Shown in pieces: positions 1 to 64,000 of a DNA stretch of 64,000 nt; the stretch's first letter is position 1, and each line of letters starts with the position of its first letter. The notes beneath the pieces are model-generated. The model had not been told where the DNA came from. It ran no database searches and saw only the letters and a list, made by a program, of their open reading frames with translations. Location of the stretch: positions 310,001 to 374,000 of the forward strand of contig NZ_JBFCVL010000004.1 in assembly GCF_040712075.1 (NCBI RefSeq), read 5' to 3'. This stretch comes from Fodinicurvata sp. EGI_FJ10296 (GTDB taxonomy: Bacteria > Pseudomonadota > Alphaproteobacteria > DSM-16000 > Inquilinaceae). The position numbers and the translations under genes were made by a program.

Positions 1-163
1 GTCCAGGAAAGCATTTTTTTCTCCGATACGAGTTGGTCAGGCAGACGATCGCACGCTCCCCGTATAACAACAACCGGCGAAGCATTCTGCTCCGTCCATC
101 GAAAGAAAAATTTTAAGGTCCGTTCACCAGCCCCGTTGTTTTTGCGAGCTATCACATCCGCTG

Positions 164-1486
164 CTATCGGGTGACCGAAGCATCGATCCGCTCGGCGCGC
201 GTGCCCAGATCCAGGCGATGGGCCACACACAGGGCCCGGGCATCGCACCACCGGGCTGCCACGATCTGGACGCCAATCGGCATGCCGGCGGGTCCGAATG
301 CTGTCGGCACCGCCACGCTCGGCGTGTGCAGCGCCGACCAGGGCCGGCAGAAATGCGGATCGCCTGTGGTCGTCCGGTCAGAGGGGGCTTCGCCATTCAC
401 GCCAATTGTGGCAATGGCGTCGACCTCGCTCAGCCACGCGTCGGCGAGCGGGCGCAGCAGGTCCACTCGCCGGATCGCTGCCAGATATTCCTTCATGCTG
501 ATCCTGGCACCTTCGTCCAGAAAGCGGCGCAGCGTCTCGCTGAGCATATCGCCAAATGCTATGCGCTCGAACGCCAGTGCGCGGGCGCCCTCATAGGCCG
601 CAATGGTTTCCTGCAGGCCGAAGATTTCTTCATACCATGCCGGTACCGTCATACGCCGGACCGTACATCCATCGGCCTCCAACGTTTCGGCGGCACGCTC
701 CAGAGCCGTCAAGGCGCAGTCATCTGCCATGCTGGGGGCCACACCTGTGCTTTCCGGGATCAGGACGCCGACGGTCATGCCGGTGCCGCTTTCCGGCAGT
801 TCCGTGTTTCGGCCGCACACGGCATCCAGGAAGAATGACCCGTCAGCAACCTCTCGCGCGAAAAGCCCGAGCGTGTCCAGACTGTCTGCCGCGGGCTTGA
901 CGCCGGTTCTGTTGATCGTGCCGAACGTCGGCTTGATGCCGATGACACCGCAATAAAGCGCCGGCCGGATGACGGAACCCGATGTCTGCGTGCCCAGGGC
1001 GATCGGCACCATACCGGCGGCCACGGCCGCTGCTGACCCGCTGGACGATCCGCCGGGCGTATGGGCCGGATTCCACGGATTGGCGGTCGCGGGCGGATGG
1101 GTCCACGCAAATTCCGCCGTCGCCGTTTTCCCCATGATCACGGCGCCCAGGCTGCGAATCCGGCTGACGACGTAGGCATCGGCGGCTGGCTGATGACCGG
1201 CATAGATCGGCGAGCCATAGGACGTCGGCAGCAGGGCAGTGTCGATGATATCCTTCACGCCGACCGGAACGCCGTACAGGCGATCGGCCTTGCGCGGACC
1301 CGGCAAAGCGGCCACCGCCGTTCGAACGGCGCTGGTGTTGAAATCGACAAAGGCGCCCAGACTTTCGTCGCATTGTTCGATCCGTGCGATACTCGCCTCT
1401 GCGACAGTATCAGCCTGCCGGCTTCCATCGGCTATTCCCGTGCGGATCGCTTCGGCCGTCGGTGCCCGCAAATCCAATAAGGTCAT
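164..1486 (-). CDS. Amidase signature family amidase (malonamidase-like)
   Basis: A 440-residue amidase-signature hydrolase that should cleave a carboxamide to acid and ammonia in the cytoplasm; the substrate is not predictable. The Ser-cisSer-Lys triad is visible: Lys78 in GVPVGVKDI, Ser147 in the Gly/Ser-rich GGSSSGS loop and nucleophile Ser171 in TQTSGSVIRPA. The spacings (69 and 24 residues) equal those I recall for malonamidase E2, so it is probably a small-amide amidase rather than GatA, which would have gatC/gatB neighbours. The ATG start has a strong GGGGAG site on the minus strand. It stands alone, with about 560 bases of non-coding sequence upstream. Family confident, substrate unknown. 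Confidence 0.9.
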   Translation of the reverse strand: MTLLDLRAPTAEAIRTGIADGSRQADTVAEASIARIEQCDESLGAFVDFNTSAVRTAVAALPGPRKADRLYGVPVGVKDIIDTALLPTSYGSPIYAGHQPAADAYVVSRIRSLGAVIMGKTATAEFAWTHPPATANPWNPAHTPGGSSSGSAAAVAAGMVPIALGTQTSGSVIRPALYCGVIGIKPTFGTINRTGVKPAADSLDTLGLFAREVADGSFFLDAVCGRNTELPESGTGMTVGVLIPESTGVAPSMADDCALTALERAAETLEADGCTVRRMTVPAWYEEIFGLQETIAAYEGARALAFERIAFGDMLSETLRRFLDEGARISMKEYLAAIRRVDLLRPLADAWLSEVDAIATIGVNGEAPSDRTTTGDPHFCRPWSALHTPSVAVPTAFGPAGMPIGVQIVAARWCDARALCVAHRLDLGTRAERIDASVTR

Positions 1487-2046
1487 AGTCTCCCCCCCCA
1501 GCCGACAGCGGCGTCACATCGCGACCTTGGCATCGGGCCTGCGCCAATGCCACCGCATGATAGTAGAACCTCACTCCTACCACAAATCGGGTAGCCGCTA
1601 CTCCATTTGGGTTCAAGTCAGGCACGGCCAGTTGACACCATGGCGCGCATGTCCAATTATAAAGGCGCTCCCGATTGCCGGGGCCGGTTCCAGTCGGGAA
1701 CCCGCGGTCATTTGAAATACGCAGCTTGCACCGCGTCATCAAACGCTAAAGCGCCACGAACAGTGTTCGTGGTTCTCTTACCAAGGGAGAACCCAGAGAA
1801 TGACGCCCATCCATCCGATCAGTTTCCAGGTAATCGCAGCTCCGTCGCTCCCCACAGGCTCACGCTCGGGCGAAGCACTGCAGCATCGGTCCGCCCAACG
1901 GCACCCGATCCCCTCGTCTCGACGATATCGAATGCAACGATAGCGATCCAGCCACACCGCATTCCGACATATCGTCAGTATCGCAGACCAGGGCGCACAA
2001 ATGCTGCGCCCGGGTGATTGCCGACAGGAGATCAGGGGCAGTATCC
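1487..2046. other. Intergenic region without a convincing gene
   Basis: About 560 bases between the amidase start and the small ORF at 2047. The reading frames here look like unstructured, Arg/Pro-rich chance translations with no domain or ribosome-binding site. It holds a perfect 19-base palindrome at 1754-1772 (separate entry). I see no RNA gene. Confidence 0.5.
1754..1772. promoter_or_regulatory. Perfect 19-bp palindrome, operator-like
   Basis: CCACGAACA and its exact complement TGTTCGTGG flank one central G. It lies 268 bases upstream of the amidase start and 275 bases upstream of the small ORF at 2047. There is no T-run after either arm (only TTCTCTT on the plus side), so a dimeric-repressor site is at least as likely as a terminator. 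The regulator is unknown. Confidence 0.4.
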
Positions 2047-2238
2047 ATGGCAAGCATTGCAAATGAGAGAGTCATAATCGAGGTGGCCGATCTGGATGTG
2101 GGCATCGCCATCCGCGAACGAGGCGGGTTCCGGCTCCATATTTCGAACCCTCGCTTCAACAAGTTGGACGGCAGCCTGTTCAAGCATATCGATCAGATCA
2201 CCCGGGCGGTTCGACGGCTGCTGTCGCGGCGGTCCTGA
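2047..2238 (+). CDS. Small conserved-looking protein of unknown function (63 aa)
   Basis: A 63-residue ORF starting at an ATG preceded by CAGGAGATC about 14 bases upstream. The protein has a regular alternating pattern (ERVIIEVADLDVGIAI) that would form two beta strands, then RFNKLDGSLFKHIDQITRAV, which looks like an amphipathic helix, and a basic C-terminus. The composition is protein-like, unlike the other frames here. I do not recognise a family and infer no function. It lies about 215 bases upstream of malate synthase in the same direction; a link is unproven. Confidence 0.5.
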   Translation: MASIANERVIIEVADLDVGIAIRERGGFRLHISNPRFNKLDGSLFKHIDQITRAVRRLLSRRS

Positions 2239-2453
2239 GCCCGACCGCGACCGGGTCCCCGGTGGTGGCGGGTCGGCGCTCTTCAGCTCGGCCCGTCGCC
2301 GGCCGTTCAGGCGACACTTCCGGGAACGAACCCCTGGAATCCGGCTTTGATTTCGGTTTGACACCGCCCTGCGCCATCGCCATCTATATCGGCTAATTCC
2401 ATTGGATGGGATTACGAGTCCATCATGTGAAAAACGATCGAAGGTGTATGGGG

Positions 2454-4637
2454 ATGACCGACAGGATTGCGCACGGTTCGTTGAGGGTCGCGGCGGCCTT
2501 GAATGATTTTATCGAGACGGACGTGCTGCCCGGCAGCGGTGTCGACGCCTCAGCCTTCTGGTCCGGCCTGGACACTCTGATCAGGGACCTGTCTCCCCGC
2601 AATCGCGCTCTGCTGCACAAGCGCGCGGAGATTCAGGAAAAAATCGATGCGTGGCATCTGGAACGCCGCGGCCAGCCGCTGGACCCGGTTGCCTATCGAA
2701 TTTTCCTGGAAGAGATCGGCTATCTGCAGCCCGAAGGTCCCGATTTTGCCGTGACGACCGCGAATGTGGACCCCGAAATCGCAGAGGTTCCGGGCCCGCA
2801 GCTCGTGGTTCCGATCCTGAACGCACGCTACGCCCTCAACGCCGCGAACGCGCGCTGGGGCAGCCTGTACGATGCGCTCTACGGCACTGATGCAATCCCC
2901 CACGACCCGGGACTGGAGCCGGCGCTGGATGCCAGTGGTGCCTTCAACCCCAAGCGCGGCCAAGCCGTCATCAACCGGGCGCGCGAGGTGCTCGACGACG
3001 TCGCCCCTCTCGCGGCCGGCACCCATACACAGTCCACCGGCTACACCATCGTTGATGGTGTGCTGAGTGTAGCATTGTCCAAGGGCGAGACGACGGGACT
3101 TGCGGATCCCGACCGGTTCGTCGGCTATCTGGGCAATCAGGCCTCGCCCGACGCCATCCTTTTGCGGAACAACGGGCTTCATGCCGAGATACGCATCGAC
3201 CGCGATCACGCCATCGGAAAGACTGACCCGGCCGGCGTCGCAGACGTCGTCCTTGAATCCGCCATGAGCACGATCATGGACCTGGAGGATTCGATTGCCG
3301 CGGTCGACGCCGAAGACAAGGTTGCGGCCTATCGCAATTGGTTGGGCCTGATGAAGGGTGACCTTGCGGCGTCCTTCGCGAAAGGCAGCAAAACGCTGGA
3401 ACGACGGCTCAACCCCGATCGCGTCTATATGGCACCCATGGGCGGATCCGTGACACTGCATGGTCGCAGCCTGATGCTGATCCGCAATGTCGGCCATCTG
3501 ATGACCACCGACGCCATTCTCGACGATAGTGGCAACGAGGTGCCGGAGGGGCTGGTCGACGCCGCCGTTACCGCCCTGATCGCCATCCACGACGTCAAGC
3601 ATACCGGCAGCGTCGCCAACAGCCGGGCCGGGTCGATCTATATCGTCAAACCGAAGATGCACGGGCCCGAGGAAGTGGCGTTCGCCAACGACCTGTTCGA
3701 TCGCGTGGAAGACATGCTGGGTCTGCCCCGCAACACGGTCAAGATGGGCATCATGGACGAGGAGCGGCGCACATCCGCCAACCTCAAGGAGTGCATCCGG
3801 GCCGCCAAGGATCGTGTGTTCTTCATCAACACCGGATTTCTCGACCGGACCGGCGACGAAATGCATACGTCGATGGAAGCCGGGGCCATGATCCGAAAGG
3901 GGGATATGAAGTCCGCCAAGTGGATACAGGCCTATGAAAACCGGAATGTCGATGTGGGGCTTGCCTGCGGGCTGACCGGCCATGCCCAGATCGGCAAAGG
4001 CATGTGGGCGATGCCGGACCTGATGGCCGATATGCTGAAGACCAAGATCGGCCATCCGCAGGCCGGCGCCAATACGGCCTGGGTCCCCTCGCCCACGGCC
4101 GCGACATTGCACGCTCTGCACTACCATCTCGTGGACGTCCTGGCGCGGCAGAAGGAGCTGCGGAACCGGCCAATGGCATCGCTGGACGATCTGCTGACGC
4201 TGCCTTTGGCCGATCGGCCCAATTGGTCGGATGAAGAGGTCCGTGCCGAAGTCGAGAATAACGCACAGGGCATTCTGGGCTATGTCGTGCGCTGGATCGA
4301 TCAAGGCGTCGGGTGTTCGAAGGTTCCGGATATCAACAATGTCGGGCTGATGGAAGACCGCGCGACCCTTCGCATCTCCAGCCAGCACATCGCGAACTGG
4401 CTCCACCACGGCGTCGTCAGCCGGGACACCGTCATCGACACCATGAAACGCATGGCCGAAGTCGTCGACCGCCAGAACGCCGGCGACGCCGGGTATCGCC
4501 CGATGGCACCGGACTTCGACAACAGCGTGGCGTTTCAGGCAGCCCTCGATCTGGTCCTGAAGGGCCGGGAACAGCCCAGCGGCTATACCGAGCCGGTTCT
4601 GCACGCCCGGCGGCGCGAATTGAAAGCTTCGCTCTAA
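2454..4637 (+). CDS. glcB: Malate synthase G
   Basis: Condenses glyoxylate with acetyl-CoA to malate (glyoxylate bypass and glycolate use). The protein is 727 residues from the ATG at 2454, close to the 723 of E. coli GlcB. Conserved blocks are present in order: [19 protein letters not shown], the acidic block [18 protein letters not shown], the metal-site stretch [34 protein letters not shown] and, near the C-terminus, [17 protein letters not shown] with the catalytic Asp. An in-frame ATG at 2406 exists, but 2454 has AAGG at a good distance and yields the normal N-terminus ([13 protein letters not shown]). No isocitrate lyase or glycolate oxidase gene is adjacent. Confidence 0.97.
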
Positions 4638-4655
4638 TTGAAATTACATTTGCGG

Positions 4656-4687
4656 TGAATTGCAGGAATATTTCACATCTGGTGAAC
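4656..4687. promoter_or_regulatory. Alternating GTGAA/TTCAC repeats
   Basis: Between glcB and the next gene, GTGAA (4656-4660), TTCAC (4673-4677) and GTGAA (4683-4687) alternate, giving two overlapping inverted repeats in an AT-rich patch. The second is TTCAC-N5-GTGAA. Position 60-95 bases before the downstream start fits an operator, although a weak read-through stem after glcB is also possible. Confidence 0.35.
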
Positions 4688-4749
4688 TTTTGTGGCGCAT
4701 CATGTGTCCTTGAGTAGGCAATCAGGTCTTCTCGAAGGATAATCCGTTG

Positions 4750-5379
4750 ATGCGCCACCCGCCGCCGCCCGAGAGCATCGAGGCGGCCTTAGGATCAGTC
4801 ACCAGACTTCCCGGGAACCGGGCGTTCCGCGACCGGCTTTCGCGCATGGTCATGGAAACCGCGCCCGGAGACGTGCGGAACAATCTTCCGTTCACGTTCC
4901 CGGACATGCTGAGCCATTTGCTCCTGTTTCAGCGTAGCGGCACGGAATTCCGATTCCGTGTGCTTGGCGAGACGATAAGCCACCTTCTCGGCCGCCGTCA
5001 CGCTCGCCTGCCAACCCAACCGGCCATGGATCGCGGAAACGGGGGTCAGAAGGCAATGGCGCGCACCGAGTCGGGGCCGTCATTCTCCGAAGTGTTTGCA
5101 CCGTGGCCGGAATTTGCCCGTCTTGCAAAAACCGGCGCCAGCTGGGTGATCGACAGACGGCGTGAAGCGATATTCTCCGGCGTCATCCGATATGGTGCCA
5201 ATGGGGATGTCCCATTCGAGATCATTGCCATACCGGTCAACGCCGACCTCCGGGAGAACGGGTCCGGCGCCAACCGTCTGGGATTCGGTCATATGGCTTT
5301 GGGCAGAGCCAACGAACTGCCGGCACCTTCCGCGCCCTCGCTTTTTTCGGACATTGAATCGGCCTTGATCGATCAATAG
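4750..5379 (+). CDS. PAS_5-like domain protein
   Basis: A 209-residue soluble protein. The stretch FRFRVLGETISHLLGRR (residues about 69-85) and the later FSGVIRYGANGDVPFEIIAIPVN resemble the small PAS_5 family of Alphaproteobacteria, in which one PAS fold stands alone. Such proteins are thought to sense a ligand or redox state, but no partner or output domain is present here. The ATG at 4750 follows GAAGGA by a normal distance; the TTG immediately before it is a less likely start. It is transcribed alone, with possible operator repeats upstream at 4656-4687. Family assignment is moderate, role unknown. Confidence 0.6.
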   Translation: MRHPPPPESIEAALGSVTRLPGNRAFRDRLSRMVMETAPGDVRNNLPFTFPDMLSHLLLFQRSGTEFRFRVLGETISHLLGRRHARLPTQPAMDRGNGGQKAMARTESGPSFSEVFAPWPEFARLAKTGASWVIDRRREAIFSGVIRYGANGDVPFEIIAIPVNADLRENGSGANRLGFGHMALGRANELPAPSAPSLFSDIESALIDQ

Positions 5380-5403
5380 GCGATACTGCGAAACAGAAAT
5401 GCC

Positions 5404-5434
5404 CAAAAAAATAGGGCGACCCGAAGGCCGCCCC
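5404..5434 (-). terminator. Rho-independent terminator of the cold-shock gene
   Basis: On the minus strand, downstream of the csp stop, a GC stem (GGGGCGGCC / GGTCGCCC with a TTCG-type loop) is followed by a TATTTTTTT run. This is the clearest intrinsic terminator in the window. Confidence 0.85.
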
Positions 5435-5495
5435 ACTTCCTGCCGCTTGCGCGGCCGCGTATTTCCAGCCCTGAGGCCGGATAGCGCGTTCGTGA

Positions 5496-5705
5496 TTAGT
5501 CGAGCTGCAGGTTAACAGCCGACTCACGATTCGTGCGCTTGTCCGTCTGCAGCTCGAACTTGACCCGCTGGCCGTCGTTCAGGCTGGAGATGCCTGCGGA
5601 TTCCAGAGCGGTAACATGGACGAAAACGTCCTTGCCGCCGGATTCCGGCTGGATGAAACCATAGCCTTTTTGGCTATTGAACCACTTAACGGTTCCACTA
5701 ATCAT
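5496..5705 (-). CDS. Cold-shock protein, CspA family
   Basis: A 69-residue single cold-shock domain (OB fold) that binds single-stranded RNA or DNA, acting as an RNA chaperone or antiterminator. RNP1 is seen as KGYGFIQ and RNP2 as VFVHVTAL; the N-terminal [12 protein letters not shown] is diagnostic. The start at 5705 is set by family length and by the GAAAGGGGC ribosome-binding site just upstream; an in-frame start 13 codons earlier would add an atypical tail. Its own intrinsic terminator lies at 5404-5434, so it is monocistronic. Whether it responds to cold or is constitutive cannot be told. Confidence 0.95.
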
Positions 5706-6112
5706 AATTGCCCCTTTCGTAGATCGGCAAGTGTCGTATGACAACCGGAATTCTTTCGAACGACGGCCGTCGGATGGTCGATTTTGGTAGGGATCTTCAG
5801 AAGGCGTGCCCGTCTACGGAAAGGCAATGGGCCCAATAGTCCGGCCAAACATCGATGAAGGAATAGATACGCCGGGACTGCGGCAATTTCAAGGCACATA
5901 TGCCAGCTTGTGCGATTTTACGCCCACCGTCACTATTTCACCCTCTGCTTCACCCTCTGCGGCCCACCGAAAACGCGGCGGCTTGCCTCGCGTCGTCAGG
6001 GTGTTACAGTCTCGCATCAATGTGACGGGCTGACTGCCGGCTCGCGGTTCAGATGCCGCGAACAGGTACGCTCGTCGTTCAGAGACCGAGCAATAACAAC
6101 GGGAGCAACACA
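5706..6112. other. Divergent intergenic region with a 12-bp tandem duplication
   Basis: About 400 bases between the divergent csp and DUF805 genes; it must hold both promoters and the csp 5' leader. A perfect 12-base tandem repeat, TTCACCCTCTGC twice, occupies 5937-5960. No other gene is supported. Confidence 0.5.
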
Positions 6113-6445
6113 GTGGGCAATCTCGACCTCAAATTCATGTTTCTGACTCCCGAAGGGCGTGTCGGACGCCAGACCTGGTGGATCGGGGTCGGCTTGCTGT
6201 TCATCGCCTCCCTCATCCTCAATGCCCTTTTCGGCAGTTCCGGCTTCATCCAATGGATATTGAGCACCTTGATCCTGATCGCCGGCCTCATGCTGCATAT
6301 AAAGCGCTGCCACGACCGGGACAAGTCCGGCTGGTGGTGTCTGCTGCTTTTCATCCCGATTGTCGGATTCTTGTGGGCGTTGATCGATCTCGGCATACTG
6401 GAGGGATCGTCCGGCGCCAATCAATACGGCCCCTCGCCGGCCTAG
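6113..6445 (+). CDS. DUF805 family membrane protein
   Basis: A 110-residue inner-membrane protein with a short cytoplasmic head (LKFMFLTPEGRVGRQTWW) and about three hydrophobic segments. The family hallmark, GRxxRxxWW then a conserved RCHDRDKSGWW motif between membrane segments, is clear. The GTG at 6113 with GGGAG seven bases upstream gives the standard family N-terminus; the ATG at 6053 would add 20 unrelated residues. DUF805 proteins have no agreed function, though some are linked to phage or stress phenotypes. It stands alone. Confidence 0.85.
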   Translation: MGNLDLKFMFLTPEGRVGRQTWWIGVGLLFIASLILNALFGSSGFIQWILSTLILIAGLMLHIKRCHDRDKSGWWCLLLFIPIVGFLWALIDLGILEGSSGANQYGPSPA

Positions 6446-6510
6446 CGCGCTGCCGGTCGCGCGAAGACCCTGCCTGGCCAAGCGCCCGGCTCCTCGAATT
6501 TCTATTTTAT

Positions 6511-6555
6511 CGTGTGGACCCCGGATGGCACTTCGTGCCTCCGGGGAGGGGAAAA
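6511..6555 (+). repeat. Dispersed palindromic repeat, copy A
   Basis: Consensus GTGTGGWCCCCGGAT, a variable stem, then TCCGGGGARGGG. Copy A forms a long hairpin (CCCCGGA-TGGCAC-TTC-GTGCC-TCCGGGG, 6519-6546). Its first 18 bases are identical to the reverse complement of 62085-62102. It lies between the convergent DUF805 and HAD genes, a usual place for REP-like elements. Confidence 0.75.
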
Positions 6556-6594
6556 GGCGGCGATTCCATGCCTCCCGGACGGGAAGCGATCGGC

Positions 6595-7341
6595 CTACGA
6601 ATCCATAAGCGCCGGAAGATCGAGAATGCTGTTCAGAACGGCGTCGGCTTCCGCAGCCAGGTCATTGCGGCTGCTGGTACCGGTCAGAACACCGATCGCC
6701 AGACGGCATCCGGCAGCGCGTCCCATGCGGATATCATGGAGATTGTCGCCAACAACCATCACCGAGTCAGCCGGCAGCCCGGTTGCAGCCGTGAAGCCGT
6801 GCACCATGCCCGGGTTCGGCTTGCCGCCATGGCCGCTATCGTATCCGGCAATATAGGCGACCAGATCCGCGCCACAGCCGGCATCGGTCAGCATGCGGCG
6901 CGCGCCCTCCTCGCTGTCGCTGGTTGCAACACCAAGGATCAGGCCCCGGTCCCGAAGGCCGGTCATCAGTGCCCGAAGATCGCCGACCGGCGTGGCGTGG
7001 ATCGGTCCCAGTTCCTGAAATGTCCGATCAAGCCGCTCAATCAGGTCGGGCACCTGATCCGCCGGCATCTGCATGATACGGGCCCATGCCTCGGCTATCT
7101 CGCCCGTATGGGCCGCGGCCAGAAGGCTGCCTGACGCATAGCGGCCGGAGGCCGGATCAAGCCCCCCCGCCACGAGCAGCGTCTCGGCCAGTTCGGGGTC
7201 GCCCCGCGTTGCGGTCATGGCCGCGCCGGCATTCACCGGCGCCCATGAAGCGTGATAATCGAACAGCGTCCCATCCTTGTCGAACAGGATACCCTTGATG
7301 TCGGCGATCGGACCGGTTACGGCGGAGCCTGGCTCTGACAT
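6595..7341 (-). CDS. HAD-superfamily phosphatase (phosphoglycolate-phosphatase-like)
   Basis: A 248-residue HAD hydrolase expected to remove phosphate from a small metabolite. All four motifs are visible: DKDGT with nucleophile Asp21 and Asp23, the Ser/Thr of VATSDSE, the Lys of GGKPNPGM and VGDNLHDIRMG. A helical C1 cap lies between motifs I and II. The ATG at 7341 has AGGTG upstream. It starts six bases after the stop of the kinase gene, so it is the last gene of the transporter/methyltransferase/kinase operon and probably acts on a phosphorylated intermediate of that pathway. Its substrate is unknown. Confidence 0.88.
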   Translation of the reverse strand: MSEPGSAVTGPIADIKGILFDKDGTLFDYHASWAPVNAGAAMTATRGDPELAETLLVAGGLDPASGRYASGSLLAAAHTGEIAEAWARIMQMPADQVPDLIERLDRTFQELGPIHATPVGDLRALMTGLRDRGLILGVATSDSEEGARRMLTDAGCGADLVAYIAGYDSGHGGKPNPGMVHGFTAATGLPADSVMVVGDNLHDIRMGRAAGCRLAIGVLTGTSSRNDLAAEADAVLNSILDLPALMDS

Positions 7342-7347
7342 CGTCAC

Positions 7348-8268
7348 CTACGCTGCCTTGCGTACGGATTTCAGGCTTTCGGCAAAGATCGGCGACCGCA
7401 TGAGGCTCTTGCTGCGCTCGAACCGTTCGATGGAGTAGGCCCAGAAATCCTCCGCGGGGTTGTCGTTCGAGAACTGAATCAGCCCCCACAGCGTCCACAG
7501 CAGGTCACAGGCCGCCTTGTACAGAATCATCCGACCGACCTCGCTTTCCCTGGGCGCGCGGCCCAGATACGCCCGGAGCAGCTTCTGATCCTGTTCCGGC
7601 GTCAGTCCGGCTTCCACCGAAACATCGCCGACATCCCAGAACGGATCATTCATGCCGGAATATTCCCAGTCGACGATCCACATGCGCTTGCCGTCGTCCA
7701 GAAAGTTTTCGCAGAGCGGGTCGTTGTGGCAGGGCGCCAGCGGCACGGGATCGGCCTCGATCGCTTCGCGGATCGCGCGGGCCTCGGCAACGGCATCGTC
7801 ATAGCCCTCGGGCATGTCGATGGACGTGCCGGAAAGCACCCTGAGATACTCGTCGATCATGGAAAACAGCTCGAACCGGAACTGAAATTCCTGTCCCGAC
7901 CGATGCATCCTGCCCATGACGATCCCGGCCCGCTCGACGGCATCGTCATCATTTTGAAAGGCTTCCGGCGACATCGTGCGCCCCTTCAGGTGACGGATCA
8001 CCATCAGGCCATCATTCTCGTCGTTGAACAGAACCTCCGCCCCGACGCCGGCTGCCGCCGCCGCCCGGGTATTGTGCGCTTCGACCCGGCGGTCGATGTA
8101 CTCTTCGGTCCCTTTGCCGGGCATGCGCACGATCAGGTCTTCGCCATCATCGACGATTTGATAGACGATGTTTGTCTGCCCGCCGAGCCGTTTGGGCCGG
8201 AGCTGGGCTTCGGTCTTGCCCGATAGTTTCGGGATCCGGGCAATGGCCCGGCGCAGATCGTCATCCAT
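7348..8268 (-). CDS. Choline/ethanolamine-kinase-like phosphotransferase
   Basis: A 306-residue protein of the aminoglycoside-phosphotransferase/choline-kinase fold that should transfer phosphate from a nucleotide to a hydroxyl or amino alcohol. The catalytic block PCHNDPLCENFL (H-N-D...N) and the metal-binding block IVDWEYSGMNDPFWDVGD match the LicA/choline kinase pattern better than antibiotic kinases. The start at 8268 is chosen for MDDDLRRAI with GGAGAAAG upstream. It sits between a glycine-betaine-type methyltransferase and a HAD phosphatase downstream of a quaternary-amine ABC transporter, so an amino-alcohol substrate is a reasonable inference but not proven. Confidence 0.82.
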   Translation of the reverse strand: MDDDLRRAIARIPKLSGKTEAQLRPKRLGGQTNIVYQIVDDGEDLIVRMPGKGTEEYIDRRVEAHNTRAAAAAGVGAEVLFNDENDGLMVIRHLKGRTMSPEAFQNDDDAVERAGIVMGRMHRSGQEFQFRFELFSMIDEYLRVLSGTSIDMPEGYDDAVAEARAIREAIEADPVPLAPCHNDPLCENFLDDGKRMWIVDWEYSGMNDPFWDVGDVSVEAGLTPEQDQKLLRAYLGRAPRESEVGRMILYKAACDLLWTLWGLIQFSNDNPAEDFWAYSIERFERSKSLMRSPIFAESLKSVRKAA

Positions 8269-8317
8269 TGGTCTTTCTCCAGTTCCATTAGCGTCCTGGT
8301 GCAGGCGCAGGCCGGGA

Positions 8318-9121
8318 TCAGCCGCGCGGCTTTTCCGCCAGGAAGAAATCGAAGCTGAGCTTGCCTTCGGCCGCCATGCGCGCCCACTCCGCCCAGCTAT
8401 GGTGATTGACGCTGAGGGTTTCGGGATCGATGACACGCGCGAATTCGTCCATCTTCGATTCGAGTCGCTGAAGCACCTTCGCGCGGTGCATTGCGGCATG
8501 GACCTGCCAGTCGCGATGATCCACCAGATCGAAGCCGACGGCGGCGAGATGGGCTTTGTAATCGTCGGGGCTGGACAGCTTGGACATGTGATAGCGCGCT
8601 TCGACGGCAGTACGCTCGGCCGGCGTCAGCTTGTCGACCCAGAAGATGTGGTCGGAAATGACCACCCGGCCGCCGGGCTTGAGGACGCGGAACGCCTCGG
8701 CCAGCACCTTTTCCTTTTCGGCGGAATGAACCAGCGATTCCTGACACCACCAGACATCGAAGGTTCCGTCTTCATAGGGAAGATCATGGAAATCGGCGTA
8801 TTCGAAGCGCAGCTTGCCGCCGGTCGTCGGCTGATCCCTTTCCCGGCACCGCTTGAGCTGAACCTCGGAAATATTGGTCGCCACGACATCCACACCGAAG
8901 GTTTCGGCAAGGTACCGGGCGGTCGCCCCGTATCCGCAACCGACTTCCAGCACCGTCATTCCGGGCTTCAGCCCGACCGCTTCGGCCATGGTGCGTTTGG
9001 CGATCCAGGTGGCGTCTTCGATGGATTCATCGCCGGTCGGATAGACGCCGTAATGAATGTTCTCGCCCCAGACTTCGGCATAAAGGCGGTCGACGCCGGA
9101 ATTGTCGTAATGATCGGACAT
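8318..9121 (-). CDS. SAM-dependent N-methyltransferase, sarcosine/dimethylglycine-type
   Basis: A 267-residue class I methyltransferase. The SAM motif VLEVGCGYGATARYLAE (about residues 58-74) and motif II VVATNIS are clear. The N-terminal YAEVWGENIHYGVYPTGD and the post-motif CQESLVHSAEKEKVLAEAFRVLKPGG resemble sarcosine/dimethylglycine N-methyltransferases that make glycine betaine in halophiles, and phosphoethanolamine methyltransferases more distantly. It is encoded between the betaine-type permease (83 bases upstream) and the kinase (49 bases downstream). No glycine N-methyltransferase partner is present, so it may methylate an imported or phosphorylated amine instead. Class certain, substrate inferred. 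Confidence 0.82.
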   Translation of the reverse strand: MSDHYDNSGVDRLYAEVWGENIHYGVYPTGDESIEDATWIAKRTMAEAVGLKPGMTVLEVGCGYGATARYLAETFGVDVVATNISEVQLKRCRERDQPTTGGKLRFEYADFHDLPYEDGTFDVWWCQESLVHSAEKEKVLAEAFRVLKPGGRVVISDHIFWVDKLTPAERTAVEARYHMSKLSSPDDYKAHLAAVGFDLVDHRDWQVHAAMHRAKVLQRLESKMDEFARVIDPETLSVNHHSWAEWARMAAEGKLSFDFFLAEKPRG

Positions 9122-9204
9122 AGTGGTTCCTCGCTATCGATTGAGTCGATTGTTGACGGGCGCCAGCCGGACGCCGCGACGTCCGGCCCGGCGGCTCCGG
9201 TTTT

Positions 9205-11190
9205 TCAGGTATCGGCCAGGTTGGCGCGGCGGCGCGCCACGGCGGCCTTGATGAGGCGATCGGCGATGATGGCGATCGCGGCGACGCACAGGCCGGCCAC
9301 GAGTCCCTGACCGATATCGGCCTGGGTCAGGGCGATATAGACTTCCTGACCGAGATCGCGGGTACCGACCAGGGCGGTGATCACGAGCATCGACAAGGCC
9401 ATCATGATGGTCTGGTTGAGCCCGACCAGGATCTCCGGCAGCGCCAGCGGAAGCTGGATGCGCCAGAGAATCTGGCGCGGCGTGCAGCCCATCATCCGCG
9501 CACCTTCCAGCACCTCGGCAGACACGCCGCGAATGCCGTGGTCGGTATAGCGGATGGCCGGGGCAACGGCATAAGCCACGATCGCCACCAGTGCCGCGAA
9601 ATCGCCGACCTGGAACAGCATCACGACCGGGATCAGATAGACGAAGCTCGGCATCGTCTGGAGCGTGTCGACGACAACCGCCGTAACGCCGTGAACCCGT
9701 TCGCTCTTCGCCGACAAGACACCGACCGGAATGCCGATTGCCGCCGCGATGATGACGGCAACGCCGCAGAGATAGACGGCGACCATCGCCGGTTCCCAGA
9801 AGCCGGTCAGCGCGATGAACAGGCACAGCAGCGCCACCAGCGCGGCGAGACGCAGTCCGCCGATCGACCAACCAAGCGCCGCGAGTACGCCGACCACCCA
9901 GATCCAGGGCAGTGCAAGCAGCAGCCGTTTCGCCGGCAACAGGACGTAAATCAGCAGGAACGTCTTGATGGCGTTCAGAAAGTCGTAAAGCTCGACGTTG
10001 ATCCAGGTCATCACGGCGTCCCAGAAGGACGAGGTGCTGACTGTCAGGTAGTCGGGCGGGACGGCAAGCGCCGGCACGAACACCGCCAGCACAGTGAACG
10101 CCACGAGGACGGCGGGCAGGATCCAGCGCAGCGGCAGGTCGGCCTGCCGCGCGGCCCCGGTCGACAGCGCCTGACCGAACCGGTCAACGACGATGGCGAT
10201 AAGGGTTATGGCGACCCCGGCCTCAAGTCCGGCACCGATCTGCAGCCGGCGCAAGGCGGTCAGAACGTCGTAACCCAAGCCGCCAGCACCGATCATCGAG
10301 GCAATGATGACCATGTTCAGCGACAGCATCACCACCTGGTTCGCGCCGACCATCAGGCCGGAGCGCGCCGACGGCAGCAGAATGCGCCAGATCATCTGGA
10401 GCCGCGTGCAGCCAGCCATCGTGCCAAATTCCAGCGTTTCCGGCGGCACGCCGCGAAGGGCGACGATCGTCATCCGGACCATCGGCGGCGTGGCATAAAT
10501 CACGGTCGCAACCATGGCCGAAACAGGGCCGAAGCCGAACATCACCAGCACCGGCACCAGATAGGCGAACACCGGCACGGTCTGCATCAGGTCGAGAACC
10601 GGCGTCAGCGCCCGCTCGACGGACGGTTTCATGAAGGCAAGAATGCCCAGCACCAGCCCGAGGCCGACGCCGATGGGCACGGCAACCGCGATCGACGCAA
10701 AGGTCGTCATCGCGCTGACCCATTGGCCGAACAGCACCAGATAGGCCAGCGTCAGCGCCGTCAGGATTGTCAGGCGCCGACCGCCCAATTGCCATGCGGC
10801 GATCAGTGCGGCGATGGCAACACCAATCCAGCTGAAGGGCGGCAGTACAATGTCGACGGCACCGAACGGAATTTCCGCTCCACGAGCGAGGGCCGCCAGC
10901 GCCACGTCCAGCGGAATCGCGAGGATGGAGGAAAAGCCGCGCAGGACATCGCGCACGCTGACGCCGAGGATGGCGGCATCGCGCATCAGCCAGTCCATGC
11001 CGACGCTGACCCAGTCGGCAAGCGGGATCACCATCCACGCCGGTACCGTCATGACCCATTCGGCCTCGCCGGCGGCGACCCACAGCAGAGTGGCCAGCAC
11101 AATTGCGCCAACGGCGACCGCACCCGCACGCAGCCCATACCCGGCTGCTGCCTGACGCGAGGTGGACATGCCGGAGGTCGTATCAGCCAC
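9205..11190 (-). CDS. Glycine-betaine/proline-type ABC permease, two fused permease domains
   Basis: A 661-residue inner-membrane protein made of two ProW/OpuAB-like permease halves joined end to end, replacing the usual homodimer. Each half carries membrane segments, a coupling-loop region (LEFGTMAGCTRLQMIWRILLP near residue 255 and LEGARMMGCTPRQILWRIQLP near residue 570) and the LNMVIIA/LSMLVITALVG segment typical of the family. The N-terminal half has an extra membrane region. It overlaps the ATPase gene by eight bases, showing translational coupling. It would form the channel for a quaternary-amine osmolyte with the neighbouring ATPase and binding protein. Confidence 0.93.
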   Translation of the reverse strand: MADTTSGMSTSRQAAAGYGLRAGAVAVGAIVLATLLWVAAGEAEWVMTVPAWMVIPLADWVSVGMDWLMRDAAILGVSVRDVLRGFSSILAIPLDVALAALARGAEIPFGAVDIVLPPFSWIGVAIAALIAAWQLGGRRLTILTALTLAYLVLFGQWVSAMTTFASIAVAVPIGVGLGLVLGILAFMKPSVERALTPVLDLMQTVPVFAYLVPVLVMFGFGPVSAMVATVIYATPPMVRMTIVALRGVPPETLEFGTMAGCTRLQMIWRILLPSARSGLMVGANQVVMLSLNMVIIASMIGAGGLGYDVLTALRRLQIGAGLEAGVAITLIAIVVDRFGQALSTGAARQADLPLRWILPAVLVAFTVLAVFVPALAVPPDYLTVSTSSFWDAVMTWINVELYDFLNAIKTFLLIYVLLPAKRLLLALPWIWVVGVLAALGWSIGGLRLAALVALLCLFIALTGFWEPAMVAVYLCGVAVIIAAAIGIPVGVLSAKSERVHGVTAVVVDTLQTMPSFVYLIPVVMLFQVGDFAALVAIVAYAVAPAIRYTDHGIRGVSAEVLEGARMMGCTPRQILWRIQLPLALPEILVGLNQTIMMALSMLVITALVGTRDLGQEVYIALTQADIGQGLVAGLCVAAIAIIADRLIKAAVARRRANLADT

Positions 11191-12367
11191 GGTCGACCTC
11201 CAGACCTGCCAGAACCGAAATGACGTCTTCGCGCCTCAGCACGCCGACCGCTCGCCCGTCATCGGTGACTGTAACCGGGGCGTCGGCAGCGACGACCAGT
11301 CGCGCGATCGTTTCCAGCCGGGCATCGATATCGACGCTTTCGGCGCCTGCCCCATCCCGATTGGCTCCGGCCCTGCTCGCTCTGTCCGTGCGAAGGATCG
11401 ATCTTGCGGTCATGACCTTCGCGCGCGGCACGTCGCGGGTGAATTCCGACACATAGGTATCGGCCGGGGCACAGACGATCTCCTCCGGCGTGCCCACCTG
11501 AACGATGGCGCCATCCTTCATGATGGCGATACGGTCGGCGATACGGATGGCTTCGTCGAAATCGTGGGTAATGAAAATGATGGTCTTGTTCAGCACCTTC
11601 TGCAGGCGCATCAGTTCGTCCTGCATATCGCGCCGGATCAGCGGATCGAGCGCGCTGAACGGCTCGTCCAGAAACCAAAGTTCCGGCTCGACCGCCAGCG
11701 ATCGGGCGATGCCGACACGCTGCTTCTGACCGCCGGAAAGCTGGGCCGGCAGATCGGCTTCGCGCCCGCCCAGACCGACGAGATCGATCATCTCCATCGC
11801 CTTGGCGTCGCGCACGTCCCGGCGCATGCCCTGGATACTGAGCGGAAAGGCCACGTTTTCCTGCACGGTCAGGTGCGGCAACAGGGCGAAGTGCTGAAAC
11901 ACCATGCCCATCTTGTGACGCCTGATCTCGATGAGTTCCTTTTTCGGCAGACCCATCAGATCGCGCCCTTCGAGTTCCAGCGCACCGGCGCTCGGATCAA
12001 GAAGGCGCGACAGGCACCGGACCAGGGTCGACTTGCCCGAGCCGGATAACCCCATGATAACGAAGGTTTCGCCGGTCCGAATGGACAGGTCGACGTCGCG
12101 AACGGCAGCGAAGATCGACGGATCGTTATCGACGGCGCCGGCGATGTCGGCCGCGTTTCGTTGAGCGAACCCTTCGGCATCCTCGCCGAACAGCTTCCAC
12201 AATCCCCGGCAGGACAGTTTCACCGGACGGTCGCGGCGGACAGGCGTCTCGCCATCGGAAAACCCGGAATCGGACAGCCCGGAATCAGAGAGACTGGAAG
12301 CGGAGGGCCTGAGATCGGAGGGTTCCGGCGCTGTCGGGTGAGCGGTTGCTCCGGTATCGGCGGTCAT
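11183..12367 (-). CDS. Quaternary-amine ABC transporter ATP-binding protein with CBS-like tail
   Basis: A 394-residue ATPase of the ProV/OpuAA type. Walker A is GLSGSGKST, the signature LSGGQKQRVGIA, Walker B LWFLDEPFSALD, and the H-loop is IFITHDFDEA. The C-terminal 60 residues (VTVTDDGRAVGVLRREDVISVL) look like a single CBS motif; in OpuA, tandem CBS domains sense ionic strength, so osmotic gating is possible but here only one repeat is seen. The N-terminus has an unusual Ser/Asp-rich repeat (SLSDSGLSDSGFSDGE). The ATG at 12367 follows GAGGGG; the frame remains open further upstream, but that stretch overlaps the binding-protein gene. Confidence 0.93.
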   Translation of the reverse strand: MTADTGATAHPTAPEPSDLRPSASSLSDSGLSDSGFSDGETPVRRDRPVKLSCRGLWKLFGEDAEGFAQRNAADIAGAVDNDPSIFAAVRDVDLSIRTGETFVIMGLSGSGKSTLVRCLSRLLDPSAGALELEGRDLMGLPKKELIEIRRHKMGMVFQHFALLPHLTVQENVAFPLSIQGMRRDVRDAKAMEMIDLVGLGGREADLPAQLSGGQKQRVGIARSLAVEPELWFLDEPFSALDPLIRRDMQDELMRLQKVLNKTIIFITHDFDEAIRIADRIAIMKDGAIVQVGTPEEIVCAPADTYVSEFTRDVPRAKVMTARSILRTDRASRAGANRDGAGAESVDIDARLETIARLVVAADAPVTVTDDGRAVGVLRREDVISVLAGLEVDRG

Positions 12368-12476
12368 TGGGACCCCTCGGGGTTGTCCAGAAGAATAGCG
12401 GGACTCCGCCCGCTTCCCGAGTGCCGGAAAGCGGACGGAGCCAGGCCGTGGTCGGATACCAAACGGTGTCCGGAGA

Positions 12477-13451
12477 TCAGTTCGGAATCCAGGTCGACCA
12501 AACGTCTTCGTTCTCGGCGATCCATTCATCGACGACCATATCGAGCGGCCGGCCATCGAGATCGACGTAGCCGATCATGGTGCCGATCGTCTCGTTGTCG
12601 ATCGTGAAATTGGAGATCGCCTCGTAGGCTGCGGGCCATTCTTCCTGCAGACCGGGCCAGGCGGCTTTCTTGATCCAACCGCGCGGCTTGCCGCAGTCAT
12701 AGGCCATGTCCGGATTGACGCCCCAGCTTGGGTCTTCATAGCATTCCTCGGTGTATTCCGGGAATTCGATCCATTCGCCATCGAACTGGATCGGCGCCCA
12801 ATGCGGGGTATAGACCCATGCAATGATCGGGGTCTGGCGCTGATAGGCAGCCTGGATTTCGGCGAACAGCGCGGCGTCGGTTCCGGCGTGGATCACCTCG
12901 AACGGCAGATCCAGAGCCTCGATGCGCTCTTCGTCATAGCCGCCCCATGTAACCGCGCCGCCCAGGTACCGGCCATCAGGCTGCGTCTGAGGCGTGGCGA
13001 AGACGTCGCCGCAATCGCGAAGCGCTTCCCAATCCGGAAGGCCGGGGCACAGCTCCTCAACATAGCTCGGATACCACCATTCCTCGATGGCATGCATGCC
13101 GGTTTCGCCAAGATCGACGACGTCGCCGGCGGCAACCGCCTCTTCCAGCTGATCGCGGGCTGTCGTCTCCCAGATCTCCATGGCAACGTGCAGATCGCCC
13201 GAAGCCAGACCTGTGAACTGGGCGATATAGTCCGCCTGCACATACTCGACCGAATAGCCCATCTCCGCAAGGACCCGACCCATGAGGTTGGTCGTCAGGT
13301 TCTGGCCGGTCCAGTCATTCAGGGTCAGGCGAATGGTGCGATCGGATTCCGGGACGTCGGCAGACGCCGCCATCGGCGCGCCAGCGACTGTGGCCAAACC
13401 CACAAAAGCCCACAGACAATGGTCGCGGATGATCGATTTCGTTGTTTTCAT
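12477..13451 (-). CDS. Quaternary-amine ABC transporter substrate-binding protein (OpuAC/ProX-like)
   Basis: A 324-residue periplasmic binding protein, first gene of the minus-strand operon. A signal peptide is visible (basic start, hydrophobic core, cleavage near ASA-DVPES, about residue 32). The mature part has the OpuAC pattern: RLTLNDWTGQNLTTNLMGRVLAEMGY, then many Trp residues (EEWWYPSYVEE, AWVYTPHW) of the kind that build an aromatic cage around a trimethylammonium group. The start MKTTKS at 13451 follows AAAGGAC; an ATG eight codons upstream is possible. Ligand is inferred to be glycine betaine, choline or a related amine. Confidence 0.9.
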   Translation of the reverse strand: MKTTKSIIRDHCLWAFVGLATVAGAPMAASADVPESDRTIRLTLNDWTGQNLTTNLMGRVLAEMGYSVEYVQADYIAQFTGLASGDLHVAMEIWETTARDQLEEAVAAGDVVDLGETGMHAIEEWWYPSYVEELCPGLPDWEALRDCGDVFATPQTQPDGRYLGGAVTWGGYDEERIEALDLPFEVIHAGTDAALFAEIQAAYQRQTPIIAWVYTPHWAPIQFDGEWIEFPEYTEECYEDPSWGVNPDMAYDCGKPRGWIKKAAWPGLQEEWPAAYEAISNFTIDNETIGTMIGYVDLDGRPLDMVVDEWIAENEDVWSTWIPN

Positions 13452-13698
13452 TGCGTTGTCCTTTCGGTCATTCATAACAATAATCGTGATCGGCGGTCGG
13501 TCCGAACCCGATGTTTCAGAGCGGCAACAGCCATTATGTAAGCCAAAAGCCGTCGAATATGTAATTTCGAACCCCATATTCCCTGTGAATCGCAGCCCGG
13601 ATTTCTAACCGAGCCTGTGCGCTTCTTATTCCACCAAGAGGAATTCCGGCGGTCCGTTGCGGGGACATTGAGTTCACAGACCCACATATGTCAACATT

Positions 13699-13718
13699 TT
13701 TCCACGAATTTCCACAAA
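13699..13718. promoter_or_regulatory. Two 10-bp direct repeats upstream of the DeoR gene
   Basis: TTTCCACGAA is followed directly by TTTCCACAAA, a one-mismatch repeat at helical-turn spacing, 97 bases upstream of the DeoR start and 248 bases upstream of the divergent binding-protein gene. It could be an autoregulatory operator. Evidence is the repeat alone. Confidence 0.3.
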
Positions 13719-13814
13719 TCGGCTGGTCATGGGGCCGCCGCGCCGCTATATTTTCTGCACGTTTCCGGCGTATCGGTAAGACCGGCTTCGACGGCTTCTC
13801 ATGAGGTACGAAGA

Positions 13815-14582
13815 GTGCATCCCTCCACGCGGCATACCGCGATCCTTAAGCTTCTCGGCACCAACGGCACCTGCAGCGTGTCGGAATTCGTGCGCCAGCT
13901 GGGCGTTTCGGACGAGACCGTCCGCCGGGATATCAAGTCTCTGGCCAATCGCGGACTCATCGAACGCGTTCGCGGCGGGGCGATGTTGCCGGCGGTCGTG
14001 CAGGAACCCGACTTCCAGAATCGCATGTCGCACAACTCGGCCGAGAAGCGGGCGATCGCAAGGGAAGCCGCCGGCCTGATCGAGAACGGGGACTCGATTC
14101 TACTGGAGAATGGCAGCACAACCCTGTTCGTGGCGCGCGCACTCGCCCAGCACCAGGACCTGTTCGTCGTCAGCAATGGTCTGGAAATCGCGCGGACACT
14201 GCTCAACCACCGGAACAACAGGGTGTTTCTGGCCGGCGGCGCCGTGCGCGAGGACGACGGCGCCATTCTGGGTGCCGATGCCGTGGCGTTCGTTCAGCGG
14301 TTCCGGCTGCGCTATGTCTTTATTACGGTCGGCGCCATTCACCCCGAAGGCGGGTTGATGAATTTCTATTTCGACGAGACAGAGTTTGCGATCAACGCGC
14401 TGGCGCAGGCGTCGCATCTGGTCGTCGTGGCCGATCACTCGAAATTCCGGGCGCAGGCGCCGGTGCGTCTCTGCGACATCGACCGCATCGGCACCCTGAT
14501 CACCGACCGCCAGCCTCCCGAGCCCATGGTACAGCGGCTCAAGGAGGCGGAAGTCAGGCTGATCATCGCCAACCCGGAGTAA
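13815..14582 (+). CDS. DeoR-family transcriptional regulator
   Basis: A 255-residue repressor of the GlpR/DeoR type. The N-terminal helix-turn-helix is complete (CSVSEFVRQLGVSDETVRRDIKSLANRGLIERVRGGA). The C-terminal DeoRC sensor domain has DSILLENGSTTLFVARAL (family usually D-x-G-T-T-T), the VVSNGLEIARTL strand and VVVADHSKF, which bind a phosphosugar. The GTG start at 13815 is chosen because it gives the normal length and has GAGG eight bases upstream. It lies alone between the amine transporter operon (divergent) and the glucosylglycerol operon (convergent); a glycerol-phosphate-type effector would suit the latter, but this is speculation. Confidence 0.9.
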   Translation: MHPSTRHTAILKLLGTNGTCSVSEFVRQLGVSDETVRRDIKSLANRGLIERVRGGAMLPAVVQEPDFQNRMSHNSAEKRAIAREAAGLIENGDSILLENGSTTLFVARALAQHQDLFVVSNGLEIARTLLNHRNNRVFLAGGAVREDDGAILGADAVAFVQRFRLRYVFITVGAIHPEGGLMNFYFDETEFAINALAQASHLVVVADHSKFRAQAPVRLCDIDRIGTLITDRQPPEPMVQRLKEAEVRLIIANPE

Positions 14583-14792
14583 GGCTCACAGCCGCATTTC
14601 AAGGTGCTGCCGGATTGACCGACTCTTCGGTAGAGGCGCCCTGATCGCCCTCGGATCACCATCGCATCTCGACCGCCACACGCCTTGGCGGAGCCCGAAG
14701 GAATTCGTCTCGCACAAAGATGCAATCTGGGACTGACGAGCCAGGGCGGGCTTTGTGCGCATCGGCGTTGGGGAACCCCCCTTGCCCGTTCA

Positions 14793-16349
14793 TCATTCGG
14801 CGGCGGTCCCGACCTCGGCCTCCGGCGGTGCGGCGACCCGCGCGCCGATGCGGCGGAACTGCGACAGGCTGTGTTCGGCCCAGTGGCTGATGTCGTATTT
14901 CTCGACGCTCTGGAACATCGCGCTCATGCGTCGCTTCTGCTCCGCTTCGTCCATGTCGAGGGCGGTTTCGATCCCTTCGACCAGGCTGTCGATGGAATAG
15001 GGATTGGTCATGACCGCCTCCTGCATCTCGACGGCCGCACCGGTGAATTCCGACAACACCAGCACGCCGGATTCGCCGCGATGGGCCGCCACGAATTCCT
15101 TGGCCACCAGATTGAGGCCGTCGCGAAGAGGCGTGGTCCAGCAGATATCGGCCAGCCGGTAATAGCAAAGCACCTCGTCGAACGGGACAGGCGTGGTGAA
15201 GGCCATGATCGGGCCCCAGCCCATGGTCGCGTATTTGCCGTGGATACGCCCGATCATCTGCTCGACCTGATGCTGGGCCTTTCGATACACGGCCATGTTC
15301 TCGTTCGCCGAAACAGAGGTGACCATGAGCTTGACCTTGCCGTGAAGGTCCGGCCGTCGCGACAGCAGCCGGTCATAGGCTTCCAGCATCTCCTTGGTAC
15401 CCTTGACATAATCGGTGCGGCCGATCGACATGATCAGTTTCTGTTCGCCGATTTCCGCACGCAGATTTCGCAGCCTCTCCCATGCGGCCGGCTTGGCCAA
15501 CTGTGCCTCGATCAATGACGGGTTGGTTCCGACCGGAAACGCGTCGATCAGGATTTGCCGGCCATTCGCCTGAATGTATTCCGGCATTTCCGGTTCCGAC
15601 AGGGCGCCGCCGACAGGGGAAAGCGAGTCCTCGACCCTGATCGTGGTCTCGATCTTCACGTCACACAGGCCTCGCGCGACCTGGACGAAATTCCGCGCAT
15701 ATCTTGGTATATGAAAACCGATCAGGTCGCACGCCAGCAGGCTTTCCACGATTTCCCGCCGCCAGGGCAGGATGTTGAAGATATCGGCGGACGGAAACGG
15801 CGTATGGTGGAAGAACGCAATGCGGGCATTGGGCTTGATCTGCCGGATAAAGTGCGGGCACAGCCACAGGTTATAGTCGTGCACCCAGATCAGCGCGTCG
15901 TCGGCCGCCTCCTCGCACGCCGCTTCGGCGAACAGCCGGTTGACCTCCTTGAAATTCTCCCAGTCCACCGGTTCGTAATTGAAATGATTGGGGAACGAGT
16001 GAAGGATCGGCCAGAAGGCCTCCTTGGAGGTCACATGATAGAACTGCTTCACCTGCTCGCCCGTCAGGGGCAGCCGGCTGACCTTGTAGGTGCCATAGGA
16101 ATCCGTCACCTCGATCCGCCGCTCGAAGCCGGGCTCGCGCTGCCGGTCCCTGACCTGCTTCCAGGCCACCCAGCTTCCGCGATTGACGGCGCCGAAAAAG
16201 CTCTTGAGCGTCGGAACGATTCCGTTGGGGCTGGCATTTTCGCGATAGGTCACCTTGCCGTCGACGACGACCTCGTCATAGGGCTGGCGGTGATACACGA
16301 TCACCAGATCGGATTTGCCGTTTTCGTCGATCTCGGTCCCGCTGACCAT
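14793..16349 (-). CDS. ggpS: Glucosylglycerol-phosphate synthase
   Basis: A 518-residue GT20 glycosyltransferase that joins glucose from ADP-glucose (or another NDP-glucose) to glycerol 3-phosphate. It is related to trehalose-6-phosphate synthase, but the N-terminal block LVIVYHRQPYDEVV...NASPNGIVPTLKSFF, then EQVKQFYHVTSKEAFWPILHS, matches cyanobacterial GgpS rather than OtsA. The later blocks IAFFHHTPFPSADIFNILPW, SIGRTDYVKGTKEMLEAYD and PLRDGLNLVAKEFVA also fit. It begins four bases after the phosphatase stop with a GGAGGA site inside the phosphatase end, so the two are coupled. Automatic pipelines may call it otsA. Confidence 0.9.
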   Translation of the reverse strand: MVSGTEIDENGKSDLVIVYHRQPYDEVVVDGKVTYRENASPNGIVPTLKSFFGAVNRGSWVAWKQVRDRQREPGFERRIEVTDSYGTYKVSRLPLTGEQVKQFYHVTSKEAFWPILHSFPNHFNYEPVDWENFKEVNRLFAEAACEEAADDALIWVHDYNLWLCPHFIRQIKPNARIAFFHHTPFPSADIFNILPWRREIVESLLACDLIGFHIPRYARNFVQVARGLCDVKIETTIRVEDSLSPVGGALSEPEMPEYIQANGRQILIDAFPVGTNPSLIEAQLAKPAAWERLRNLRAEIGEQKLIMSIGRTDYVKGTKEMLEAYDRLLSRRPDLHGKVKLMVTSVSANENMAVYRKAQHQVEQMIGRIHGKYATMGWGPIMAFTTPVPFDEVLCYYRLADICWTTPLRDGLNLVAKEFVAAHRGESGVLVLSEFTGAAVEMQEAVMTNPYSIDSLVEGIETALDMDEAEQKRRMSAMFQSVEKYDISHWAEHSLSQFRRIGARVAAPPEAEVGTAAE

Positions 16350-16353
16350 GGGT

Positions 16354-17088
16354 TCAGTCCTCCAGCTTGAAGTCGAAATGACGGATCGCGTCGGCAATAC
16401 CCGCACAGCCCGGTTCGGGGCTGAACCAGGTCTGCGGCAATCGGTGCAATTCGGCCTGCAATCTCGGTTCGGCGTTACCGACGGCAACGCCCTTCAGTCC
16501 TGTCTCGAACAGCGACAGATCGTTCATGGTGTCGCCCGCCACGAGGCATCGCGCTGCATCAAGTTGCAGCGCATCGATGAAATTCAGCAGGGTCGGCCCC
16601 TTGGACACACCCGGCGGCAGGACATCGAAATACATGTCCGCGGATGTCAGCCACTGGAGCCCGGCCGCCTCGACCTTCGCCATGGCCTCCGGACGTAATG
16701 TCTGCGGGTCATAGTAATAGGACATCCGCCGCTCGAAGGTGCCGGGTTGAGGTTTCAGGCCCGGCTCGTCACGGAGCATTTCCTTGACCCGTTCGCCGGA
16801 TTCCGCCCAGACACGGGAGATGGGATCCTGAACCGCGGCAATCGGCTCGAAGGTATCGCCACGAACGATCGTGGTACCGACATCGCCGATCACGTAGTCC
16901 GGGACCGGTACGTCGCCTTCAGCTTTCAGCGTATCGATAAACCCCAGATCCCGGCCGGTGACGAAGACGATCATGATCTGCCGGCGGTGGCGCGTCAGCA
17001 TGTCGTAAAGCGAGCGCCGCTGGTCCGCACTGCCGCCAAGAAACGTTCCGTCCAGGTCTGTAGCGAGAATCAATCGATGATCGCACAT
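16354..17088 (-). CDS. HAD-IIB phosphatase, probable glucosylglycerol-phosphate phosphatase
   Basis: A 244-residue HAD-IIB hydrolase of the sucrose-phosphatase/MPGP group. Motif I is DLDGTFLG, motif II the Thr of VFVTGRD, motif III Lys in PPGVSKGPTLLNFI and motif IV AGDTMNDLSLF. Placed immediately before the GgpS-type synthase and translationally coupled to it, it is the obvious candidate to remove the phosphate from glucosylglycerol phosphate. In gammaproteobacterial GgpPS proteins a HAD phosphatase domain is fused to the synthase, which supports this reading. The ATG at 17088 gives MCDHRLILATDLDG, the normal start. Dephosphorylation of another sugar phosphate cannot be excluded. Confidence 0.85.
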   Translation of the reverse strand: MCDHRLILATDLDGTFLGGSADQRRSLYDMLTRHRRQIMIVFVTGRDLGFIDTLKAEGDVPVPDYVIGDVGTTIVRGDTFEPIAAVQDPISRVWAESGERVKEMLRDEPGLKPQPGTFERRMSYYYDPQTLRPEAMAKVEAAGLQWLTSADMYFDVLPPGVSKGPTLLNFIDALQLDAARCLVAGDTMNDLSLFETGLKGVAVGNAEPRLQAELHRLPQTWFSPEPGCAGIADAIRHFDFKLED

Positions 17089-17149
17089 AGGCGTGTTCCG
17101 ACTTTCGTTGGGGATGATGTGCCGATCCGGCCGGTCGCTGAAAGCGGCC

Positions 17150-18202
17150 TCAGGTAGAATGGCCCGAACGGACGACGACCTGCTCCAGCGAGGGCGCCTC
17201 ACCGCGCATCGGGCGCTCCATCAGCCCCTCGACCACGACGGACAGGGGCACATTCTCGTGAAGCAGGGCGTTTACCGCCTCGCAGATCGGCATCGCCACG
17301 CCCAGTTGCCTTGCGGCCGTCACCACGCTGGCGGCATTGTAGGCGCCCTCGACGACCGAATTCCGATTGCCCAGCAGGTCGTCGGCTTGCTGCCCCTGCC
17401 CGAGCGCCCGGCCGAACGAAAAGTTGCGGCTTTGCGTGCTGGAGCAGGTGAGCGTCAGATCGCCCAGACCGGCGAGACCCAGCAGTGTCTCGGCCCTGCC
17501 GCCGCGCGCAACGGCGAAACGCAGGATTTCAGCCAGCCCCCGCGTGATCAATGCCGCTCGGGTGTTCGACCCGAAACCGAGCCCGTCGGCGATCCCGCAG
17601 GCGATGGCGATGACGTTCTTGGCCGCGCCCCCCACCTCGGTGCCGACGATGTCGCCGCTCAAGTAGGGGCGGAAATGCAGTGACGCCACGGCTTGCAGCA
17701 ACGCTCCGCCCAATCCGTCGGATCGCGCCTCGTCCTCTGCCACCGCCAAGGTGATGGCCGTGGGCAGATTGTCGGCAACCTCGGCCGCGAAGGTCGGCCC
17801 TGACAGAACGGCAACCGGGTGATCCGGCAACTCTGCCTGAACCACCTCGCCCATCAGGGCGCCGGTTCCGGTTTCGATGCCCTTTGCGCAGACGATGATC
17901 GGCGCCCTCTTCTTCAGGTGAGGGGCGGCGTCCCGGCAGGTCGACCTGACGAATTGCGACGGCACCACCAGCAGGATCAGATCACAAGCGGCGAGATCGG
18001 CCATTTCGCTGGTGGCCCGGATCGATGGATCGAGCCGAATGCCGGGCAGAAAAACCTGGTTCTCGTGGAGCGAGTTTATCTGCTCCGCCGCTTCGGTCTC
18101 ACGAACCCAGAGAGTGACGGATCGGCCGGCGCGATGCATCGCGGTAGACAGGGCAGTTCCCCAGGCGCCACCGCCAATGATCCCGGCGTTGGTAAGATCC
18201 AT
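17150..18202 (-). CDS. gpsA: Glycerol-3-phosphate dehydrogenase [NAD(P)+]
   Basis: Reduces dihydroxyacetone phosphate to sn-glycerol 3-phosphate in the cytosol. The 350-residue protein has the N-terminal dinucleotide fold (IIGGGAWGTALSTAMHRAG), the active-site stretch VGTEVGGAAKNVIAIACGIADGLG and the substrate loop NTRAALITRGLAEI. The start at 18202 is preceded by AAGGGAG. As first gene of the operon with the HAD phosphatase and ggpS it would supply the glycerol 3-phosphate acceptor for glucosylglycerol. A second, housekeeping gpsA may exist elsewhere in the genome; whether this one is dedicated is inference. Confidence 0.95.
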   Translation of the reverse strand: MDLTNAGIIGGGAWGTALSTAMHRAGRSVTLWVRETEAAEQINSLHENQVFLPGIRLDPSIRATSEMADLAACDLILLVVPSQFVRSTCRDAAPHLKKRAPIIVCAKGIETGTGALMGEVVQAELPDHPVAVLSGPTFAAEVADNLPTAITLAVAEDEARSDGLGGALLQAVASLHFRPYLSGDIVGTEVGGAAKNVIAIACGIADGLGFGSNTRAALITRGLAEILRFAVARGGRAETLLGLAGLGDLTLTCSSTQSRNFSFGRALGQGQQADDLLGNRNSVVEGAYNAASVVTAARQLGVAMPICEAVNALLHENVPLSVVVEGLMERPMRGEAPSLEQVVVRSGHST

Positions 18203-18405
18203 GATCCGACGCTCCCTTGTTCATGTTCTGTGACGGATGACTAGGTATACTAACATTTTGCAGCGCAACATCAAGAAAGCTGCAGCGAATACCTGCCCCT
18301 CACCTTCTGGCTTTCCATTCCAAGCCTTTGATAGAACAGGGCCTTTTCTCGCTGCCTAAACGTTCTAGCTTTGATGCCACCGCAGCGTTCGAAAGCACCC
18401 GATCC

Positions 18406-19110
18406 ATGCTCTCATCCATACCACCCGACGGACAAGCCGTGGTCGTCGGCGCCACCGGTGCGATAGGCCATGCCTGTCTGGGACTGATCACCAGTTGCGG
18501 CCAGTTTCAGGCGGTCCACGGGCTCGGCCGCCGAACCGATCCGGCCCTGGATGTTACCGACGAACGCAGCATCGCGGCCGCCGCCGAGGGTATCGCCGCC
18601 AACGGCCCGGTCCGCCTGCTGCTGATAGCGACCGGCCACCTGCACGACGAATTGCATGGGCCGGAAAAGTCGTGGCGAAACCTGGACGCCGACGCCCTTG
18701 CGCATTCCTTCGCCGTCAACGCCACCGGCCCTGCCCTGGTCATGAAGCATTTTCTGCCGCTGTTTCCCCGGAACGGAAAGGCCGTATGCGCGGTCATTTC
18801 GGCCAAGGTCGGCAGCATCACCGACAACCATCTCGGCGGATGGTACGGCTACAGGGCATCGAAAGCGGCATTGAACCAGTTGCTGAAAACAGCGTCGATC
18901 GAACTGTCCCGCAAGCGCCCCGAGGCCATTTGCCTCGCGCTCCATCCCGGAACAGTTGCCTCGCCGCTGAGCGCGCCATTCGCCAAGGACGGACTGACGG
19001 TTCGCGATCCCACCACGGCGGCCGGCGAACTTCTGGGCGCCATCGATGCGGCCACCGCCGCGGACACCGGCAGTTTTCGCAGCTATGACGGCACAATCCT
19101 GCCGTGGTAG
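18406..19110 (+). CDS. Short-chain dehydrogenase/reductase (C-factor-like SDR)
   Basis: A 234-residue Rossmann-fold oxidoreductase. The nucleotide loop is VVGATGAIGHACL, an atypical spacing, followed by the NATGPALVMKHFLPLF block, the catalytic Ser of ISAKVGSI and YGYRASKAALNQ with the YxxxK pair. The tail HPGTVASPLSAPF resembles the CsgA/C-factor SDR subgroup, whose members often have unknown substrates. I prefer the ATG at 18406; a TTG at 18328 would add 26 residues. It points away from the glucosylglycerol operon and ends six bases from the convergent xylB-like gene. Function beyond an oxidoreductase is unknown. Confidence 0.85.
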   Translation: MLSSIPPDGQAVVVGATGAIGHACLGLITSCGQFQAVHGLGRRTDPALDVTDERSIAAAAEGIAANGPVRLLLIATGHLHDELHGPEKSWRNLDADALAHSFAVNATGPALVMKHFLPLFPRNGKAVCAVISAKVGSITDNHLGGWYGYRASKAALNQLLKTASIELSRKRPEAICLALHPGTVASPLSAPFAKDGLTVRDPTTAAGELLGAIDAATAADTGSFRSYDGTILPW

Positions 19111-19115
19111 CCCCA

Positions 19116-20585
19116 TCAGCCGTATGCGGCGTCGAAACTCGGCTTCAGTGCCGTGTAGAGCCCCCGGAACCGCTCCAGTCTGGGCGCCAGACGATCGGTC
19201 ATCGCCGCATCCGGTTCGATACGCGATTCTTCTTTGGGTGGTGTCGCCACCATTGCCGGATCGCTCCCGGTGGCGGCGATCTGCGCCAGACGGGCGGCTC
19301 CCAGGGCCGGACCGACCTCGCCCAGCGACCGGTAGATCATCGGCCGGGCCATGGCGGCGGCGATGATCCGGCCCCAGACGCTGGAACGGGCGCCGCCGCC
19401 GATAACGGTGAATGACTCAGGGTCGGTGCCGGCGCCGCGCATGACGTCGACACCGTCAACAAGGCCGAACGACACGCCTTCAAGCACCGAATAGGCGATT
19501 TCCGCTGGCCCTGTTTCGGGATCGAGTCCGAAAAAGACACCCCGGGCAGCGGAATCGCTGTGCGGGGTTCGTTCGCCCGTCAGATAGGGCAGAAAGATCG
19601 GACAGCGCTCGGGAATGGCGGTATCGGCGGCGGTGGTAAAGGCGCCGGCATCGTCGAAACCGACGAGCCGGGCCGCCCAGTCGACGCAGGCCGCAGCCGA
19701 CAGCACGACCGTCATCTGATGCCAGGTGTCCGGCAGGGCGTGGCAGAACGCGTGCAGCCCCTTGCCGGGGTCCGGTCTGAAGCCGTCGGAAACCGCGAAG
19801 ACAACGCCGGACGTCCCGAGGGAGACAAAGGCCGTGCCCGGAGTGACAACGCCCATGCCGACCGCTCCGGCGGCGTTGTCACCGCCGCCGCCGGCAATCG
19901 GAATGCCGGAACGAAGCCCCCACTTGGCGGCCAGATCGGCACGCAACGTCGCTGAAACCTCGGTGCCTTCCACCAGGCGCGGCATCTGCGATACGGACAT
20001 GCCGCACGCGTCAAGCAGGACCGGCGACCAGGCGCGGTGGCCGACATCCAGCCACAACGTGCCGGCGGAATCCGACATGTCCGATGCCTTCTCGCCTGAC
20101 AGATGCCAGCGCAGGTAGTCCTTCGGCAGCAGTACGGTGGCAACCTGACGGAACAGGTCCGGCTCGTGCTCGCGCATCCAGAGAAGTTTCGGGGCCGTAA
20201 AACCGGCCATGGCCTGATTGCCGGTCAGCGTCCTCAGGTCGGGCGCCAGCCGCTCCAACAATGCGCATTCGGCTTGCGCACGGCCATCGTTCCACAGCAT
20301 GCAGGGCCGCAATACGCGGTCCGATGCGTCCATGACGGTCGCGCTGTGCATCTGACCGGATAGGCCGACCGCCTCGACCGCGCCCATCAGTTGACCGTGA
20401 TCTTGAGCCAGTGCGGACATCACGCGATCGGTGGCCGATACCCAGTCAGCCGGATCATGTTCGGACCATCCGGGTTTCGGCCGCGAAACGGATACTGGCG
20501 CCGTCGCCTGTGCGAGCGGTTGCCCGTCTGCATTGATGACGACCGCCTTGACGCTGGAAGTCCCCAAATCGAGACCGAGATACAC
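19116..20585 (-). CDS. xylB: Xylulokinase
   Basis: Phosphorylates D-xylulose (or a related ketose) to the 5-phosphate. The 489-residue FGGY kinase has the N-terminal phosphate loop YLGLDLGTSSVKAVVI, the AVGLSGQMHSATVMD substrate strand with the catalytic region AGGGGDNAAGAVGMG, and the C-terminal TVIGGGARSSVWGRIIA. This pattern and length (E. coli XylB is 484) are typical of XylB rather than glycerol kinase. It is divergent from a second FGGY kinase, with a palindrome between them at 20645-20665. Likely part of the polyol/pentitol pathway that extends to 31.6 kb. Confidence 0.92.
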   Translation of the reverse strand: MYLGLDLGTSSVKAVVINADGQPLAQATAPVSVSRPKPGWSEHDPADWVSATDRVMSALAQDHGQLMGAVEAVGLSGQMHSATVMDASDRVLRPCMLWNDGRAQAECALLERLAPDLRTLTGNQAMAGFTAPKLLWMREHEPDLFRQVATVLLPKDYLRWHLSGEKASDMSDSAGTLWLDVGHRAWSPVLLDACGMSVSQMPRLVEGTEVSATLRADLAAKWGLRSGIPIAGGGGDNAAGAVGMGVVTPGTAFVSLGTSGVVFAVSDGFRPDPGKGLHAFCHALPDTWHQMTVVLSAAACVDWAARLVGFDDAGAFTTAADTAIPERCPIFLPYLTGERTPHSDSAARGVFFGLDPETGPAEIAYSVLEGVSFGLVDGVDVMRGAGTDPESFTVIGGGARSSVWGRIIAAAMARPMIYRSLGEVGPALGAARLAQIAATGSDPAMVATPPKEESRIEPDAAMTDRLAPRLERFRGLYTALKPSFDAAYG

Positions 20586-20644
20586 TGACTGTTCCTCCGC
20601 GTTTCGCTATGATCACCGGCGTGGCGGCTGTTCTGTATGTTTGA

Positions 20645-20665
20645 ATGCAGATGTTGCATTTGCAT
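20645..20665. promoter_or_regulatory. Inverted repeat between divergent kinase genes
   Basis: Arms ATGCAGATG and CATTTGCAT (one mismatch) are separated by TTG, in the middle of the 160-base gap between xylB and the ribulokinase-like gene. The position is ideal for a repressor controlling both. The 9-mer arm recurs as CATCTGCAT at 30596-30604, upstream of the SorC gene. Confidence 0.4.
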
Positions 20666-20744
20666 CGGCATAGTGTCAAACGCGACGACACCGGAGCCGT
20701 CGGCAAGCGGGGCAATGACGCCGACTGACAAATTGGGGAAAAAT

Positions 20745-22346
20745 ATGCCGGAGACGTCGACCTCTTCATCCTCATCGACCTTCATCATCGGCCTCGACTA
20801 TGGCACCGGGTCGGCGCGCGGCGTTCTGATCGACGCGGCGACGGGTGACCTGATCGCCCGCAAGAGCGCCGATTATGCCCATGGAACCTATGATGAGGTC
20901 GGCCCCGACGGTTCCCGCTTGCCGTCCGATTGGGCGCTGCAGGATGGCGACGACTGGCTGCATGCCGCCGAAACAATCCTTTCGGCATTGGCATCGGCTG
21001 TTCCGGCCGGTGGAAAGGTCGCCGGAATCGGTGTTGACGCGACCGCAAGTACGCCGCTGCCAACCCTTGCCGACGGAACGCCGCTGTCGCGCCGCTTTCC
21101 ATCGGCGCCGCACGCCTATGCCAAGCTTTGGAAGCACCACGGCGCCCAGCCCTGGGCCGACAGGATAGAGGAACTGGCGCCGGCCTGCCTTGCCCGGACG
21201 GGCGGGCGGACTTCCTGCGAATGGCTGCCGTCGAAGGCGGGCGAGATCGCGGACAATGCGCCCGATCTTTGGGCCGCAACCGAGCGATTCATAGAATGCG
21301 GCGACTGGCTCGTATGGCAGTTTACGGGGCACGAGCGGCGCAGCATTTGTCAGGCAGGCTACAAGGCGCACTGGACCGAAGACGACGGCTTTCCGGATAT
21401 CCTCGACACGATCGCGCCCGGCCTTCGTGACCGTCTGGCGCCGCCGCTGCCTGTGGGTACCGCCGCCGGCACACTGACACCGGAATGGGTGGCGCGAACC
21501 AGCCTTCCCAATGCCCCGACGGTCGCCGTAGCGACTATCGACGCACACGCCGCCGTCCCGGCCGTCGGGGTCAGCGAGACCGGCACACTGGTCGGATCGC
21601 TCGGCACATCGTCATGCTATTTGTTGATGGCCGACCGCATGGAGCCCGCACCCGGTATCGCCGGCGTGGTGAAGGACGGCATCATGCCCGGCAGTTGGGG
21701 CTACGAGTCCGGTCAGGCGGCTTTCGGCGACATTCTTTCGTGGTTCGTGCGCACGTTCTGTGCCGGAGAGGCGCCGGCAGCGGCGTTCGAACGGTTGAAT
21801 GCCGAAGCCGCCACCATCGCGCCTGCCGGCACGGGCCTGCTGACCCTCGACTGGCACAACGGGTGTCGCACGCCGCTGGTCGATCCCGCGCTGAGCGGCG
21901 CCGTGATCGGACTGACCCTGCAGACCCGGCCCGTCGACTTGTACCGGGCGCTCATGGAAGGCATTTGTCTGGGCGCCCGCCGCATCGTCGAGGTGCTGGA
22001 AGACAGCGGCCTCCCCGTTCACCGTCTCGTCATCACCAGCGGTCTGGCCGAAAAGAACCCTCTGCTGCTGACGATCCTGACCGACATCATGAACCGGCCG
22101 GTTGTGGTTCCCGACGCTCCGGAGGCGACCGCGCGCGGCGCGGCAATCCACGGCGCTGTTGCAAGCGGCTGCTATACCGATTTTCCAGCTGCGGTCGCCG
22201 CACTCGGCCGGCGAGCGGGACGAAGTCTGGAGCCCGACCCCTCAGCCGCGGCCCGCTATGAAACCCTTTACGGCCTGTACCGACAGGAAGCGGACGCCAA
22301 GGGCGGTGGCGACATGATGCGGCAGTTGCGGGCACTGCGGCAGTAA
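20745..22346 (+). CDS. FGGY-family pentulose kinase, ribulokinase (AraB)-like
   Basis: A 533-residue sugar kinase. The start IIGLDYGTGSARGVLIDAAT, the block GIGVDATASTPLPTLADGTPL, AYAKLWKHH and IDAHAAVPAVG follow the AraB/ribulokinase branch of the FGGY family, distinct from XylB. The C-terminal ATP-binding stretch is VITSGLAEKNPLLLTILTDI. It should phosphorylate a 2-ketopentose such as ribulose. ATG 20745 has GGGGAA at good spacing; an ATG ten codons earlier is less likely. No araA or araD is nearby, so the ketose probably comes from polyol oxidation rather than arabinose isomerisation. Confidence 0.88.
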   Translation: MPETSTSSSSSTFIIGLDYGTGSARGVLIDAATGDLIARKSADYAHGTYDEVGPDGSRLPSDWALQDGDDWLHAAETILSALASAVPAGGKVAGIGVDATASTPLPTLADGTPLSRRFPSAPHAYAKLWKHHGAQPWADRIEELAPACLARTGGRTSCEWLPSKAGEIADNAPDLWAATERFIECGDWLVWQFTGHERRSICQAGYKAHWTEDDGFPDILDTIAPGLRDRLAPPLPVGTAAGTLTPEWVARTSLPNAPTVAVATIDAHAAVPAVGVSETGTLVGSLGTSSCYLLMADRMEPAPGIAGVVKDGIMPGSWGYESGQAAFGDILSWFVRTFCAGEAPAAAFERLNAEAATIAPAGTGLLTLDWHNGCRTPLVDPALSGAVIGLTLQTRPVDLYRALMEGICLGARRIVEVLEDSGLPVHRLVITSGLAEKNPLLLTILTDIMNRPVVVPDAPEATARGAAIHGAVASGCYTDFPAAVAALGRRAGRSLEPDPSAAARYETLYGLYRQEADAKGGGDMMRQLRALRQ

Positions 22347-22422
22347 TCTGCAGAAGGTTGCATCATTCGATCGAAACCACTACCAGTGCGGGCGCCGTTC
22401 CCCGAACCATCCGCCTGGTGAC

Positions 22423-23403
22423 ATGCCGCCACCCACTACTCCCCATGATGCCCTTTTCAAGGCGCTGCTCGACGACCCGCGCCGTGCGGCAGCGGTTCTG
22501 AACGATTATCTCCCGCCGGAGATCGTGCCCCTGCTGGGGCACGCGCTGCCGGAACCCGTCGACGGCAGCTTCATCGACGAGGATCTCGCCAATAGCCAGA
22601 GCGACCGGCTGTTCCGGGTGCGGACCCGTGACGGCCGGTCGGCCCTTGTCTATGCCCTGCTGGAGCACAAGAGTTCGGTCGACCCGGCGACGCCGATCCA
22701 GCTGGGCACCTATCTGCTGCGCATCTGGCGCCGGCATGGCGATGCTCCGGACGGGAATTTTCGCCGGCTGCCACCGATCATCCCGATCGTGTTCTACCAT
22801 GGCCGCCAGCCGTGGAGCGTCCCGACCGCGATCATCGATTGCATCGATGCCGACGCGCCGCTCAAGGAGCAGCTCCGCGACCTCCGCTACACCGTCCATC
22901 ACCTGAACGAACGTCCCGACAACGCCTTGTCCAACCATCGCGACGTCGCCGCGGTGTTCATGGCGCTCAAGCATCTGCGCGACGAACCGGCGGCGTTCGA
23001 CATCCTGGTGCGTATCCTGGGACTGCCGGCGGCCGACACGCAATTGCTGAAACAGCTGATCCAATATATCCTGACGACCCAGCCTTCCATCGACCGCGAT
23101 GGCTGGCAACAGCTGATATCCGCAGCCCGACCGCAGGAGGAGGACACCGTCATGTCGATCGCGATCCGTCAATGGCAGGAAGAAGGCCGCCTGCAGGGGC
23201 TGGTGCAGGGAAAGGCCGAAGGAAAGGCCGAAGGAATGGCCGAAAGCCTTATCCAGATCCTTGAAACCCGCTTCCACAGGCTCGACCAGAACGTAAAGGA
23301 CTGTATCCGGATGCAGTCTGCCGAAGCCCTGAGCATGGCGACCAAGCGGGCACTCGTCGCACCGACGTTTGAGCAGGCGGTCGACGGATTGACGCACCAC
23401 TGA
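22423..23403 (+). CDS. Rpn family PD-(D/E)XK nuclease (putative transposase_31)
   Basis: A 326-residue member of the recombination-promoting nuclease family (RpnA-like, formerly 'putative transposase'). The N-terminal HDALFKALLDDPRRAAAVLNDYLP is the family signature and YALLEHKSS supplies the E-x-K catalytic pair. A short Gly-Lys-Ala-Glu repeat (GKAEGKAEGMAES) near residue 265 is also typical. Rpn proteins cut DNA and promote RecA-independent recombination; they are not classical transposases and no terminal repeats are seen. It interrupts the sugar region between the ribulokinase-like and UgpC-like genes, so it may be a newcomer. Confidence 0.9.
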   Translation: MPPPTTPHDALFKALLDDPRRAAAVLNDYLPPEIVPLLGHALPEPVDGSFIDEDLANSQSDRLFRVRTRDGRSALVYALLEHKSSVDPATPIQLGTYLLRIWRRHGDAPDGNFRRLPPIIPIVFYHGRQPWSVPTAIIDCIDADAPLKEQLRDLRYTVHHLNERPDNALSNHRDVAAVFMALKHLRDEPAAFDILVRILGLPAADTQLLKQLIQYILTTQPSIDRDGWQQLISAARPQEEDTVMSIAIRQWQEEGRLQGLVQGKAEGKAEGMAESLIQILETRFHRLDQNVKDCIRMQSAEALSMATKRALVAPTFEQAVDGLTHH

Positions 23404-23432
23404 CGCGTCTCCAACTTCTCGAACCGCGCTTG

Positions 23433-24569
23433 TCACATCCGTGGCAGCGCCGCGCCGTTGTGGCCGAACAGGTGACACCGGCTCCCGACAAGATCGAGAG
23501 ATAACTCCTGCCCTTCGACGAAATCGACATCCGCGACAATCTTGACCATCAACTCGTATGTCTCCTGAATGATCACGTTCAGCACGATTTCGCCGCCCAG
23601 ATGCTCGACCACCAATACCCGCGCCACGACACGTGTGAACTCCCCCTGGCCAGCAGCTACGGGCGTCCCGTTGTCGGGCCCGGTTCCGGGTGTGGCGACT
23701 GGAATATGCTCCGGTCGCACGCCCAGGACAATGGTGTCTGCGACACTGATACCCTCCCCTTGCACCGGGACAGTCAACGCACCGTGGCGATCGGGTAGTT
23801 CGACACGGATACCGTCCGCGCCGACGGCGGTGACAGTGACCTCCAGGAAATTCATTCTGGGTGAGCCGATGAATCCGGCAACAAACCGGTTGGCCGGTCG
23901 CCGGTAAAGATCCAGCGGTGTGCCGATCTGCTCTACATGGCCATCATTCAGCACCACGATCCTGTCGGCCATGGTCATGGCCTCGATCTGATCATGGGTG
24001 ACATAGATCATCGTTGCCTTGAGGCGGTGATGCAGACGCACCAGCTCCAGACGCATTTGCACGCGCAGCGCCGCGTCCAGATTTGACAGCGGCTCATCGA
24101 ACAGAAAGACCTTGGGGTCACGGACGATCGACCGGCCAATCGCCGCGCGCTGCCGCTGTCCGCCAGACAACTGGCGTGGCTTGCGGTGCAGCAGATCCTC
24201 GATCTGCAGGATGGATGCCGCCGTGTCGATCCGGCGGCGAATTTCCGCCCGCGGCATGCCGGCCATCCTGAGCCCGAACGCCATGTTCTTTTCCACGGTC
24301 ATATGCGGATAGAGGGCATAGGACTGAAACACCATTGCGACGCCGCGATCCGCCGGCTCTACATTCGTAACATCCTGTTCGCCAATGATAATTCTGCCGC
24401 TGGTAACCGGCTCCAAACCGGCAATCGAGCGCAGGAGAGTCGACTTGCCACAGCCGGACGGTCCGACGAAGACCATGAATTCTCCGTCCTCGATATCGAT
24501 ATCGACGCCATGAAGCACCTGCATGTCGCCGTATGATTTTCGGATCGCCGCCAAGCGGACCTTCGTCAT
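23433..24569 (-). CDS. Carbohydrate ABC transporter ATP-binding protein (UgpC/MalK/SmoK type)
   Basis: A 378-residue CUT1-family ATPase. Walker A is GPSGCGKST, signature [16 protein letters not shown], Walker [13 protein letters not shown], and the C-terminal 130 residues form a TOBE/MalK-type regulatory domain ([11 protein letters not shown]). The start at 24569 follows GGAGG directly. It is transcribed away from the binding-protein and permease genes at 25.9-29.6 kb, which lack their own ATPase, so it most likely energises that importer. UgpC-like ATPases are often shared by several CUT1 systems, so wider use is possible. Confidence 0.93.
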
Positions 24570-24641
24570 CCATTCCTCCCATCCGCCCTCCGGTCGCTGG
24601 CCGCACGCAAGTCGCTGCGCGCGGCCCGAGCCCGGGCGGTG

Positions 24642-24671
24642 TTGACAAGCCACCCATTCTTGGAGTTACAT
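24642..24671 (+). promoter_or_regulatory. Candidate sigma-70 promoter of the polyol operon
   Basis: A consensus TTGACA (24642-24647) is followed after 18 bases by TTACAT, 20 to 105 bases upstream of the possible dehydrogenase starts. It lies in the divergent gap with the ATPase gene. The operator-like repeat at 24672-24691 directly follows it. Confidence 0.45.
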
Positions 24672-24691
24672 ATGCCATAATATAAAGGCAT
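24672..24691. promoter_or_regulatory. Operator-like inverted repeat
   Basis: ATGCC and GGCAT flank ten A/T bases, immediately downstream of the candidate promoter. A repressor bound here would block the operon; the SorC protein encoded at the end of the operon is the natural candidate. Arms are short, so this is tentative. Confidence 0.35.
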
Positions 24692-24775
24692 TTGTCCAAG
24701 CCTCTGTCCACCGACAATGGTACAGCCACCGCTTTTCCGACGAATGGCCGTGGCACCGAAGGAGAGGAACGTTCC

Positions 24776-25804
24776 TTGCTGGCGACATTCATCCATGGCG
24801 TCCGAGACATTCGCTCCGGCACATTGCCACGCCCCGAATCCGTGGCGGGAACCGTTCGTATTCGTGTCGGCGGCATTGGTGTCTGCGGCAGCGATCTGCA
24901 CTACTTCAAGGATGGCGGTATCGGCTCCGCCGTCATCGATCGTCCCTTTGTTCCCGGCCATGAATTCGCTGGGTGGGTCGATGAAGACCAGCCCGAACAT
25001 GGCCTTTCGAAAGGGCAACTGGTCGCTGTTGACCCGGCACTTCCATGCGGCCATTGCGAATGGTGCCGGCGCGGTCACGTCAATCTCTGCCCGAATGTCG
25101 AGTTTATCGGCGCACCGCCGCACAATGGCGCCATGACCGAACTGATTGCTGTCCGCCCATCACAGGTATTCGTAATGCCGGATGGCTTTTCGGTCGATCA
25201 GGCGGTCATGCTGGAGCCGCTGGGTGTCGCCATTCATGCCATGGACCATGCCAAGCCTCAGCTTCTGGAGACGATAGCCGTGCTCGGATGCGGCCCGATC
25301 GGCCTTGGCATACTGCAACTGGCCAGGCTCGCCGGGGCTGGCCGCGTCTACGCCATCGACCCCGTGGACTATCGGCGCGATCTGGCGCTCAAGCTGGGCG
25401 CCGACGACGCCGCGCCGGATTTCAAGGCCGTGTCCCAATGGACGAACGGGCGTGGTGCGGATCTCGTGATCGAGGCGACCAACGCACCGGAAGGGCTGGA
25501 GCACGCCGTCCACGCAGTGCGCATCGGCGGGCGACTGCTGATCGCCGGCATACCCGACGGCGACCAATACGGCCTGACGGCATCGCTGGTCCGACGCAAA
25601 GGGCTGAACATCAAGTTCTCGCGCCGAATGGGTCATGTCTATCCCCGCGCAATCCAACTGGTATCCGAACGCAGGGTCGATCTGGACAGCATGGTCACCC
25701 ACCACTTTCCGTTATCGACTGCCGCCACGGCGTTCGAATTCCAGGCAAATTTTCAGGACGGCGCCGTCAAGAGCGTCATCGTGCCGGATCCGGAAACGGG
25801 CTGA
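24776..25804 (+). CDS. Zinc-dependent medium-chain (polyol/sorbitol-type) dehydrogenase
   Basis: A 342-residue MDR enzyme that oxidises a polyol or sugar with NAD(P). It has catalytic zinc Cys37 in GVCGSDLHY, His in VPGHEFAG, the structural zinc cluster [15 protein letters not shown] and the Rossmann motif [14 protein letters not shown]. The layout matches sorbitol, xylitol and L-idonate dehydrogenases. I choose the TTG at 24776, with AAGGAGAGGA upstream, because [13 protein letters not shown] is the normal family N-terminus; an earlier TTG at 24692 (370 residues) also has an AAAGG site. It begins the plus-strand uptake operon and would generate the ketose for the kinases. Confidence 0.9.
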
Positions 25805-25866
25805 CAGGCCGCAGGCGACCGGATGATGTTCGAACCAACAACGCAAATAATCAACAGGAGGAAACG

Positions 25867-27216
25867 ATGAGACGCACATTCCGTACAGCAGTTTCAACCC
25901 TCGCCATATCTGGCGGTCTGGTCGCCATGGCGACCACGGCCCAGGCCCAGGACTGGGATCTCGCAACAGCCGCCGAACCGTATTCCGGCACGACGATCAA
26001 TGCGATCTTTCTTGATCGTCCCGGTTATCGCGCCGCAATCGAACTGATACCGGAGTTCGAGGAGGCGACCGGCATAAACGTGGAATGGGAGATACTCCCC
26101 TACGAGAACAGCCGGGAACGCCAGGTGCTGGATTTCACTGCCGGTGGCGACATCGATGTTGTCCTTGTCGACGTGGTCTGGATCGGCGAGTTCGCCGCCA
26201 ACGGTTGGGTCGAACCGATGGATCAGTTCTTCGATGACGAAAGCCTTGCCGACCCGGATCTCAATCTCGACGGCTTCTTTCCGATCCTGCTCGAATCTTT
26301 CGGCACCTGGGACGAGACCATCTACGGCCTTCCATTCGACAACTACTCCGGGCTTCTGTACTACAACAGCTGCATGCTTGAGGACGCAGGTTTCGACGGG
26401 CCGCCGGAAACATGGACCGAACTGTATGAAGACTACGGTCCTGCTCTGACCGAAGGCGACCAGTACGCGTTTGCACTGCAGTCCCGCCGCGGCGAGACGC
26501 AGTCGGCCGACAGCTTCATGCGCGTTCTCTGGCCGTTCGGCGGCGCCCTGCTGGATGATGAGTTCCGCTCGGCACTTATGACTGAAGAAAGCCAGACCGG
26601 CCTGCAGTTCCGCCAGGATCTCATGGAATACATGCCGCCGGGCATTGTCGACTACGATCACGCTGAAGCCGTCAACGCGCTGGCTCAAGGCCAGGTGGCC
26701 ATGATCACGGAATGGTCGTCCTTCTATTCCACTCTCGCAGATCCGGCTTCGTCGGACATCGTCGATTGCCTGGAGGTCGCGACGGAACCGGCAGGACCAG
26801 CCGGTCTGAAACCAGCACTCGGCGGATTCTCGCTGGCTGTTGCGTCACAATCCTCCGACGCGGAAAAGGCAGCCTCCTATCTCTTCATCCAGTGGATCAC
26901 GTCGGAGGAAATGGCTGTTCCGTATCTGGAAGCCGGCGGCGTCGCGGGCCGGACCGCTCCCTATGAGGACCAGGACATCCTCGATCGGTTCCCTTATGCC
27001 GAACCGATGGTCCAATCCTGGCAGGGCGGCGTGCCCGATTTCCGTCCCCGCTTCCCGGAATGGCCCGAGATATCGGAAATCATCGCCGACTGGGGCACGC
27101 GTATCATGCTGGGCGACGTATCGACCGAGGAAGGCGCGCGCGAAATCGGCGATCGTATGGAAGCCGTGCTTGATCGGGCCGGCTACTACGACGGCGACAA
27201 ACCCCTGATGAAGTAG
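25867..27216 (+). CDS. Carbohydrate ABC transporter substrate-binding protein
   Basis: A 449-residue periplasmic binding protein of cluster B/CUT1 type. The signal peptide ends near AQA-QDW (about residue 28). The mature chain shows [70 protein letters not shown] and the [27 protein letters not shown] block shared by sugar and polyol binders. AGGAGG precedes the ATG. Followed by a strong stem-loop (27225-27257), which commonly raises the amount of binding-protein mRNA over the permeases. The ligand is inferred to be a sugar alcohol or monosaccharide from the neighbouring dehydrogenase and kinases. Confidence 0.92.
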
Positions 27217-27224
27217 CGGCATCA

Positions 27225-27257
27225 GCCCCGTTCGGCACCGGAACTGCCGGGCGGGGC
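27225..27257 (+). other. Intercistronic stem-loop after the binding-protein gene
   Basis: GCCCCG-N2-CGGC pairs with GCCG-N2-CGGGGC, nine bases past the stop codon of the binding-protein gene. No T-run follows. Such structures usually protect the upstream mRNA from 3' decay and cause partial termination. Confidence 0.6.
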
Positions 27258-27276
27258 AACACCAAGGACACCTTCC

Positions 27277-27843
27277 ATGACGCGCAGCCTTTCGTCGATG
27301 GCGGAAACCGCCTGTGCCGAAATCGCAGCCGTATTCCAGCCGATGGACGATACGGCCATTACCGCGATCAACGGCGAAATCAGGTCGGCGCGAAAGATCG
27401 CACTCTACGGCGTCGGGCGCGAAGGACTGATGATGAAGGCCTTTGCCATGCGCCTTTATCATTGCGGTCTGGGTGCTCATGTCGTCGGCGATATGACGAC
27501 GCCGCCGCTGGGCAACGGCGACCTGCTGATCGTCAGCGCCGGCCCGGGATCCTTCTCGACTGTCGAGGCCCTGATGAAGGTAGCCCGTGGTGCCGGTGCC
27601 CGCATCGTCTGCGTCACCGCGCAGCCGGACGGCACCGCCGCCGCCCTCGCCGACACGGTCATCACGTTGCCGGCTCAAACCATGGCTGACGATCGGCGAA
27701 ACGCGGCCGGCTCCATCCTGCCGATGGGCAGCCTCTACGAGGGCGCCCAATATGTCTTCTTCGAAGTGGCGATCCTGGCATTGCGGGACGATCTCGGCCT
27801 GTCGCCCGACGCAATGCGGGCCAATCACACCAATCTCGAATAG
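27277..27843 (+). CDS. 6-phospho-3-hexuloisomerase-like SIS-domain protein
   Basis: A 188-residue single SIS-domain isomerase. [23 protein letters not shown], the [22 protein letters not shown] phosphate loop and the C-terminal [19 protein letters not shown]...RANHTNLE are diagnostic of the PHI/HxlB family, which converts D-arabino-3-hexulose 6-phosphate to fructose 6-phosphate. Note SAGPGS in place of the usual SGSGET. No hexulose-phosphate synthase is nearby, so this is not a formaldehyde pathway; it probably isomerises a phosphoketose formed from an imported polyol. AAGGA precedes the ATG. Confidence 0.85.
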
Positions 27844-27855
27844 GGACAGCGGGCC

Positions 27856-28794
27856 ATGACCGGCAGACAACAACCGGCGACTGACCACGGCATGGAACCG
27901 AAACGCCTGCGGCCGATGCGGAAACCCGGATGGACCGCTTTCTGGTTTCTGCTGCCGGCGGTCGGGGCATTGCTGGCGATCGGGCTCTATCCGCTATTGT
28001 TTGCCGTCTACAACTCGTTTCGGCGCTACAATCTGGCCCGGCCGAACGAAGCCCGCGATTTCGTCGGTTTCGACAACTATGCCACCGCGCTGACCGACCC
28101 CAGCTTCATCGAGGCCATGCTGCGCACGCTGGGATTTCTGGTCACGGTCCTGCCCGTACAAATCGCGCTCGGTCTGGCAATCGCGCTTTTGCTGCATCGC
28201 CCCGGCCTGGGACTGCTCAAGGTTTTCACCCGGCTCAGTCTGGTCATCCCGCTGGCGACCACCTATGCCGTGGTCGGGCTGGTGGGGCGGCTGCTGTTCA
28301 ACCGCGATGCCGGTGTGATCAACTGGTTCGTCACGGTCTTCGGCGCGTCGCCGGTGGAATGGCTGGGGTCGACAACCAATGCCTTCATCGCCGTCGCCCT
28401 TATGGATATCTGGCAGTGGACGCCGTTCTGCGCGCTGATCCTGCTTGCCGGGTTGACCATGGTGCCAAACGAGATCGAGGAAGCCGCCAGACTTGAAACG
28501 AAGACCTGGTGGCGCATCCTGGTCTATGTGCAACTTCCCTATCTGCTGCCCGGCCTTACGGCCGTACTCATCCTGCGCACGGCGGAGGTTCTCAAGCTTT
28601 TCGATCTGATCTTCACGATGACGCGCGGTGGGCCGGGCGCGGCGACCGAACTGATTTCGATCTACATCCAGCGGATCGGCTTTCGGGTGTTCGATCAGGG
28701 CATGGCGTCGGCGCAGGCGGTGTTGCTGCTGATCCTGACCATTGTTCTGTCGCGCCTCTATATCCGCGTCGTCTACAGGGAGATCGAGACATGA
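27856..28794 (+). CDS. Carbohydrate ABC transporter permease (MalF/UgpA type)
   Basis: A 312-residue inner-membrane protein with six predicted membrane segments. TM1 is [27 protein letters not shown], and the coupling EAA loop is [44 protein letters not shown] near the C-terminus is typical of MalF/UgpA subunits. The gene starts 12 bases after the isomerase and its stop overlaps the next permease start (ATGA). It forms the heterodimeric channel with the following gene. Confidence 0.94.
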
Positions 28795-29627
28795 GTGCAG
28801 GCACTGCAGGGCGTCGCCGGCTACCTACCATCTTGCACGCGTTCGGCCTCGTCATTGTCTTCGTCGTCGCTGTCTTCCCGTTCTACTGGATGGTCGCGAC
28901 CAGCTTCAAGACCGGGTCGGATATCCTCTCGTCGCCCCCGGTATGGGTTTTCTCGCCCACGCTGACGAACTATGCCGAAGCCCTGATCAGACAGGGCGTT
29001 GCGGCGAGCCTGCTGAATTCAATCATCGTTGCCCTGTCGACGACCGTCCTGGCGATCGCGATCGGGACCCCCGCAGCCTATGCACTGGCGCGCTTCGAAT
29101 TCCGCGGCAAGTCCGAACTGTGGTTCTGGTTCATAACCAATCGCATGATCAGCCCGATCGTGCTTGCCCTGCCCTTCTTCCTGTTGGCGCGCTCCCTTGG
29201 CCTGATCGACACCTATCTCGTGCTCATTCTCGTCTATCTCACATTCAATCTGCCGATCGTCGTCTGGATCTGCGCCGACCAGTTCCGGTCCATTCCCCGC
29301 GAACTGGACGAGGCCGCAAGGCTCGATGGCGCGTCCCCGCTGGCGACCTTTTTCCGGATTGCCCTGCCGCTCGCCGCACCCGGCGTCGCGGTTTCGGCCA
29401 TCTTCAGCTTCATCTTCTCGTGGAACGAGCTGCTCTATGCGCTCGTCCTGACCCGGACATCCGTCCGCACCGCACCGGTGGCGGCGACGAGTTTCATGAG
29501 CGGCTACGAACTTCCCTGGGGTGAGATCATGGCGACAGGCACACTGATCGTTCTGCCGGTGATCGTGTTCGCCATGCTGGTTTCCCGTCAACTGGTCCGG
29601 GGCCTGACGATGGGCGCCGTAAAATAG
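28791..29627 (+). CDS. Carbohydrate ABC transporter permease (MalG/UgpE type)
   Basis: A 278-residue membrane protein, the second half of the permease pair. It has the MalG-like start ([24 protein letters not shown]), the segment [29 protein letters not shown], the EAA loop [24 protein letters not shown] and the final [14 protein letters not shown] block. The true start is the ATG overlapping the preceding stop codon. It completes the importer whose ATPase is encoded divergently at 23433-24569. Confidence 0.94.
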
Positions 29628-29638
29628 GTTGAACCACC

Positions 29639-30547
29639 ATGACGACAGACATTGCCCTCGGCACCAATCTTTCCTTCGCGGTGAAACGCTGGGTCGAGCC
29701 CGAAGCCTGGGCCGGCATCGTTCGCGCCGAGCTCGAACTGGACCTTGCCCAGTTCTCGTTCGACATTCTCGACCCATGGTGGCCGTCCGAGTTGCGCGGC
29801 GCCCTCACCCGGCGCATTCGCCGGGCCTGCGAGGCCGAAGGCATCGTGCTCCACAGCGCGTTCGTGGGTCTGGCGAGCTACACATACAACCAATTGCTCC
29901 ACCCTGAACCGGAAGGCAGGGAGGCCGGACTTGAGTGGTTCAGGCGAGCGATCGACACGGCCGCCGATCTCGGCGTCAGGGAAATCGGCGGGCCGCTGGG
30001 TGCGCTCTCTCCCGCAGAAGCTGCGGACGCGACCAGGCGCCACGATGCCTATGAGCGGCTGATCGACATGGTGGCCGATCTGACCGACCACGCTGCTGCG
30101 CGCGGCCTGGCCGGCTTCGTGGTCGAGCCGACACCCCTGCCGCGGGAATTCTTCTGGCGTGTCGAGGACTGTCTGGCGATACGGTCGCGACTGTCAGAGC
30201 GTACCGCCGTGCCGATCAGCTTCTGTCTCGACTGGGGCCATGCGCTTTACCGGCCGCTTTACGGGCTGGACGGCGCCGACGTGCGGCCCTGGCTGGTTGG
30301 GCTGGGGGAGCATATCGGCCAGTTCCACCTGCAGCAGACAGATGGTGTGCTCGACCGGCACTGGGGCTTCACGCGCGATGACGGCATCGTCGACCCGGTC
30401 CAGGCCGCAAATCTGATCCGCGGGGCCGGGCTGAGTGACAGACCCGTTTTCCTTGAGGTGTTCTATCCGTTCGAAACGGCCGACGACCAGGTTTTGAGCG
30501 ACATGAAACGATGCGTGTCCACACTGAAAGAGGCCTTTTCCACATAG
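29639..30547 (+). CDS. TIM-barrel sugar-phosphate isomerase/epimerase family protein
   Basis: A 302-residue Xyl_isomerase-like TIM-barrel (AP endonuclease 2 family) protein. LGTNLSFAVKRW opens the barrel; GGPLGAL, FVVEPTPLPREFFW, SFCLDWGHALYRP, FHLQQTDGVLDRHWGF and VFLEVFYPFE carry the Glu, Asp, His and Glu residues that bind a divalent metal in this fold. It would isomerise or epimerise a ketose or its phosphate. It resembles, as far as I recall, EryC/tetrulose-phosphate epimerase-type proteins of polyol pathways, but this is not firm. It lies between the permeases and the SorC regulator in one operon. Confidence 0.82.
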   Translation: MTTDIALGTNLSFAVKRWVEPEAWAGIVRAELELDLAQFSFDILDPWWPSELRGALTRRIRRACEAEGIVLHSAFVGLASYTYNQLLHPEPEGREAGLEWFRRAIDTAADLGVREIGGPLGALSPAEAADATRRHDAYERLIDMVADLTDHAAARGLAGFVVEPTPLPREFFWRVEDCLAIRSRLSERTAVPISFCLDWGHALYRPLYGLDGADVRPWLVGLGEHIGQFHLQQTDGVLDRHWGFTRDDGIVDPVQAANLIRGAGLSDRPVFLEVFYPFETADDQVLSDMKRCVSTLKEAFST

Positions 30548-30661
30548 TCGGAGGTGACGATGCAGGCCGGGGTTTCGGGGCGTCGCGTTTTCTGGCATCT
30601 GCATGGAGCGTTCTCGCAAGTTCGGATGACTCCCGGCAACAGCATACAGAGGCAATGATCG

Positions 30662-31633
30662 GTGACCGACAGACCGTTGCGTTTCGCCCAGGCTGACAGC
30701 CGGGAAGATTTTCAGACCCGGATCGCCTGGTACTACTATGTCGGCAACATGACGCAGCAGGAAATCGCGGACCTGCTGGGAACGAGCCGCAATCGGGTCA
30801 ACCGCGAACTGTCCGCGTGCCGGGAAAACGGCATCATCCGGATATCGATCACCCGGCCGGTCGGCGCCTGTGTCGCTGCAGAAGAAGCGCTGAAGGATCA
30901 ATTCGGACTCGACAACGCGATCGTCGTGCCGACGCCCCGGCGGCCGGAGGACTTGCGTGCGGCCATCGGCTTTGGCGCGGCGGGATATCTGGAGCCGAGA
31001 ATCCATGATGGCATGAAGATCGGCGTCGGATGGGGCCGCACGACGCGATCCATCGTCCATTCGCTTACGCCCCGGCCGTTGCGCAATATCCAGATCATCT
31101 CGGTTCTGGGCGGCCTTTCCCATTGTTCTCGCATCAACACCTTCGAGATCGTGTCGGATTTCGCCGATCTGTTCGATGCCGACCGCCATTTCTTCGCGGC
31201 ACCAATTTACGCCAGCACCGAAGAAGCGCGAGATGTGCTGCTTGCGCAGGACGCCATCCGCGAAACCCACGAACTGGCGAAAACGGTCGATATCGCCATC
31301 GTGACGACGGGCGACCTCAGCGACAGTCTGATCATCGAATACGGGATGACGCCGAAGGAGGTCGTTGAACTCGACCGCGCCGGTGCTGTGGGCGACGTCC
31401 TCGGCCAATTCGTCGACAGCCGCGGACAGCTCGTCGATCATCCCATCAATCGACGTGCGGTCGCATTGGCGATCAACGACCTGAAAGCCATACCGTCGGT
31501 GATGCTGGCCTCCGGCGGCGCCAGCAAGATCCGCGTCATGCGCGCCCTTCTCGGCGCCGGGCTGATCAATGTACTCGCGACGGACGAGGCTACGGCCGAA
31601 GCGCTGCTGGCGGCGGAAACGACGGGGCGTTAA
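30662..31633 (+). CDS. SorC/DeoR-type sugar-binding transcriptional regulator
   Basis: A 323-residue regulator. The N-terminal helix-turn-helix (YYYVGNMTQQEIADLLGTSRNRVNRELSACRENGIIRI) is followed by the sugar-binding domain with IGVGWGRTTRSIVHSL, IISVLGGLS and VDIAIVTTGDL, the pattern of SorC-family proteins that sense a phosphosugar. The GTG at 30662 has GAGG upstream. It closes the polyol operon and most likely controls it; possible sites are noted at 20645-20665 and 24672-24691. Its stop codon overlaps that of the convergent metalloprotease gene by two bases. Confidence 0.92.
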   Translation: MTDRPLRFAQADSREDFQTRIAWYYYVGNMTQQEIADLLGTSRNRVNRELSACRENGIIRISITRPVGACVAAEEALKDQFGLDNAIVVPTPRRPEDLRAAIGFGAAGYLEPRIHDGMKIGVGWGRTTRSIVHSLTPRPLRNIQIISVLGGLSHCSRINTFEIVSDFADLFDADRHFFAAPIYASTEEARDVLLAQDAIRETHELAKTVDIAIVTTGDLSDSLIIEYGMTPKEVVELDRAGAVGDVLGQFVDSRGQLVDHPINRRAVALAINDLKAIPSVMLASGGASKIRVMRALLGAGLINVLATDEATAEALLAAETTGR

Positions 31634-33588
31634 CGGCGACGCGGCTGCACCTCGACGCGGCTCTGGACGGACAGGGACGTGGTGCCGCTCTCACCGCTGC
31701 CGGGACCATAGACCGACGGCTGCCAGTTTTCGTGACACTCGAACTCGACCACTTCGCGGTCGTCGCTTGCCCAGGAGCCCGACAGTGGTTCATTCGGGGG
31801 ACCGATATGAGTCATGTCCGGCGGCGAACCCCACCACCTCCCCGACGACTGGCAGGCGAGCGACCAGAAATGCGTGCGGGGTTCGGTATTTTCGCCGGGA
31901 AAGGGCCCTTCAACGGTCGTGGTCACAGTGACCGGCAGTTCGGCCTCAAGGCTCACCGCATCGCCATGCGATACGATGCGCAGATCGCCGCCGTCTTCGG
32001 CGATCGGTCCGGAGCTCTCAAAGGTCTCCTGTGTCCAGTAGTTGCAGATATCCGGGTGCCCGGGCGCGCAGCGCTCATGCAGGTAGCCGCCACTCAGTGT
32101 CATTTCCGACCCGTCGTTCGGATAGATGACCCGCTCCTCGCCCGTGAGCCGGTCGGTTTCCGTTTCCGGCGGACCGGTCTGGATGTCGAGAACCGCCTGC
32201 CATTGCATCGTCGCCTTCTCGGCAAAGGGAATCTCGTCCGGCGGCCCCTGGAACGCGCCATCGAAATTCGCCGTCATGTTCCCGGCCAGGGGATCGGACG
32301 GCAGGGCCACGCGCAGAGTATAGCCAAGCTCCCGGCTCGCGGCCGCATTCTCGGCCACGTTGGCGACGCGCACGAAGAAATCATACGGTTCTTCGCGCCC
32401 TTCGAGGTCACGGCGGAACATGTTGCGCTTCCGGTCCGGCGTAGCCTCGTTGTAGAGCTGGCCATCGACAACGAGATGCAGGTCCCGATAATCTTCGACG
32501 ATGTCGATTTCCATCTCGGTTGTCGTGCCTTCGGGCACGATCATGCGAACCCGATAGGCGTCAGCGGCGAGTGGTTCTGCCTCACCAATTCGGGATTCGG
32601 TGCCTGTCGCCCCTCGCAATTCGATGATCGGCGCACGTGAAAAATAATCCGGCGCATTGGCGTATCGTGCGATGAAGGCCGGGAAATGGGTGGCCAGCCC
32701 GTCGCCGCTCAGGCTGCGCAAGGCGCTGTCCACCGGACCGATGCCTTGATGGGCAAGGTCGGGATTGGCTCCGATGTGCGACCAGACCCGCTCGAGATAC
32801 GCAACGCGGTCCCTGCTGCCCAGCATCTCGCCGAGCCCCAGCCAGAAATTGGCGGTATCATAGGTCTGGAGCCGCTGTTCGCGTGGTGCGCAGTCGCCGC
32901 AGGGGTAATGGAGGGAATAGTCGTAATCACGATTGGGACGACCCGTATAGGCCAGCCCGGCATGCTGGCCGAACGCGATGCGTATGGCATCCGCCGTTCC
33001 CTCGGTAATCCAGCGATGGTCCGGCATCAGAGGCGAGTCCGAATATTCCGGCGGGTATGGCAGTCCGCTGCTAAGCGAACTGGAATAGAGAGGCCCCAGC
33101 GCGTGGTAGGTCTGCTGCACGGCGTGAAACAGTTCGTGGACACTTTCCCCGCCGATCGCCATGCCTGCGATGTCGCTGGAAAGTTCGAGATCCCCTGTGC
33201 CGTCGGGATTGTCCGGCGGACTATAGGATCCGCCCACATCTTCGCCCAGTCTCTCGTCCGCGATTTCCGCGAAGTATGCGTGCGGCTCCGCACTCATTCG
33301 ATCCAGGTTCGGCTTCCGGAAGCCCTGGCCGGCCAACCATCGACTTGCCGCCTCCAACTCCTGACGGATTGCAGCGGCGGCCCCGATTCCGTCGTCGGCG
33401 CAGGCGGCAAGACCCGCGCTTACTTTCGTCGGGGAACTGCACAATACAGCCCACTCCGTCGTCGGCCAGTCTGCGGCAGCGCTCTGGGGCATCAGGTGCA
33501 GCACCGCAAGCGCGACCACCCCGACAAGAGAACCGGTTGCGATACGCCGCGGTCTGCGGGCGGGTCGGCCTCGGTAGGCAATTTCCAT
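31630..33588 (-). CDS. Secreted HExxH metalloprotease-like protein of unknown family
   Basis: A 652-residue exported protein. An Arg-rich start and hydrophobic core (GSLVGVVALAVLHLM) end at SAAA-DW near residue 40. Residues 151-155 are HELFH inside GESVHELFHAVQQTYHALG, and 41 residues later WITEGTAD supplies Glu196, which together make a gluzincin-type zinc site. The rest is mostly beta-rich, with stretches such as YRVRMIVPEGTTTEMEIDIVEDY that resemble Ig-like or carbohydrate-binding domains; Cys residues are scattered as expected of a periplasmic protein. I do not recognise a named family. Substrate unknown; no inhibitor or secretion gene is adjacent. Confidence 0.75.
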   Translation of the reverse strand: MEIAYRGRPARRPRRIATGSLVGVVALAVLHLMPQSAAADWPTTEWAVLCSSPTKVSAGLAACADDGIGAAAAIRQELEAASRWLAGQGFRKPNLDRMSAEPHAYFAEIADERLGEDVGGSYSPPDNPDGTGDLELSSDIAGMAIGGESVHELFHAVQQTYHALGPLYSSSLSSGLPYPPEYSDSPLMPDHRWITEGTADAIRIAFGQHAGLAYTGRPNRDYDYSLHYPCGDCAPREQRLQTYDTANFWLGLGEMLGSRDRVAYLERVWSHIGANPDLAHQGIGPVDSALRSLSGDGLATHFPAFIARYANAPDYFSRAPIIELRGATGTESRIGEAEPLAADAYRVRMIVPEGTTTEMEIDIVEDYRDLHLVVDGQLYNEATPDRKRNMFRRDLEGREEPYDFFVRVANVAENAAASRELGYTLRVALPSDPLAGNMTANFDGAFQGPPDEIPFAEKATMQWQAVLDIQTGPPETETDRLTGEERVIYPNDGSEMTLSGGYLHERCAPGHPDICNYWTQETFESSGPIAEDGGDLRIVSHGDAVSLEAELPVTVTTTVEGPFPGENTEPRTHFWSLACQSSGRWWGSPPDMTHIGPPNEPLSGSWASDDREVVEFECHENWQPSVYGPGSGESGTTSLSVQSRVEVQPRRR

Positions 33589-33627
33589 ATGGAAGTGTAC
33601 CTTTTTTCTGGAACGTTGAGTTTGCCC

Positions 33628-35256
33628 TCACACGAGGCTGAGGATGTGGCCGCAGTCGGTGCCCGGCGCCAGCGTGCCGGGTGCCTGTCCCCAGTCGCCC
33701 GCCAGCCGCGACGCGACGAACGCCTCGGCGACGACCGGATCGCCGCGCCGGATCAGAAGACCGGCCTGCAACAGCCGCGCCATGGTTTCAGCGAAGCGAC
33801 GGGCGTCGTTTTCGGCAACACCGCCGGACCAGCGGACGATCGCGGCTTTCAGCGCGGCGTCATAGCGCTGATCCGCCCCGGCCGCGCGTTCGAGTTCCCG
33901 GTGCAAAGCTGCCAATGACTCCGGGACTTTCGAGACGGTGCGCAGTATATCCAGACAGATGACATTGCCCGTGCCTTCCCAGATGCCGTTCAGCGGCGCC
34001 TCGCGATAGAGCCACGGCATCGGCGTATCCTCGACGTACCCCATGCCGCCAAGACACTCCATCGCTTCGGCCACGACCACGGGGCATCGCTTGTTCGACC
34101 AATACTTCGCCAGCGCGACCGCGAGCCGGGCGAAAGCACGTTCTTCGGCGTCGCCGCTGTTGTCGAAGGCCTCCGCAACCCGCAGGCCCAGTGTCAGCGC
34201 CGCCTGCCAATCGAGCGCGAGATCCGCAAGCACGGCAGTCATCAACGGATGGTCGGCCAGAGGCTTGCCGAATGCTGTCCGGTGGCGCGTCCACCACACG
34301 GCCTCGACCAGCGCGCGCCGCATCAGACCCGCGGGCGCCAGGCAGGTATCGAGGCGCGTGTGGTGCACCATTTCCAGGATGGTGGCGATGCCGCGGCCGG
34401 GCTCGCCGACCGGCACGGCCCAGGCACCGTGGTATTCGATTTCCGACGAGGCGTTCGCGCGATTGCCGAGCTTGTCTTTCAGGCGCATCAGGTGGATGGC
34501 GTTGCGGTCGCCGTCCGGCGTCCAGCGCGGCACGAGAAATGCCGTCAGTTTCTGGTCCACCCGGGCGAGCGTCAGAAAGGCATCCGACATCGGTGCCGAG
34601 CAGAACCATTTGTGGCCGACCAGCCTGAAGGCGTCGCCAACGGGCTGCGCCCGAGTGGTCGTCCCCCGCAGATCCGAGCCGCCCTGCTTTTCGGTCATTG
34701 CCATGCCGATGGTAAGCCCGGCCTTGGCGGCCGCAGGTTGCGAGGAAGAATCATAGCGTCCGGAAAGGCAGCCGGCGGTCCATGGCGCCATCGCCTCGGG
34801 CGAGGCCGAAAGCGCCGGCACGGCCGCATAGGTCATGGTCATCGGGCAGCAGACGCCGGGCTCTACCTGCGACATCAGATAGACCATGGCCCCGTGCGCC
34901 AGATGGCCACCCTTGGCTACCGTCCATGGCAGCGCGCAGTACCCGGCCGAGATGCCCTTTTCCATCAGGGCGTGATATCCGGGATGGAAGGACACCTCGT
35001 CGATCCGCCGCCCGCCCCTGTCGAATGTCACGAGTTCAGGCGGGAACCGGTTGGCGAGCCGGCCGTCATCGAGCGACCGGGCGGATCCGATTTCGGCTGC
35101 GAACACTACCACCCGTTCGGCCAGTTCCGGTGCCCCCTGCACCACCAGGTCGCGCAGCACGCGATCGTCGTCCCACAGGGACAGTGCCGCCGGCGGGACG
35201 GGCTGGTTGGTGACCTCATGCGTGGCCAGAGTGGCGCGCGGTGCGAACGGATTCAT
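33628..35256 (-). CDS. AidB-like acyl-CoA dehydrogenase family protein
   Basis: A 542-residue flavoprotein; E. coli AidB has 541. The N-terminal THEVTNQPVPPAALSLWDDDRVLRDLV and DRGGRRIDEVSFHPGYHALM are characteristic of AidB rather than normal acyl-CoA dehydrogenases. The FAD-binding region MAMTEKQGGSDLRGTTT and the C-terminal block ECLGGMGYVEDTPMPWLYREAPLNGIWEGTGNV are intact. AidB is induced by alkylation damage and binds DNA; its catalytic role is unclear. Start MNPFAPRATLA at 35256 follows AGGAAAGG. No ada or alkB gene is nearby, so a general isovaleryl-type role is also possible. Confidence 0.9.
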   Translation of the reverse strand: MNPFAPRATLATHEVTNQPVPPAALSLWDDDRVLRDLVVQGAPELAERVVVFAAEIGSARSLDDGRLANRFPPELVTFDRGGRRIDEVSFHPGYHALMEKGISAGYCALPWTVAKGGHLAHGAMVYLMSQVEPGVCCPMTMTYAAVPALSASPEAMAPWTAGCLSGRYDSSSQPAAAKAGLTIGMAMTEKQGGSDLRGTTTRAQPVGDAFRLVGHKWFCSAPMSDAFLTLARVDQKLTAFLVPRWTPDGDRNAIHLMRLKDKLGNRANASSEIEYHGAWAVPVGEPGRGIATILEMVHHTRLDTCLAPAGLMRRALVEAVWWTRHRTAFGKPLADHPLMTAVLADLALDWQAALTLGLRVAEAFDNSGDAEERAFARLAVALAKYWSNKRCPVVVAEAMECLGGMGYVEDTPMPWLYREAPLNGIWEGTGNVICLDILRTVSKVPESLAALHRELERAAGADQRYDAALKAAIVRWSGGVAENDARRFAETMARLLQAGLLIRRGDPVVAEAFVASRLAGDWGQAPGTLAPGTDCGHILSLV

Positions 35257-35374
35257 GCTGCGTCGTGCCTTTCCTCTGCTGCCGCAACCCGTCCTCCGGC
35301 GACACGATAAAGGCTGGCGCCACGGCCGTCCATCCACCCGATATTCAATACTCGGCTACGGAACTCCCGCCGGC

Positions 35375-36190
35375 CTACTCGCCGACTCCATAGGCCCGAT
35401 CCTGGCGGTCGGGATCATCGTCGTCGCAACCGCGAGCCCCCGGCGGCCGGGGACGCATATCGGCGGGAACGAGGTCCGACGGCGGCGGGCGGCTCGCGAT
35501 CGTCGGCACAGCCTGCTCTTCAGGGCGCCGCCGGTCGGGCGGTGTGACGATGCCGCCCGACATCACCATCTTGATCCCTTCTTCCACCGTCATTGTCAGC
35601 AGCAGGATGTCGCGCTTCGGCACGAACAGCAGGAACCCTGAAGTCGGATTGGGCGTCGTCGGCAGGAAGATGTTGACGACATCGTCCTCGGTCAAATTCT
35701 GTACTTCGGCTTTGGTATCGCCGGTGACGAAGGCCAGCGCCCAGATCCCGGGCCGCGGATATTCGACAAGAACGACCTGACGAAAGGCTGAGGACTGGTT
35801 GGCCAGCAGCGTCTCGAAAACCTGTTTTGTCGCGCCATAGATACTGCTGACGGCCGGAATGCGCACCATGATCCGGTCGGACAGTCGAACCAGCAGCCGC
35901 CCCGCATAACCGGCGGTCGTCGCCCCGATCAGGATCAGTCCGGCAACGACCAGAATCAGTCCCAGGCCGGGTGTCGGAAACGGCAGAAAATTCGTGGGGT
36001 CGAAGCGCGGTGGAAGAACGCTGGCGACGACATCGTCGACGAAACTGACCACCATCCAGATAACATAGAAAGTTATCACGATCGGCGCGGTGACCAGAAC
36101 GCCCGCGATAAAATAGGCCCGCATACGTGCGCCAAGACTCATGTTCTTGCCGAACGGCCGCGCCTGATCATGACCACTGCCATCTTTCAT
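35375..36190 (-). CDS. DUF502 family membrane protein
   Basis: A 271-residue inner-membrane protein with two N-terminal membrane segments (YFIAGVLVTAPIVITFYVIWMVVSFVDD and GLGLILVVAGLILIGATTAGY) and a cytoplasmic domain with the family stretch IPAVSSIYGATKQVFETLL...FRQVVLVEYPRPGIWALAFVTG. DUF502 proteins are common in Alphaproteobacteria; their function is unknown. The C-terminus is Pro/Arg/Asp-rich and probably disordered. The ATG at 36190 is preferred; a GTG three codons earlier is possible. It is not clearly in an operon with its neighbours. Confidence 0.88.
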   Translation of the reverse strand: MKDGSGHDQARPFGKNMSLGARMRAYFIAGVLVTAPIVITFYVIWMVVSFVDDVVASVLPPRFDPTNFLPFPTPGLGLILVVAGLILIGATTAGYAGRLLVRLSDRIMVRIPAVSSIYGATKQVFETLLANQSSAFRQVVLVEYPRPGIWALAFVTGDTKAEVQNLTEDDVVNIFLPTTPNPTSGFLLFVPKRDILLLTMTVEEGIKMVMSGGIVTPPDRRRPEEQAVPTIASRPPPSDLVPADMRPRPPGARGCDDDDPDRQDRAYGVGE

Positions 36191-36320
36191 TACCGCCACC
36201 GGCCCTCGTCTCTCATTCTCGGCAACGATAGAACACGCCTTTGCGGCAAGGGCAAGACGCCTTGATCCCCGTCAGAGATTGCTGCAGCTCAGGGCTTACT
36301 CCGCCCACTGGTCCGCCAAC

Positions 36321-37985
36321 TCAATCCGTGGGAAGGACCCACCCGATGCGCCAGCGCCGCCACAACAGGAACGCACCCAGCAGCAGCAAAGCGGCGCCGA
36401 TGACGGGTCGCACGGTGCCCGGCATCATCAGTATCGGCAGCGATATCGCGATGACAAGAGCGATGGGATAGGCCAGTGTCCAGCGATGAGTGCGCCTTTG
36501 CGCCTGATACCAGACGAACAGTACCGAAAAGCCGGCCAGGATCAGGAAGAACAGCGACCATGGCCGCGTGATGAACAGGGTCGGGTCACTGCTGACAGAG
36601 ACGGCCCGAACCAGGTTGGCCTCGGCAATCGGCCCCAGGACCACGCCCAGAATGATCGGGGCGATCGGAAAGCCGAGCACCTTCATGATGTAGCCCAGAA
36701 CACCGAAAGCGAACAGCGCCCATATGTCGAAGGTCACGTTGTTCAGGTTGAACACGCCGATTGCGCAGTAGATCAAAATTACTGAAGCAAGGGCGTAGAG
36801 CGGTATCTTCGTGACGACCGTGAAGATTCGTAGCGAGAATATCTGAACCGCCAACATGATGAAATTGGCGACGAAGAAGGCCACGATGATGCTGTATGCC
36901 AGCACCGGCTGGTTCGGAATGAAGCTCGGGCTCGGCGCGACATTATGGGCCAGAAGGGCGCCCAACATGACAGCCGTGATGACGTCGCCGGGAATGCCCA
37001 GCGCCATCATGGTGATCAGCGCGCCGCCGGCGGTCGCATTGTTGGCCGATTCCGCAGCAACCACGCCCTCAGGGGCGCCCTTGCCGAAGCGTTCCGGCGT
37101 CCTGGACGCCTTCTTCGCCTGGTCATAGGCAAGAATATTGGCGATCGACCCACCGGCAGCCGGAAGCACCCCGACCAGCGTACCGATGACCGAAGAACGC
37201 AGCAGGTTGCCCACATCCCCGAAGATGGTGCGGATTGACTCGATATGCGGAACACGGGCAGCAGAGGGATCGGCCAAAGCCATCGGCCGGCGTGCGGAAT
37301 CGGTGTCGCGAATATCGCCCATCAATTGGCTGAAGGCGAAGAGCCCGATCAGAACGGCAAGAAACGAAAAGCCCTGGTCCAGTATGTCGAAACCGAATGT
37401 CAGCCGTGTCACACCGTTCAGACTGTCCTCTCCGATGGCGGCGATCAGCAGACCGATACAACCGGCAATAAGGCCCTTGACCAGTTGTTCGCCGGCCAGA
37501 CTGGCGGTAATGGTCAGCGCGAAAATCACGAGCGCGAAATAGTCCCAGGGCCCGAATTCGAGGCCGACCCGCGCCAGAGCCGGCGCGAAGATGGCCAGTA
37601 TGACGGCGCTGAATATGCCGCCGAAGAAGCACGACCAAATGCCTATGCCCAGCGCCAGGCCTGGCTTTCCAGCCCGCGCCATGGGGAAACCATCGAATGT
37701 CGTTGCGACCGACGACGGCGTGCCGGGAATGCCGACCAGAATTCCGGGGATGAGACCGCCAGCAAGCCCGCCGACGAAAACGCCCATCATCATGGACAGG
37801 CCTTCCACGGGCGGCATCAGGAACGTGAACGGCAGGGTCAGGATCACGGCCATCGCGATCGTGAAGCCGGGTATCGACCCGGCGATCAGGCCGGCCAGAA
37901 CGCCAACCGCAATAAGCATTAGATTATAGGGGGTCAGCACATTGCCGAAGGCTGACCCGAGAATTTCGAAAAATGGTAGTTCCAT
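36321..37985 (-). CDS. tctA: Tripartite tricarboxylate transporter, large permease TctA
   Basis: A 554-residue membrane protein with about 12 membrane segments. GLIAGSIPGFTIAMAVILTLP and the internally repeated GALITMMALGIPGDVITAVMLGAL are the two conserved TctA signature regions; GIPGTPSSVATTFDGFPMARAG is also diagnostic. It imports a carboxylate with the sodium or proton gradient, using the periplasmic TctC protein and the small TctB subunit encoded upstream. The gene starts 15 bases after tctB. Substrate is not defined; the divergent aspartate dehydrogenase gene suggests a dicarboxylate or amino dicarboxylate. Confidence 0.95.
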   Translation of the reverse strand: MELPFFEILGSAFGNVLTPYNLMLIAVGVLAGLIAGSIPGFTIAMAVILTLPFTFLMPPVEGLSMMMGVFVGGLAGGLIPGILVGIPGTPSSVATTFDGFPMARAGKPGLALGIGIWSCFFGGIFSAVILAIFAPALARVGLEFGPWDYFALVIFALTITASLAGEQLVKGLIAGCIGLLIAAIGEDSLNGVTRLTFGFDILDQGFSFLAVLIGLFAFSQLMGDIRDTDSARRPMALADPSAARVPHIESIRTIFGDVGNLLRSSVIGTLVGVLPAAGGSIANILAYDQAKKASRTPERFGKGAPEGVVAAESANNATAGGALITMMALGIPGDVITAVMLGALLAHNVAPSPSFIPNQPVLAYSIIVAFFVANFIMLAVQIFSLRIFTVVTKIPLYALASVILIYCAIGVFNLNNVTFDIWALFAFGVLGYIMKVLGFPIAPIILGVVLGPIAEANLVRAVSVSSDPTLFITRPWSLFFLILAGFSVLFVWYQAQRRTHRWTLAYPIALVIAISLPILMMPGTVRPVIGAALLLLGAFLLWRRWRIGWVLPTD

Positions 37986-38000
37986 CGATCCCTGATCCCG

Positions 38001-38486
38001 TCAGATGCCTGTCATACGGCCGCGCGGCAACTGCACGCCGAGACCATAGGTAAAAACGGCCCACATGCCGCCGACCGTGGCCACGGCCACAGCGGCGTAC
38101 ATAATGAAATGACCGGGAGATCGATGTCCCAGAACAGCCTGCATCGCAAATGTGAACAGCATTCCGGCCACCAGAATTCCGAGCGATCGAAGGCCCAGCA
38201 GGAACACGAAGAACAGACTAAAGCAGACGATCGGATTCCGGTAATAGGCCAGCCAGTCGCGAAACGAGTCGAAATCCGGTTTTTCCGGTGGATCGCCTTC
38301 CCGTAGCGCCTTGATCAGCAGCGCGACCGACAGAAGAAACATCGGGACCAGAATCACCCGCGGCCACACTTCCGCGCCAATAGCGGCGAACGGTGCGCGG
38401 CGAACGTCGAAAGTCGTCCAGAAGAACGCAAGCGTCAGACCGATCAAGACGAGCGCGACGACGACGTCGCGCGATACCCTGGACAT
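38001..38486 (-). CDS. tctB: Tripartite tricarboxylate transporter, small subunit TctB
   Basis: A 161-residue protein with four membrane segments (VVALVLIGLTLAFFWTTF, WPRVILVPMFLLSVALLIKAL, NPIVCFSLFFVFLLGLRSLGILVAGMLFTFAMQAVLG, YAAVAVATVGGMWAVFTYGLG), the usual size of TctB. It stabilises or assists TctA. Start MSRVSRDV at 38486 follows a GGGGG site. A perfect 15-bp stem-loop separates it from tctC upstream, suggesting lower expression than the binding protein. Confidence 0.9.
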   Translation of the reverse strand: MSRVSRDVVVALVLIGLTLAFFWTTFDVRRAPFAAIGAEVWPRVILVPMFLLSVALLIKALREGDPPEKPDFDSFRDWLAYYRNPIVCFSLFFVFLLGLRSLGILVAGMLFTFAMQAVLGHRSPGHFIMYAAVAVATVGGMWAVFTYGLGVQLPRGRMTGI

Positions 38487-38528
38487 CAAACCCCCGTCAT
38501 TTTCTGCTGGAATTGCCGACAAGCGATC

Positions 38529-38564
38529 GGGCCGGCCGAGCGGTATCTGCCGCTCGGCCGGCCC
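38529..38564 (-). other. Perfect 15-bp stem-loop between tctC and tctB
   Basis: GGGCCGGCCGAGCGG and its exact complement enclose a six-base loop. No T-run follows on the minus strand. In this position it should protect tctC mRNA and attenuate read-through into tctB-tctA. Confidence 0.7.
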
Positions 38565-38607
38565 CAATCAATCGACGCCGTCGTTCAACGCGGCCATTCC
38601 GGTTGGA

Positions 38608-39600
38608 TCAGCCTTCGGGATTATAGAGGCCAATCGCGATGGCGATACGCTCGTGGAGTTCATAGTTGTCTTCCATGAACGCGGCATAATCTTCGGCGTT
38701 CATGTAGCGAACGCTGGTGCCGGCGCCTTCCAGGGCCTCGGCAACCTCCGGCGCTTCCATGGCTTCGCCGAAAAGATCCTCGTAGTACGAGATGATCTCG
38801 GCATCCGTGCCTGGAGGCGCAACGACCCCCCGGCTCAGCCCGTATTCAACATCATAGCCCTGCTCGGCGAGGGTCGGGATGTCCGGAGCGGTCGGATCGC
38901 GTTCCGGCAAGGCAATGCCGAGCGCCTTCAACTCTTCGTCCTCGATGTACTGGTTGGCGGTGATGATGTTCATCTCGCCCAGATCGACAGTACCGGCCAG
39001 CATGCCCGTCAACCGCTCGCGCGTCCCGTCGAACGGCACGTGGTTGAATTCGACACCGGCTTCGTCTTCGATCATCAGGAAGATGAAATGGCTGGTCGAC
39101 CCGATGGTCGATCCTGCAGAAATCTCACCGGGATTGGCCTCGGCATGCTCGATCATGCCCGACATGTCGTCATAGGGCGTTCCGAGCGCAGCGCCGACCA
39201 CTGACGGCGTATAGGTGAGCAGTGAAATCGTGTCGAATTCATCCCAGTTGAAATCGACACGTTCGGTCAGATAACTGGTGATCGCGCTGTCGTGAAGTGC
39301 AAGAAGCGTGCAGCCGTCGGCGTCGGCATCGAGGACTTCCGCGGCACCGCGGTTGCCGCCCTGACCGCCCACATTGACGACGCGTAGCTCCGGATCGGCG
39401 CCGAGTTCGTTGGCCTTTTCCACGACCTGACGGAATATGATATCGGTATCGCCGCCGGCACCCCAAGGAACGATCAACTGAACCGAGTTGCAGGGCAAAT
39501 CCAGACCATCCTGCGCCTGGGCATCGACGGCTGCCATGCCAGACACGCCATAAGCGAGCGCCACAGCAGATACAATCATTCCCGATTTACGTAACATCAT
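38608..39600 (-). CDS. tctC: Tripartite tricarboxylate transporter substrate-binding protein TctC
   Basis: A 330-residue periplasmic (Bug-family) binding protein. The signal peptide ends near AQA-QDG (about residue 30). The mature chain starts with the family block VQLIVPWGAGGDTDIIFRQVVE, followed by VVNVGGQGGNRGAAEVL and GVEFNHVPFDGTRERLTGMLAGTVDLGEMN, which form the carboxylate-binding loops. Two tandem ATG codons (39600 and 39597) follow GGAAGGAAG. First gene of the tctCBA operon and probably the most highly expressed. Confidence 0.93.
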   Translation of the reverse strand: MMLRKSGMIVSAVALAYGVSGMAAVDAQAQDGLDLPCNSVQLIVPWGAGGDTDIIFRQVVEKANELGADPELRVVNVGGQGGNRGAAEVLDADADGCTLLALHDSAITSYLTERVDFNWDEFDTISLLTYTPSVVGAALGTPYDDMSGMIEHAEANPGEISAGSTIGSTSHFIFLMIEDEAGVEFNHVPFDGTRERLTGMLAGTVDLGEMNIITANQYIEDEELKALGIALPERDPTAPDIPTLAEQGYDVEYGLSRGVVAPPGTDAEIISYYEDLFGEAMEAPEVAEALEGAGTSVRYMNAEDYAAFMEDNYELHERIAIAIGLYNPEG

Positions 39601-39736
39601 AGCATTCTTCCTTCCCTGTTCACTTGTGACCGCACTTGCCCGAAGGACGAAGCTGGTGGACAGATTCTTTGCAAACATCTATCCCGCTACGATCACGTTC
39701 CCCTAAAATGCATGAATATGATGGAGTGTCCAGACT

Positions 39737-40576
39737 ATGGTGGAGGGAAAATTGAATCGCGACGGGAACCGCCCCCTGCGGATCGGTCTGGCGGGCCTGG
39801 GCGCCGTCGGCATTCCGGTCGCCGAACATCTCGACCGCGGCATCGACGGCCTGGTGCTTTCTGCGGTGGCGGTGCGCGACCGTGAGAAGGCCCGCCGCCA
39901 CGTCGAGGGATTCGCGACAGTGCCGGAAATCGTCGACATTGACGCTCTGGCCGAGCATGCCGACGTCGTCGTAGAGGGGCTTCCGGCCAGTCTTTTCAGA
40001 AGCGTCGCCGAACCGATATTGAAAAAGGGCGGCATATTCGTGCCGGCCTCGGTCGGCGCCCTGCTGACGAATTTCGATCTCGTGGATCTCGCCCGCGCCC
40101 ATGGCGGCCGCATCATCGTCCCGACCGGCGCCCTGCTCGGCCTCGACGCGGTCCGCGCGGCGGCACAAGGGACGATCAACAGCATCACCATGACGACCCG
40201 GAAGCCCCCCGGCGGTCTTGCCGGTGCGCCGTATCTTCTTGAGCATGGTCCGTCGATGGACTCCATTACCGAGCCGACGATGGTTTTCGAGGGCACCGCC
40301 CGCGAGGCGGCCGCCGGATTCCCGGCCAATCTGAACGTCGCCGTCGCGCTCAGCCTTGCGGGAATAGGCCCGGACAAGACCCGGCTGCAGATCTGGGCCG
40401 ATCCGACGGTGACGCGCAACACGCACATCATCGACGTCGATTCCGACAGCGCGCGGTTCCATCTGAAGATCGAAAACATTCCCAGCGACATCAACCCGCG
40501 CACGGGCCGGATCACCGGACTGAGCGTGGTCGCAGCCTTGCGGTCACTGGTCGACCCCCTGAGAGTCGGCACATGA
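39737..40576 (+). CDS. nadX: L-aspartate dehydrogenase
   Basis: A 279-residue NAD(P)-dependent enzyme that oxidises aspartate to iminoaspartate/oxaloacetate, or runs in reverse. The N-terminal fold IGLAGLGAVGIPVAEHLDRG and the DUF108 catalytic block TNFDLVDLARAHGGRIIVPTGALLGLDAV, then NTHIIDVDSDSARFHLKIENIPSDINPRTGRIT, match the family well. It is divergent from tctC with 136 bases between, so the two probably share control. No nadA or nadC is adjacent, so catabolic use of an imported amino dicarboxylate is more likely than NAD synthesis. Ends before a bidirectional terminator-like stem. Confidence 0.9.
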   Translation: MVEGKLNRDGNRPLRIGLAGLGAVGIPVAEHLDRGIDGLVLSAVAVRDREKARRHVEGFATVPEIVDIDALAEHADVVVEGLPASLFRSVAEPILKKGGIFVPASVGALLTNFDLVDLARAHGGRIIVPTGALLGLDAVRAAAQGTINSITMTTRKPPGGLAGAPYLLEHGPSMDSITEPTMVFEGTAREAAAGFPANLNVAVALSLAGIGPDKTRLQIWADPTVTRNTHIIDVDSDSARFHLKIENIPSDINPRTGRITGLSVVAALRSLVDPLRVGT

Positions 40577-40631
40577 TCTCGTCATTGTGATGCCGACAGG
40601 GTTTGACTTGCCGGCACAGATAGGTCGGATT

Positions 40632-40659
40632 GGCGGGCCGGAATGAACACCGGCCCGCC
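40632..40659. terminator. Bidirectional hairpin between convergent genes
   Basis: GGCGGGCCGG and CCGGCCCGCC (perfect 10-bp stem) enclose eight bases. It sits between nadX (+) and the next minus-strand gene, 56 and 10 bases from the stop codons. No long T-run on either side, so termination may be partial. Confidence 0.6.
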
Positions 40660-40668
40660 GAACCGTGC

Positions 40669-41304
40669 CTACATGACCACCGTGCGCAGTTGATAACCGT
40701 CGCCCGTCGGGATCAGAATGCTGCCGGCCGGCTGACTGTTGGGTCCGAATCCCTGGAGATAGCGCAGGTACTCTTCCATCACGACCGGCACGATGTTGTC
40801 GTTCAATTGTTGAGCGACCTGTCCGGCCATCGTCCCGTCACCGCCGCATGCGGCAACCATGGACCCCCAGACGGACGAAACCTTGTATCGCGTCGCTTCG
40901 TGCTGCGCAGAGCGCACCACTGACAGCAGATGATAGTATTTCCGAAGCTGCTCGGCAGCCTCGGCTGTTATACTGGCACTCATCGACATATCTGCCAGCT
41001 GCATGACACTGTCAGCCTGCGGACTGGACGGATTGAGCTGATCGGAAGCCGAGCGGAAATTCTCCAGATCGGTGCTGCTGAGATACTCCGGCGTGTCCAC
41101 ATGCATCCAGGCCGCGAAATAGCAGCCCTGGTATCGTGCGGCGACTTCGACGCTGCCCGGATTGAACCTTGTCATGATCCAGTTGATGTCCAGCATCGGA
41201 TCGCTGAATCCGCCCAGACCCGTAGCGCCGGTATTGGCGTTATTCCCTCTTCCGCGTCTGAACATCTTCGGAAGCGAAATCGATTTTCCAAACAGTTTCG
41301 GCAT
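40669..41304 (-). CDS. Hypothetical protein (211 aa)
   Basis: A protein of 211 residues with a basic N-terminus (MPKLFGKSISLPKMFRRGRG), no signal peptide and no membrane segment. The middle (ADSVMQLADMSMSASITAEAAEQLRKYYHLLSVVRSAQHEATRYKVSS) should be helical. It has no motif I recognise. The ATG at 41304 has GAGGGG close upstream, and the composition is that of a real protein. It may belong to the same transcription unit as the membrane protein upstream (165 bases away). Function unknown. Confidence 0.65.
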   Translation of the reverse strand: MPKLFGKSISLPKMFRRGRGNNANTGATGLGGFSDPMLDINWIMTRFNPGSVEVAARYQGCYFAAWMHVDTPEYLSSTDLENFRSASDQLNPSSPQADSVMQLADMSMSASITAEAAEQLRKYYHLLSVVRSAQHEATRYKVSSVWGSMVAACGGDGTMAGQVAQQLNDNIVPVVMEEYLRYLQGFGPNSQPAGSILIPTGDGYQLRTVVM

Positions 41305-41468
41305 GCCACCCCTCGCTGAAAAGAACGCAGTCACGCCCGGCCGATTATCCCGGTCGTTCACCTCGACTGCACAGCCCGGAATGCATAACAATAGATCGGA
41401 AGCAGAAATTCAACAGATTTGTAGGTAGTTTCCTTGCGCCATGCGCGCAGAACGAGCGATCGCATGGA

Positions 41469-42212
41469 TCATCCCGCCGCCACCCCCCAAAAGGCGCGGC
41501 GGGCGGCCACCTGAATCAGGGCGACGATCACCGGCATGACCAGCACAGCGAGCGACCCCAGCATGGTCACGCTCATGCCCAGCCATAGCAACACCAAAGC
41601 GGGCACGACCCGGGCCATGAACGCCGGCACCGGCGGTCCGGGTGGCACGAGATCTGCAGGATGACGGCGAAGCATCAGGCTGAGCGGCAGAACGAGAATG
41701 CCGACCCCCGGCCAAAGCAGAGCGACACCCGACAGAACCACCAGACCGATGCTGACCTGTAGCTGCACGACCGTAAGGATGAAGAGCCCGAGCGAGATCG
41801 GACCCATATCACCCCCAGATCCGGCAGCGACGTAGAGCAGATAGAGCGACAGGCTCACACAACCGGCCGCGCCAAGGACCCATATCGCCCCCCAGGGGAC
41901 GTCGCCCTGGGTCTCGATCGGCTTGTATCCATCGGCCAGCGCCGCCACCCTGAATGCCCCCAGCAGAAAGATGCCGGGCAGCACGAACTGAAAGGCACGC
42001 CCGGTCAGGGTAAGGCCGGCGGATATCAGAAAGGCCGCCGCCAGCGACCCCACGACCATGGCGGCATAGAGAACGATCCAACCCGTCAGGGCATTGCGCA
42101 GAACCCTCAGGCCGTCCAGGAGCAACGCCGGAATATCGGCCAACGCCGATGGATCGAAGCGTTCGGGCGCGTCGGGATGACTGTTGCCGCTTTGCCGCAT
42201 CATGGACATCAT
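41469..42212 (-). CDS. Hypothetical multi-pass membrane protein
   Basis: A 247-residue integral membrane protein with about six hydrophobic segments (for example WIVLYAAMVVGSLAAAFLISAGL, AIWVLGAAGCVSLSLYLLYVAA, SLGLFILTVVQLQVSIGLVVLSGVALLWPGVGILVLPL and ALVLLWLGMSVTMLGSLAVLVMPVIVALI). No transporter motif is seen. The start region contains several ATGs; 42212 is nearest to a GAGGC ribosome-binding site. No family is recognised and no role is proposed. Confidence 0.7.
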   Translation of the reverse strand: MMSMMRQSGNSHPDAPERFDPSALADIPALLLDGLRVLRNALTGWIVLYAAMVVGSLAAAFLISAGLTLTGRAFQFVLPGIFLLGAFRVAALADGYKPIETQGDVPWGAIWVLGAAGCVSLSLYLLYVAAGSGGDMGPISLGLFILTVVQLQVSIGLVVLSGVALLWPGVGILVLPLSLMLRRHPADLVPPGPPVPAFMARVVPALVLLWLGMSVTMLGSLAVLVMPVIVALIQVAARRAFWGVAAG

Positions 42213-42300
42213 GCCTCGATGATCCCGAGACGCCAACGCGCCAGGGACCCACAACTGGACCATCCGGATTCCGGGTACCCAACTCCCGACGCCAATGGAT

Positions 42301-42317
42301 GATCCCGATCCGGGATC
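42301..42317 (-). other. Short hairpin after the GlcG-like gene
   Basis: GATCCCG and CGGGATC enclose ATC, about 35 bases downstream of the GlcG-like stop on the minus strand. The stem is only seven pairs with no T-run, so a terminator role is weakly supported. Confidence 0.3.
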
Positions 42318-42349
42318 CGATTTTCAGAGCCGAATCGGGAAAACTTCGC

Positions 42350-42784
42350 TCAGGCGCCGGTATCCGCCCTCAGACCGGCGGCTTCGATTCCGGCAACGGC
42401 AGCGGCCTCATCGTTGTCGGAGAGATCGCCGGAGATTCCGACAGCGCCGAGCAGCCGGCCAGCCTCGTCGCGCACCAGCACACCGCCGGGAACCGGCACC
42501 ATGGATCCGCCGACGACGTGCGAGACGGCCGACATGAAATAAGCCTGATCCTGAGCGCGCTTGTCCAGAGCACGGCTTCCCATGCCCAGCGCCAGGGCGC
42601 CATAAGCTTTTCCGTGAGCGATCTCTGCCCGCTTCAGGCTGACGCCGTCCTCGGACTCGGCCGCCTTCAGGGCCCCGCGACTGTCGAGCATGATCACGGA
42701 CAAGGGCTTCAGCTTCAGCTCTCGCCCATGGGCAAGGGCCCTGGAAACGATTGTGCGGGCTTGATCCAGGCTAAGGTCAGACAT
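42350..42784 (-). CDS. GlcG/HbpS family heme-degrading-domain protein
   Basis: A 144-residue single-domain protein of the DUF336/Haem_degrading family. SLDQARTIVSRALAHGRELKLKPLSVIMLDSRGALKAAESEDG and the C-terminal SHVVGGSMVPVPGGVLVRDEAGRLLGAVGISGD are the family hallmarks. Members include HbpS, which binds heme, and GlcG, of unknown function in glycolate operons and PduO-C domains. No signal peptide. It is divergent from the two-component pair. Ligand unknown. Confidence 0.88.
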   Translation of the reverse strand: MSDLSLDQARTIVSRALAHGRELKLKPLSVIMLDSRGALKAAESEDGVSLKRAEIAHGKAYGALALGMGSRALDKRAQDQAYFMSAVSHVVGGSMVPVPGGVLVRDEAGRLLGAVGISGDLSDNDEAAAVAGIEAAGLRADTGA

Positions 42785-42903
42785 TCAGGACTCCGTCGAT
42801 TCAGCGATTCATGGCATTGTGGCCCGGTCGCGGTCCGACTGCAACCGAATGGAACCACAGCGATACCGGTACCCCAGAGTATGACGTGTGCCAGAGTATG
42901 ATT

Positions 42904-43632
42904 ATGCCGAATGAAGGGATGCCCAACGAGCAGCCGTCGACAGCCGACATGGGCCCCCATGTGCTGGTCGTCGACGACGATACCCGCCTCAGGTCTCTTC
43001 TCCGGCGTTATCTGACCGACAACGCCTTTACCGTTTCAGCCGCCGCCGACGCGGCAGAAGCCCGTTCGGCGCTGCGGCTGTTCAGTTTCGATATCCTCGT
43101 CGTCGACGTCATGATGCCGGGTGAAAACGGCATCGAGCTGGTTCGATCGATCCGCGACACCGTGCCGTCGGGCATCCTGTTGCTGACCGCGCGGGGCGAT
43201 CCGCAGGACCGCATCACGGGGCTCGAAGCCGGCGCCGACGACTACCTCGCCAAACCGTTCGAACCGCGCGAATTGCTTCTGCGCCTGACCAACATCCTCA
43301 AACGCATCCGCACGGCGCCGGAGGTCAACGATCAGGCACTGCTACGCCTGGGCGAGCATGTGTTCGACAGCCGGCGGCGCGAACTGAGCCAGAATGGCCG
43401 CCCCGTTCGGCTGACCAGCGCCGAGATCGCGCTGTTGGGGGTGCTGGCCGATCAGCCGGGCCAGCCGATGAGCAGGGAAGAGATGATGGAGCGGACCGGC
43501 ATCGGCGGCAGCCTGCGCAGCATCGACGTGCAGGTGACCCGGCTGCGCCGGAAGGTCGAACCCGACGCCAAGGCGCCGCGCTACCTCCAGACCGTGCGTG
43601 GTGAAGGCTATGTGCTGAGGCCGGACGGATAA
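42904..43632 (+). CDS. OmpR-family response regulator
   Basis: A 242-residue DNA-binding regulator. The receiver domain holds the acidic pocket VVDDD (24-26), the phosphorylated Asp68 in ILVVDVMMPG, Thr in LLTARG and Lys in YLAKPF. The C-terminal winged helix has RLTSAEIALLGVLADQPGQPMSREEM and VQVTRLRRKVEPDAKAPRYLQTVRGEGYVL. ATG 42904 is preferred by spacing from AGAG; ATGs at 42898, 42919 and 42811 are alternatives. Its stop overlaps the histidine-kinase start (TAATG), so the pair is coupled. The targets are unknown. Confidence 0.95.
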   Translation: MPNEGMPNEQPSTADMGPHVLVVDDDTRLRSLLRRYLTDNAFTVSAAADAAEARSALRLFSFDILVVDVMMPGENGIELVRSIRDTVPSGILLLTARGDPQDRITGLEAGADDYLAKPFEPRELLLRLTNILKRIRTAPEVNDQALLRLGEHVFDSRRRELSQNGRPVRLTSAEIALLGVLADQPGQPMSREEMMERTGIGGSLRSIDVQVTRLRRKVEPDAKAPRYLQTVRGEGYVLRPDG

Positions 43633-45146
43633 TGACGGTGTTCCATCGTTCGCGACGCTTCCTGCCTCGTCCGGACAGGCGGTTCTGGGACCGGGTTATT
43701 CGCTCGGCGGCGGATCTGGCGCTCGGCAGACCGGTGTTCCGCTTTTTCAAACGATTCCTTCCCAAGACGCTCTTCGGCCGGACCTTGGTCATCATCGTAA
43801 CGCCCGTTTTGCTGACCCAGGCAATCGCCACCTATTATTTTTACGAGCGGCATTGGGACACCATGACACGGCGGCTGGCCGTCGCCGTGGCCAGTGAGAC
43901 GGCAATGTTCGTCGAGGATTTCGCCGATGCGCCGTCCGATCAGGACCGCCGGCGGCTGGCCGACAAGGTCCGCCGCAACCTTTCGATCCTGGTGACGCAT
44001 CGCCCGGGTGAAACCCTGCGCCCGTCAGAGCCGGCGCGCGGCTATCTGTTTCTGACCGACGTGCTCGAAGCCGAACTGGAGATCACTCTCGACCGCCCTT
44101 TTACCTTGAATCCGGACTTCGCCCATAACTGGATCGAAATCGCCGTCCTGATGGACGACGGTATCCTTGAAGTGCTGGTCCCGCGCCAGCGATTGTTCAG
44201 CTCGACCAGTCAGGTCTTCATCGTCTGGATGGTCGGGTCGGGCATGATCCTTTTTTCAGTGGCCGTCCTTTTCATGCGCAACCAGATCCGTCCAATACGC
44301 CGTCTTGCCCGTGCGGCGGAAAATTTCGGCAAAGGGCGTGAAGTTCAGACATTCCGTCTGGAAGGCGCGACCGAAGTGCGTCAGGCAGCCAGAGCATTCC
44401 TGGTGATGCGTGAAAGGCTGCAACGCCAGATCAGCCAGCGCACGGAGATGCTGGCCGGCGTCAGCCACGACCTCCGCACACCGTTGACCCGCATGAAGCT
44501 GCAACTGGCCATGCTTGGCGACGGTCCCGAGATCGAAGATCTCAAAGCCGATGTCATGGAAATGGAGGCCATGGTCGACGGATATCTGGCTTTCGCCCGG
44601 GGCGAGGGCACCGAAGATCTGGCGCCGATCGATATCGGCGCATTGGTCGACAGCGTCGCAGCCGATGGGCGGCGCGTCGGGGCCGAACGCGGTGTCTCGA
44701 TCACCGTCGATATCGCCGACGACGACCTGGAAATTCCCGCCCGGGAAAATGCCCTGCGACGGTGCTTTGGCAACCTGATCGCGAATGCCGTTCGCTTCGG
44801 CAACAATGTCAGGGTCGCGGTGCGCCGTCGGGATTTCGAAACCGGCGACGACGATCCGGAATTCGAGGGATTAAGTGGGTCGTACGTCTATGTGACCATC
44901 GATGACGATGGTCCCGGCATCCCGGACTCGCAACTCGAAACCGTGTTCAAGCCTTTCCTGCGCCTGGACGCGTCCCGCAACGCCGCGACCGGCGGCAGCG
45001 GTCTGGGACTGTCGATCGCCCGCGACATCGCGCGCAGTCACGGTGGCGACGTCAAACTGGCAAACCTTGCCGGTTCGCAGCCCCCAGAAGACGGGCACGC
45101 CCACGCCGCCGGCGGATTGCGGGCGACCGTCCGGCTGCCCGTCTGA
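43632..45146 (+). CDS. EnvZ-like sensor histidine kinase
   Basis: A 504-residue membrane kinase partnered with the preceding regulator. A first membrane segment (TLVIIVTPVLLTQAIATYYFY) and a second (VFIVWMVGSGMILFSVAVLFM) bracket a periplasmic domain of about 130 residues. Then come the HAMP segment NQIRPIRRLARAAENFGKG, the phospho-acceptor His279 in GVSHDLRTPLTRMKLQL, and the ATP-binding N-box, DDDGPGIP and GGSGLGLSIARDIARSHGG. The architecture and the HDLRTPLTR box are EnvZ-type. The signal is not deducible; in this salt-adapted setting osmotic sensing is a guess. Confidence 0.95.
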   Translation: MTVFHRSRRFLPRPDRRFWDRVIRSAADLALGRPVFRFFKRFLPKTLFGRTLVIIVTPVLLTQAIATYYFYERHWDTMTRRLAVAVASETAMFVEDFADAPSDQDRRRLADKVRRNLSILVTHRPGETLRPSEPARGYLFLTDVLEAELEITLDRPFTLNPDFAHNWIEIAVLMDDGILEVLVPRQRLFSSTSQVFIVWMVGSGMILFSVAVLFMRNQIRPIRRLARAAENFGKGREVQTFRLEGATEVRQAARAFLVMRERLQRQISQRTEMLAGVSHDLRTPLTRMKLQLAMLGDGPEIEDLKADVMEMEAMVDGYLAFARGEGTEDLAPIDIGALVDSVAADGRRVGAERGVSITVDIADDDLEIPARENALRRCFGNLIANAVRFGNNVRVAVRRRDFETGDDDPEFEGLSGSYVYVTIDDDGPGIPDSQLETVFKPFLRLDASRNAATGGSGLGLSIARDIARSHGGDVKLANLAGSQPPEDGHAHAAGGLRATVRLPV

Positions 45147-45288
45147 CGCGAGATCGTCTCAGGCAGCGCCCGACGATCAGGGTGTGGAGATCACCATTTC
45201 CGCTATCGATCTCGATGTATTTATACCGTAGCGGTCAGGTCGCGGGCTATCAGGAGGATGGAACCCGGATCAGAGCCTCAGCCGGCCG

Positions 45289-45624
45289 TCAATGCATCCG
45301 CGAACCGTTGGGCGACGGATGATCCGGCCGGATCAGACTGATGGCGCCATCGGCATCCGCAACGCCAAGGATCAGAACCTCGGACAGAAACGGGCCGATG
45401 CGCTTGGGCGGAAAATTCACGACCGCCATAACCTGCCGCCCGACAAGATCCTCCGCGCGATAGAGATCGGTTACCTGCGCGGAACTGACCTTGATACCGA
45501 TATCCGGCCCCAGATCGATCGTCAGCTTGAAAGCCGGCTTCCGGGCCTCGGGAAACGCGTCGGCGGCCGTTACGGTGCCAACGCGGATATCAACCGCCAG
45601 AAAATCCTCGAACCCGATCGTCAT
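45289..45624 (-). CDS. CsaA-like tRNA-binding-domain protein
   Basis: A 111-residue OB-fold protein. FEDFLAVDIRVGTVTAADAFPEARKPAFKLTIDLG, then IKVSSAQVTDLYRAEDLVGRQVMAVVNFPPKRIGPFLSEVLILG, is the pattern of B. subtilis CsaA and the C-terminal tRNA-binding domain of MetRS. CsaA is described as an export-related chaperone in Bacillus; in proteobacteria the role is uncertain. The start at 45624 follows GGAGAGGGG. Convergent with the histidine kinase. Confidence 0.9.
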   Translation of the reverse strand: MTIGFEDFLAVDIRVGTVTAADAFPEARKPAFKLTIDLGPDIGIKVSSAQVTDLYRAEDLVGRQVMAVVNFPPKRIGPFLSEVLILGVADADGAISLIRPDHPSPNGSRMH

Positions 45625-45830
45625 GCCCCTCTCCCGCACTGCCCGATACTCGAAAACCCGCCACTCGGAAAAATGCGCCCGAATGAGACACGGATTGCTG
45701 GTAGCCGGACAGCCGGCGGGAATCAAGAGGCGCAAACATTCAAGCCGGAATCATCCTTGATGATCCCGGCTCCATGTCCGCTGTGCGGGCGCTTGACGGA
45801 CGCTATGCGTCCGAAGCGCTTTCAGCCAGA

Positions 45831-46289
45831 TTAGTTGGCCTTCTTGCCGGCTTCCTTGCCCGCGTCGTTGAACGAAGCGGCGGTCGTTTTCATTTCGTCC
45901 ATCATGGAGGTGATGCGGGCATTGACCACATCGGCGGCTTCCGACTGCGACTTCGAAAGAATGTCGCTCATTTCCTTCATCTGGCCCAGCATGCGCTCGA
46001 ACTGCGCCTTTGCCGTGTCGGCCTGCTTGGAAACACCGTCGGTTCCGTTCGTGGCCATCATGTCGCGGGCCGCAATCATGGCATCGTCCATGTTCTGGCG
46101 GGCGATTTCCATCTGCCGCTGAACAAGAGTCTGCATTCCGTCGATGGCAACCTGATTGGCCTTGGTCATCGCCTCGACGTTCCGGCGATGGGTGGTCATC
46201 ATGGATTCCATGTCGACGTTCGGCATGCGGAAGGCGCCCATCATCTTGGTGACGTCCATTTCGCTAAACGGATTGGTTTGATTGGCCAT
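45831..46289 (-). CDS. Phasin family protein
   Basis: A 152-residue almost entirely helical, Met-rich protein with the phasin_2 pattern: NPFSEMDVTKMMGAFRMPNVDMESMMTTHRRNVEAMTKANQVAIDGMQTLVQRQMEIARQNMDDAM. Phasins coat polyhydroxyalkanoate granules, so the organism probably stores PHA. The C-terminal KKAN tail and Ala/Lys richness are typical. ATG 46289 follows CAGGAGAA. No phaC or phaR gene is nearby, but TGC-rich inverted repeats upstream (46317-46388) resemble phasin repressor sites. Confidence 0.9.
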   Translation of the reverse strand: MANQTNPFSEMDVTKMMGAFRMPNVDMESMMTTHRRNVEAMTKANQVAIDGMQTLVQRQMEIARQNMDDAMIAARDMMATNGTDGVSKQADTAKAQFERMLGQMKEMSDILSKSQSEAADVVNARITSMMDEMKTTAASFNDAGKEAGKKAN

Positions 46290-46316
46290 CTTGAAATTCT
46301 CCTGTACCTGGCGATA

Positions 46317-46388
46317 TTGCATCGCAACACTCCACGAAGATGCGCATCCCATTACAATATGTCAACGGGTTTTGTTGTGCAGTGCAAC
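46317..46388. promoter_or_regulatory. TGC/GCA repeats upstream of the phasin gene
   Basis: TTGC-ATC-GCAA (46317-46327) is a perfect short palindrome, and GTTGTGCAGTGCAAC (46374-46388) is an imperfect one, 28 and 85 bases upstream of the phasin start. PhaR repressors of phasin genes bind TGC-rich symmetric sites, so an autoregulated phasin operator is plausible. Confidence 0.35.
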
Positions 46389-46498
46389 ATAGCCGATGCG
46401 CTCCGCCCGCAAGGCTGGAAAATTCAAGCCGTATCAGCAACGTAGCCCCCGATTGGCACACCCGGCCAACCAACCGGCACACCGGCGCAAACCGCACG

Positions 46499-47170
46499 CT
46501 AGGCTTGAAGTTCGTCGGTCGGGCCGGAGTCTACCTTGCGCTTTCCACGGCTCCGGGCAGTTTCTGCGGCCCGCACGAAGAACCGGTCGAGCGCTTCCAG
46601 ACGCGGCGTCAGGCTGGACGCCCACTGCTCGGCCTGGGAAAGCCTTTGGTCGAGGGCGGCCATCGTCCTGGCCATGTCGGCGCTGTCGTCGGCGGCCCAA
46701 ACCCGCAGGACGGCAATCCACAAAAGGCAAAGCCCCCTGACCGTCGCTCCGCCCGCGACGCCGCGCGCCTCAATTCCTGCCGCTTCGAGCATCCACCGCA
46801 TCGACGTCTCCAGCCGCGGCACCGAACACAGGGCCACAGCCGGCGATTCAGGCAGTTCCAGCAGAATCGACAGAAAGGCATCGCGGTGTTCATTGAGCAC
46901 GTCGAACCGCGTCATCAAGACGTCGAACAGCCGTTCCCGGGCCGGATCCTCGTCCTCGACGTCGATCCGACGCAGAACGGCCAGATCGACCGACCGGACG
47001 ATCAGCGCCAGCAAGCGGCCCCGATCGCCGGCGCAGTCATAGGCATGGGCAATTCCCAGCCCGGCCCGGGCCGCGGCACCAGCCGGGCTTACGCGCCGCC
47101 AGCCCTGCTCTGCCGCAATATCCAGCGCAGCCTCGACGAGCTTTTCCGAAGGGTCGGTGGATTTAGCCAT
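46499..47170 (-). CDS. TetR-family transcriptional regulator
   Basis: A 223-residue protein with an N-terminal TetR-type helix-turn-helix (KLVEAALDIAAEQGWRRVSPAGAAARAGLGIAHAYDCAGDRGRLL) and an all-helical C-terminal domain. The HTH sequence is less canonical than usual. It starts 33 bases after proC and is probably co-transcribed with it; the phasin gene lies 209 bases further on. ATG 47170 follows AAAGGA. Ligand and targets are unknown. Confidence 0.8.
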   Translation of the reverse strand: MAKSTDPSEKLVEAALDIAAEQGWRRVSPAGAAARAGLGIAHAYDCAGDRGRLLALIVRSVDLAVLRRIDVEDEDPARERLFDVLMTRFDVLNEHRDAFLSILLELPESPAVALCSVPRLETSMRWMLEAAGIEARGVAGGATVRGLCLLWIAVLRVWAADDSADMARTMAALDQRLSQAEQWASSLTPRLEALDRFFVRAAETARSRGKRKVDSGPTDELQA

Positions 47171-47203
47171 AGGTTCAGTATCCTTTAGTTGCCACGACAC
47201 CCG

Positions 47204-48007
47204 TCAGTCGGAAAGTTCGCGGCCCCTTGCCGCAGCCGCGGCGACCGCCTCGTCCATCAGGCTTTCCAGGCCGCCATCCTTCATCAGGACCCCGAGCGCC
47301 GCTTCAGTCGTTCCACCGGGACTGCTGACATTCTTTCGCAGAACCGACGGTGTCTCATCGCCCTGCTCGACCATCGACGCCGCCCCCCACAGGGTACGCT
47401 GCGCCAGCCTGTCGGCAACCTCCGGCGACAGGCCCTGCTTTCGGCCGGCGGCAGCCAGGCATTCGACCATATAAAAGAAATAGGCCGGACCGCTGCCGGA
47501 GACACCCGTGACGGCATCGATAAGTTTCTCGTCTCCGACCCATTCGACGGAACCCGCGGCGCGCATCGCGCGGTCGCAAAGGGCGATCTGAGCATCGTCG
47601 ACGCCCGGCCCCGCGAACAGCCCCGAAGCGCCCTGTCCGAGCGCTACCGGAATGTTGGGCATGGCTCTGACGACCCGCGCCTCGGCCCCGAGAATGCGCC
47701 GGAAGAAATCGATCGACTTGCCGGCCGCAACCGACAGAAAGACGCGCTCAGCCGTTGCCAGTCCGGCATAGGCAGGCAGAACGTCCGCCATCACCTGCGG
47801 TTTGACGGCCAGAACGACAAGCGCCGCCGAGGCCGGGTCGCGGACTCCGCCAAAGTCGGACACGACCGTCAGCCGGTCGTCCCTGGGCAGATCGGCGGCA
47901 ACCGGATCGACCACAGTGACGTCGCCGAAGGCCGGATCGGCCAACCAGCCGCGCAACAGCGCGCCACCCATCTTGCCACAACCGACCAGCAATATTCCCT
48001 TACTCAT
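47204..48007 (-). CDS. proC: Pyrroline-5-carboxylate reductase
   Basis: Last step of proline synthesis: reduces 1-pyrroline-5-carboxylate to L-proline with NAD(P)H. The 267-residue protein has the Rossmann start ILLVGCGKMGGALLRGW, LAVKPQVMADVLP, RAMPNIPVALGQGASGLF and the signature VSGSGPAYFFYMVECLAAAG...SPGGTTEAALGVL. Proline is also a compatible solute, in line with the other osmoprotectant genes. Divergent from the anthranilate-synthase leader region. Confidence 0.96.
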   Translation of the reverse strand: MSKGILLVGCGKMGGALLRGWLADPAFGDVTVVDPVAADLPRDDRLTVVSDFGGVRDPASAALVVLAVKPQVMADVLPAYAGLATAERVFLSVAAGKSIDFFRRILGAEARVVRAMPNIPVALGQGASGLFAGPGVDDAQIALCDRAMRAAGSVEWVGDEKLIDAVTGVSGSGPAYFFYMVECLAAAGRKQGLSPEVADRLAQRTLWGAASMVEQGDETPSVLRKNVSSPGGTTEAALGVLMKDGGLESLMDEAVAAAAARGRELSD

Positions 48008-48306
48008 GCCCGATCTCCCAGTAGTATCCCGCGCCGAGACCAGCGCCCAGAAATGTCTTGAAAGCCGTTCCCGGCCGGATCATCCTGTTGCCTGAGTACC
48101 GCATTTGCCGAGGCACTTGAACGGTACGCCATTAGAAAGCCTTCTACCCTGAATTGACGACGACCTGGACAGAGAGATCAGACAAGTCGTGACGGTGCTG
48201 CCGTCGCCCCGCGCCTATCGACCCGGAGCACCGACGCGCTTTGGCCCTGGATGTTCCAGGCCCGGTCACCTTAGCCCTACCACCATGGCCCTTATACGGA
48301 AAGACC

Positions 48307-48423
48307 ATGTCGACAAACCCTGTCATGCCGAAACCCGTTCCCGCAGCACCGACCGCCGCCCATCCGGTCTGGTGGTGCTGGTCTGGCATTGACGGGAAAC
48401 GATGGCGTCGCGCGCCCGCCTGA
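48307..48423 (+). CDS. Candidate trp leader peptide
   Basis: A 38-codon ORF (or 32 codons from the ATG at 48325) whose C-terminal third reads HPVWWCWSGIDGKRWRRAPA: four Trp codons in twelve, three of them TGG within four codons. Trp is the rarest residue, so this density just upstream of an anthranilate-synthase-like gene is the classic mark of attenuation. The distance from the last tight Trp codon to the stop is longer than in the usual 14-residue rhizobial TrpL, and I cannot point to a clean terminator with a T-run, so confidence is moderate. Confidence 0.5.
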   Translation: MSTNPVMPKPVPAAPTAAHPVWWCWSGIDGKRWRRAPA

Positions 48424-48482
48424 ATTCCGACTTCCGGTGTTCGGTATCGGCGGCAATGACCGAGGATGAAGGACAGGCGGGC
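48414..48482 (+). promoter_or_regulatory. Possible attenuator/antiterminator structure
   Basis: GCCCGCCTG overlapping the end of the Trp-rich ORF is perfectly complementary to CAGGCGGGC 51 bases later. A ribosome stalled at the Trp codons would leave this helix free to form; one reaching the stop codon would disrupt it. A following intrinsic terminator was not identified. Confidence 0.35.
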
Positions 48483-48576
48483 CGGCCGCATCCGGACCGA
48501 CCGACGGCACGCCGAACTGATCATCCCCGCTTCCGCCGCCGACCGGCGACGCAAATCTCTTCGACAGGTATCCACG

Positions 48577-50484
48577 ATGTCAAAGACCCTGGAAGCGGCG
48601 CTTGCCGCCAACCGCCCTTTCTGCCTCTTGCGCCGCGAAGGCGAAGAGGCCGTCCACGTGTTTTCCGGACGCCATCTGGCGCTCGACCGACTGGACGCGA
48701 TTCCGCGAAAGACCGGCTCCGGCGCCGAGTGCTTCGACACGATCAGCATGATCCCGTTCCACCAGATCCGCGAACGCGGCTTTGTCGCCAAGAGCGACGG
48801 CGAGCCGATCCATTGCCTCGAAATCGAGGCCCGCGACGCCGTTCCAACCGCCGAATTGATCGAGCTACTGCCCAACCTCGCCGTTTCGCTGGCGCCCGGT
48901 GGCGGCTTCATCGAGAGCGAGGAAAGCTATGCCGACGCGGTCGGCCATGTCATTACCGACGAAATCGGCCGCGGCGAAGGGGCCAATTTCGTCATTCGGC
49001 GCACCTATGAAGCGAGGATCGAAGATTTTTCGATACGAACGGCGTTGTCGATCTTTCGCCATCTGCTGGAAAACGAAACCGGGGCCTACTGGACGTTTCT
49101 GACCTGGACCGGCGAGAAATGCTTCATCGGCGCCACGCCGGAGCGCCACATATCCTATCGCGACGGCCTGGTCAGTATGAACCCGATCAGCGGCACGTTC
49201 CGCAAAACGGAGCACGACCGCAATAGCGCCGTGCCCGCGCTGGCCGAGTTCCTGAAGGACGAGAAGGAAATCTTCGAACTGCTGATGGTGGTGGACGAGG
49301 AACTCAAGATGATGGCCGACCTCTGCACCTCGGGCGGCCGGGTCATCGGCCCCCTGCTCAAGGAAATGTCGAAGGTCATTCACACTGAATACCTGCTGGA
49401 AGGACGCAGCGACCGGGACATCATCGATCTGCTGCGCGAAAGCATGTACGCCGCGACCGTCACCGGCAGCCCGGTCGAGAACGCGTGTCGGATCATCGAC
49501 CGCTACGAAACCACGTCGCGGGGCTACTATGCCGCGGTCATGGCGCTGATCGGCCGGGACGCCGCCGGAGGCGACACCCTGGACGCGCCGATCACGATCC
49601 GCACGGCCGAAATCGACGCCGATGGCCGCGTCCGGATCGGCGCCGGCGCAACCGTCGTCCGCGACAGCGATCCTGCCTCTGAAACCAAGGAGACGCTGGC
49701 CAAGGCAGGCGGCATGCTGGCCGCGCTGGGCGCCGCCCCGGCGGGTGCCCGGCCCGGCTATGCCCTGGGCGCCGCCCTTGGCGATCCGGGCATCACCGCC
49801 GCGCTGGCACCACGCAACGCGACGCTGTCCCGGTTCTGGATGGAGGACCAGAGCGCCCACCCACAGCGCCATCCGGCACTGGAAGGGCTTAACGTCCAGA
49901 TCATGGACAATGAGGACGGCTTCACACGCATGCTGGCCCATCTGCTGCGCACGCTCGGGCTGTCAGTCACCATTGACCGGTACGAGAATTTCAGCCTGGC
50001 CGCCGATGCCGACATCGTCATCGTCGGCCCCGGTCCTGGCGACCCGGCTGACGATCACGCGCCAAAGATCGCCCGCATGAATGGTGTCGTTGAATCGTTG
50101 CTGGCGGATCAGCGACCATTCTATGCGCTGTGCCTGGGACATCAGGTGCTGTGCCGGCGGTTGGGCATGCCGATTGCCCGGAAGGAACATGCAAGCCAGG
50201 GCCATCAGGAGGTTATCGATTACTTCGGGCAGCCGGAACGGGTGGGCTTCTACAATACCTTTGCAGCCCTGGCAGATGCAGCAGCGTCGGCATCTCCGGC
50301 CGTCGAGATTGCCGCCGACGGTGTCACCGGCCATGTTCACGCGGTGCGCGGCGCCCATTTCGAGAGCGTCCAGTTTCACCCCGAGTCGATCCTGACCGCA
50401 AACAGCCGGGCGCTGGTGGGCGATGCCCTGACCCGCATCGCACCGGTGTGCGCAAAACAGAAGGGCACCGCCCGGCGCGGCTGA
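48577..50484 (+). CDS. Fused anthranilate synthase / PhzE-like aminodeoxyisochorismate synthase
   Basis: A 635-residue fusion of a chorismate-binding (TrpE-like) domain (about 1-415) and a glutamine amidotransferase domain (about 440-635). NEIGRG-type GEGANFVIRRTYEA, ENETGAYWTFLTWTGEKCFIGATPERHISY, SMNPISGTFRK, MVVDEELKMMADLC and TVTGSPVENACRIIDRYE follow phenazine PhzE much more closely than the long alphaproteobacterial TrpEG, and the length equals PhzE (about 630). The amidotransferase triad is visible: Cys519 in CLGHQVL, then His and Glu in QFHPES. The Trp leader upstream argues for anthranilate (tryptophan) production; no phz genes are nearby. ATG 48577 gives MSKTLEAAL. Confidence 0.88.
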   Translation: MSKTLEAALAANRPFCLLRREGEEAVHVFSGRHLALDRLDAIPRKTGSGAECFDTISMIPFHQIRERGFVAKSDGEPIHCLEIEARDAVPTAELIELLPNLAVSLAPGGGFIESEESYADAVGHVITDEIGRGEGANFVIRRTYEARIEDFSIRTALSIFRHLLENETGAYWTFLTWTGEKCFIGATPERHISYRDGLVSMNPISGTFRKTEHDRNSAVPALAEFLKDEKEIFELLMVVDEELKMMADLCTSGGRVIGPLLKEMSKVIHTEYLLEGRSDRDIIDLLRESMYAATVTGSPVENACRIIDRYETTSRGYYAAVMALIGRDAAGGDTLDAPITIRTAEIDADGRVRIGAGATVVRDSDPASETKETLAKAGGMLAALGAAPAGARPGYALGAALGDPGITAALAPRNATLSRFWMEDQSAHPQRHPALEGLNVQIMDNEDGFTRMLAHLLRTLGLSVTIDRYENFSLAADADIVIVGPGPGDPADDHAPKIARMNGVVESLLADQRPFYALCLGHQVLCRRLGMPIARKEHASQGHQEVIDYFGQPERVGFYNTFAALADAAASASPAVEIAADGVTGHVHAVRGAHFESVQFHPESILTANSRALVGDALTRIAPVCAKQKGTARRG

Positions 50485-50486
50485 GA

Positions 50487-51128
50487 TCAGGTCACGCCGA
50501 TATCATGACGCGCAATCTCGCGCCACTGGCCGGGCGCGAGGTCGCCGATCGGCGGAACGCCGAGGGCCAGGCCGGCCATCGCGGCCCGCACCAGCCGCAA
50601 GGTCGGATGGCCAACCGCCGCCGTCATCCGCCGAACCTGACGGTTGCGGCCTTCCGTCAGGACGAGTTCGAGCCAACTGTCGGGGATTTCGGCGCGATAG
50701 CGTATTGGCGGATTGCGCGGCCACAGCGACGGCGGATCGTTCAGCTTCGCCGCTCGGCACGGACGCGTCCGGCGGCCCTGAACGGTAACACCCTCACGCA
50801 GCCGCGCCAGCGCCGTATCGTCGGGAACGCCCTCGACCTGAACCCAATAGGTGCGCTCATGCGCCGAGGCAGGCGACAGCAACCGGTTGACAAGCGGCCC
50901 GTCGTCGGTCAACAGCAGAAGCCCCTCGCTGTCCCGGTCCAGGCGGCCGGCGGCATAGACGTTCGGCGGCAGCCCGAATCCCGACAGTCCGGAATGACCG
51001 TCGGCATCGGTGAACTGGCTGAGTATGCCGAACGGCTTGTTGAACACCACGTATCGGCACGACGAAGGCCGGGATCGCGGCGACACCTTGCCGCGCGAAA
51101 GGTCTTTGGGGGGGCGTCTCCTCATCAT
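50487..51128 (-). CDS. rluE: rRNA large-subunit pseudouridine synthase E-like (RsuA family)
   Basis: Isomerises a uridine in 23S rRNA (U2457 in E. coli). The 213-residue protein has [14 protein letters not shown], the catalytic motif [19 protein letters not shown] with the active-site Asp, and the C-terminal [27 protein letters not shown] of RsuA/RluE enzymes. There is no N-terminal S4 domain, which fits RluE. Two ATGs in tandem open the gene. Divergent from hemA. Confidence 0.92.
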
Positions 51129-51282
51129 GGCGTCCGGGAACTATTCCGTTTATGGTGTGATTGGGATGCAATGGGCGGAAAAGCCCGGGATCATCGGATA
51201 TGGACTGTCGGATCGGGTTGGGGAGCGTTTGTCTGCCGTGTCCGGTCGATGGTCCCAATCATGTTTCGAGGCTGGCTTGGCG

Positions 51283-52494
51283 ATGACTTACGATACCCTG
51301 TTCGAACGTGCGATTTCAAATCTCAGAACCGAAGGACGTTATCGTATCTTCGCCGAGTTGGAGCGGCGGGCGGGAGGCTACCCAAGTGCCGCACATCACG
51401 GCCTGGACGGCGGCGACGTCACCGTCTGGTGTTCGAACGACTATCTCGGCATGGGTCAGCATCCCGACGTCCTCGCGGCGATGATGGACGGCGTCAAGCG
51501 ATATGGCGCCGGGGCCGGCGGAACGCGCAACATCTCCGGCACCAACAACCTGCATGTCGCGCTGGAACGTGAGCTGGCGGATCTGCACGGCAAGGATGCC
51601 GCGCTGCTCTTTACCTCCGGTTATATCTCGAACGAGGCTACGCTCTCCACGCTGGCAAAAGTGGTGCCGGAATGCGTCGTCTTCTCCGACGCGCTGAACC
51701 ACGCATCCATGATACAGGGCATCTGCCAGTCCGGGGCCGAACGTCACATCTTCAAGCACAACGACCCTGACGATCTCGACCGCCTCATGAGCCGGTACCC
51801 GAAGGACCGTCCCAAACTCGTCGCCTTCGAAAGCGTCTATTCGATGGACGGCGATATCGCGCCGATCGCAGAACTCTGCGATGTCGCGGACCGACACAAC
51901 GCCATGACCTATCTGGACGAGGTTCATGCCGTCGGCATGTACGGACCGCGTGGCGGCGGCGTGGCCGAGCGCGATGGCCTGATGGATCGTCTGACCGTCA
52001 TCGAGGGAACGCTGGGCAAAGCCTATGGCGTCATGGGCGGCTATATCGCCGCGTCTGCATCGCTGGTCGACGTCATAAGGTCATATGCACCGGGGTTCAT
52101 CTTCACGACCGCGTTGCCGCCTGCAGTCACCGCTGCAGCATTGGCCAGCGTCCGCCATCTGAAAAACAGCGACGAAGAGCGTCTGCGCCACCAGGAACGC
52201 GCCCGGACGCTGAAATCGATGCTGGCGGACGCCGGACTGCCGGTGATTCCGTCAGCCAGTCATATCGTTCCGGTTCTGGTCGGCGATCCGCGGCTATGCA
52301 AACAGGCCAGCGACGAGTTGCTGAACCGCCACCGGATCTATGTCCAGCCCATCAACTATCCGACGGTGCCCCGTGGAACGGAACGGTTGCGCCTGACGCC
52401 CAGCCCGTTCCACGACGACACACAGATGGCGCGGGTCGTCGAGGCGCTTCGCGATGTCTGGGATCAGCTTTCCATCCGGGATGCCGCCGCCTGA
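51283..52494 (+). CDS. hemA: 5-aminolevulinate synthase
   Basis: PLP enzyme that condenses glycine and succinyl-CoA to 5-aminolevulinate, the first step of heme synthesis in Alphaproteobacteria. The 403-residue protein carries [70 protein letters not shown] and the PLP lysine Lys246 in [14 protein letters not shown]. The ATG at 51283 gives the normal [11 protein letters not shown] start. Its 3' end overlaps the convergent AI-2E family gene by 31 bases. Strong evidence for the taxonomic class. Confidence 0.97.
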
Positions 52495-53618
52495 TCGGGC
52501 ATCGTTCCCGGCTCCCCAACCGATGGATCGACTCGCGCGGCCTCGGGTTCCGGCGCCCTGGGTCCAAGCGGATCGACGCCCACGGAACCGAACGCCCCCC
52601 CGTTGACGTCGGTTTCGGGGAACGGCTCGTCTCCGAGAACATCCTCGATATAGAGCTTCTGGACCAGGACCAGCCCGACGACCGACAGCGGCATCGCGAG
52701 CGCAATGCCCATGAACCCGAACATCACGCCCATGATGATCTGTGCTGCCAAAGTCAGTGCCGGCGGCATTGCGATGGTGCGGCGCAGCAGCAGCGGCGTG
52801 ATGATATAGCCTTCGACCGTTTGCACGACTGCGTACAGCAACGTTACATAAGCCGCATCGGCCCAGCTCTCGCCGACGCCGACGATGATGGCGGGAATGG
52901 CCGCGATTATCGGCCCCAGATAGGGAATGAAGGTCAGCAGCGTGGCAATGACGGCAAGCGTCAGGGCAAGCGGTATGTCGAGCAGGATCAGACCGATCCA
53001 GGTCAGGCCGCCTGCAATAAGCATCGACAGCGCCCGTGCGAACAACCATCGGCCCAGCGTTCGTCCGAGCAGGCACATGACCTCATCGATCCGGTTCCGG
53101 CGCTCCAGCGGAAACAGATACACCACACCACGCCGATAGGTGCCGGGTTCGGCGGCGCCGTAGAGACCGATGAAACCGATGACGATCATGCCGCCGATTA
53201 CCTGCGACGTCGTACTGGCAACCCCCGTGATATGGCCGAAAATATTGAAAGCTTCGGTGAACAGGCGCTGAACGGCGCCTTCCCAGTCCGCCTCGATCGA
53301 ATCGCCCCAGTTGCTTTCGGCCAGCGCCGTCTGAAGGTCCTGGATCGTGGCCTGGGTCACCGAGAGCAATTGGTTGACCTGAAGTGTGACCTCGGGGCCG
53401 ATCTGCAAAGCGAACAGCGCCAGTACCAGAAAAAGACAAACCAGAACGACACTGAGTGCGGCGCCTCGTCCGAGGCCGCTGCGATTCATGATCGCAATCG
53501 TCATGGCATTCAGGAAGACGGCGAGCAATGCCCCGGCCGTCACGACAAGAATGGCCTGACCGGCGATGACCATCAGAAAAACGGCCGCAGCCGACAACAA
53601 GGCGATCCGCAGGATCAT
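52464..53618 (-). CDS. AI-2E family transporter (UPF0118/PerM-like)
   Basis: A 384-residue membrane protein with about eight membrane segments. The C-terminal block [31 protein letters not shown] and the [33 protein letters not shown] signature are those of the AI-2E/PerM family. Members include TqsA and sodium/proton exchangers of halophiles, so autoinducer export should not be assumed. A Pro/Glu-rich cytoplasmic tail of about 60 residues follows the last helix. Start uncertain: 53618 has GGGAG just upstream; 53633 and 53714 are in frame. Confidence 0.9.
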
Positions 53619-53902
53619 TCCGGACTCCCGCATTCCGGACGTCGTCGTTTGAGACCCCGGAGACAAGGGACGCCCGGTTTCCACGTTACCTATCGACAAT
53701 AATTTTCTGGGCATCGCAGCGGCTCGCCAATACCTTTCCCTCAAGCGGGGTGCAGCCGCAACCCGTTCAGAGGAACAACAACCCGTCGGATCGTTTGGTT
53801 CCCGGGAACGCGCCCCTTCCAATTCGAAGCGGAAGTGTTTACCCCTGATCAAACGCAATCATTGCGACGGTCTCGGCCAATGGTTCCAAGGAGCGGTCCG
53901 CC

Positions 53903-54205
53903 ATGCGATCAGCGCACCCGTCCCGTACATCCATGACGACGGAGGACGCGGACGTCCTCGCCTATAAGGTCATCATGCACATCGTGGCGGAGGAGCATCT
54001 GCTTCTGCGGTTCCTGTCGTTGACGGGTCTGACGTCCGACGATCTGCCCACGGCAATTCGAAACCGCAGCACTCTGGCGGGCGCGATGGATTTCCTGATG
54101 CAGCACGAGCCGGATCTCATGACCTTCTGCGAGAATGCCGGCGTTCAGCCGGAATCGATCCGCCGGGCCCGCTCGCTGCTTCCGGATCCGCCCGACTCCT
54201 ACTAG
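53903..54205 (+). CDS. DUF3572 family protein
   Basis: A 100-residue small helical protein. The pattern ADVLAYKVIMHIVAEEHLLLRFLSLTGLTSDDLP, a following helix AGAMDFLMQHEPDLMTFCENAGVQPESI and a short acidic tail match DUF3572, a family restricted as far as I know to Alphaproteobacteria. Function unknown. AAGGAG lies nine bases before the ATG at 53903; an internal ATG at 53933 is possible. It precedes phnM by 45 bases in the same direction. Confidence 0.82.
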   Translation: MRSAHPSRTSMTTEDADVLAYKVIMHIVAEEHLLLRFLSLTGLTSDDLPTAIRNRSTLAGAMDFLMQHEPDLMTFCENAGVQPESIRRARSLLPDPPDSY

Positions 54206-54250
54206 TTTCCCGACCTCAATACCCATCACGGGGCCACTGCCGGTCCCGTC

Positions 54251-55423
54251 ATGCTGGAGTTCGACCGAAGGATGAAACCGGACACGATTCTCACGAACGC
54301 CACCGTCATCGCCGATCCCGGCTCGATCCTTCGCTCCGGGACCGTGGCGATCGCCGATGGACGGATCATCGACGTCGACGACAAGCCGACGGCCGATCCG
54401 GCGGCCGAGGATCTGGGCGGGGCGTATCTGATACCGGGTCTGATCGAACTGCACACCGACACACTGGAACGCCACGTCCAGCCGCGATCCTGGGTTCTGT
54501 GGGACCCGTTCTCCGCCGCCGTCGCCCATGACGGACAGATCGTCATGTCGGGTATCACCACCGTGTTCGATGCCCTGGCAATGGTCGGCGGCCGCGATCG
54601 GGGAAGCCGGCACAAGGTCATCGGACCGATGGTCGAGGGGTTGACCGCCGCCGCCGAAGCCGGAACGCTGCGCGCCACGCATTTCATCCATCTGCGGTGT
54701 GAGGTGCCCGACCCGGACCTGTTCGACCTCATGGAACCGCATCTGGCCAACCCGCTGGTGCAGTTCCTGTCGATCATGGACCATACGCCGGGTCAACGAC
54801 AGTTCGCCGATCTGGATCTGTTCAGGGAAATCCACCGGAAATCGCTCAACGCCACCGACGCGGAACTCGACGCCGAGATCAGCAGCCGTCAGGCGCTTGC
54901 CCGCGATCATGCCGCCCCCAACCGCGCCCGGCTGGCCAAACTGGCGCAGCAACGGCACTTTCCCGTTGCCAGTCACGACGACGAAACGCCCGCCCATGTC
55001 CGCGAGGCGGCCGAAACCGGCGCCGTGGTCAGCGAATTCCCGACCACACTTGCAGCCGCCAGCGCAGCCCGCGATCACGGAATGAAAATCCTGATGGGGG
55101 CGCCCAATCTGATCCGCGGCGGATCCCATACCGGCAACATCTCTGCCGGCGATCTGGCCGCGGACGGGCTGCTCGACATCCTGTCGTCGGATTACATCCC
55201 GATCAGCTTGCTGGCAGGCGCCATGCGGCTGACCCAGGCGCCCTATCATTGGCCATTGGAGCAGGCAATCGCGACGGTCACGGCCACCCCGGCCGATGTT
55301 GCCGGGTTGAGCGACCGAGGGCGGATCGCGCCCGGCAAACGGGCAGATATTGTGATATTCGACCTCGTCCAGGACAGACCGATCATCCGGTCGGTATGGG
55401 CGGCGGGAAAGCGCGTGGCCTGA
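54251..55423 (+). CDS. phnM: Alpha-D-ribose 1-methylphosphonate 5-triphosphate diphosphatase
   Basis: A 390-residue amidohydrolase-fold enzyme of the C-P lyase pathway: removes pyrophosphate from ribose methylphosphonate triphosphate. LIPGLIELHTDTLERHVQPR with the metal-binding HTD, FDALAMVGGRDRGSR, VPVASHDDE and LIRGGSHTGNISAGDLAADGLLDILSSDYIP are characteristic of PhnM. No phnG-L, phnJ or phosphonate transporter is present here, so it may be separated from the rest of the pathway or serve another substrate. Start 54251 or the ATG at 54272; neither has a strong ribosome-binding site. Confidence 0.92.
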   Translation: MLEFDRRMKPDTILTNATVIADPGSILRSGTVAIADGRIIDVDDKPTADPAAEDLGGAYLIPGLIELHTDTLERHVQPRSWVLWDPFSAAVAHDGQIVMSGITTVFDALAMVGGRDRGSRHKVIGPMVEGLTAAAEAGTLRATHFIHLRCEVPDPDLFDLMEPHLANPLVQFLSIMDHTPGQRQFADLDLFREIHRKSLNATDAELDAEISSRQALARDHAAPNRARLAKLAQQRHFPVASHDDETPAHVREAAETGAVVSEFPTTLAAASAARDHGMKILMGAPNLIRGGSHTGNISAGDLAADGLLDILSSDYIPISLLAGAMRLTQAPYHWPLEQAIATVTATPADVAGLSDRGRIAPGKRADIVIFDLVQDRPIIRSVWAAGKRVA

Positions 55424-55445
55424 ACCGCCGCGGCCGATCCTGGTT

Positions 55446-55760
55446 TCAGTCCAGCCTGTGAAACCGCGCCCGCATTACCGCCAGAATTCCGTCCAGATCG
55501 TCGTTCGCCGAGCAGCGGTTCGTCCGTTCGAATTTGCATCGCCGGCACCGGTGGACGATAACGAAACCGGGCCCACGCTGTTCGACGGCAATCGGCTCCA
55601 TAAGGCCGCCGCAAGCCGCCGCCCGGTCTCCCGGATGGATATCGACGTGAAGGCTGCAAAGGCAGGACGGGCAGTGGTTCGTATATCCGTCGCCGGTTAC
55701 GGCCGTGCCACAGTGTGCACAGACGAAATCCTCGACCCGCCGCTGAAAGTTTCGTGCCAT
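55446..55760 (-). CDS. RNHCP-domain zinc-ribbon protein
   Basis: A 104-residue protein with two zinc-binding pairs: CAHCG...NHCPSCLCSLHVDIHPGDR and later HRCRRCKFERTNRC. FVCAHCG...NHCPxCLxSxHVD is the RNHCP family signature. RNHCP proteins are small, probably RNA- or nucleic-acid-associated, with no settled function. Start MARNFQRRVEDF at 55760. It lies 46 bases from the FG-GAP gene upstream and may be co-transcribed with it. Confidence 0.88.
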   Translation of the reverse strand: MARNFQRRVEDFVCAHCGTAVTGDGYTNHCPSCLCSLHVDIHPGDRAAACGGLMEPIAVEQRGPGFVIVHRCRRCKFERTNRCSANDDLDGILAVMRARFHRLD

Positions 55761-55805
55761 GCCCGCTTGTTTGCCCAACCCCCGTTGCGGCGTCAAGCCG
55801 GGAGG

Positions 55806-57260
55806 TCAATCGGACAAGCGACGGCCTGAGATCGCCGGCCCCGAGCCGATCCGCGGCTGACTATCCGGATAGGCGACCCGGTGTTGGCGACCGGGTTCCG
55901 GTGCCTCCAGGACACTGCGCACACCATCGGGCCAGATGATTTCGACCCGTTCGACGGCCGCCACGGCCCCCAGCCCGAAATGGGCCACAGGCTCCATCTG
56001 ACACAGATATCCACTGCCCGCATCGACAACCCGATGCTGACGCCGGCCGCCGGCGTCGCAAAGCACGCTCGCCCCCCGCGCCGGCGCCCCCGCCGCCGTC
56101 AATGGCGCAATCCGGATCCAGTTGTGGTCGCGGTCACGAGCCCGGTAGAGCGTCAGCGGCTGCGCGCCGGCTTCGCCATGAGCGATCAGAAGTTCCAGAC
56201 GTCCATCACCGTCGATATCGGCCACGGCCGCCCCGGTGCCGAGACCGCGCGGCTCGGCGGCCGCGCCGATGTCCACGGCACACCAGGCGTCGTTTCGCCA
56301 TGCGAACAGCTTGTTCGGCTGGCCGATATTGTTCACGAAGATTTCCTGAAAACCGTCATTGTCGAAATCCGCCGCGATGACGGTCCGTGCGCGCCCGGGT
56401 ACCATGAAGGACGCCGGCGCCCGATCGATGAAACGGCCGTCAGAACTGCGATGGTAAAGCCGATTGACCCCTTCCCAGTTCACATATGCGAGCCCCGGGG
56501 CGAGAACCGGGGCCAGTCCTGGTGCGAACCCGCACCGCGCTGCGTCCGGGGGGTCGAAGACGACCACACCACGGCCATGGGTCAGTCGATCCGATAGTCC
56601 CATTTCCGCAGCGACCTCGTCGAACCGGCCGGTGCCGTCGTTTCGGAACAGAAGATTGGCGCCGTTTTCGGTGGCAGCGAAGATATCGGTTCCGGTGCCG
56701 AACAGGGGCGCCGTGACCAGCCCCCGCCCCCCTGCAATCACATTGATCCTCGCCTGCCCCGCCATATCCACGAGCCATGGCGGATCGGGCGCTTCGTAGA
56801 GACGGAACGGGCCGCCGTAATTCGCCACTACGAACCCGTACCGCCCATTGCCGTACCGATCCAGCGCCGCAACGGAGCGCCCGGCGGTCACGTTGCGAAC
56901 ACCGCGATTTTCGCTCAGCCGGAAGATATCGGTCAATTCGCCGCCGATCCGGCTGAACAACCGGTCGCCCTGCCGCTTGGGCCCGGCGAATGTATCGGTA
57001 TTGAGGATGTAGACCTCTTCGAGGCCGTCGCCATCGATATCCGCCGCCGCGATGCCGATAGAGCGGCTTTCCGGATCGGCGATTGCAGCATCGGCAACGT
57101 CGAACAGCGCCGCGCCGTCCCATTTCAATACCTGGGTCGGGCAGCCGAATCCGGTGACGATGATCTCGAACGCGCCGTCGCCATCGATATCCGTGACGCA
57201 GACACCGTAGTGAAGCTGGGCCGGGTTGCCGGCCAGGCAGTGCGCGCCGTCTATGAACAT
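55806..57260 (-). CDS. CRTAC1-like FG-GAP/VCBS repeat protein with ASPIC/UnbV domain
   Basis: A 484-residue beta-propeller protein. Calcium-binding repeats of the DxDxDGxxE type occur at VTDIDGDGAFEIIV, AADIDGDGLEEVYI, AADFDNDGFQEIFV and VADIDGDGRLELLI, and a C-terminal ASPIC/UnbV domain (GASVLCDAGGRRQHRVVDAGSGYLCQMEPVAHFGLG) follows. This is the architecture of cartilage acidic protein 1 homologues found in marine bacteria. No signal peptide or membrane anchor is visible, which is unusual for the family. The function in bacteria is unknown. Confidence 0.88.
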   Translation of the reverse strand: MFIDGAHCLAGNPAQLHYGVCVTDIDGDGAFEIIVTGFGCPTQVLKWDGAALFDVADAAIADPESRSIGIAAADIDGDGLEEVYILNTDTFAGPKRQGDRLFSRIGGELTDIFRLSENRGVRNVTAGRSVAALDRYGNGRYGFVVANYGGPFRLYEAPDPPWLVDMAGQARINVIAGGRGLVTAPLFGTGTDIFAATENGANLLFRNDGTGRFDEVAAEMGLSDRLTHGRGVVVFDPPDAARCGFAPGLAPVLAPGLAYVNWEGVNRLYHRSSDGRFIDRAPASFMVPGRARTVIAADFDNDGFQEIFVNNIGQPNKLFAWRNDAWCAVDIGAAAEPRGLGTGAAVADIDGDGRLELLIAHGEAGAQPLTLYRARDRDHNWIRIAPLTAAGAPARGASVLCDAGGRRQHRVVDAGSGYLCQMEPVAHFGLGAVAAVERVEIIWPDGVRSVLEAPEPGRQHRVAYPDSQPRIGSGPAISGRRLSD

Positions 57261-57546
57261 CGGATAACGCCACCTACGCCGAGAGGTTGCGGAAATCTCT
57301 GGTACAGAAGCCTTAAGGATTGATCATGAACTATATTCCCCCCTATTGGCAACAAGCACCATAGCAGGTGGCGGTACAGGATCCATGCATGAAGCGGGCA
57401 GGAACGCGGCATAAGTCTAGCCGGGTCAGGCCGGCATCAAATGTCTTTAAGTCTTCCGCGATTGCCGATAATGAGTCCATCCAAATGTTGTTGCGCTGCA
57501 GCACGCCGCACCGCCGCGAGATCTCTGTCGGCTCGAAGGAATGTCC

Positions 57547-58431
57547 ATGATTGACGTCATTTCCATTCTGGCGCCGGTGCTCGTTCCGGTTTTTCTCTGC
57601 GTTGCAATCGGCGTCGCGTGGTCGAAACTCGGCTATCGTTACGAGACGGCGTTTATCTCGCGTCTGATATTCAGTGTCGGGACACCGTGCCTGGCATTTT
57701 CCGCGCTGACCTCGCACGATCTGGCGCTCGACGATTTCGGCGTCATGGCGCTGGTGGCTCTGATGGCGTTCACCATCTTCGGGCTCGTCGGGGCGCTGCT
57801 GCTTCGCGCGATGAGGCAGCCCGTGCGGGCGTTCCTGCCCTCGGTCATGCTGCCCAATGTCGGCAATATGGGGCTGCCGATCGCTCTTTTCGCCTATGGC
57901 GAGGCGGGGTTGGCGCTGGCGGTCGTTTTCTCGGCTTCGGGCACCTTCGCCCATTTCACCGTCGGCGTCAGTCTGGCGTCCGGAAGGTTCTCGATCAGGA
58001 CGCTCGTCACTTCTCCGGCCATCATCGCCATTGTCGTCGCGGTCGGCTTCATCGCGTTCCAGGTGGACCCGCCGGTGTGGCTGGCGAATACCACCGGGCT
58101 GCTTGCCGGCATGACGATCCCGATCATGCTGATTTCGCTGGGCGTTTCCCTTGCCGGGCTGGAAGTCCGGAATCTGGGCCGGGCATTTGCCATAAGCGGT
58201 GTGCGCCTGGGCCTGGGCGCGGCGACGGGGTTCGCGCTCGCCTACCTCATGGATCTGGGTCCAATGGAAGCCGGTATCGTCATTATCCAGTGCTCGATGC
58301 CGGCTGCAGTGCTGAACTATCTTATGGCGGCGCGCTACAACGGCCCGGCCGAGGACATCGCCGGCGTCGTCGTCGTCTCCACGCTGATGATGTTCCTGTT
58401 GCTGCCGCTGCTGTTGCTGGCAATTCTGTGA
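57547..58431 (+). CDS. AEC (auxin efflux carrier) family transporter
   Basis: A 294-residue membrane protein with about ten membrane segments in two inverted halves, separated by the crossover motifs LPNVGNMGLPIALFAYG and CSMPAAVLNYLMAARYN. AEC proteins of bacteria such as MdcF and MleP move malate, malonate or similar anions; auxin transport is not implied. ATG 57547 sits six bases after AAGGA; the ATG at 57541 is too close to it. Monocistronic. Confidence 0.92.
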   Translation: MIDVISILAPVLVPVFLCVAIGVAWSKLGYRYETAFISRLIFSVGTPCLAFSALTSHDLALDDFGVMALVALMAFTIFGLVGALLLRAMRQPVRAFLPSVMLPNVGNMGLPIALFAYGEAGLALAVVFSASGTFAHFTVGVSLASGRFSIRTLVTSPAIIAIVVAVGFIAFQVDPPVWLANTTGLLAGMTIPIMLISLGVSLAGLEVRNLGRAFAISGVRLGLGAATGFALAYLMDLGPMEAGIVIIQCSMPAAVLNYLMAARYNGPAEDIAGVVVVSTLMMFLLLPLLLLAIL

Positions 58432-58463
58432 TGGTCGACAGGACGCCGTCGGTCCATCGCCGG

Positions 58464-58700
58464 TCAGTCGTCGGGCGATACCTTGCCCGCCTCGATCTGC
58501 GCCCGGCGGCGGCGGTATTCTTCCTCCGGGATCAGCCCGCGCTTGAACATGGCGTCGAGTGCATGGAGCGCCTGGCCGATGCCGCCGTCTTCGCCACCGC
58601 CGTCATTACCGCTTTCCGCGTCGGTACCCGCCGTCGTGGCGGATGGCGCGCGCCGGGTCGACGGTTTTTCGCCCCACACCGATTTGAACCCCCTGGTCAT
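58464..58700 (-). CDS. SHOCT-domain small protein
   Basis: A 78-residue protein. The N-terminal half is low-complexity (TTAGTDAESGNDGGGEDGG); the C-terminal half LHALDAMFKRGLIPEEEYRRRRAQI is a SHOCT motif, a short helical hairpin often at the end of longer proteins and thought to mediate oligomerisation or proteolysis. The ATG at 58700 follows GAGGG. Convergent with the AEC transporter. Confidence 0.8.
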   Translation of the reverse strand: MTRGFKSVWGEKPSTRRAPSATTAGTDAESGNDGGGEDGGIGQALHALDAMFKRGLIPEEEYRRRRAQIEAGKVSPDD

Positions 58701-58864
58701 ACGATCACCCTCTTTTCCCAAATGGCCGGCGCGCTGCGGCATGCCGCCCCCTTTGCCGCCGGGCGGCGGGGAGGCTACAGTATCGTCAAGGGGCCAGACG
58801 CTCTCAAGCACTATCTTACGACCGGCGCCGAACCGAACCTTCCCATTCGAAATAATCGAGTATC

Positions 58865-59488
58865 ATGAGCAAACGCCTGATCCGAATCGCCATCCTGTCC
58901 ATCCCGACACTGATCGTCGCGGCGATCGTCGCCTATATTTCGCTGCCCGACCGCACAGCCGGCCCGAACGCCCAGTCCCAGACGGTCGCTTCAAGCCCGG
59001 AGATCGGCGGCCCGTTCACCATGGTTGACCACACCGGGCAGGAGGTCTCCAGCAGTGACATGCAGGGCGAGTTCATGCTGCTGTTTTTCGGGTTTACCTA
59101 TTGCCCCGACATCTGCCCTCAGGAATTGTCGACCATTTCGCGCGTTCTCGACCAATTGGGCGACGACGCCGAGGATCTGAACGCGTTGTTCGTGTCCATC
59201 GACCCGGAGCGCGACACACCGGAGGCGATGGCCGATTTCGTCGATCTGTTTCATCCGGACATCACCGGACTGACGGGATCGCCGGAACAGGTCGAGGAAA
59301 TCGCCTCTGCCTACCGGGTATTCTACCAGCGCGTCGAGAACGACCGGTTCGAGGAATACACCATGGACCACTCGACTTTTACCTATCTGATGGGGCCGGA
59401 CGGCGAGAATCTGGGCATATTCCCGATCGAACTGGACGCGGAAACCATGACCGCCTCAATTCGAACACTGATGAATGAGTCACTTTAG
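58865..59488 (+). CDS. SCO1/SenC/PrrC family copper chaperone
   Basis: A 207-residue membrane-anchored thioredoxin-fold protein that delivers copper to cytochrome c oxidase. An N-terminal signal anchor (IAILSIPTLIVAAIVAYISL) precedes the periplasmic domain. The copper ligands are Cys80 and Cys84 in FTYCPDICPQEL and His169 in YTMDHSTF. SIDPERDTPE and DFVDLFHPDITGLTGSPEQ complete the pattern. No oxidase genes are adjacent; a lipoprotein gene follows after 35 bases. Confidence 0.93.
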   Translation: MSKRLIRIAILSIPTLIVAAIVAYISLPDRTAGPNAQSQTVASSPEIGGPFTMVDHTGQEVSSSDMQGEFMLLFFGFTYCPDICPQELSTISRVLDQLGDDAEDLNALFVSIDPERDTPEAMADFVDLFHPDITGLTGSPEQVEEIASAYRVFYQRVENDRFEEYTMDHSTFTYLMGPDGENLGIFPIELDAETMTASIRTLMNESL

Positions 59489-59523
59489 ACAGGGGCGCGA
59501 TTTGGCAGCTTAGGGAGCAGAGG

Positions 59524-59970
59524 ATGGGCCGTGTCACAGTTCTGCTTTTCGCCGTCGGCGCCGCCATGTTTGTGGGCTCATGCGCCAGTCCGCAGGTCGA
59601 GCGGGCCATGGCTGCCCGTCAGTTGCTGGTGGGTATGCCGGAAGCCCAGCTGGTCAGCTGTGCCGGCGTGCCGGTGCGAAGCCGTGTCGACGGCCCGACG
59701 GAGTTCATGACATTCCGCACCGACAGGGTGGAGAGCCGCGTCAGCCTGGGCGCCTCGGCGGCGACGGGCGGCAGTGTGGGGTTCGGCGCCGGTTTTGCGG
59801 TACCGCTGGGTGCTCAGACCCGCTATTCCAGTTGCGAGGCAACAGTGACGCTTCATAACGGCATCGTTCAGCAAGTGGCCTATAACACCGCCGGCGGATC
59901 GGGCACCAGCCGCTTTGGCCAGTGCGCGCCGATCTTTCAAACCTGCCTGGATTCCCTGACAGCGCCATAG
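59524..59970 (+). CDS. Small lipoprotein of unknown function
   Basis: A 148-residue exported protein. The signal MGRVTVLLFAVGAAMFVGSC ends in a lipobox (VGSC), with Cys20 the likely lipidated residue. The mature part contains LLVGMPEAQLVSCAGVPVR, similar in style to BamE/SmpA-type small lipoproteins that start with a 'GMPxxQ(V/L)...C.G.P' segment, and then a Gly-rich, beta-strand region. No specific family is recognised. It is close behind the sco gene. Confidence 0.78.
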   Translation: MGRVTVLLFAVGAAMFVGSCASPQVERAMAARQLLVGMPEAQLVSCAGVPVRSRVDGPTEFMTFRTDRVESRVSLGASAATGGSVGFGAGFAVPLGAQTRYSSCEATVTLHNGIVQQVAYNTAGGSGTSRFGQCAPIFQTCLDSLTAP

Positions 59971-60150
59971 TGCTGCGGCGGCGGGCGTCCGTGTCGGAAA
60001 ACGGGCCGAAGATGTCGCTCGAACCGTTGACTTCGGTCCGCCGACGCGGAACATTGCCGGCCATGAATGCGAGCCCCGTCAGGCGGGGGCGGTCTGGCGG
60101 TGGCTGTCCGGCGGACCGTAATCGATACGCCACCACGAGGAGTGTGACGG

Positions 60151-60900
60151 ATGAAGATCCTGGTGCCCGTCAAAAGGGTGATAGACTACAACGTGAAAGT
60201 TCGGGTCAAGTCCGATCAGACCGGCGTAGAACTGGCCAACGTGAAGATGTCGATGAACCCGTTCGACGAGATCGCGGTGGAACAGGCGATCCGGATGAAG
60301 GAAGCCGGTGTCGCGACGGAAGTCGTGGTCGTCTCGCTCGGGCCGCAACAGTGCCAGGAAACATTGCGCAACGGTCTTGCAATGGGGGCCGATCGCGGCA
60401 TCCACATCCTGCATGACGCGGAATTGCAGCCGCTGGCCGTGGCAAAGATGCTCAAGGCGCTGGTCGACGAAGAAGACCCGCAACTCGTCATCCTGGGCAA
60501 GCAGGCGATCGACGACGACAGCAATCAGACCGGCCAGATGCTGGCCGCGCTGCTGGGCTGGCCGCAAGGCACGTTCGCATCCAGGGTCGAGCCCTCGGAC
60601 GACGGCGTGACGGTGACCCGCGAGATCGATGGCGGACTGGAAACGGTCTGGCTGAAGCTGCCGGCGGTGATCACCACCGATCTGCGCCTGAACGAGCCAC
60701 GCTACGCCTCGCTACCGAACATCATGAAGGCCAAGAAAAAGCCGATCGACAGCCGTCAGGCAGCCGATCTCGGGCTCGACATCGCGCCCCGGCTCGAAAC
60801 GCTGAAGGTCGAGGAACCGCCCCAGCGCAAGGGTGGCGTCAAGGTCGCGGACGTGGCCGAACTGGTGGACAAGCTGCGCAACGACGCGCGCGTCATTTGA
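60151..60900 (+). CDS. etfB: Electron transfer flavoprotein beta subunit
   Basis: AMP-binding subunit of ETF, which passes electrons from acyl-CoA and dimethylglycine/sarcosine-type dehydrogenases to ETF-ubiquinone oxidoreductase. The 249-residue protein begins [20 protein letters not shown] and has the family signature block [38 protein letters not shown] lies ten bases before the ATG. It is followed by etfA after 34 bases, the normal order. Confidence 0.97.
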
Positions 60901-60934
60901 TCGGTTTCGTGACCGAAGGAAGAGGGTAATATCC

Positions 60935-61885
60935 ATGAGCATCCTGGTATTTGCCGAACATACCGACGGCGCGATCGCGGGAGCGACGCTCAGCGCGGTG
61001 ACCGCGGCGCAGCGGCTGTCGGAAGCCGATGGCGGGGCGGAAATCCATGTTCTGGTCGCGGGCTCCGGCTGCGACGCCGCGGCCAAGGCGGCATCGACGA
61101 TTGCCGGCGTCTCCAAGGTATTGTGCGCCGATTCCGCCCATCTGGAGCACAGCCTCGCCGAGACCGCAGCGCCGACACTGGTATCGGCGGTCAAGAGCGG
61201 CTCGTACCGCTATGTTCTGGCCGGGGCGTCGAATTTCGGAAAGAACGTCATGCCGCGGGTTGCCGCGCTTCTCGACGTGCAGCAGATCAGCGAGATCCAG
61301 TCGGTTGAATCCGCCGACACCTTCAAGCGGCCGATCTATGCCGGTAACGCGATTGCGACGGTCAAGTCTTCCGACGCCACCAAGGTAATCACCGTGCGCG
61401 GCACCTCGTTCGACCCGGCTCCGGCCGAGGGTGGCAGTGCGTCCATTGAATCGATATCAGCCGGCGAAGACCCGGGACTGTCGCGCTATGTCGGCGCCGA
61501 GCTCAGCAGTTCCGACCGGCCGGAACTGACGGCTGCACGGGTTGTGATCTCCGGCGGCCGTGGTCTGGGATCAGGCGAGAACTTCAAGATTCTGGAAGGC
61601 GTCGCCGACAAGCTGAACGCGGCGATCGGCGCGTCACGGGCCGCGGTCGACGCCGGCTTCGTGCCCAATGACTATCAGGTCGGCCAGACCGGCAAGGTCG
61701 TCGCCCCCGACCTCTACATCGCGGTCGGTATCTCCGGCGCGATTCAGCATCTGGCCGGGATGAAGGACAGCAAGGTCATCGTCGCCATCAACAAGGACGA
61801 GGACGCGCCGATCTTCCAGGTAGCCGATTATGGCCTGGTCGCCGATCTGTTCACGGCCGTGCCCGAACTGGAAAAGGCGCTGTAG
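60935..61885 (+). CDS. etfA: Electron transfer flavoprotein alpha subunit
   Basis: FAD-binding subunit of ETF. The 316-residue protein starts [22 protein letters not shown]. The C-terminal FAD-binding domain contains [69 protein letters not shown], the family signature, and ends [19 protein letters not shown] precedes the ATG. A hairpin and a cluster of palindromic repeats follow the stop codon. Confidence 0.97.
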
Positions 61886-61934
61886 CCTCTGTCGATACGC
61901 CGCTGGAAGTTACTGCACCCGATCCCGGGTCTCC

Positions 61935-61958
61935 GGCGCGCCACTCTCGTGACGCGCC
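61935..61958 (+). terminator. Stem-loop after etfA
   Basis: GGCGCGCCAC and GTGACGCGCC pair with one G-T wobble/mismatch around TCTC, 50 bases after the etfA stop. No T-run, so it could be a factor-independent terminator of weak strength or an mRNA-protecting stem. Confidence 0.45.
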
Positions 61959-62057
61959 GTGCACGGGAATTGGAGAAGGTGGAAACTCGCCTCTTCCACA
62001 CCCCGGAAGCGCGAAGCTCTGTTTGGCAACTGTGTTTGTCAATGCAGCATCCGCCCC

Positions 62058-62102
62058 CTATCTCATCCCCCGAGGTGCGAAGCACCATCCGGGGTCCACA
62101 CG
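62058..62102 (-). repeat. Dispersed palindromic repeat, copy B
   Basis: Read on the minus strand it begins CGTGTGGACCCCGGATGG, identical over 18 bases to copy A at 6511, with compensating changes in the stem (TGC/GCA instead of CAC/GTG) that keep the hairpin intact. Confidence 0.75.
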
Positions 62103-62120
62103 CACCGGTAGAGAGCTGAT

Positions 62121-62184
62121 AGTGTGGTCCCCGGATCAGCGCCGCGTCACGTCCGTGCCGCAGCGCGTCCGGGGAAGGGGAATT
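62121..62184 (+). repeat. Dispersed palindromic repeat, copy C
   Basis: GTGTGGTCCCCGGAT, a longer variable stem (GCGC...GCGC) and TCCGGGGAAGGGGAA. Same end sequences as copies A and B, placed 19 bases from copy B and facing the other way. Confidence 0.65.
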
Positions 62185-62414
62185 CTCCCGCCCGCTACCA
62201 TCATGATAGCAAAAGCGCGACACACAGGGTTCTACACGCACCGCATGAACTTCGTCGCCTTTCGCGCGCCGCAATCCGCCCGGCGTGAGGGTTAACCGAC
62301 CCTTGAAACACGCCCTTCCCGATGTCATTTCACGTTTGCATTCACCCAAATGGCTATTCAGCCATCGTTTCACAATCCCCATCCGTGAATTCCCGGACAC
62401 ACAAAGGGCACTGT

Positions 62415-63110
62415 ATGATTACGCTTTATACCTGGGCGACGCCCAACGGATTCAAGGTTTCCATGTTGCTTGAGGAATTGGGCCTCCCCTACGAGGTCGT
62501 GCCCGTGAATATCGGCGCCGGCGACCAGTTCAAGCCGGAATTCCTGGAGATCAGCCCGAACAACAAGATACCGGCGATCGTCGACACCGACGGCCCTGAT
62601 GGAAAACCGATCAGCATCTTTGAATCCGGCGCTATCCTGATCTATCTGGCGGAAAAGACGAAGAGCAGCTTCCTGCCCGCTGATCCACGGCAACGTTACG
62701 AAGTCCTGCAATGGCTGATGTGGCAGATGGGCGGATTCGGCCCGATGCTCGGTCAGGCGCACCATTTCCGGCAGTATGCGCCCGAGCGAATCGACTACCC
62801 CTATGATCGCTATACCAACGAAGCTGGTCGGCTCTATAATGTTCTCGACAAGCAACTCGGCAAGGGACGCTTCATGGTCAGCGACACCTATACCATCGCA
62901 GATGTCGCCACATGGCCCTGGGCACGAACGATCGAGCGCCAAGGCCACAGCTATGACGACTTCCCGAACGTCAAGCGATGGTTCCAGGAGATTGAAGCCC
63001 GCCCGGCAACCGGGAAAGGCGTTAGTCTGCTTCAGGAACTCCGGTCGCCACAGATGGACGACAGTGCCAAGGCTGTGCTGTTCGGCGCCGCGCAGTATCA
63101 GCGGCGGTGA
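62415..63110 (+). CDS. Glutathione S-transferase (YfcG/Ure2-like)
   Basis: A 231-residue GST. The N-terminal thioredoxin-like domain (ITLYTWATPNGFKVSMLLEELGLPYEVVPVNI) has the Ure2/YfcG-type TxNGxK site, then KIPAIVD and the glutathione-binding FESGAILIYLAEK. The C-terminal helical domain includes WLMWQMGGFGPMLGQAHHF, diagnostic of the YfcG/Nu class, which reduces disulfides. ATG 62415 with AAAGG upstream. Overlaps the next gene by four bases. Confidence 0.94.
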   Translation: MITLYTWATPNGFKVSMLLEELGLPYEVVPVNIGAGDQFKPEFLEISPNNKIPAIVDTDGPDGKPISIFESGAILIYLAEKTKSSFLPADPRQRYEVLQWLMWQMGGFGPMLGQAHHFRQYAPERIDYPYDRYTNEAGRLYNVLDKQLGKGRFMVSDTYTIADVATWPWARTIERQGHSYDDFPNVKRWFQEIEARPATGKGVSLLQELRSPQMDDSAKAVLFGAAQYQRR

Positions 63111-63829
63111 CAGAAGCGAGCGCAAGGCCGCGCTCGCGCGCGCAATTCGGTGAGGACGTGGCACTCCACGCCCTCATCGGCGCCGGCCCTGCGACCATCG
63201 TCGAGGTGGGTGGCCACGACGGCGTAACCGGCAGCATGAGCCTCTATTTCGAGGAACTCGGCTGGCCCTGTCTGGTCGTGGAGCCGATCCCGGCGCTGGC
63301 CGAGGCGATCCGCCGCCGGCGGACCTGCATCGTCGTTGAAGCCGCGGCGGACACGACCGAGGGGCAAGCTGATTTTCTGGTGCCCGAGGGCAGCGAGACG
63401 ATCGCAACGCTGGACAACGAAAACACCGCTCATTCCCGTATCGGCGAACATACTGGCGCCGTTAGCCGCATTCAGGTGCGGACCCGCCGCCTCGACGACA
63501 TCCTGCACGATGCCGGCCTTGACCGCGCCGATGTCGTCAGCGTTGACGTCGAAGGCAACGAGCTGAACGTGCTGAACGGATTTTCCCTCAGCCGTTGGAA
63601 TCCACGATTTCTGATTCTCGAAGACAACAGCTTCGGCCGAGATCAGACGGTTCGCCGGCATCTGCAGCACCAGGGCTATCGCATCATGCGCGTGACTGGT
63701 GTCAATCACTGGTACTGTCGGGCCGACGATCCGGCGTTGACCGTGCTGGAACGCACACGATGCCAGGCGATGCTGCTCGCCGTTCGGATTTTCGGAATCG
63801 TAACCGGGCGCGGGCGACCGTCCGGCTAA
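63107..63829 (+). CDS. FkbM family methyltransferase
   Basis: A 240-residue SAM-dependent methyltransferase. AQFGEDVALHALIGAGPATIVEVGGHDGVTGSMSLYFEELGWPCLVVEPIP is the FkbM start with a degenerate SAM loop, and RLDDILHDAGLDRADVVSVDVEGNELNVLNGF is the conserved RLDD...SVDVEG motif. FkbM enzymes O-methylate sugars, polyketides or glycans. The GTG start overlaps the GST stop (GTGA), so the two are co-translated. Substrate unknown. Confidence 0.88.
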   Translation: MTEASARPRSRAQFGEDVALHALIGAGPATIVEVGGHDGVTGSMSLYFEELGWPCLVVEPIPALAEAIRRRRTCIVVEAAADTTEGQADFLVPEGSETIATLDNENTAHSRIGEHTGAVSRIQVRTRRLDDILHDAGLDRADVVSVDVEGNELNVLNGFSLSRWNPRFLILEDNSFGRDQTVRRHLQHQGYRIMRVTGVNHWYCRADDPALTVLERTRCQAMLLAVRIFGIVTGRGRPSG

Positions 63830-63839
63830 CTAACCCGTA

Positions 63840-64000
63840 TCATGCGATATCGCCCAGCACCGCATCGGATGCCGCGAAATGCCCGACAGCCTCCGGCAGG
63901 GCCGGGCTTTCCGCCGGCAGGCCGAGGGCTTGCATCACGGTGGGCACGGAGACCGCACCATCGCGGGTTCGATACGCGCCGCGCACCAGGGCCACGGCAA
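63840..64000 (-). CDS. C-terminal part of an unidentified protein (runs off the window)
   Basis: An open frame on the minus strand enters from the window end and stops at 63840-63842. The 52 visible codons encode LVRGAYRTRDGAVSVPTVMQ, ALGLPAESPALPEAV and a final GDIA. The composition is protein-like and the gene would be convergent with fkbM. I do not recognise the family from this fragment. Confidence 0.5.
   Translation of the reverse strand, partial: AVALVRGAYRTRDGAVSVPTVMQALGLPAESPALPEAVGHFAASDAVLGDIA

Follow-up and report, generated by a model that had tools for sequence, protein, structure and literature searches.

Why a betaine-type importer should stand in one operon with a methyltransferase, a choline-kinase-like enzyme and a phosphatase is the question raised by six genes of the window, i.e., the whole stretch of 64,000 nucleotides analyzed here. 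A preliminary description had read them as a single pathway, in which an imported amine would be phosphorylated, N-methylated and released as an osmolyte.

Two modules joined in one operon

The minus strand at 6595-13451 carries six consecutive genes, in the order binding protein, ATPase, fused permease, methyltransferase (MT), kinase (KIN) and HAD phosphatase (HAD), separated, 5' to 3' along the operon, by gaps of 109, -8, 83, 49 and 0 bases; the coordinates and gap sizes given earlier all proved correct on recomputation and in the light of family and structure matches. These matches are strong for every one of the six proteins, and the coding calls are firm. The periplasmic binding protein is of the TmoX/OpuAC type (12477..13451; Pfam OpuAC, E 1e-45; best PDB match TmoX 4XZ6, E 2e-76), the ABC transporter ATPase is of the ProV/ChoV type (11183..12367; TIGR01186 proV, E 2e-98, 329.7 bits, above the cut-off), and the double-domain ABC permease (9205..11190) matches both BPD_transp_1 and, above the cut-off, TIGR03416 in two stretches each. 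The enzyme genes encode a SAM-dependent methyltransferase, putatively a (phospho)amine N-methyltransferase, in its own clade beside sarcosine/dimethylglycine methyltransferase (SDMT) (8318..9121), a choline/ethanolamine-kinase-like phosphotransferase of the KIN1 clade, placed there by its structure matches, the tree and invariant residues (7348..8268), and a HAD phosphatase (6595..7347), assigned by Pfam, alignment and an AlphaFold2 model, with a possible alternative start at the ATG at 7341.

The operon is composed of two conserved modules, a transporter module and the MT-KIN-HAD cassette, and the joint between them is the intergenic stretch at 9122..9204 on the minus strand, where a second kinase paralog, KIN2, sits in relatives. 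A strong GC hairpin lies in this gap (-34.3 kcal/mol, z -1.55) and lacks a T tail; it might lead to weakening or processing of the transcript. Judged by spacing alone, the six genes are presumably co-transcribed. A DeoR/GlpR-family regulator, on which the preliminary description was silent, is divergent from the operon on the plus strand (13617..14582, with a start probably further in, near 13800). It should be noted that osmolyte genes lie beside the operon, namely a glucosylglycerol-phosphate synthase (above the model cut-off), a sucrose-phosphatase-type HAD and, by sequence, GpsA.

Counting relatives at >50% identity, we found MT in 9 genomes including the window host, each time with KIN as the very next gene on the same strand. 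HAD comes next in 6 of the 9, with the same order and strand (the window, four spirochaetes and Salinisphaera hydrothermalis); for two of the other three the contig stops, either behind MT-KIN or within KIN, and the Geminicoccaceae genome (L004) has no HAD there. Of the 7 loci with a readable gene after KIN, HAD thus occupies that place in 6. The search of the spirochaete order found MT in 6 of 46 genomes, and MT was in no other sampled genome of the host's order (16) and class (384 others), of the order of Salinisphaera (84 others) or of that of the Geminicoccaceae (30 others). The cassette thus spans Alphaproteobacteria, Gammaproteobacteria and Spirochaetota. By this gene order it is a unit across two phyla rather than a chance assembly, since MT-KIN recurs in eight other genomes and MT-KIN-HAD in five of those. 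Such repeated adjacency, in salt-lake and marine bacteria that are not related to each other, makes a single pathway of the three genes very probable. The cassette kinases (that of the window and those from the genome scan described below, 5/5) make up one clade (support 99/80), with a Rubrobacter kinase as the sister. The gene after the cassette in Salinisphaera encodes a relative of choline-binding proteins (TIGR03414, E 1.4e-75), and this gene linkage points independently to a choline-type compound.

A genome scan with KIN as the query yielded 80 loci, for which the neighboring genes were mapped. Four of these carry MT (>50% identity), always directly before KIN, and all four lack both demethylase and transporter. 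In none of the 80 loci do the transporter and the MT cassette occur together, so the co-occurrence of the last three genes with this transporter, proposed as a check, did not materialize; the full six-gene set was found in no other genome, and the exact combination is unique to the window genome on present sampling. Accordingly, the single pathway is supported for the last three genes, and its extension to all six has no parallel elsewhere. Neither the binding protein nor MT is present in 16 other sampled genomes of the host's family, and the operon was therefore probably acquired.

The three enzymes

The nearest NCBIfam model for MT is the SDMT model NF041675 (E 3.5e-44), with 151.8 bits versus a cut-off of 550; the host's own GSMT-linked SDMT reaches only 220.5. 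The AlphaFold2 model (pLDDT 89.5) is closest to SDMT 2O57 (Z 31.1), followed by the phosphoethanolamine N-methyltransferases (PMT) AtPMT1 (Z 29.1) and PfPMT (Z 28.7), a range (Z 28-31) within which fold comparison has no power to separate SDMT, PMT and other class I methyltransferases. The Tyr19/His132 pair of PfPMT, for which the reference sequence matches 3UJ6 letter for letter, corresponds to Y5/H132 in 9 of 9 cassette MTs; this pair is common to SDMTs, too, and does not discriminate. The phosphobase of eukaryotic PMTs is bound by Tyr160, Tyr175, Arg179, Tyr181 and Lys247 (PMC6705855). All these residues are missing in MT, which in three MAFFT modes has H158, E174, H178, S180 and W246 instead; a profile alignment pairs PMT Arg179 with MT Arg176, an Arg that is present in SDMTs as well. 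On residues, membership in PMT was rejected.

Assignment to SDMT fares similarly: in the tree, the cassette MTs are on a branch of their own apart from GSMT-linked SDMTs (support 100/99, length 1.36), and the operon contains no adjacent GSMT. The label of a sarcosine/dimethylglycine-type methyltransferase is thus apt for the nearest model and the nearest fold, and fails for the clade. The cassette MTs have their own conserved basic C-terminal residues, R203 (8/9), H208 and R213, which are mostly replaced by other residues in SDMTs and would suit an anionic substrate. Taken together, MT can be filed neither as PMT nor as SDMT, and its substrate may plausibly be phosphorylated. An extra solo copy of MT, without KIN and HAD, is present in two spirochaete genomes; because both copies have lost the catalytic Tyr (Tyr5, along with Tyr14) and one has lost His132 as well, MT seems to be retained only alongside its partners.

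KIN belongs to the choline/ethanolamine kinase family: it matches Pfam Choline_kinase above the gathering score (E 5e-20) and contains the HxD...N and DWE motifs together with a W/W/Y cage. The nearest PDB entry is 3DXQ from Mesorhizobium, a member of the same family (E 7e-103, 347 bits), and the second structure match is the LicA choline kinase 4R77 (E 4e-28, 102 bits). Among KIN1 proteins, the catalytic Asp and Asn as well as E202, E219, W258, W261 and Y278 are present in 84/84, and the catalytic-motif His in 83/84; W258, W261 and Y278 are what we take to be the counterparts of the choline-binding aromatics of eukaryotic choline kinase. In the paralog KIN2, E replaces W258 and N replaces E219, and its substrate is therefore probably different. 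The top curated NCBIfam match of KIN is GntI (NF041256, E 2e-47), with 161.7 bits versus a cut-off of 357 bits, hence below it; GntI is the kinase of an N-oxide (pre-guanitoxin) in guanitoxin synthesis. An aminoglycoside kinase, which the preliminary description had named among the outcomes that would undo its reading, was rejected, given that APH(6) matches with only E 2e-4 versus E 7e-103 for 3DXQ, that KIN falls on the choline-kinase branch and that its aromatic residues are invariant. As far as we found, the literature reports no substrate for 3DXQ or for the KIN clade.

The HAD alignment contains all four motifs (DKDGT, TSD, GKP and GDNxHD), as expected of an active enzyme of this family (DxDGT, Ser/Thr, Lys, GD). 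The AlphaFold2 model (pLDDT 91.4) has the AlnB phosphatase 4EX7 as its nearest structure, and the fold search, which returned generic sugar or small-phosphate phosphatases in addition to AlnB, is uninformative on the substrate. Family membership generally tells little about the substrate of a HAD enzyme.

An apparently demethylating sister cluster and the imported amine

Most KIN loci (66/80) include one or two fusions of an FAD oxidoreductase with GcvT, about 810 aa long and of the dimethylglycine/sarcosine dehydrogenase type. The same TmoX-type transporter as in the window is found in 46 of the 80, KIN2 in 45, a DeoR regulator in 44, an inositol-monophosphatase-family enzyme in 25 and the same HAD as in the window in 4; in none of the 80 do MT and a demethylase share a locus. 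This cluster, likewise absent from the preliminary description, is conserved and widespread and looks demethylating, hence catabolic, and we found no description of it in the open-license literature. Because the same kinase family adjoins N-demethylase-like genes in 66 of 80 loci, phosphorylation by this family is, on gene linkage, tied to N-methyl chemistry. On plasmids, more distant kinases of the family sit with the EutBC ethanolamine ammonia-lyase, DeoR and a phosphatase; ethanolamine ammonia-lyase was seen only with these distant kinases and was not found near KIN1 clusters.

The regulator and the transporter connect the window with this cluster. The window DeoR is 46-55% identical to those beside the same transporter in four loci (L005, L007, L050 and L053), i.e., DeoR is conserved together with the transporter in relatives. 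As a rule, repressors of the DeoR family respond to phosphorylated metabolites. The TMAO pocket of Ruegeria TmoX consists of Trp55, Trp102, Phe106, Glu131, Trp177, Phe220 and Trp222 (PMC8918994). The corresponding residues are W, W, A, E, W, W and Y in the window binding protein and, with no exception, W, W, G or A, E, W, W and Y in the 46 kinase-linked relatives. The window protein therefore lacks the TmoX pocket as such and retains an aromatic cage; by alignment, its pocket is of a single type common to the 46 cluster relatives, unlike that of TmoX and roomier at position 106. The change to A or G at this position points to a ligand other than TMAO, without naming one. Import and catabolism of TMAO were rejected, given the different pocket and the lack of Tdm within the operon. 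Since the window operon and the demethylating clusters have one pocket type, we infer that both import the same amine. Seen beside the demethylating cluster, the window operon resembles its methylating counterpart, or mirror image, because importer pocket, regulator type and kinase family are the same and the HAD family is partly shared, while MT replaces the demethylases.

A candidate phosphate-handle pathway, its rivals and known systems

The sequence of events that we propose is import, phosphorylation, N-methylation and dephosphorylation, yielding choline or a close analogue. The transporter would bring in a small amino alcohol that is already N-methylated, the likeliest candidate being N-mono- or N,N-dimethylethanolamine; KIN would phosphorylate its hydroxyl; MT would then add methyl groups from S-adenosylmethionine to the phosphorylated amine until it is quaternary; and HAD would strip the phosphate and release choline (or the analogue), which might be converted to glycine betaine by the host BetA encoded elsewhere, or pass to lipids. 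The adjacent DeoR would probably sense the phosphorylated amine. Substrates, direction and order of the steps, product and DeoR ligand are all read from gene content, linkage, pockets and motifs, and we hold this pathway tentatively, at a level somewhat short of probable. A precedent for a phosphate handle on choline comes from Eubacterium limosum, in which MthK/MthB demethylate phosphocholine and not choline (PMC12155760).

The phosphobase-type route suggested earlier draws support from the triplet as a unit, the choline-kinase-type residues, the aromatic cage and the N-demethylase linkage. Against it stand the missing phosphate-binding residues of eukaryotic PMTs, the Geminicoccaceae locus without an adjoining HAD, the distribution of BetA and the presence of GSMT and SDMT in the host. 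BetA matches above the cut-off are found in the window host (contig C6) and Salinisphaera, and weaker relatives in the Geminicoccaceae genome and one spirochaete; at E 1e-60, there is no match in 5 of 6 spirochaete hosts, which are draft genomes. GSMT-SDMT is present in three cassette hosts, the window host and two others. Because the window host has GSMT, SDMT and MetK adjacent on contig C3 (MetK identified by reading the sequence), and BetA, the cassette is, judged by genes, not its sole glycine-betaine route; loss of the canonical route in this host was rejected on the same grounds. The osmolyte role of the system is consequently unproven.

Among the alternatives, that of another hydroxylated amine (carnitine-like, N-oxide or N-hydroxy), undergoing the same kinase-methyltransferase-phosphatase chemistry to a product other than choline, is unlikely, though the least so: GntI is the best curated match of KIN, albeit below the cut-off, and the TMAO-type transporter has an altered pocket, whereas the choline-kinase-type residues are invariant in 84/84 relatives and the cassette of Salinisphaera has a gene for a choline-type binding protein behind it. 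The kinase and phosphatase could also constitute a sensing switch, in which the phospho-amine made by KIN releases the DeoR repressor, HAD resets the system and MT methylates the free amine. The general preference of DeoR repressors for phosphorylated metabolites speaks for such a switch, and so does the position of DeoR beside transporter and kinase (44/80 loci) and, on plasmids, beside kinase, phosphatase and EutBC; however, no DeoR adjoins MT-KIN-HAD in Salinisphaera and the spirochaetes, so that KIN and HAD need another role there, and we regard the switch as quite unlikely.

It is decidedly unlikely that MT is a second SDMT topping up glycine betaine, with KIN and HAD serving choline salvage and only regulation in common. 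The nearest curated model and structure are those of SDMT and the Tyr/His catalytic pair is shared, yet MT forms a separate clade (100/99), always adjoins KIN and never GSMT in the loci seen, and coexists with true GSMT-SDMT operons in three hosts. That the operon stops at phosphocholine, destined to decorate lipids or the surface, with HAD trimming only the excess, would agree with the relationship of KIN to LicA (4R77); it is very unlikely in view of HAD directly after KIN in 6/7 loci and of the neighbors inspected, among which no CDP-choline or LicD-type gene was noticed.

Beyond the proposed pathway, the data allow for a wider and still more tentative proposal, possible rather than probable: bacteria may have their own phosphate-handle pathway for choline-type osmolytes, with one kinase family and phosphatases working in two directions, such that demethylases eat methylated amino alcohols and an SDMT-related MT builds them. 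The window operon would be a hybrid that obtained its importer and regulator from the degrading variant and its enzymes from the building one. If true, this would be a bacterial counterpart of the phosphobase route of plants and parasites, in organisms largely from saline settings, and a first handle on a widespread cluster (66/80 KIN loci) of choline-kinase-like enzymes and demethylases, often with a TMAO-type importer, with consequences for the marine turnover of choline-type compounds. One transporter pocket common to the kinase-demethylase cluster and the kinase-methyltransferase operon makes the phosphate-handle idea directly testable. We found no description of a bacterial phosphobase route in the open-license literature.

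Compared with known systems, the step order proposed for the operon is that of the phosphobase (PMT) pathway of plants, nematodes and Plasmodium (ethanolamine kinase, phosphoethanolamine N-methyltransferase, phosphatase), and MT shares a PMT-like fold and the Tyr19/His132 pair; unlike in that pathway, MT is nearer to SDMT (Z 31.1) and lacks the phosphobase-binding residues, and the three enzymes are in an operon with an ABC importer. From GSMT/SDMT glycine-betaine synthesis, to which MT is nearest in sequence and fold, the operon differs by having no GSMT partner and by its kinase and phosphatase, the GSMT-SDMT-MetK operon of the host being separate. The importer proteins (binding protein, ATPase and permease) are all of the TmoXWV family, and the window binding protein retains Glu131 and 3/4 of the box Trp; conversely, Phe106 is changed to Ala, Phe220 to Trp and Trp222 to Tyr, the residue at 106 being invariably G or A in the 46 relatives linked to kinases, and the fused permease precedes amine enzymes, not Tdm. 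KIN is a member of the LicA/choline kinase family, with 3DXQ, by sequence and by its catalytic and aromatic residues, but it lies among N-methyl (de)methylation genes rather than in lic1. In the MthK/MthB/MthC/MthA system of E. limosum, choline is likewise phosphorylated before the methyl groups are handled (PMC12155760), whereas the chemistry there is corrinoid demethylation, not SAM methylation, and the kinase and methyltransferase are unrelated to those of the window.

Kinases with a second methyltransferase

MT2, a methyltransferase of ~220 aa that is distinct from MT, the SAM-dependent methyltransferase of the operon, lies close to KIN1, the choline-kinase-like clade (L007:4593-5258; also L053, L005, L019, L050, L084 and L003). 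The loci with MT2 are KIN1 loci that resemble the window most, and MT2 and the demethylase-like gene DMG1 occur together in none of the 80 loci; the pairing of this kinase with a methyltransferase seems to have arisen twice. The Rubrobacter kinase (region L003:4334-7912), a sister of the kinases of the methyltransferase-kinase-phosphatase cassette, adjoins an amino-acid permease gene, with an MT2 gene close by.

A kinase-demethylase cluster

DeoR, a TmoX-like ABC importer, a phosphatase, two choline-kinase-like paralogs and two DMGDH/GcvT-fusion demethylases form one widespread cluster (L041:5649-18233 and 65 loci like it), of which we found no published account in the openly licensed literature. 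Its function is possibly phospho-amine demethylation.

Solo methyltransferases and operon surroundings

Solo MT copies, without kinase and phosphatase genes, are located at L121:6479-7342 and L122:2661-3524, flanked by the same MFS and CbiX/CysG-like genes as the full cassette of L017; both have lost the catalytic residue Tyr5, and the L122 copy has lost the catalytic His132 as well. In the window, a strong GC hairpin without a T tail separates the permease and methyltransferase genes (9122-9204), a possible processing or attenuation site.

A glucosylglycerol osmolyte locus (glucosylglycerol-phosphate synthase, GgpS; sucrose-phosphatase-type HAD phosphatase; GpsA; window 14793-18202) adjoins the six-gene operon. 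A GT20 gene of the trehalose/glucosylglycerol-phosphate synthase family (L119:3-1133) is found ~6.5 kb from a spirochaete cassette, an arrangement that resembles GgpS near the window operon and may be a coincidence.
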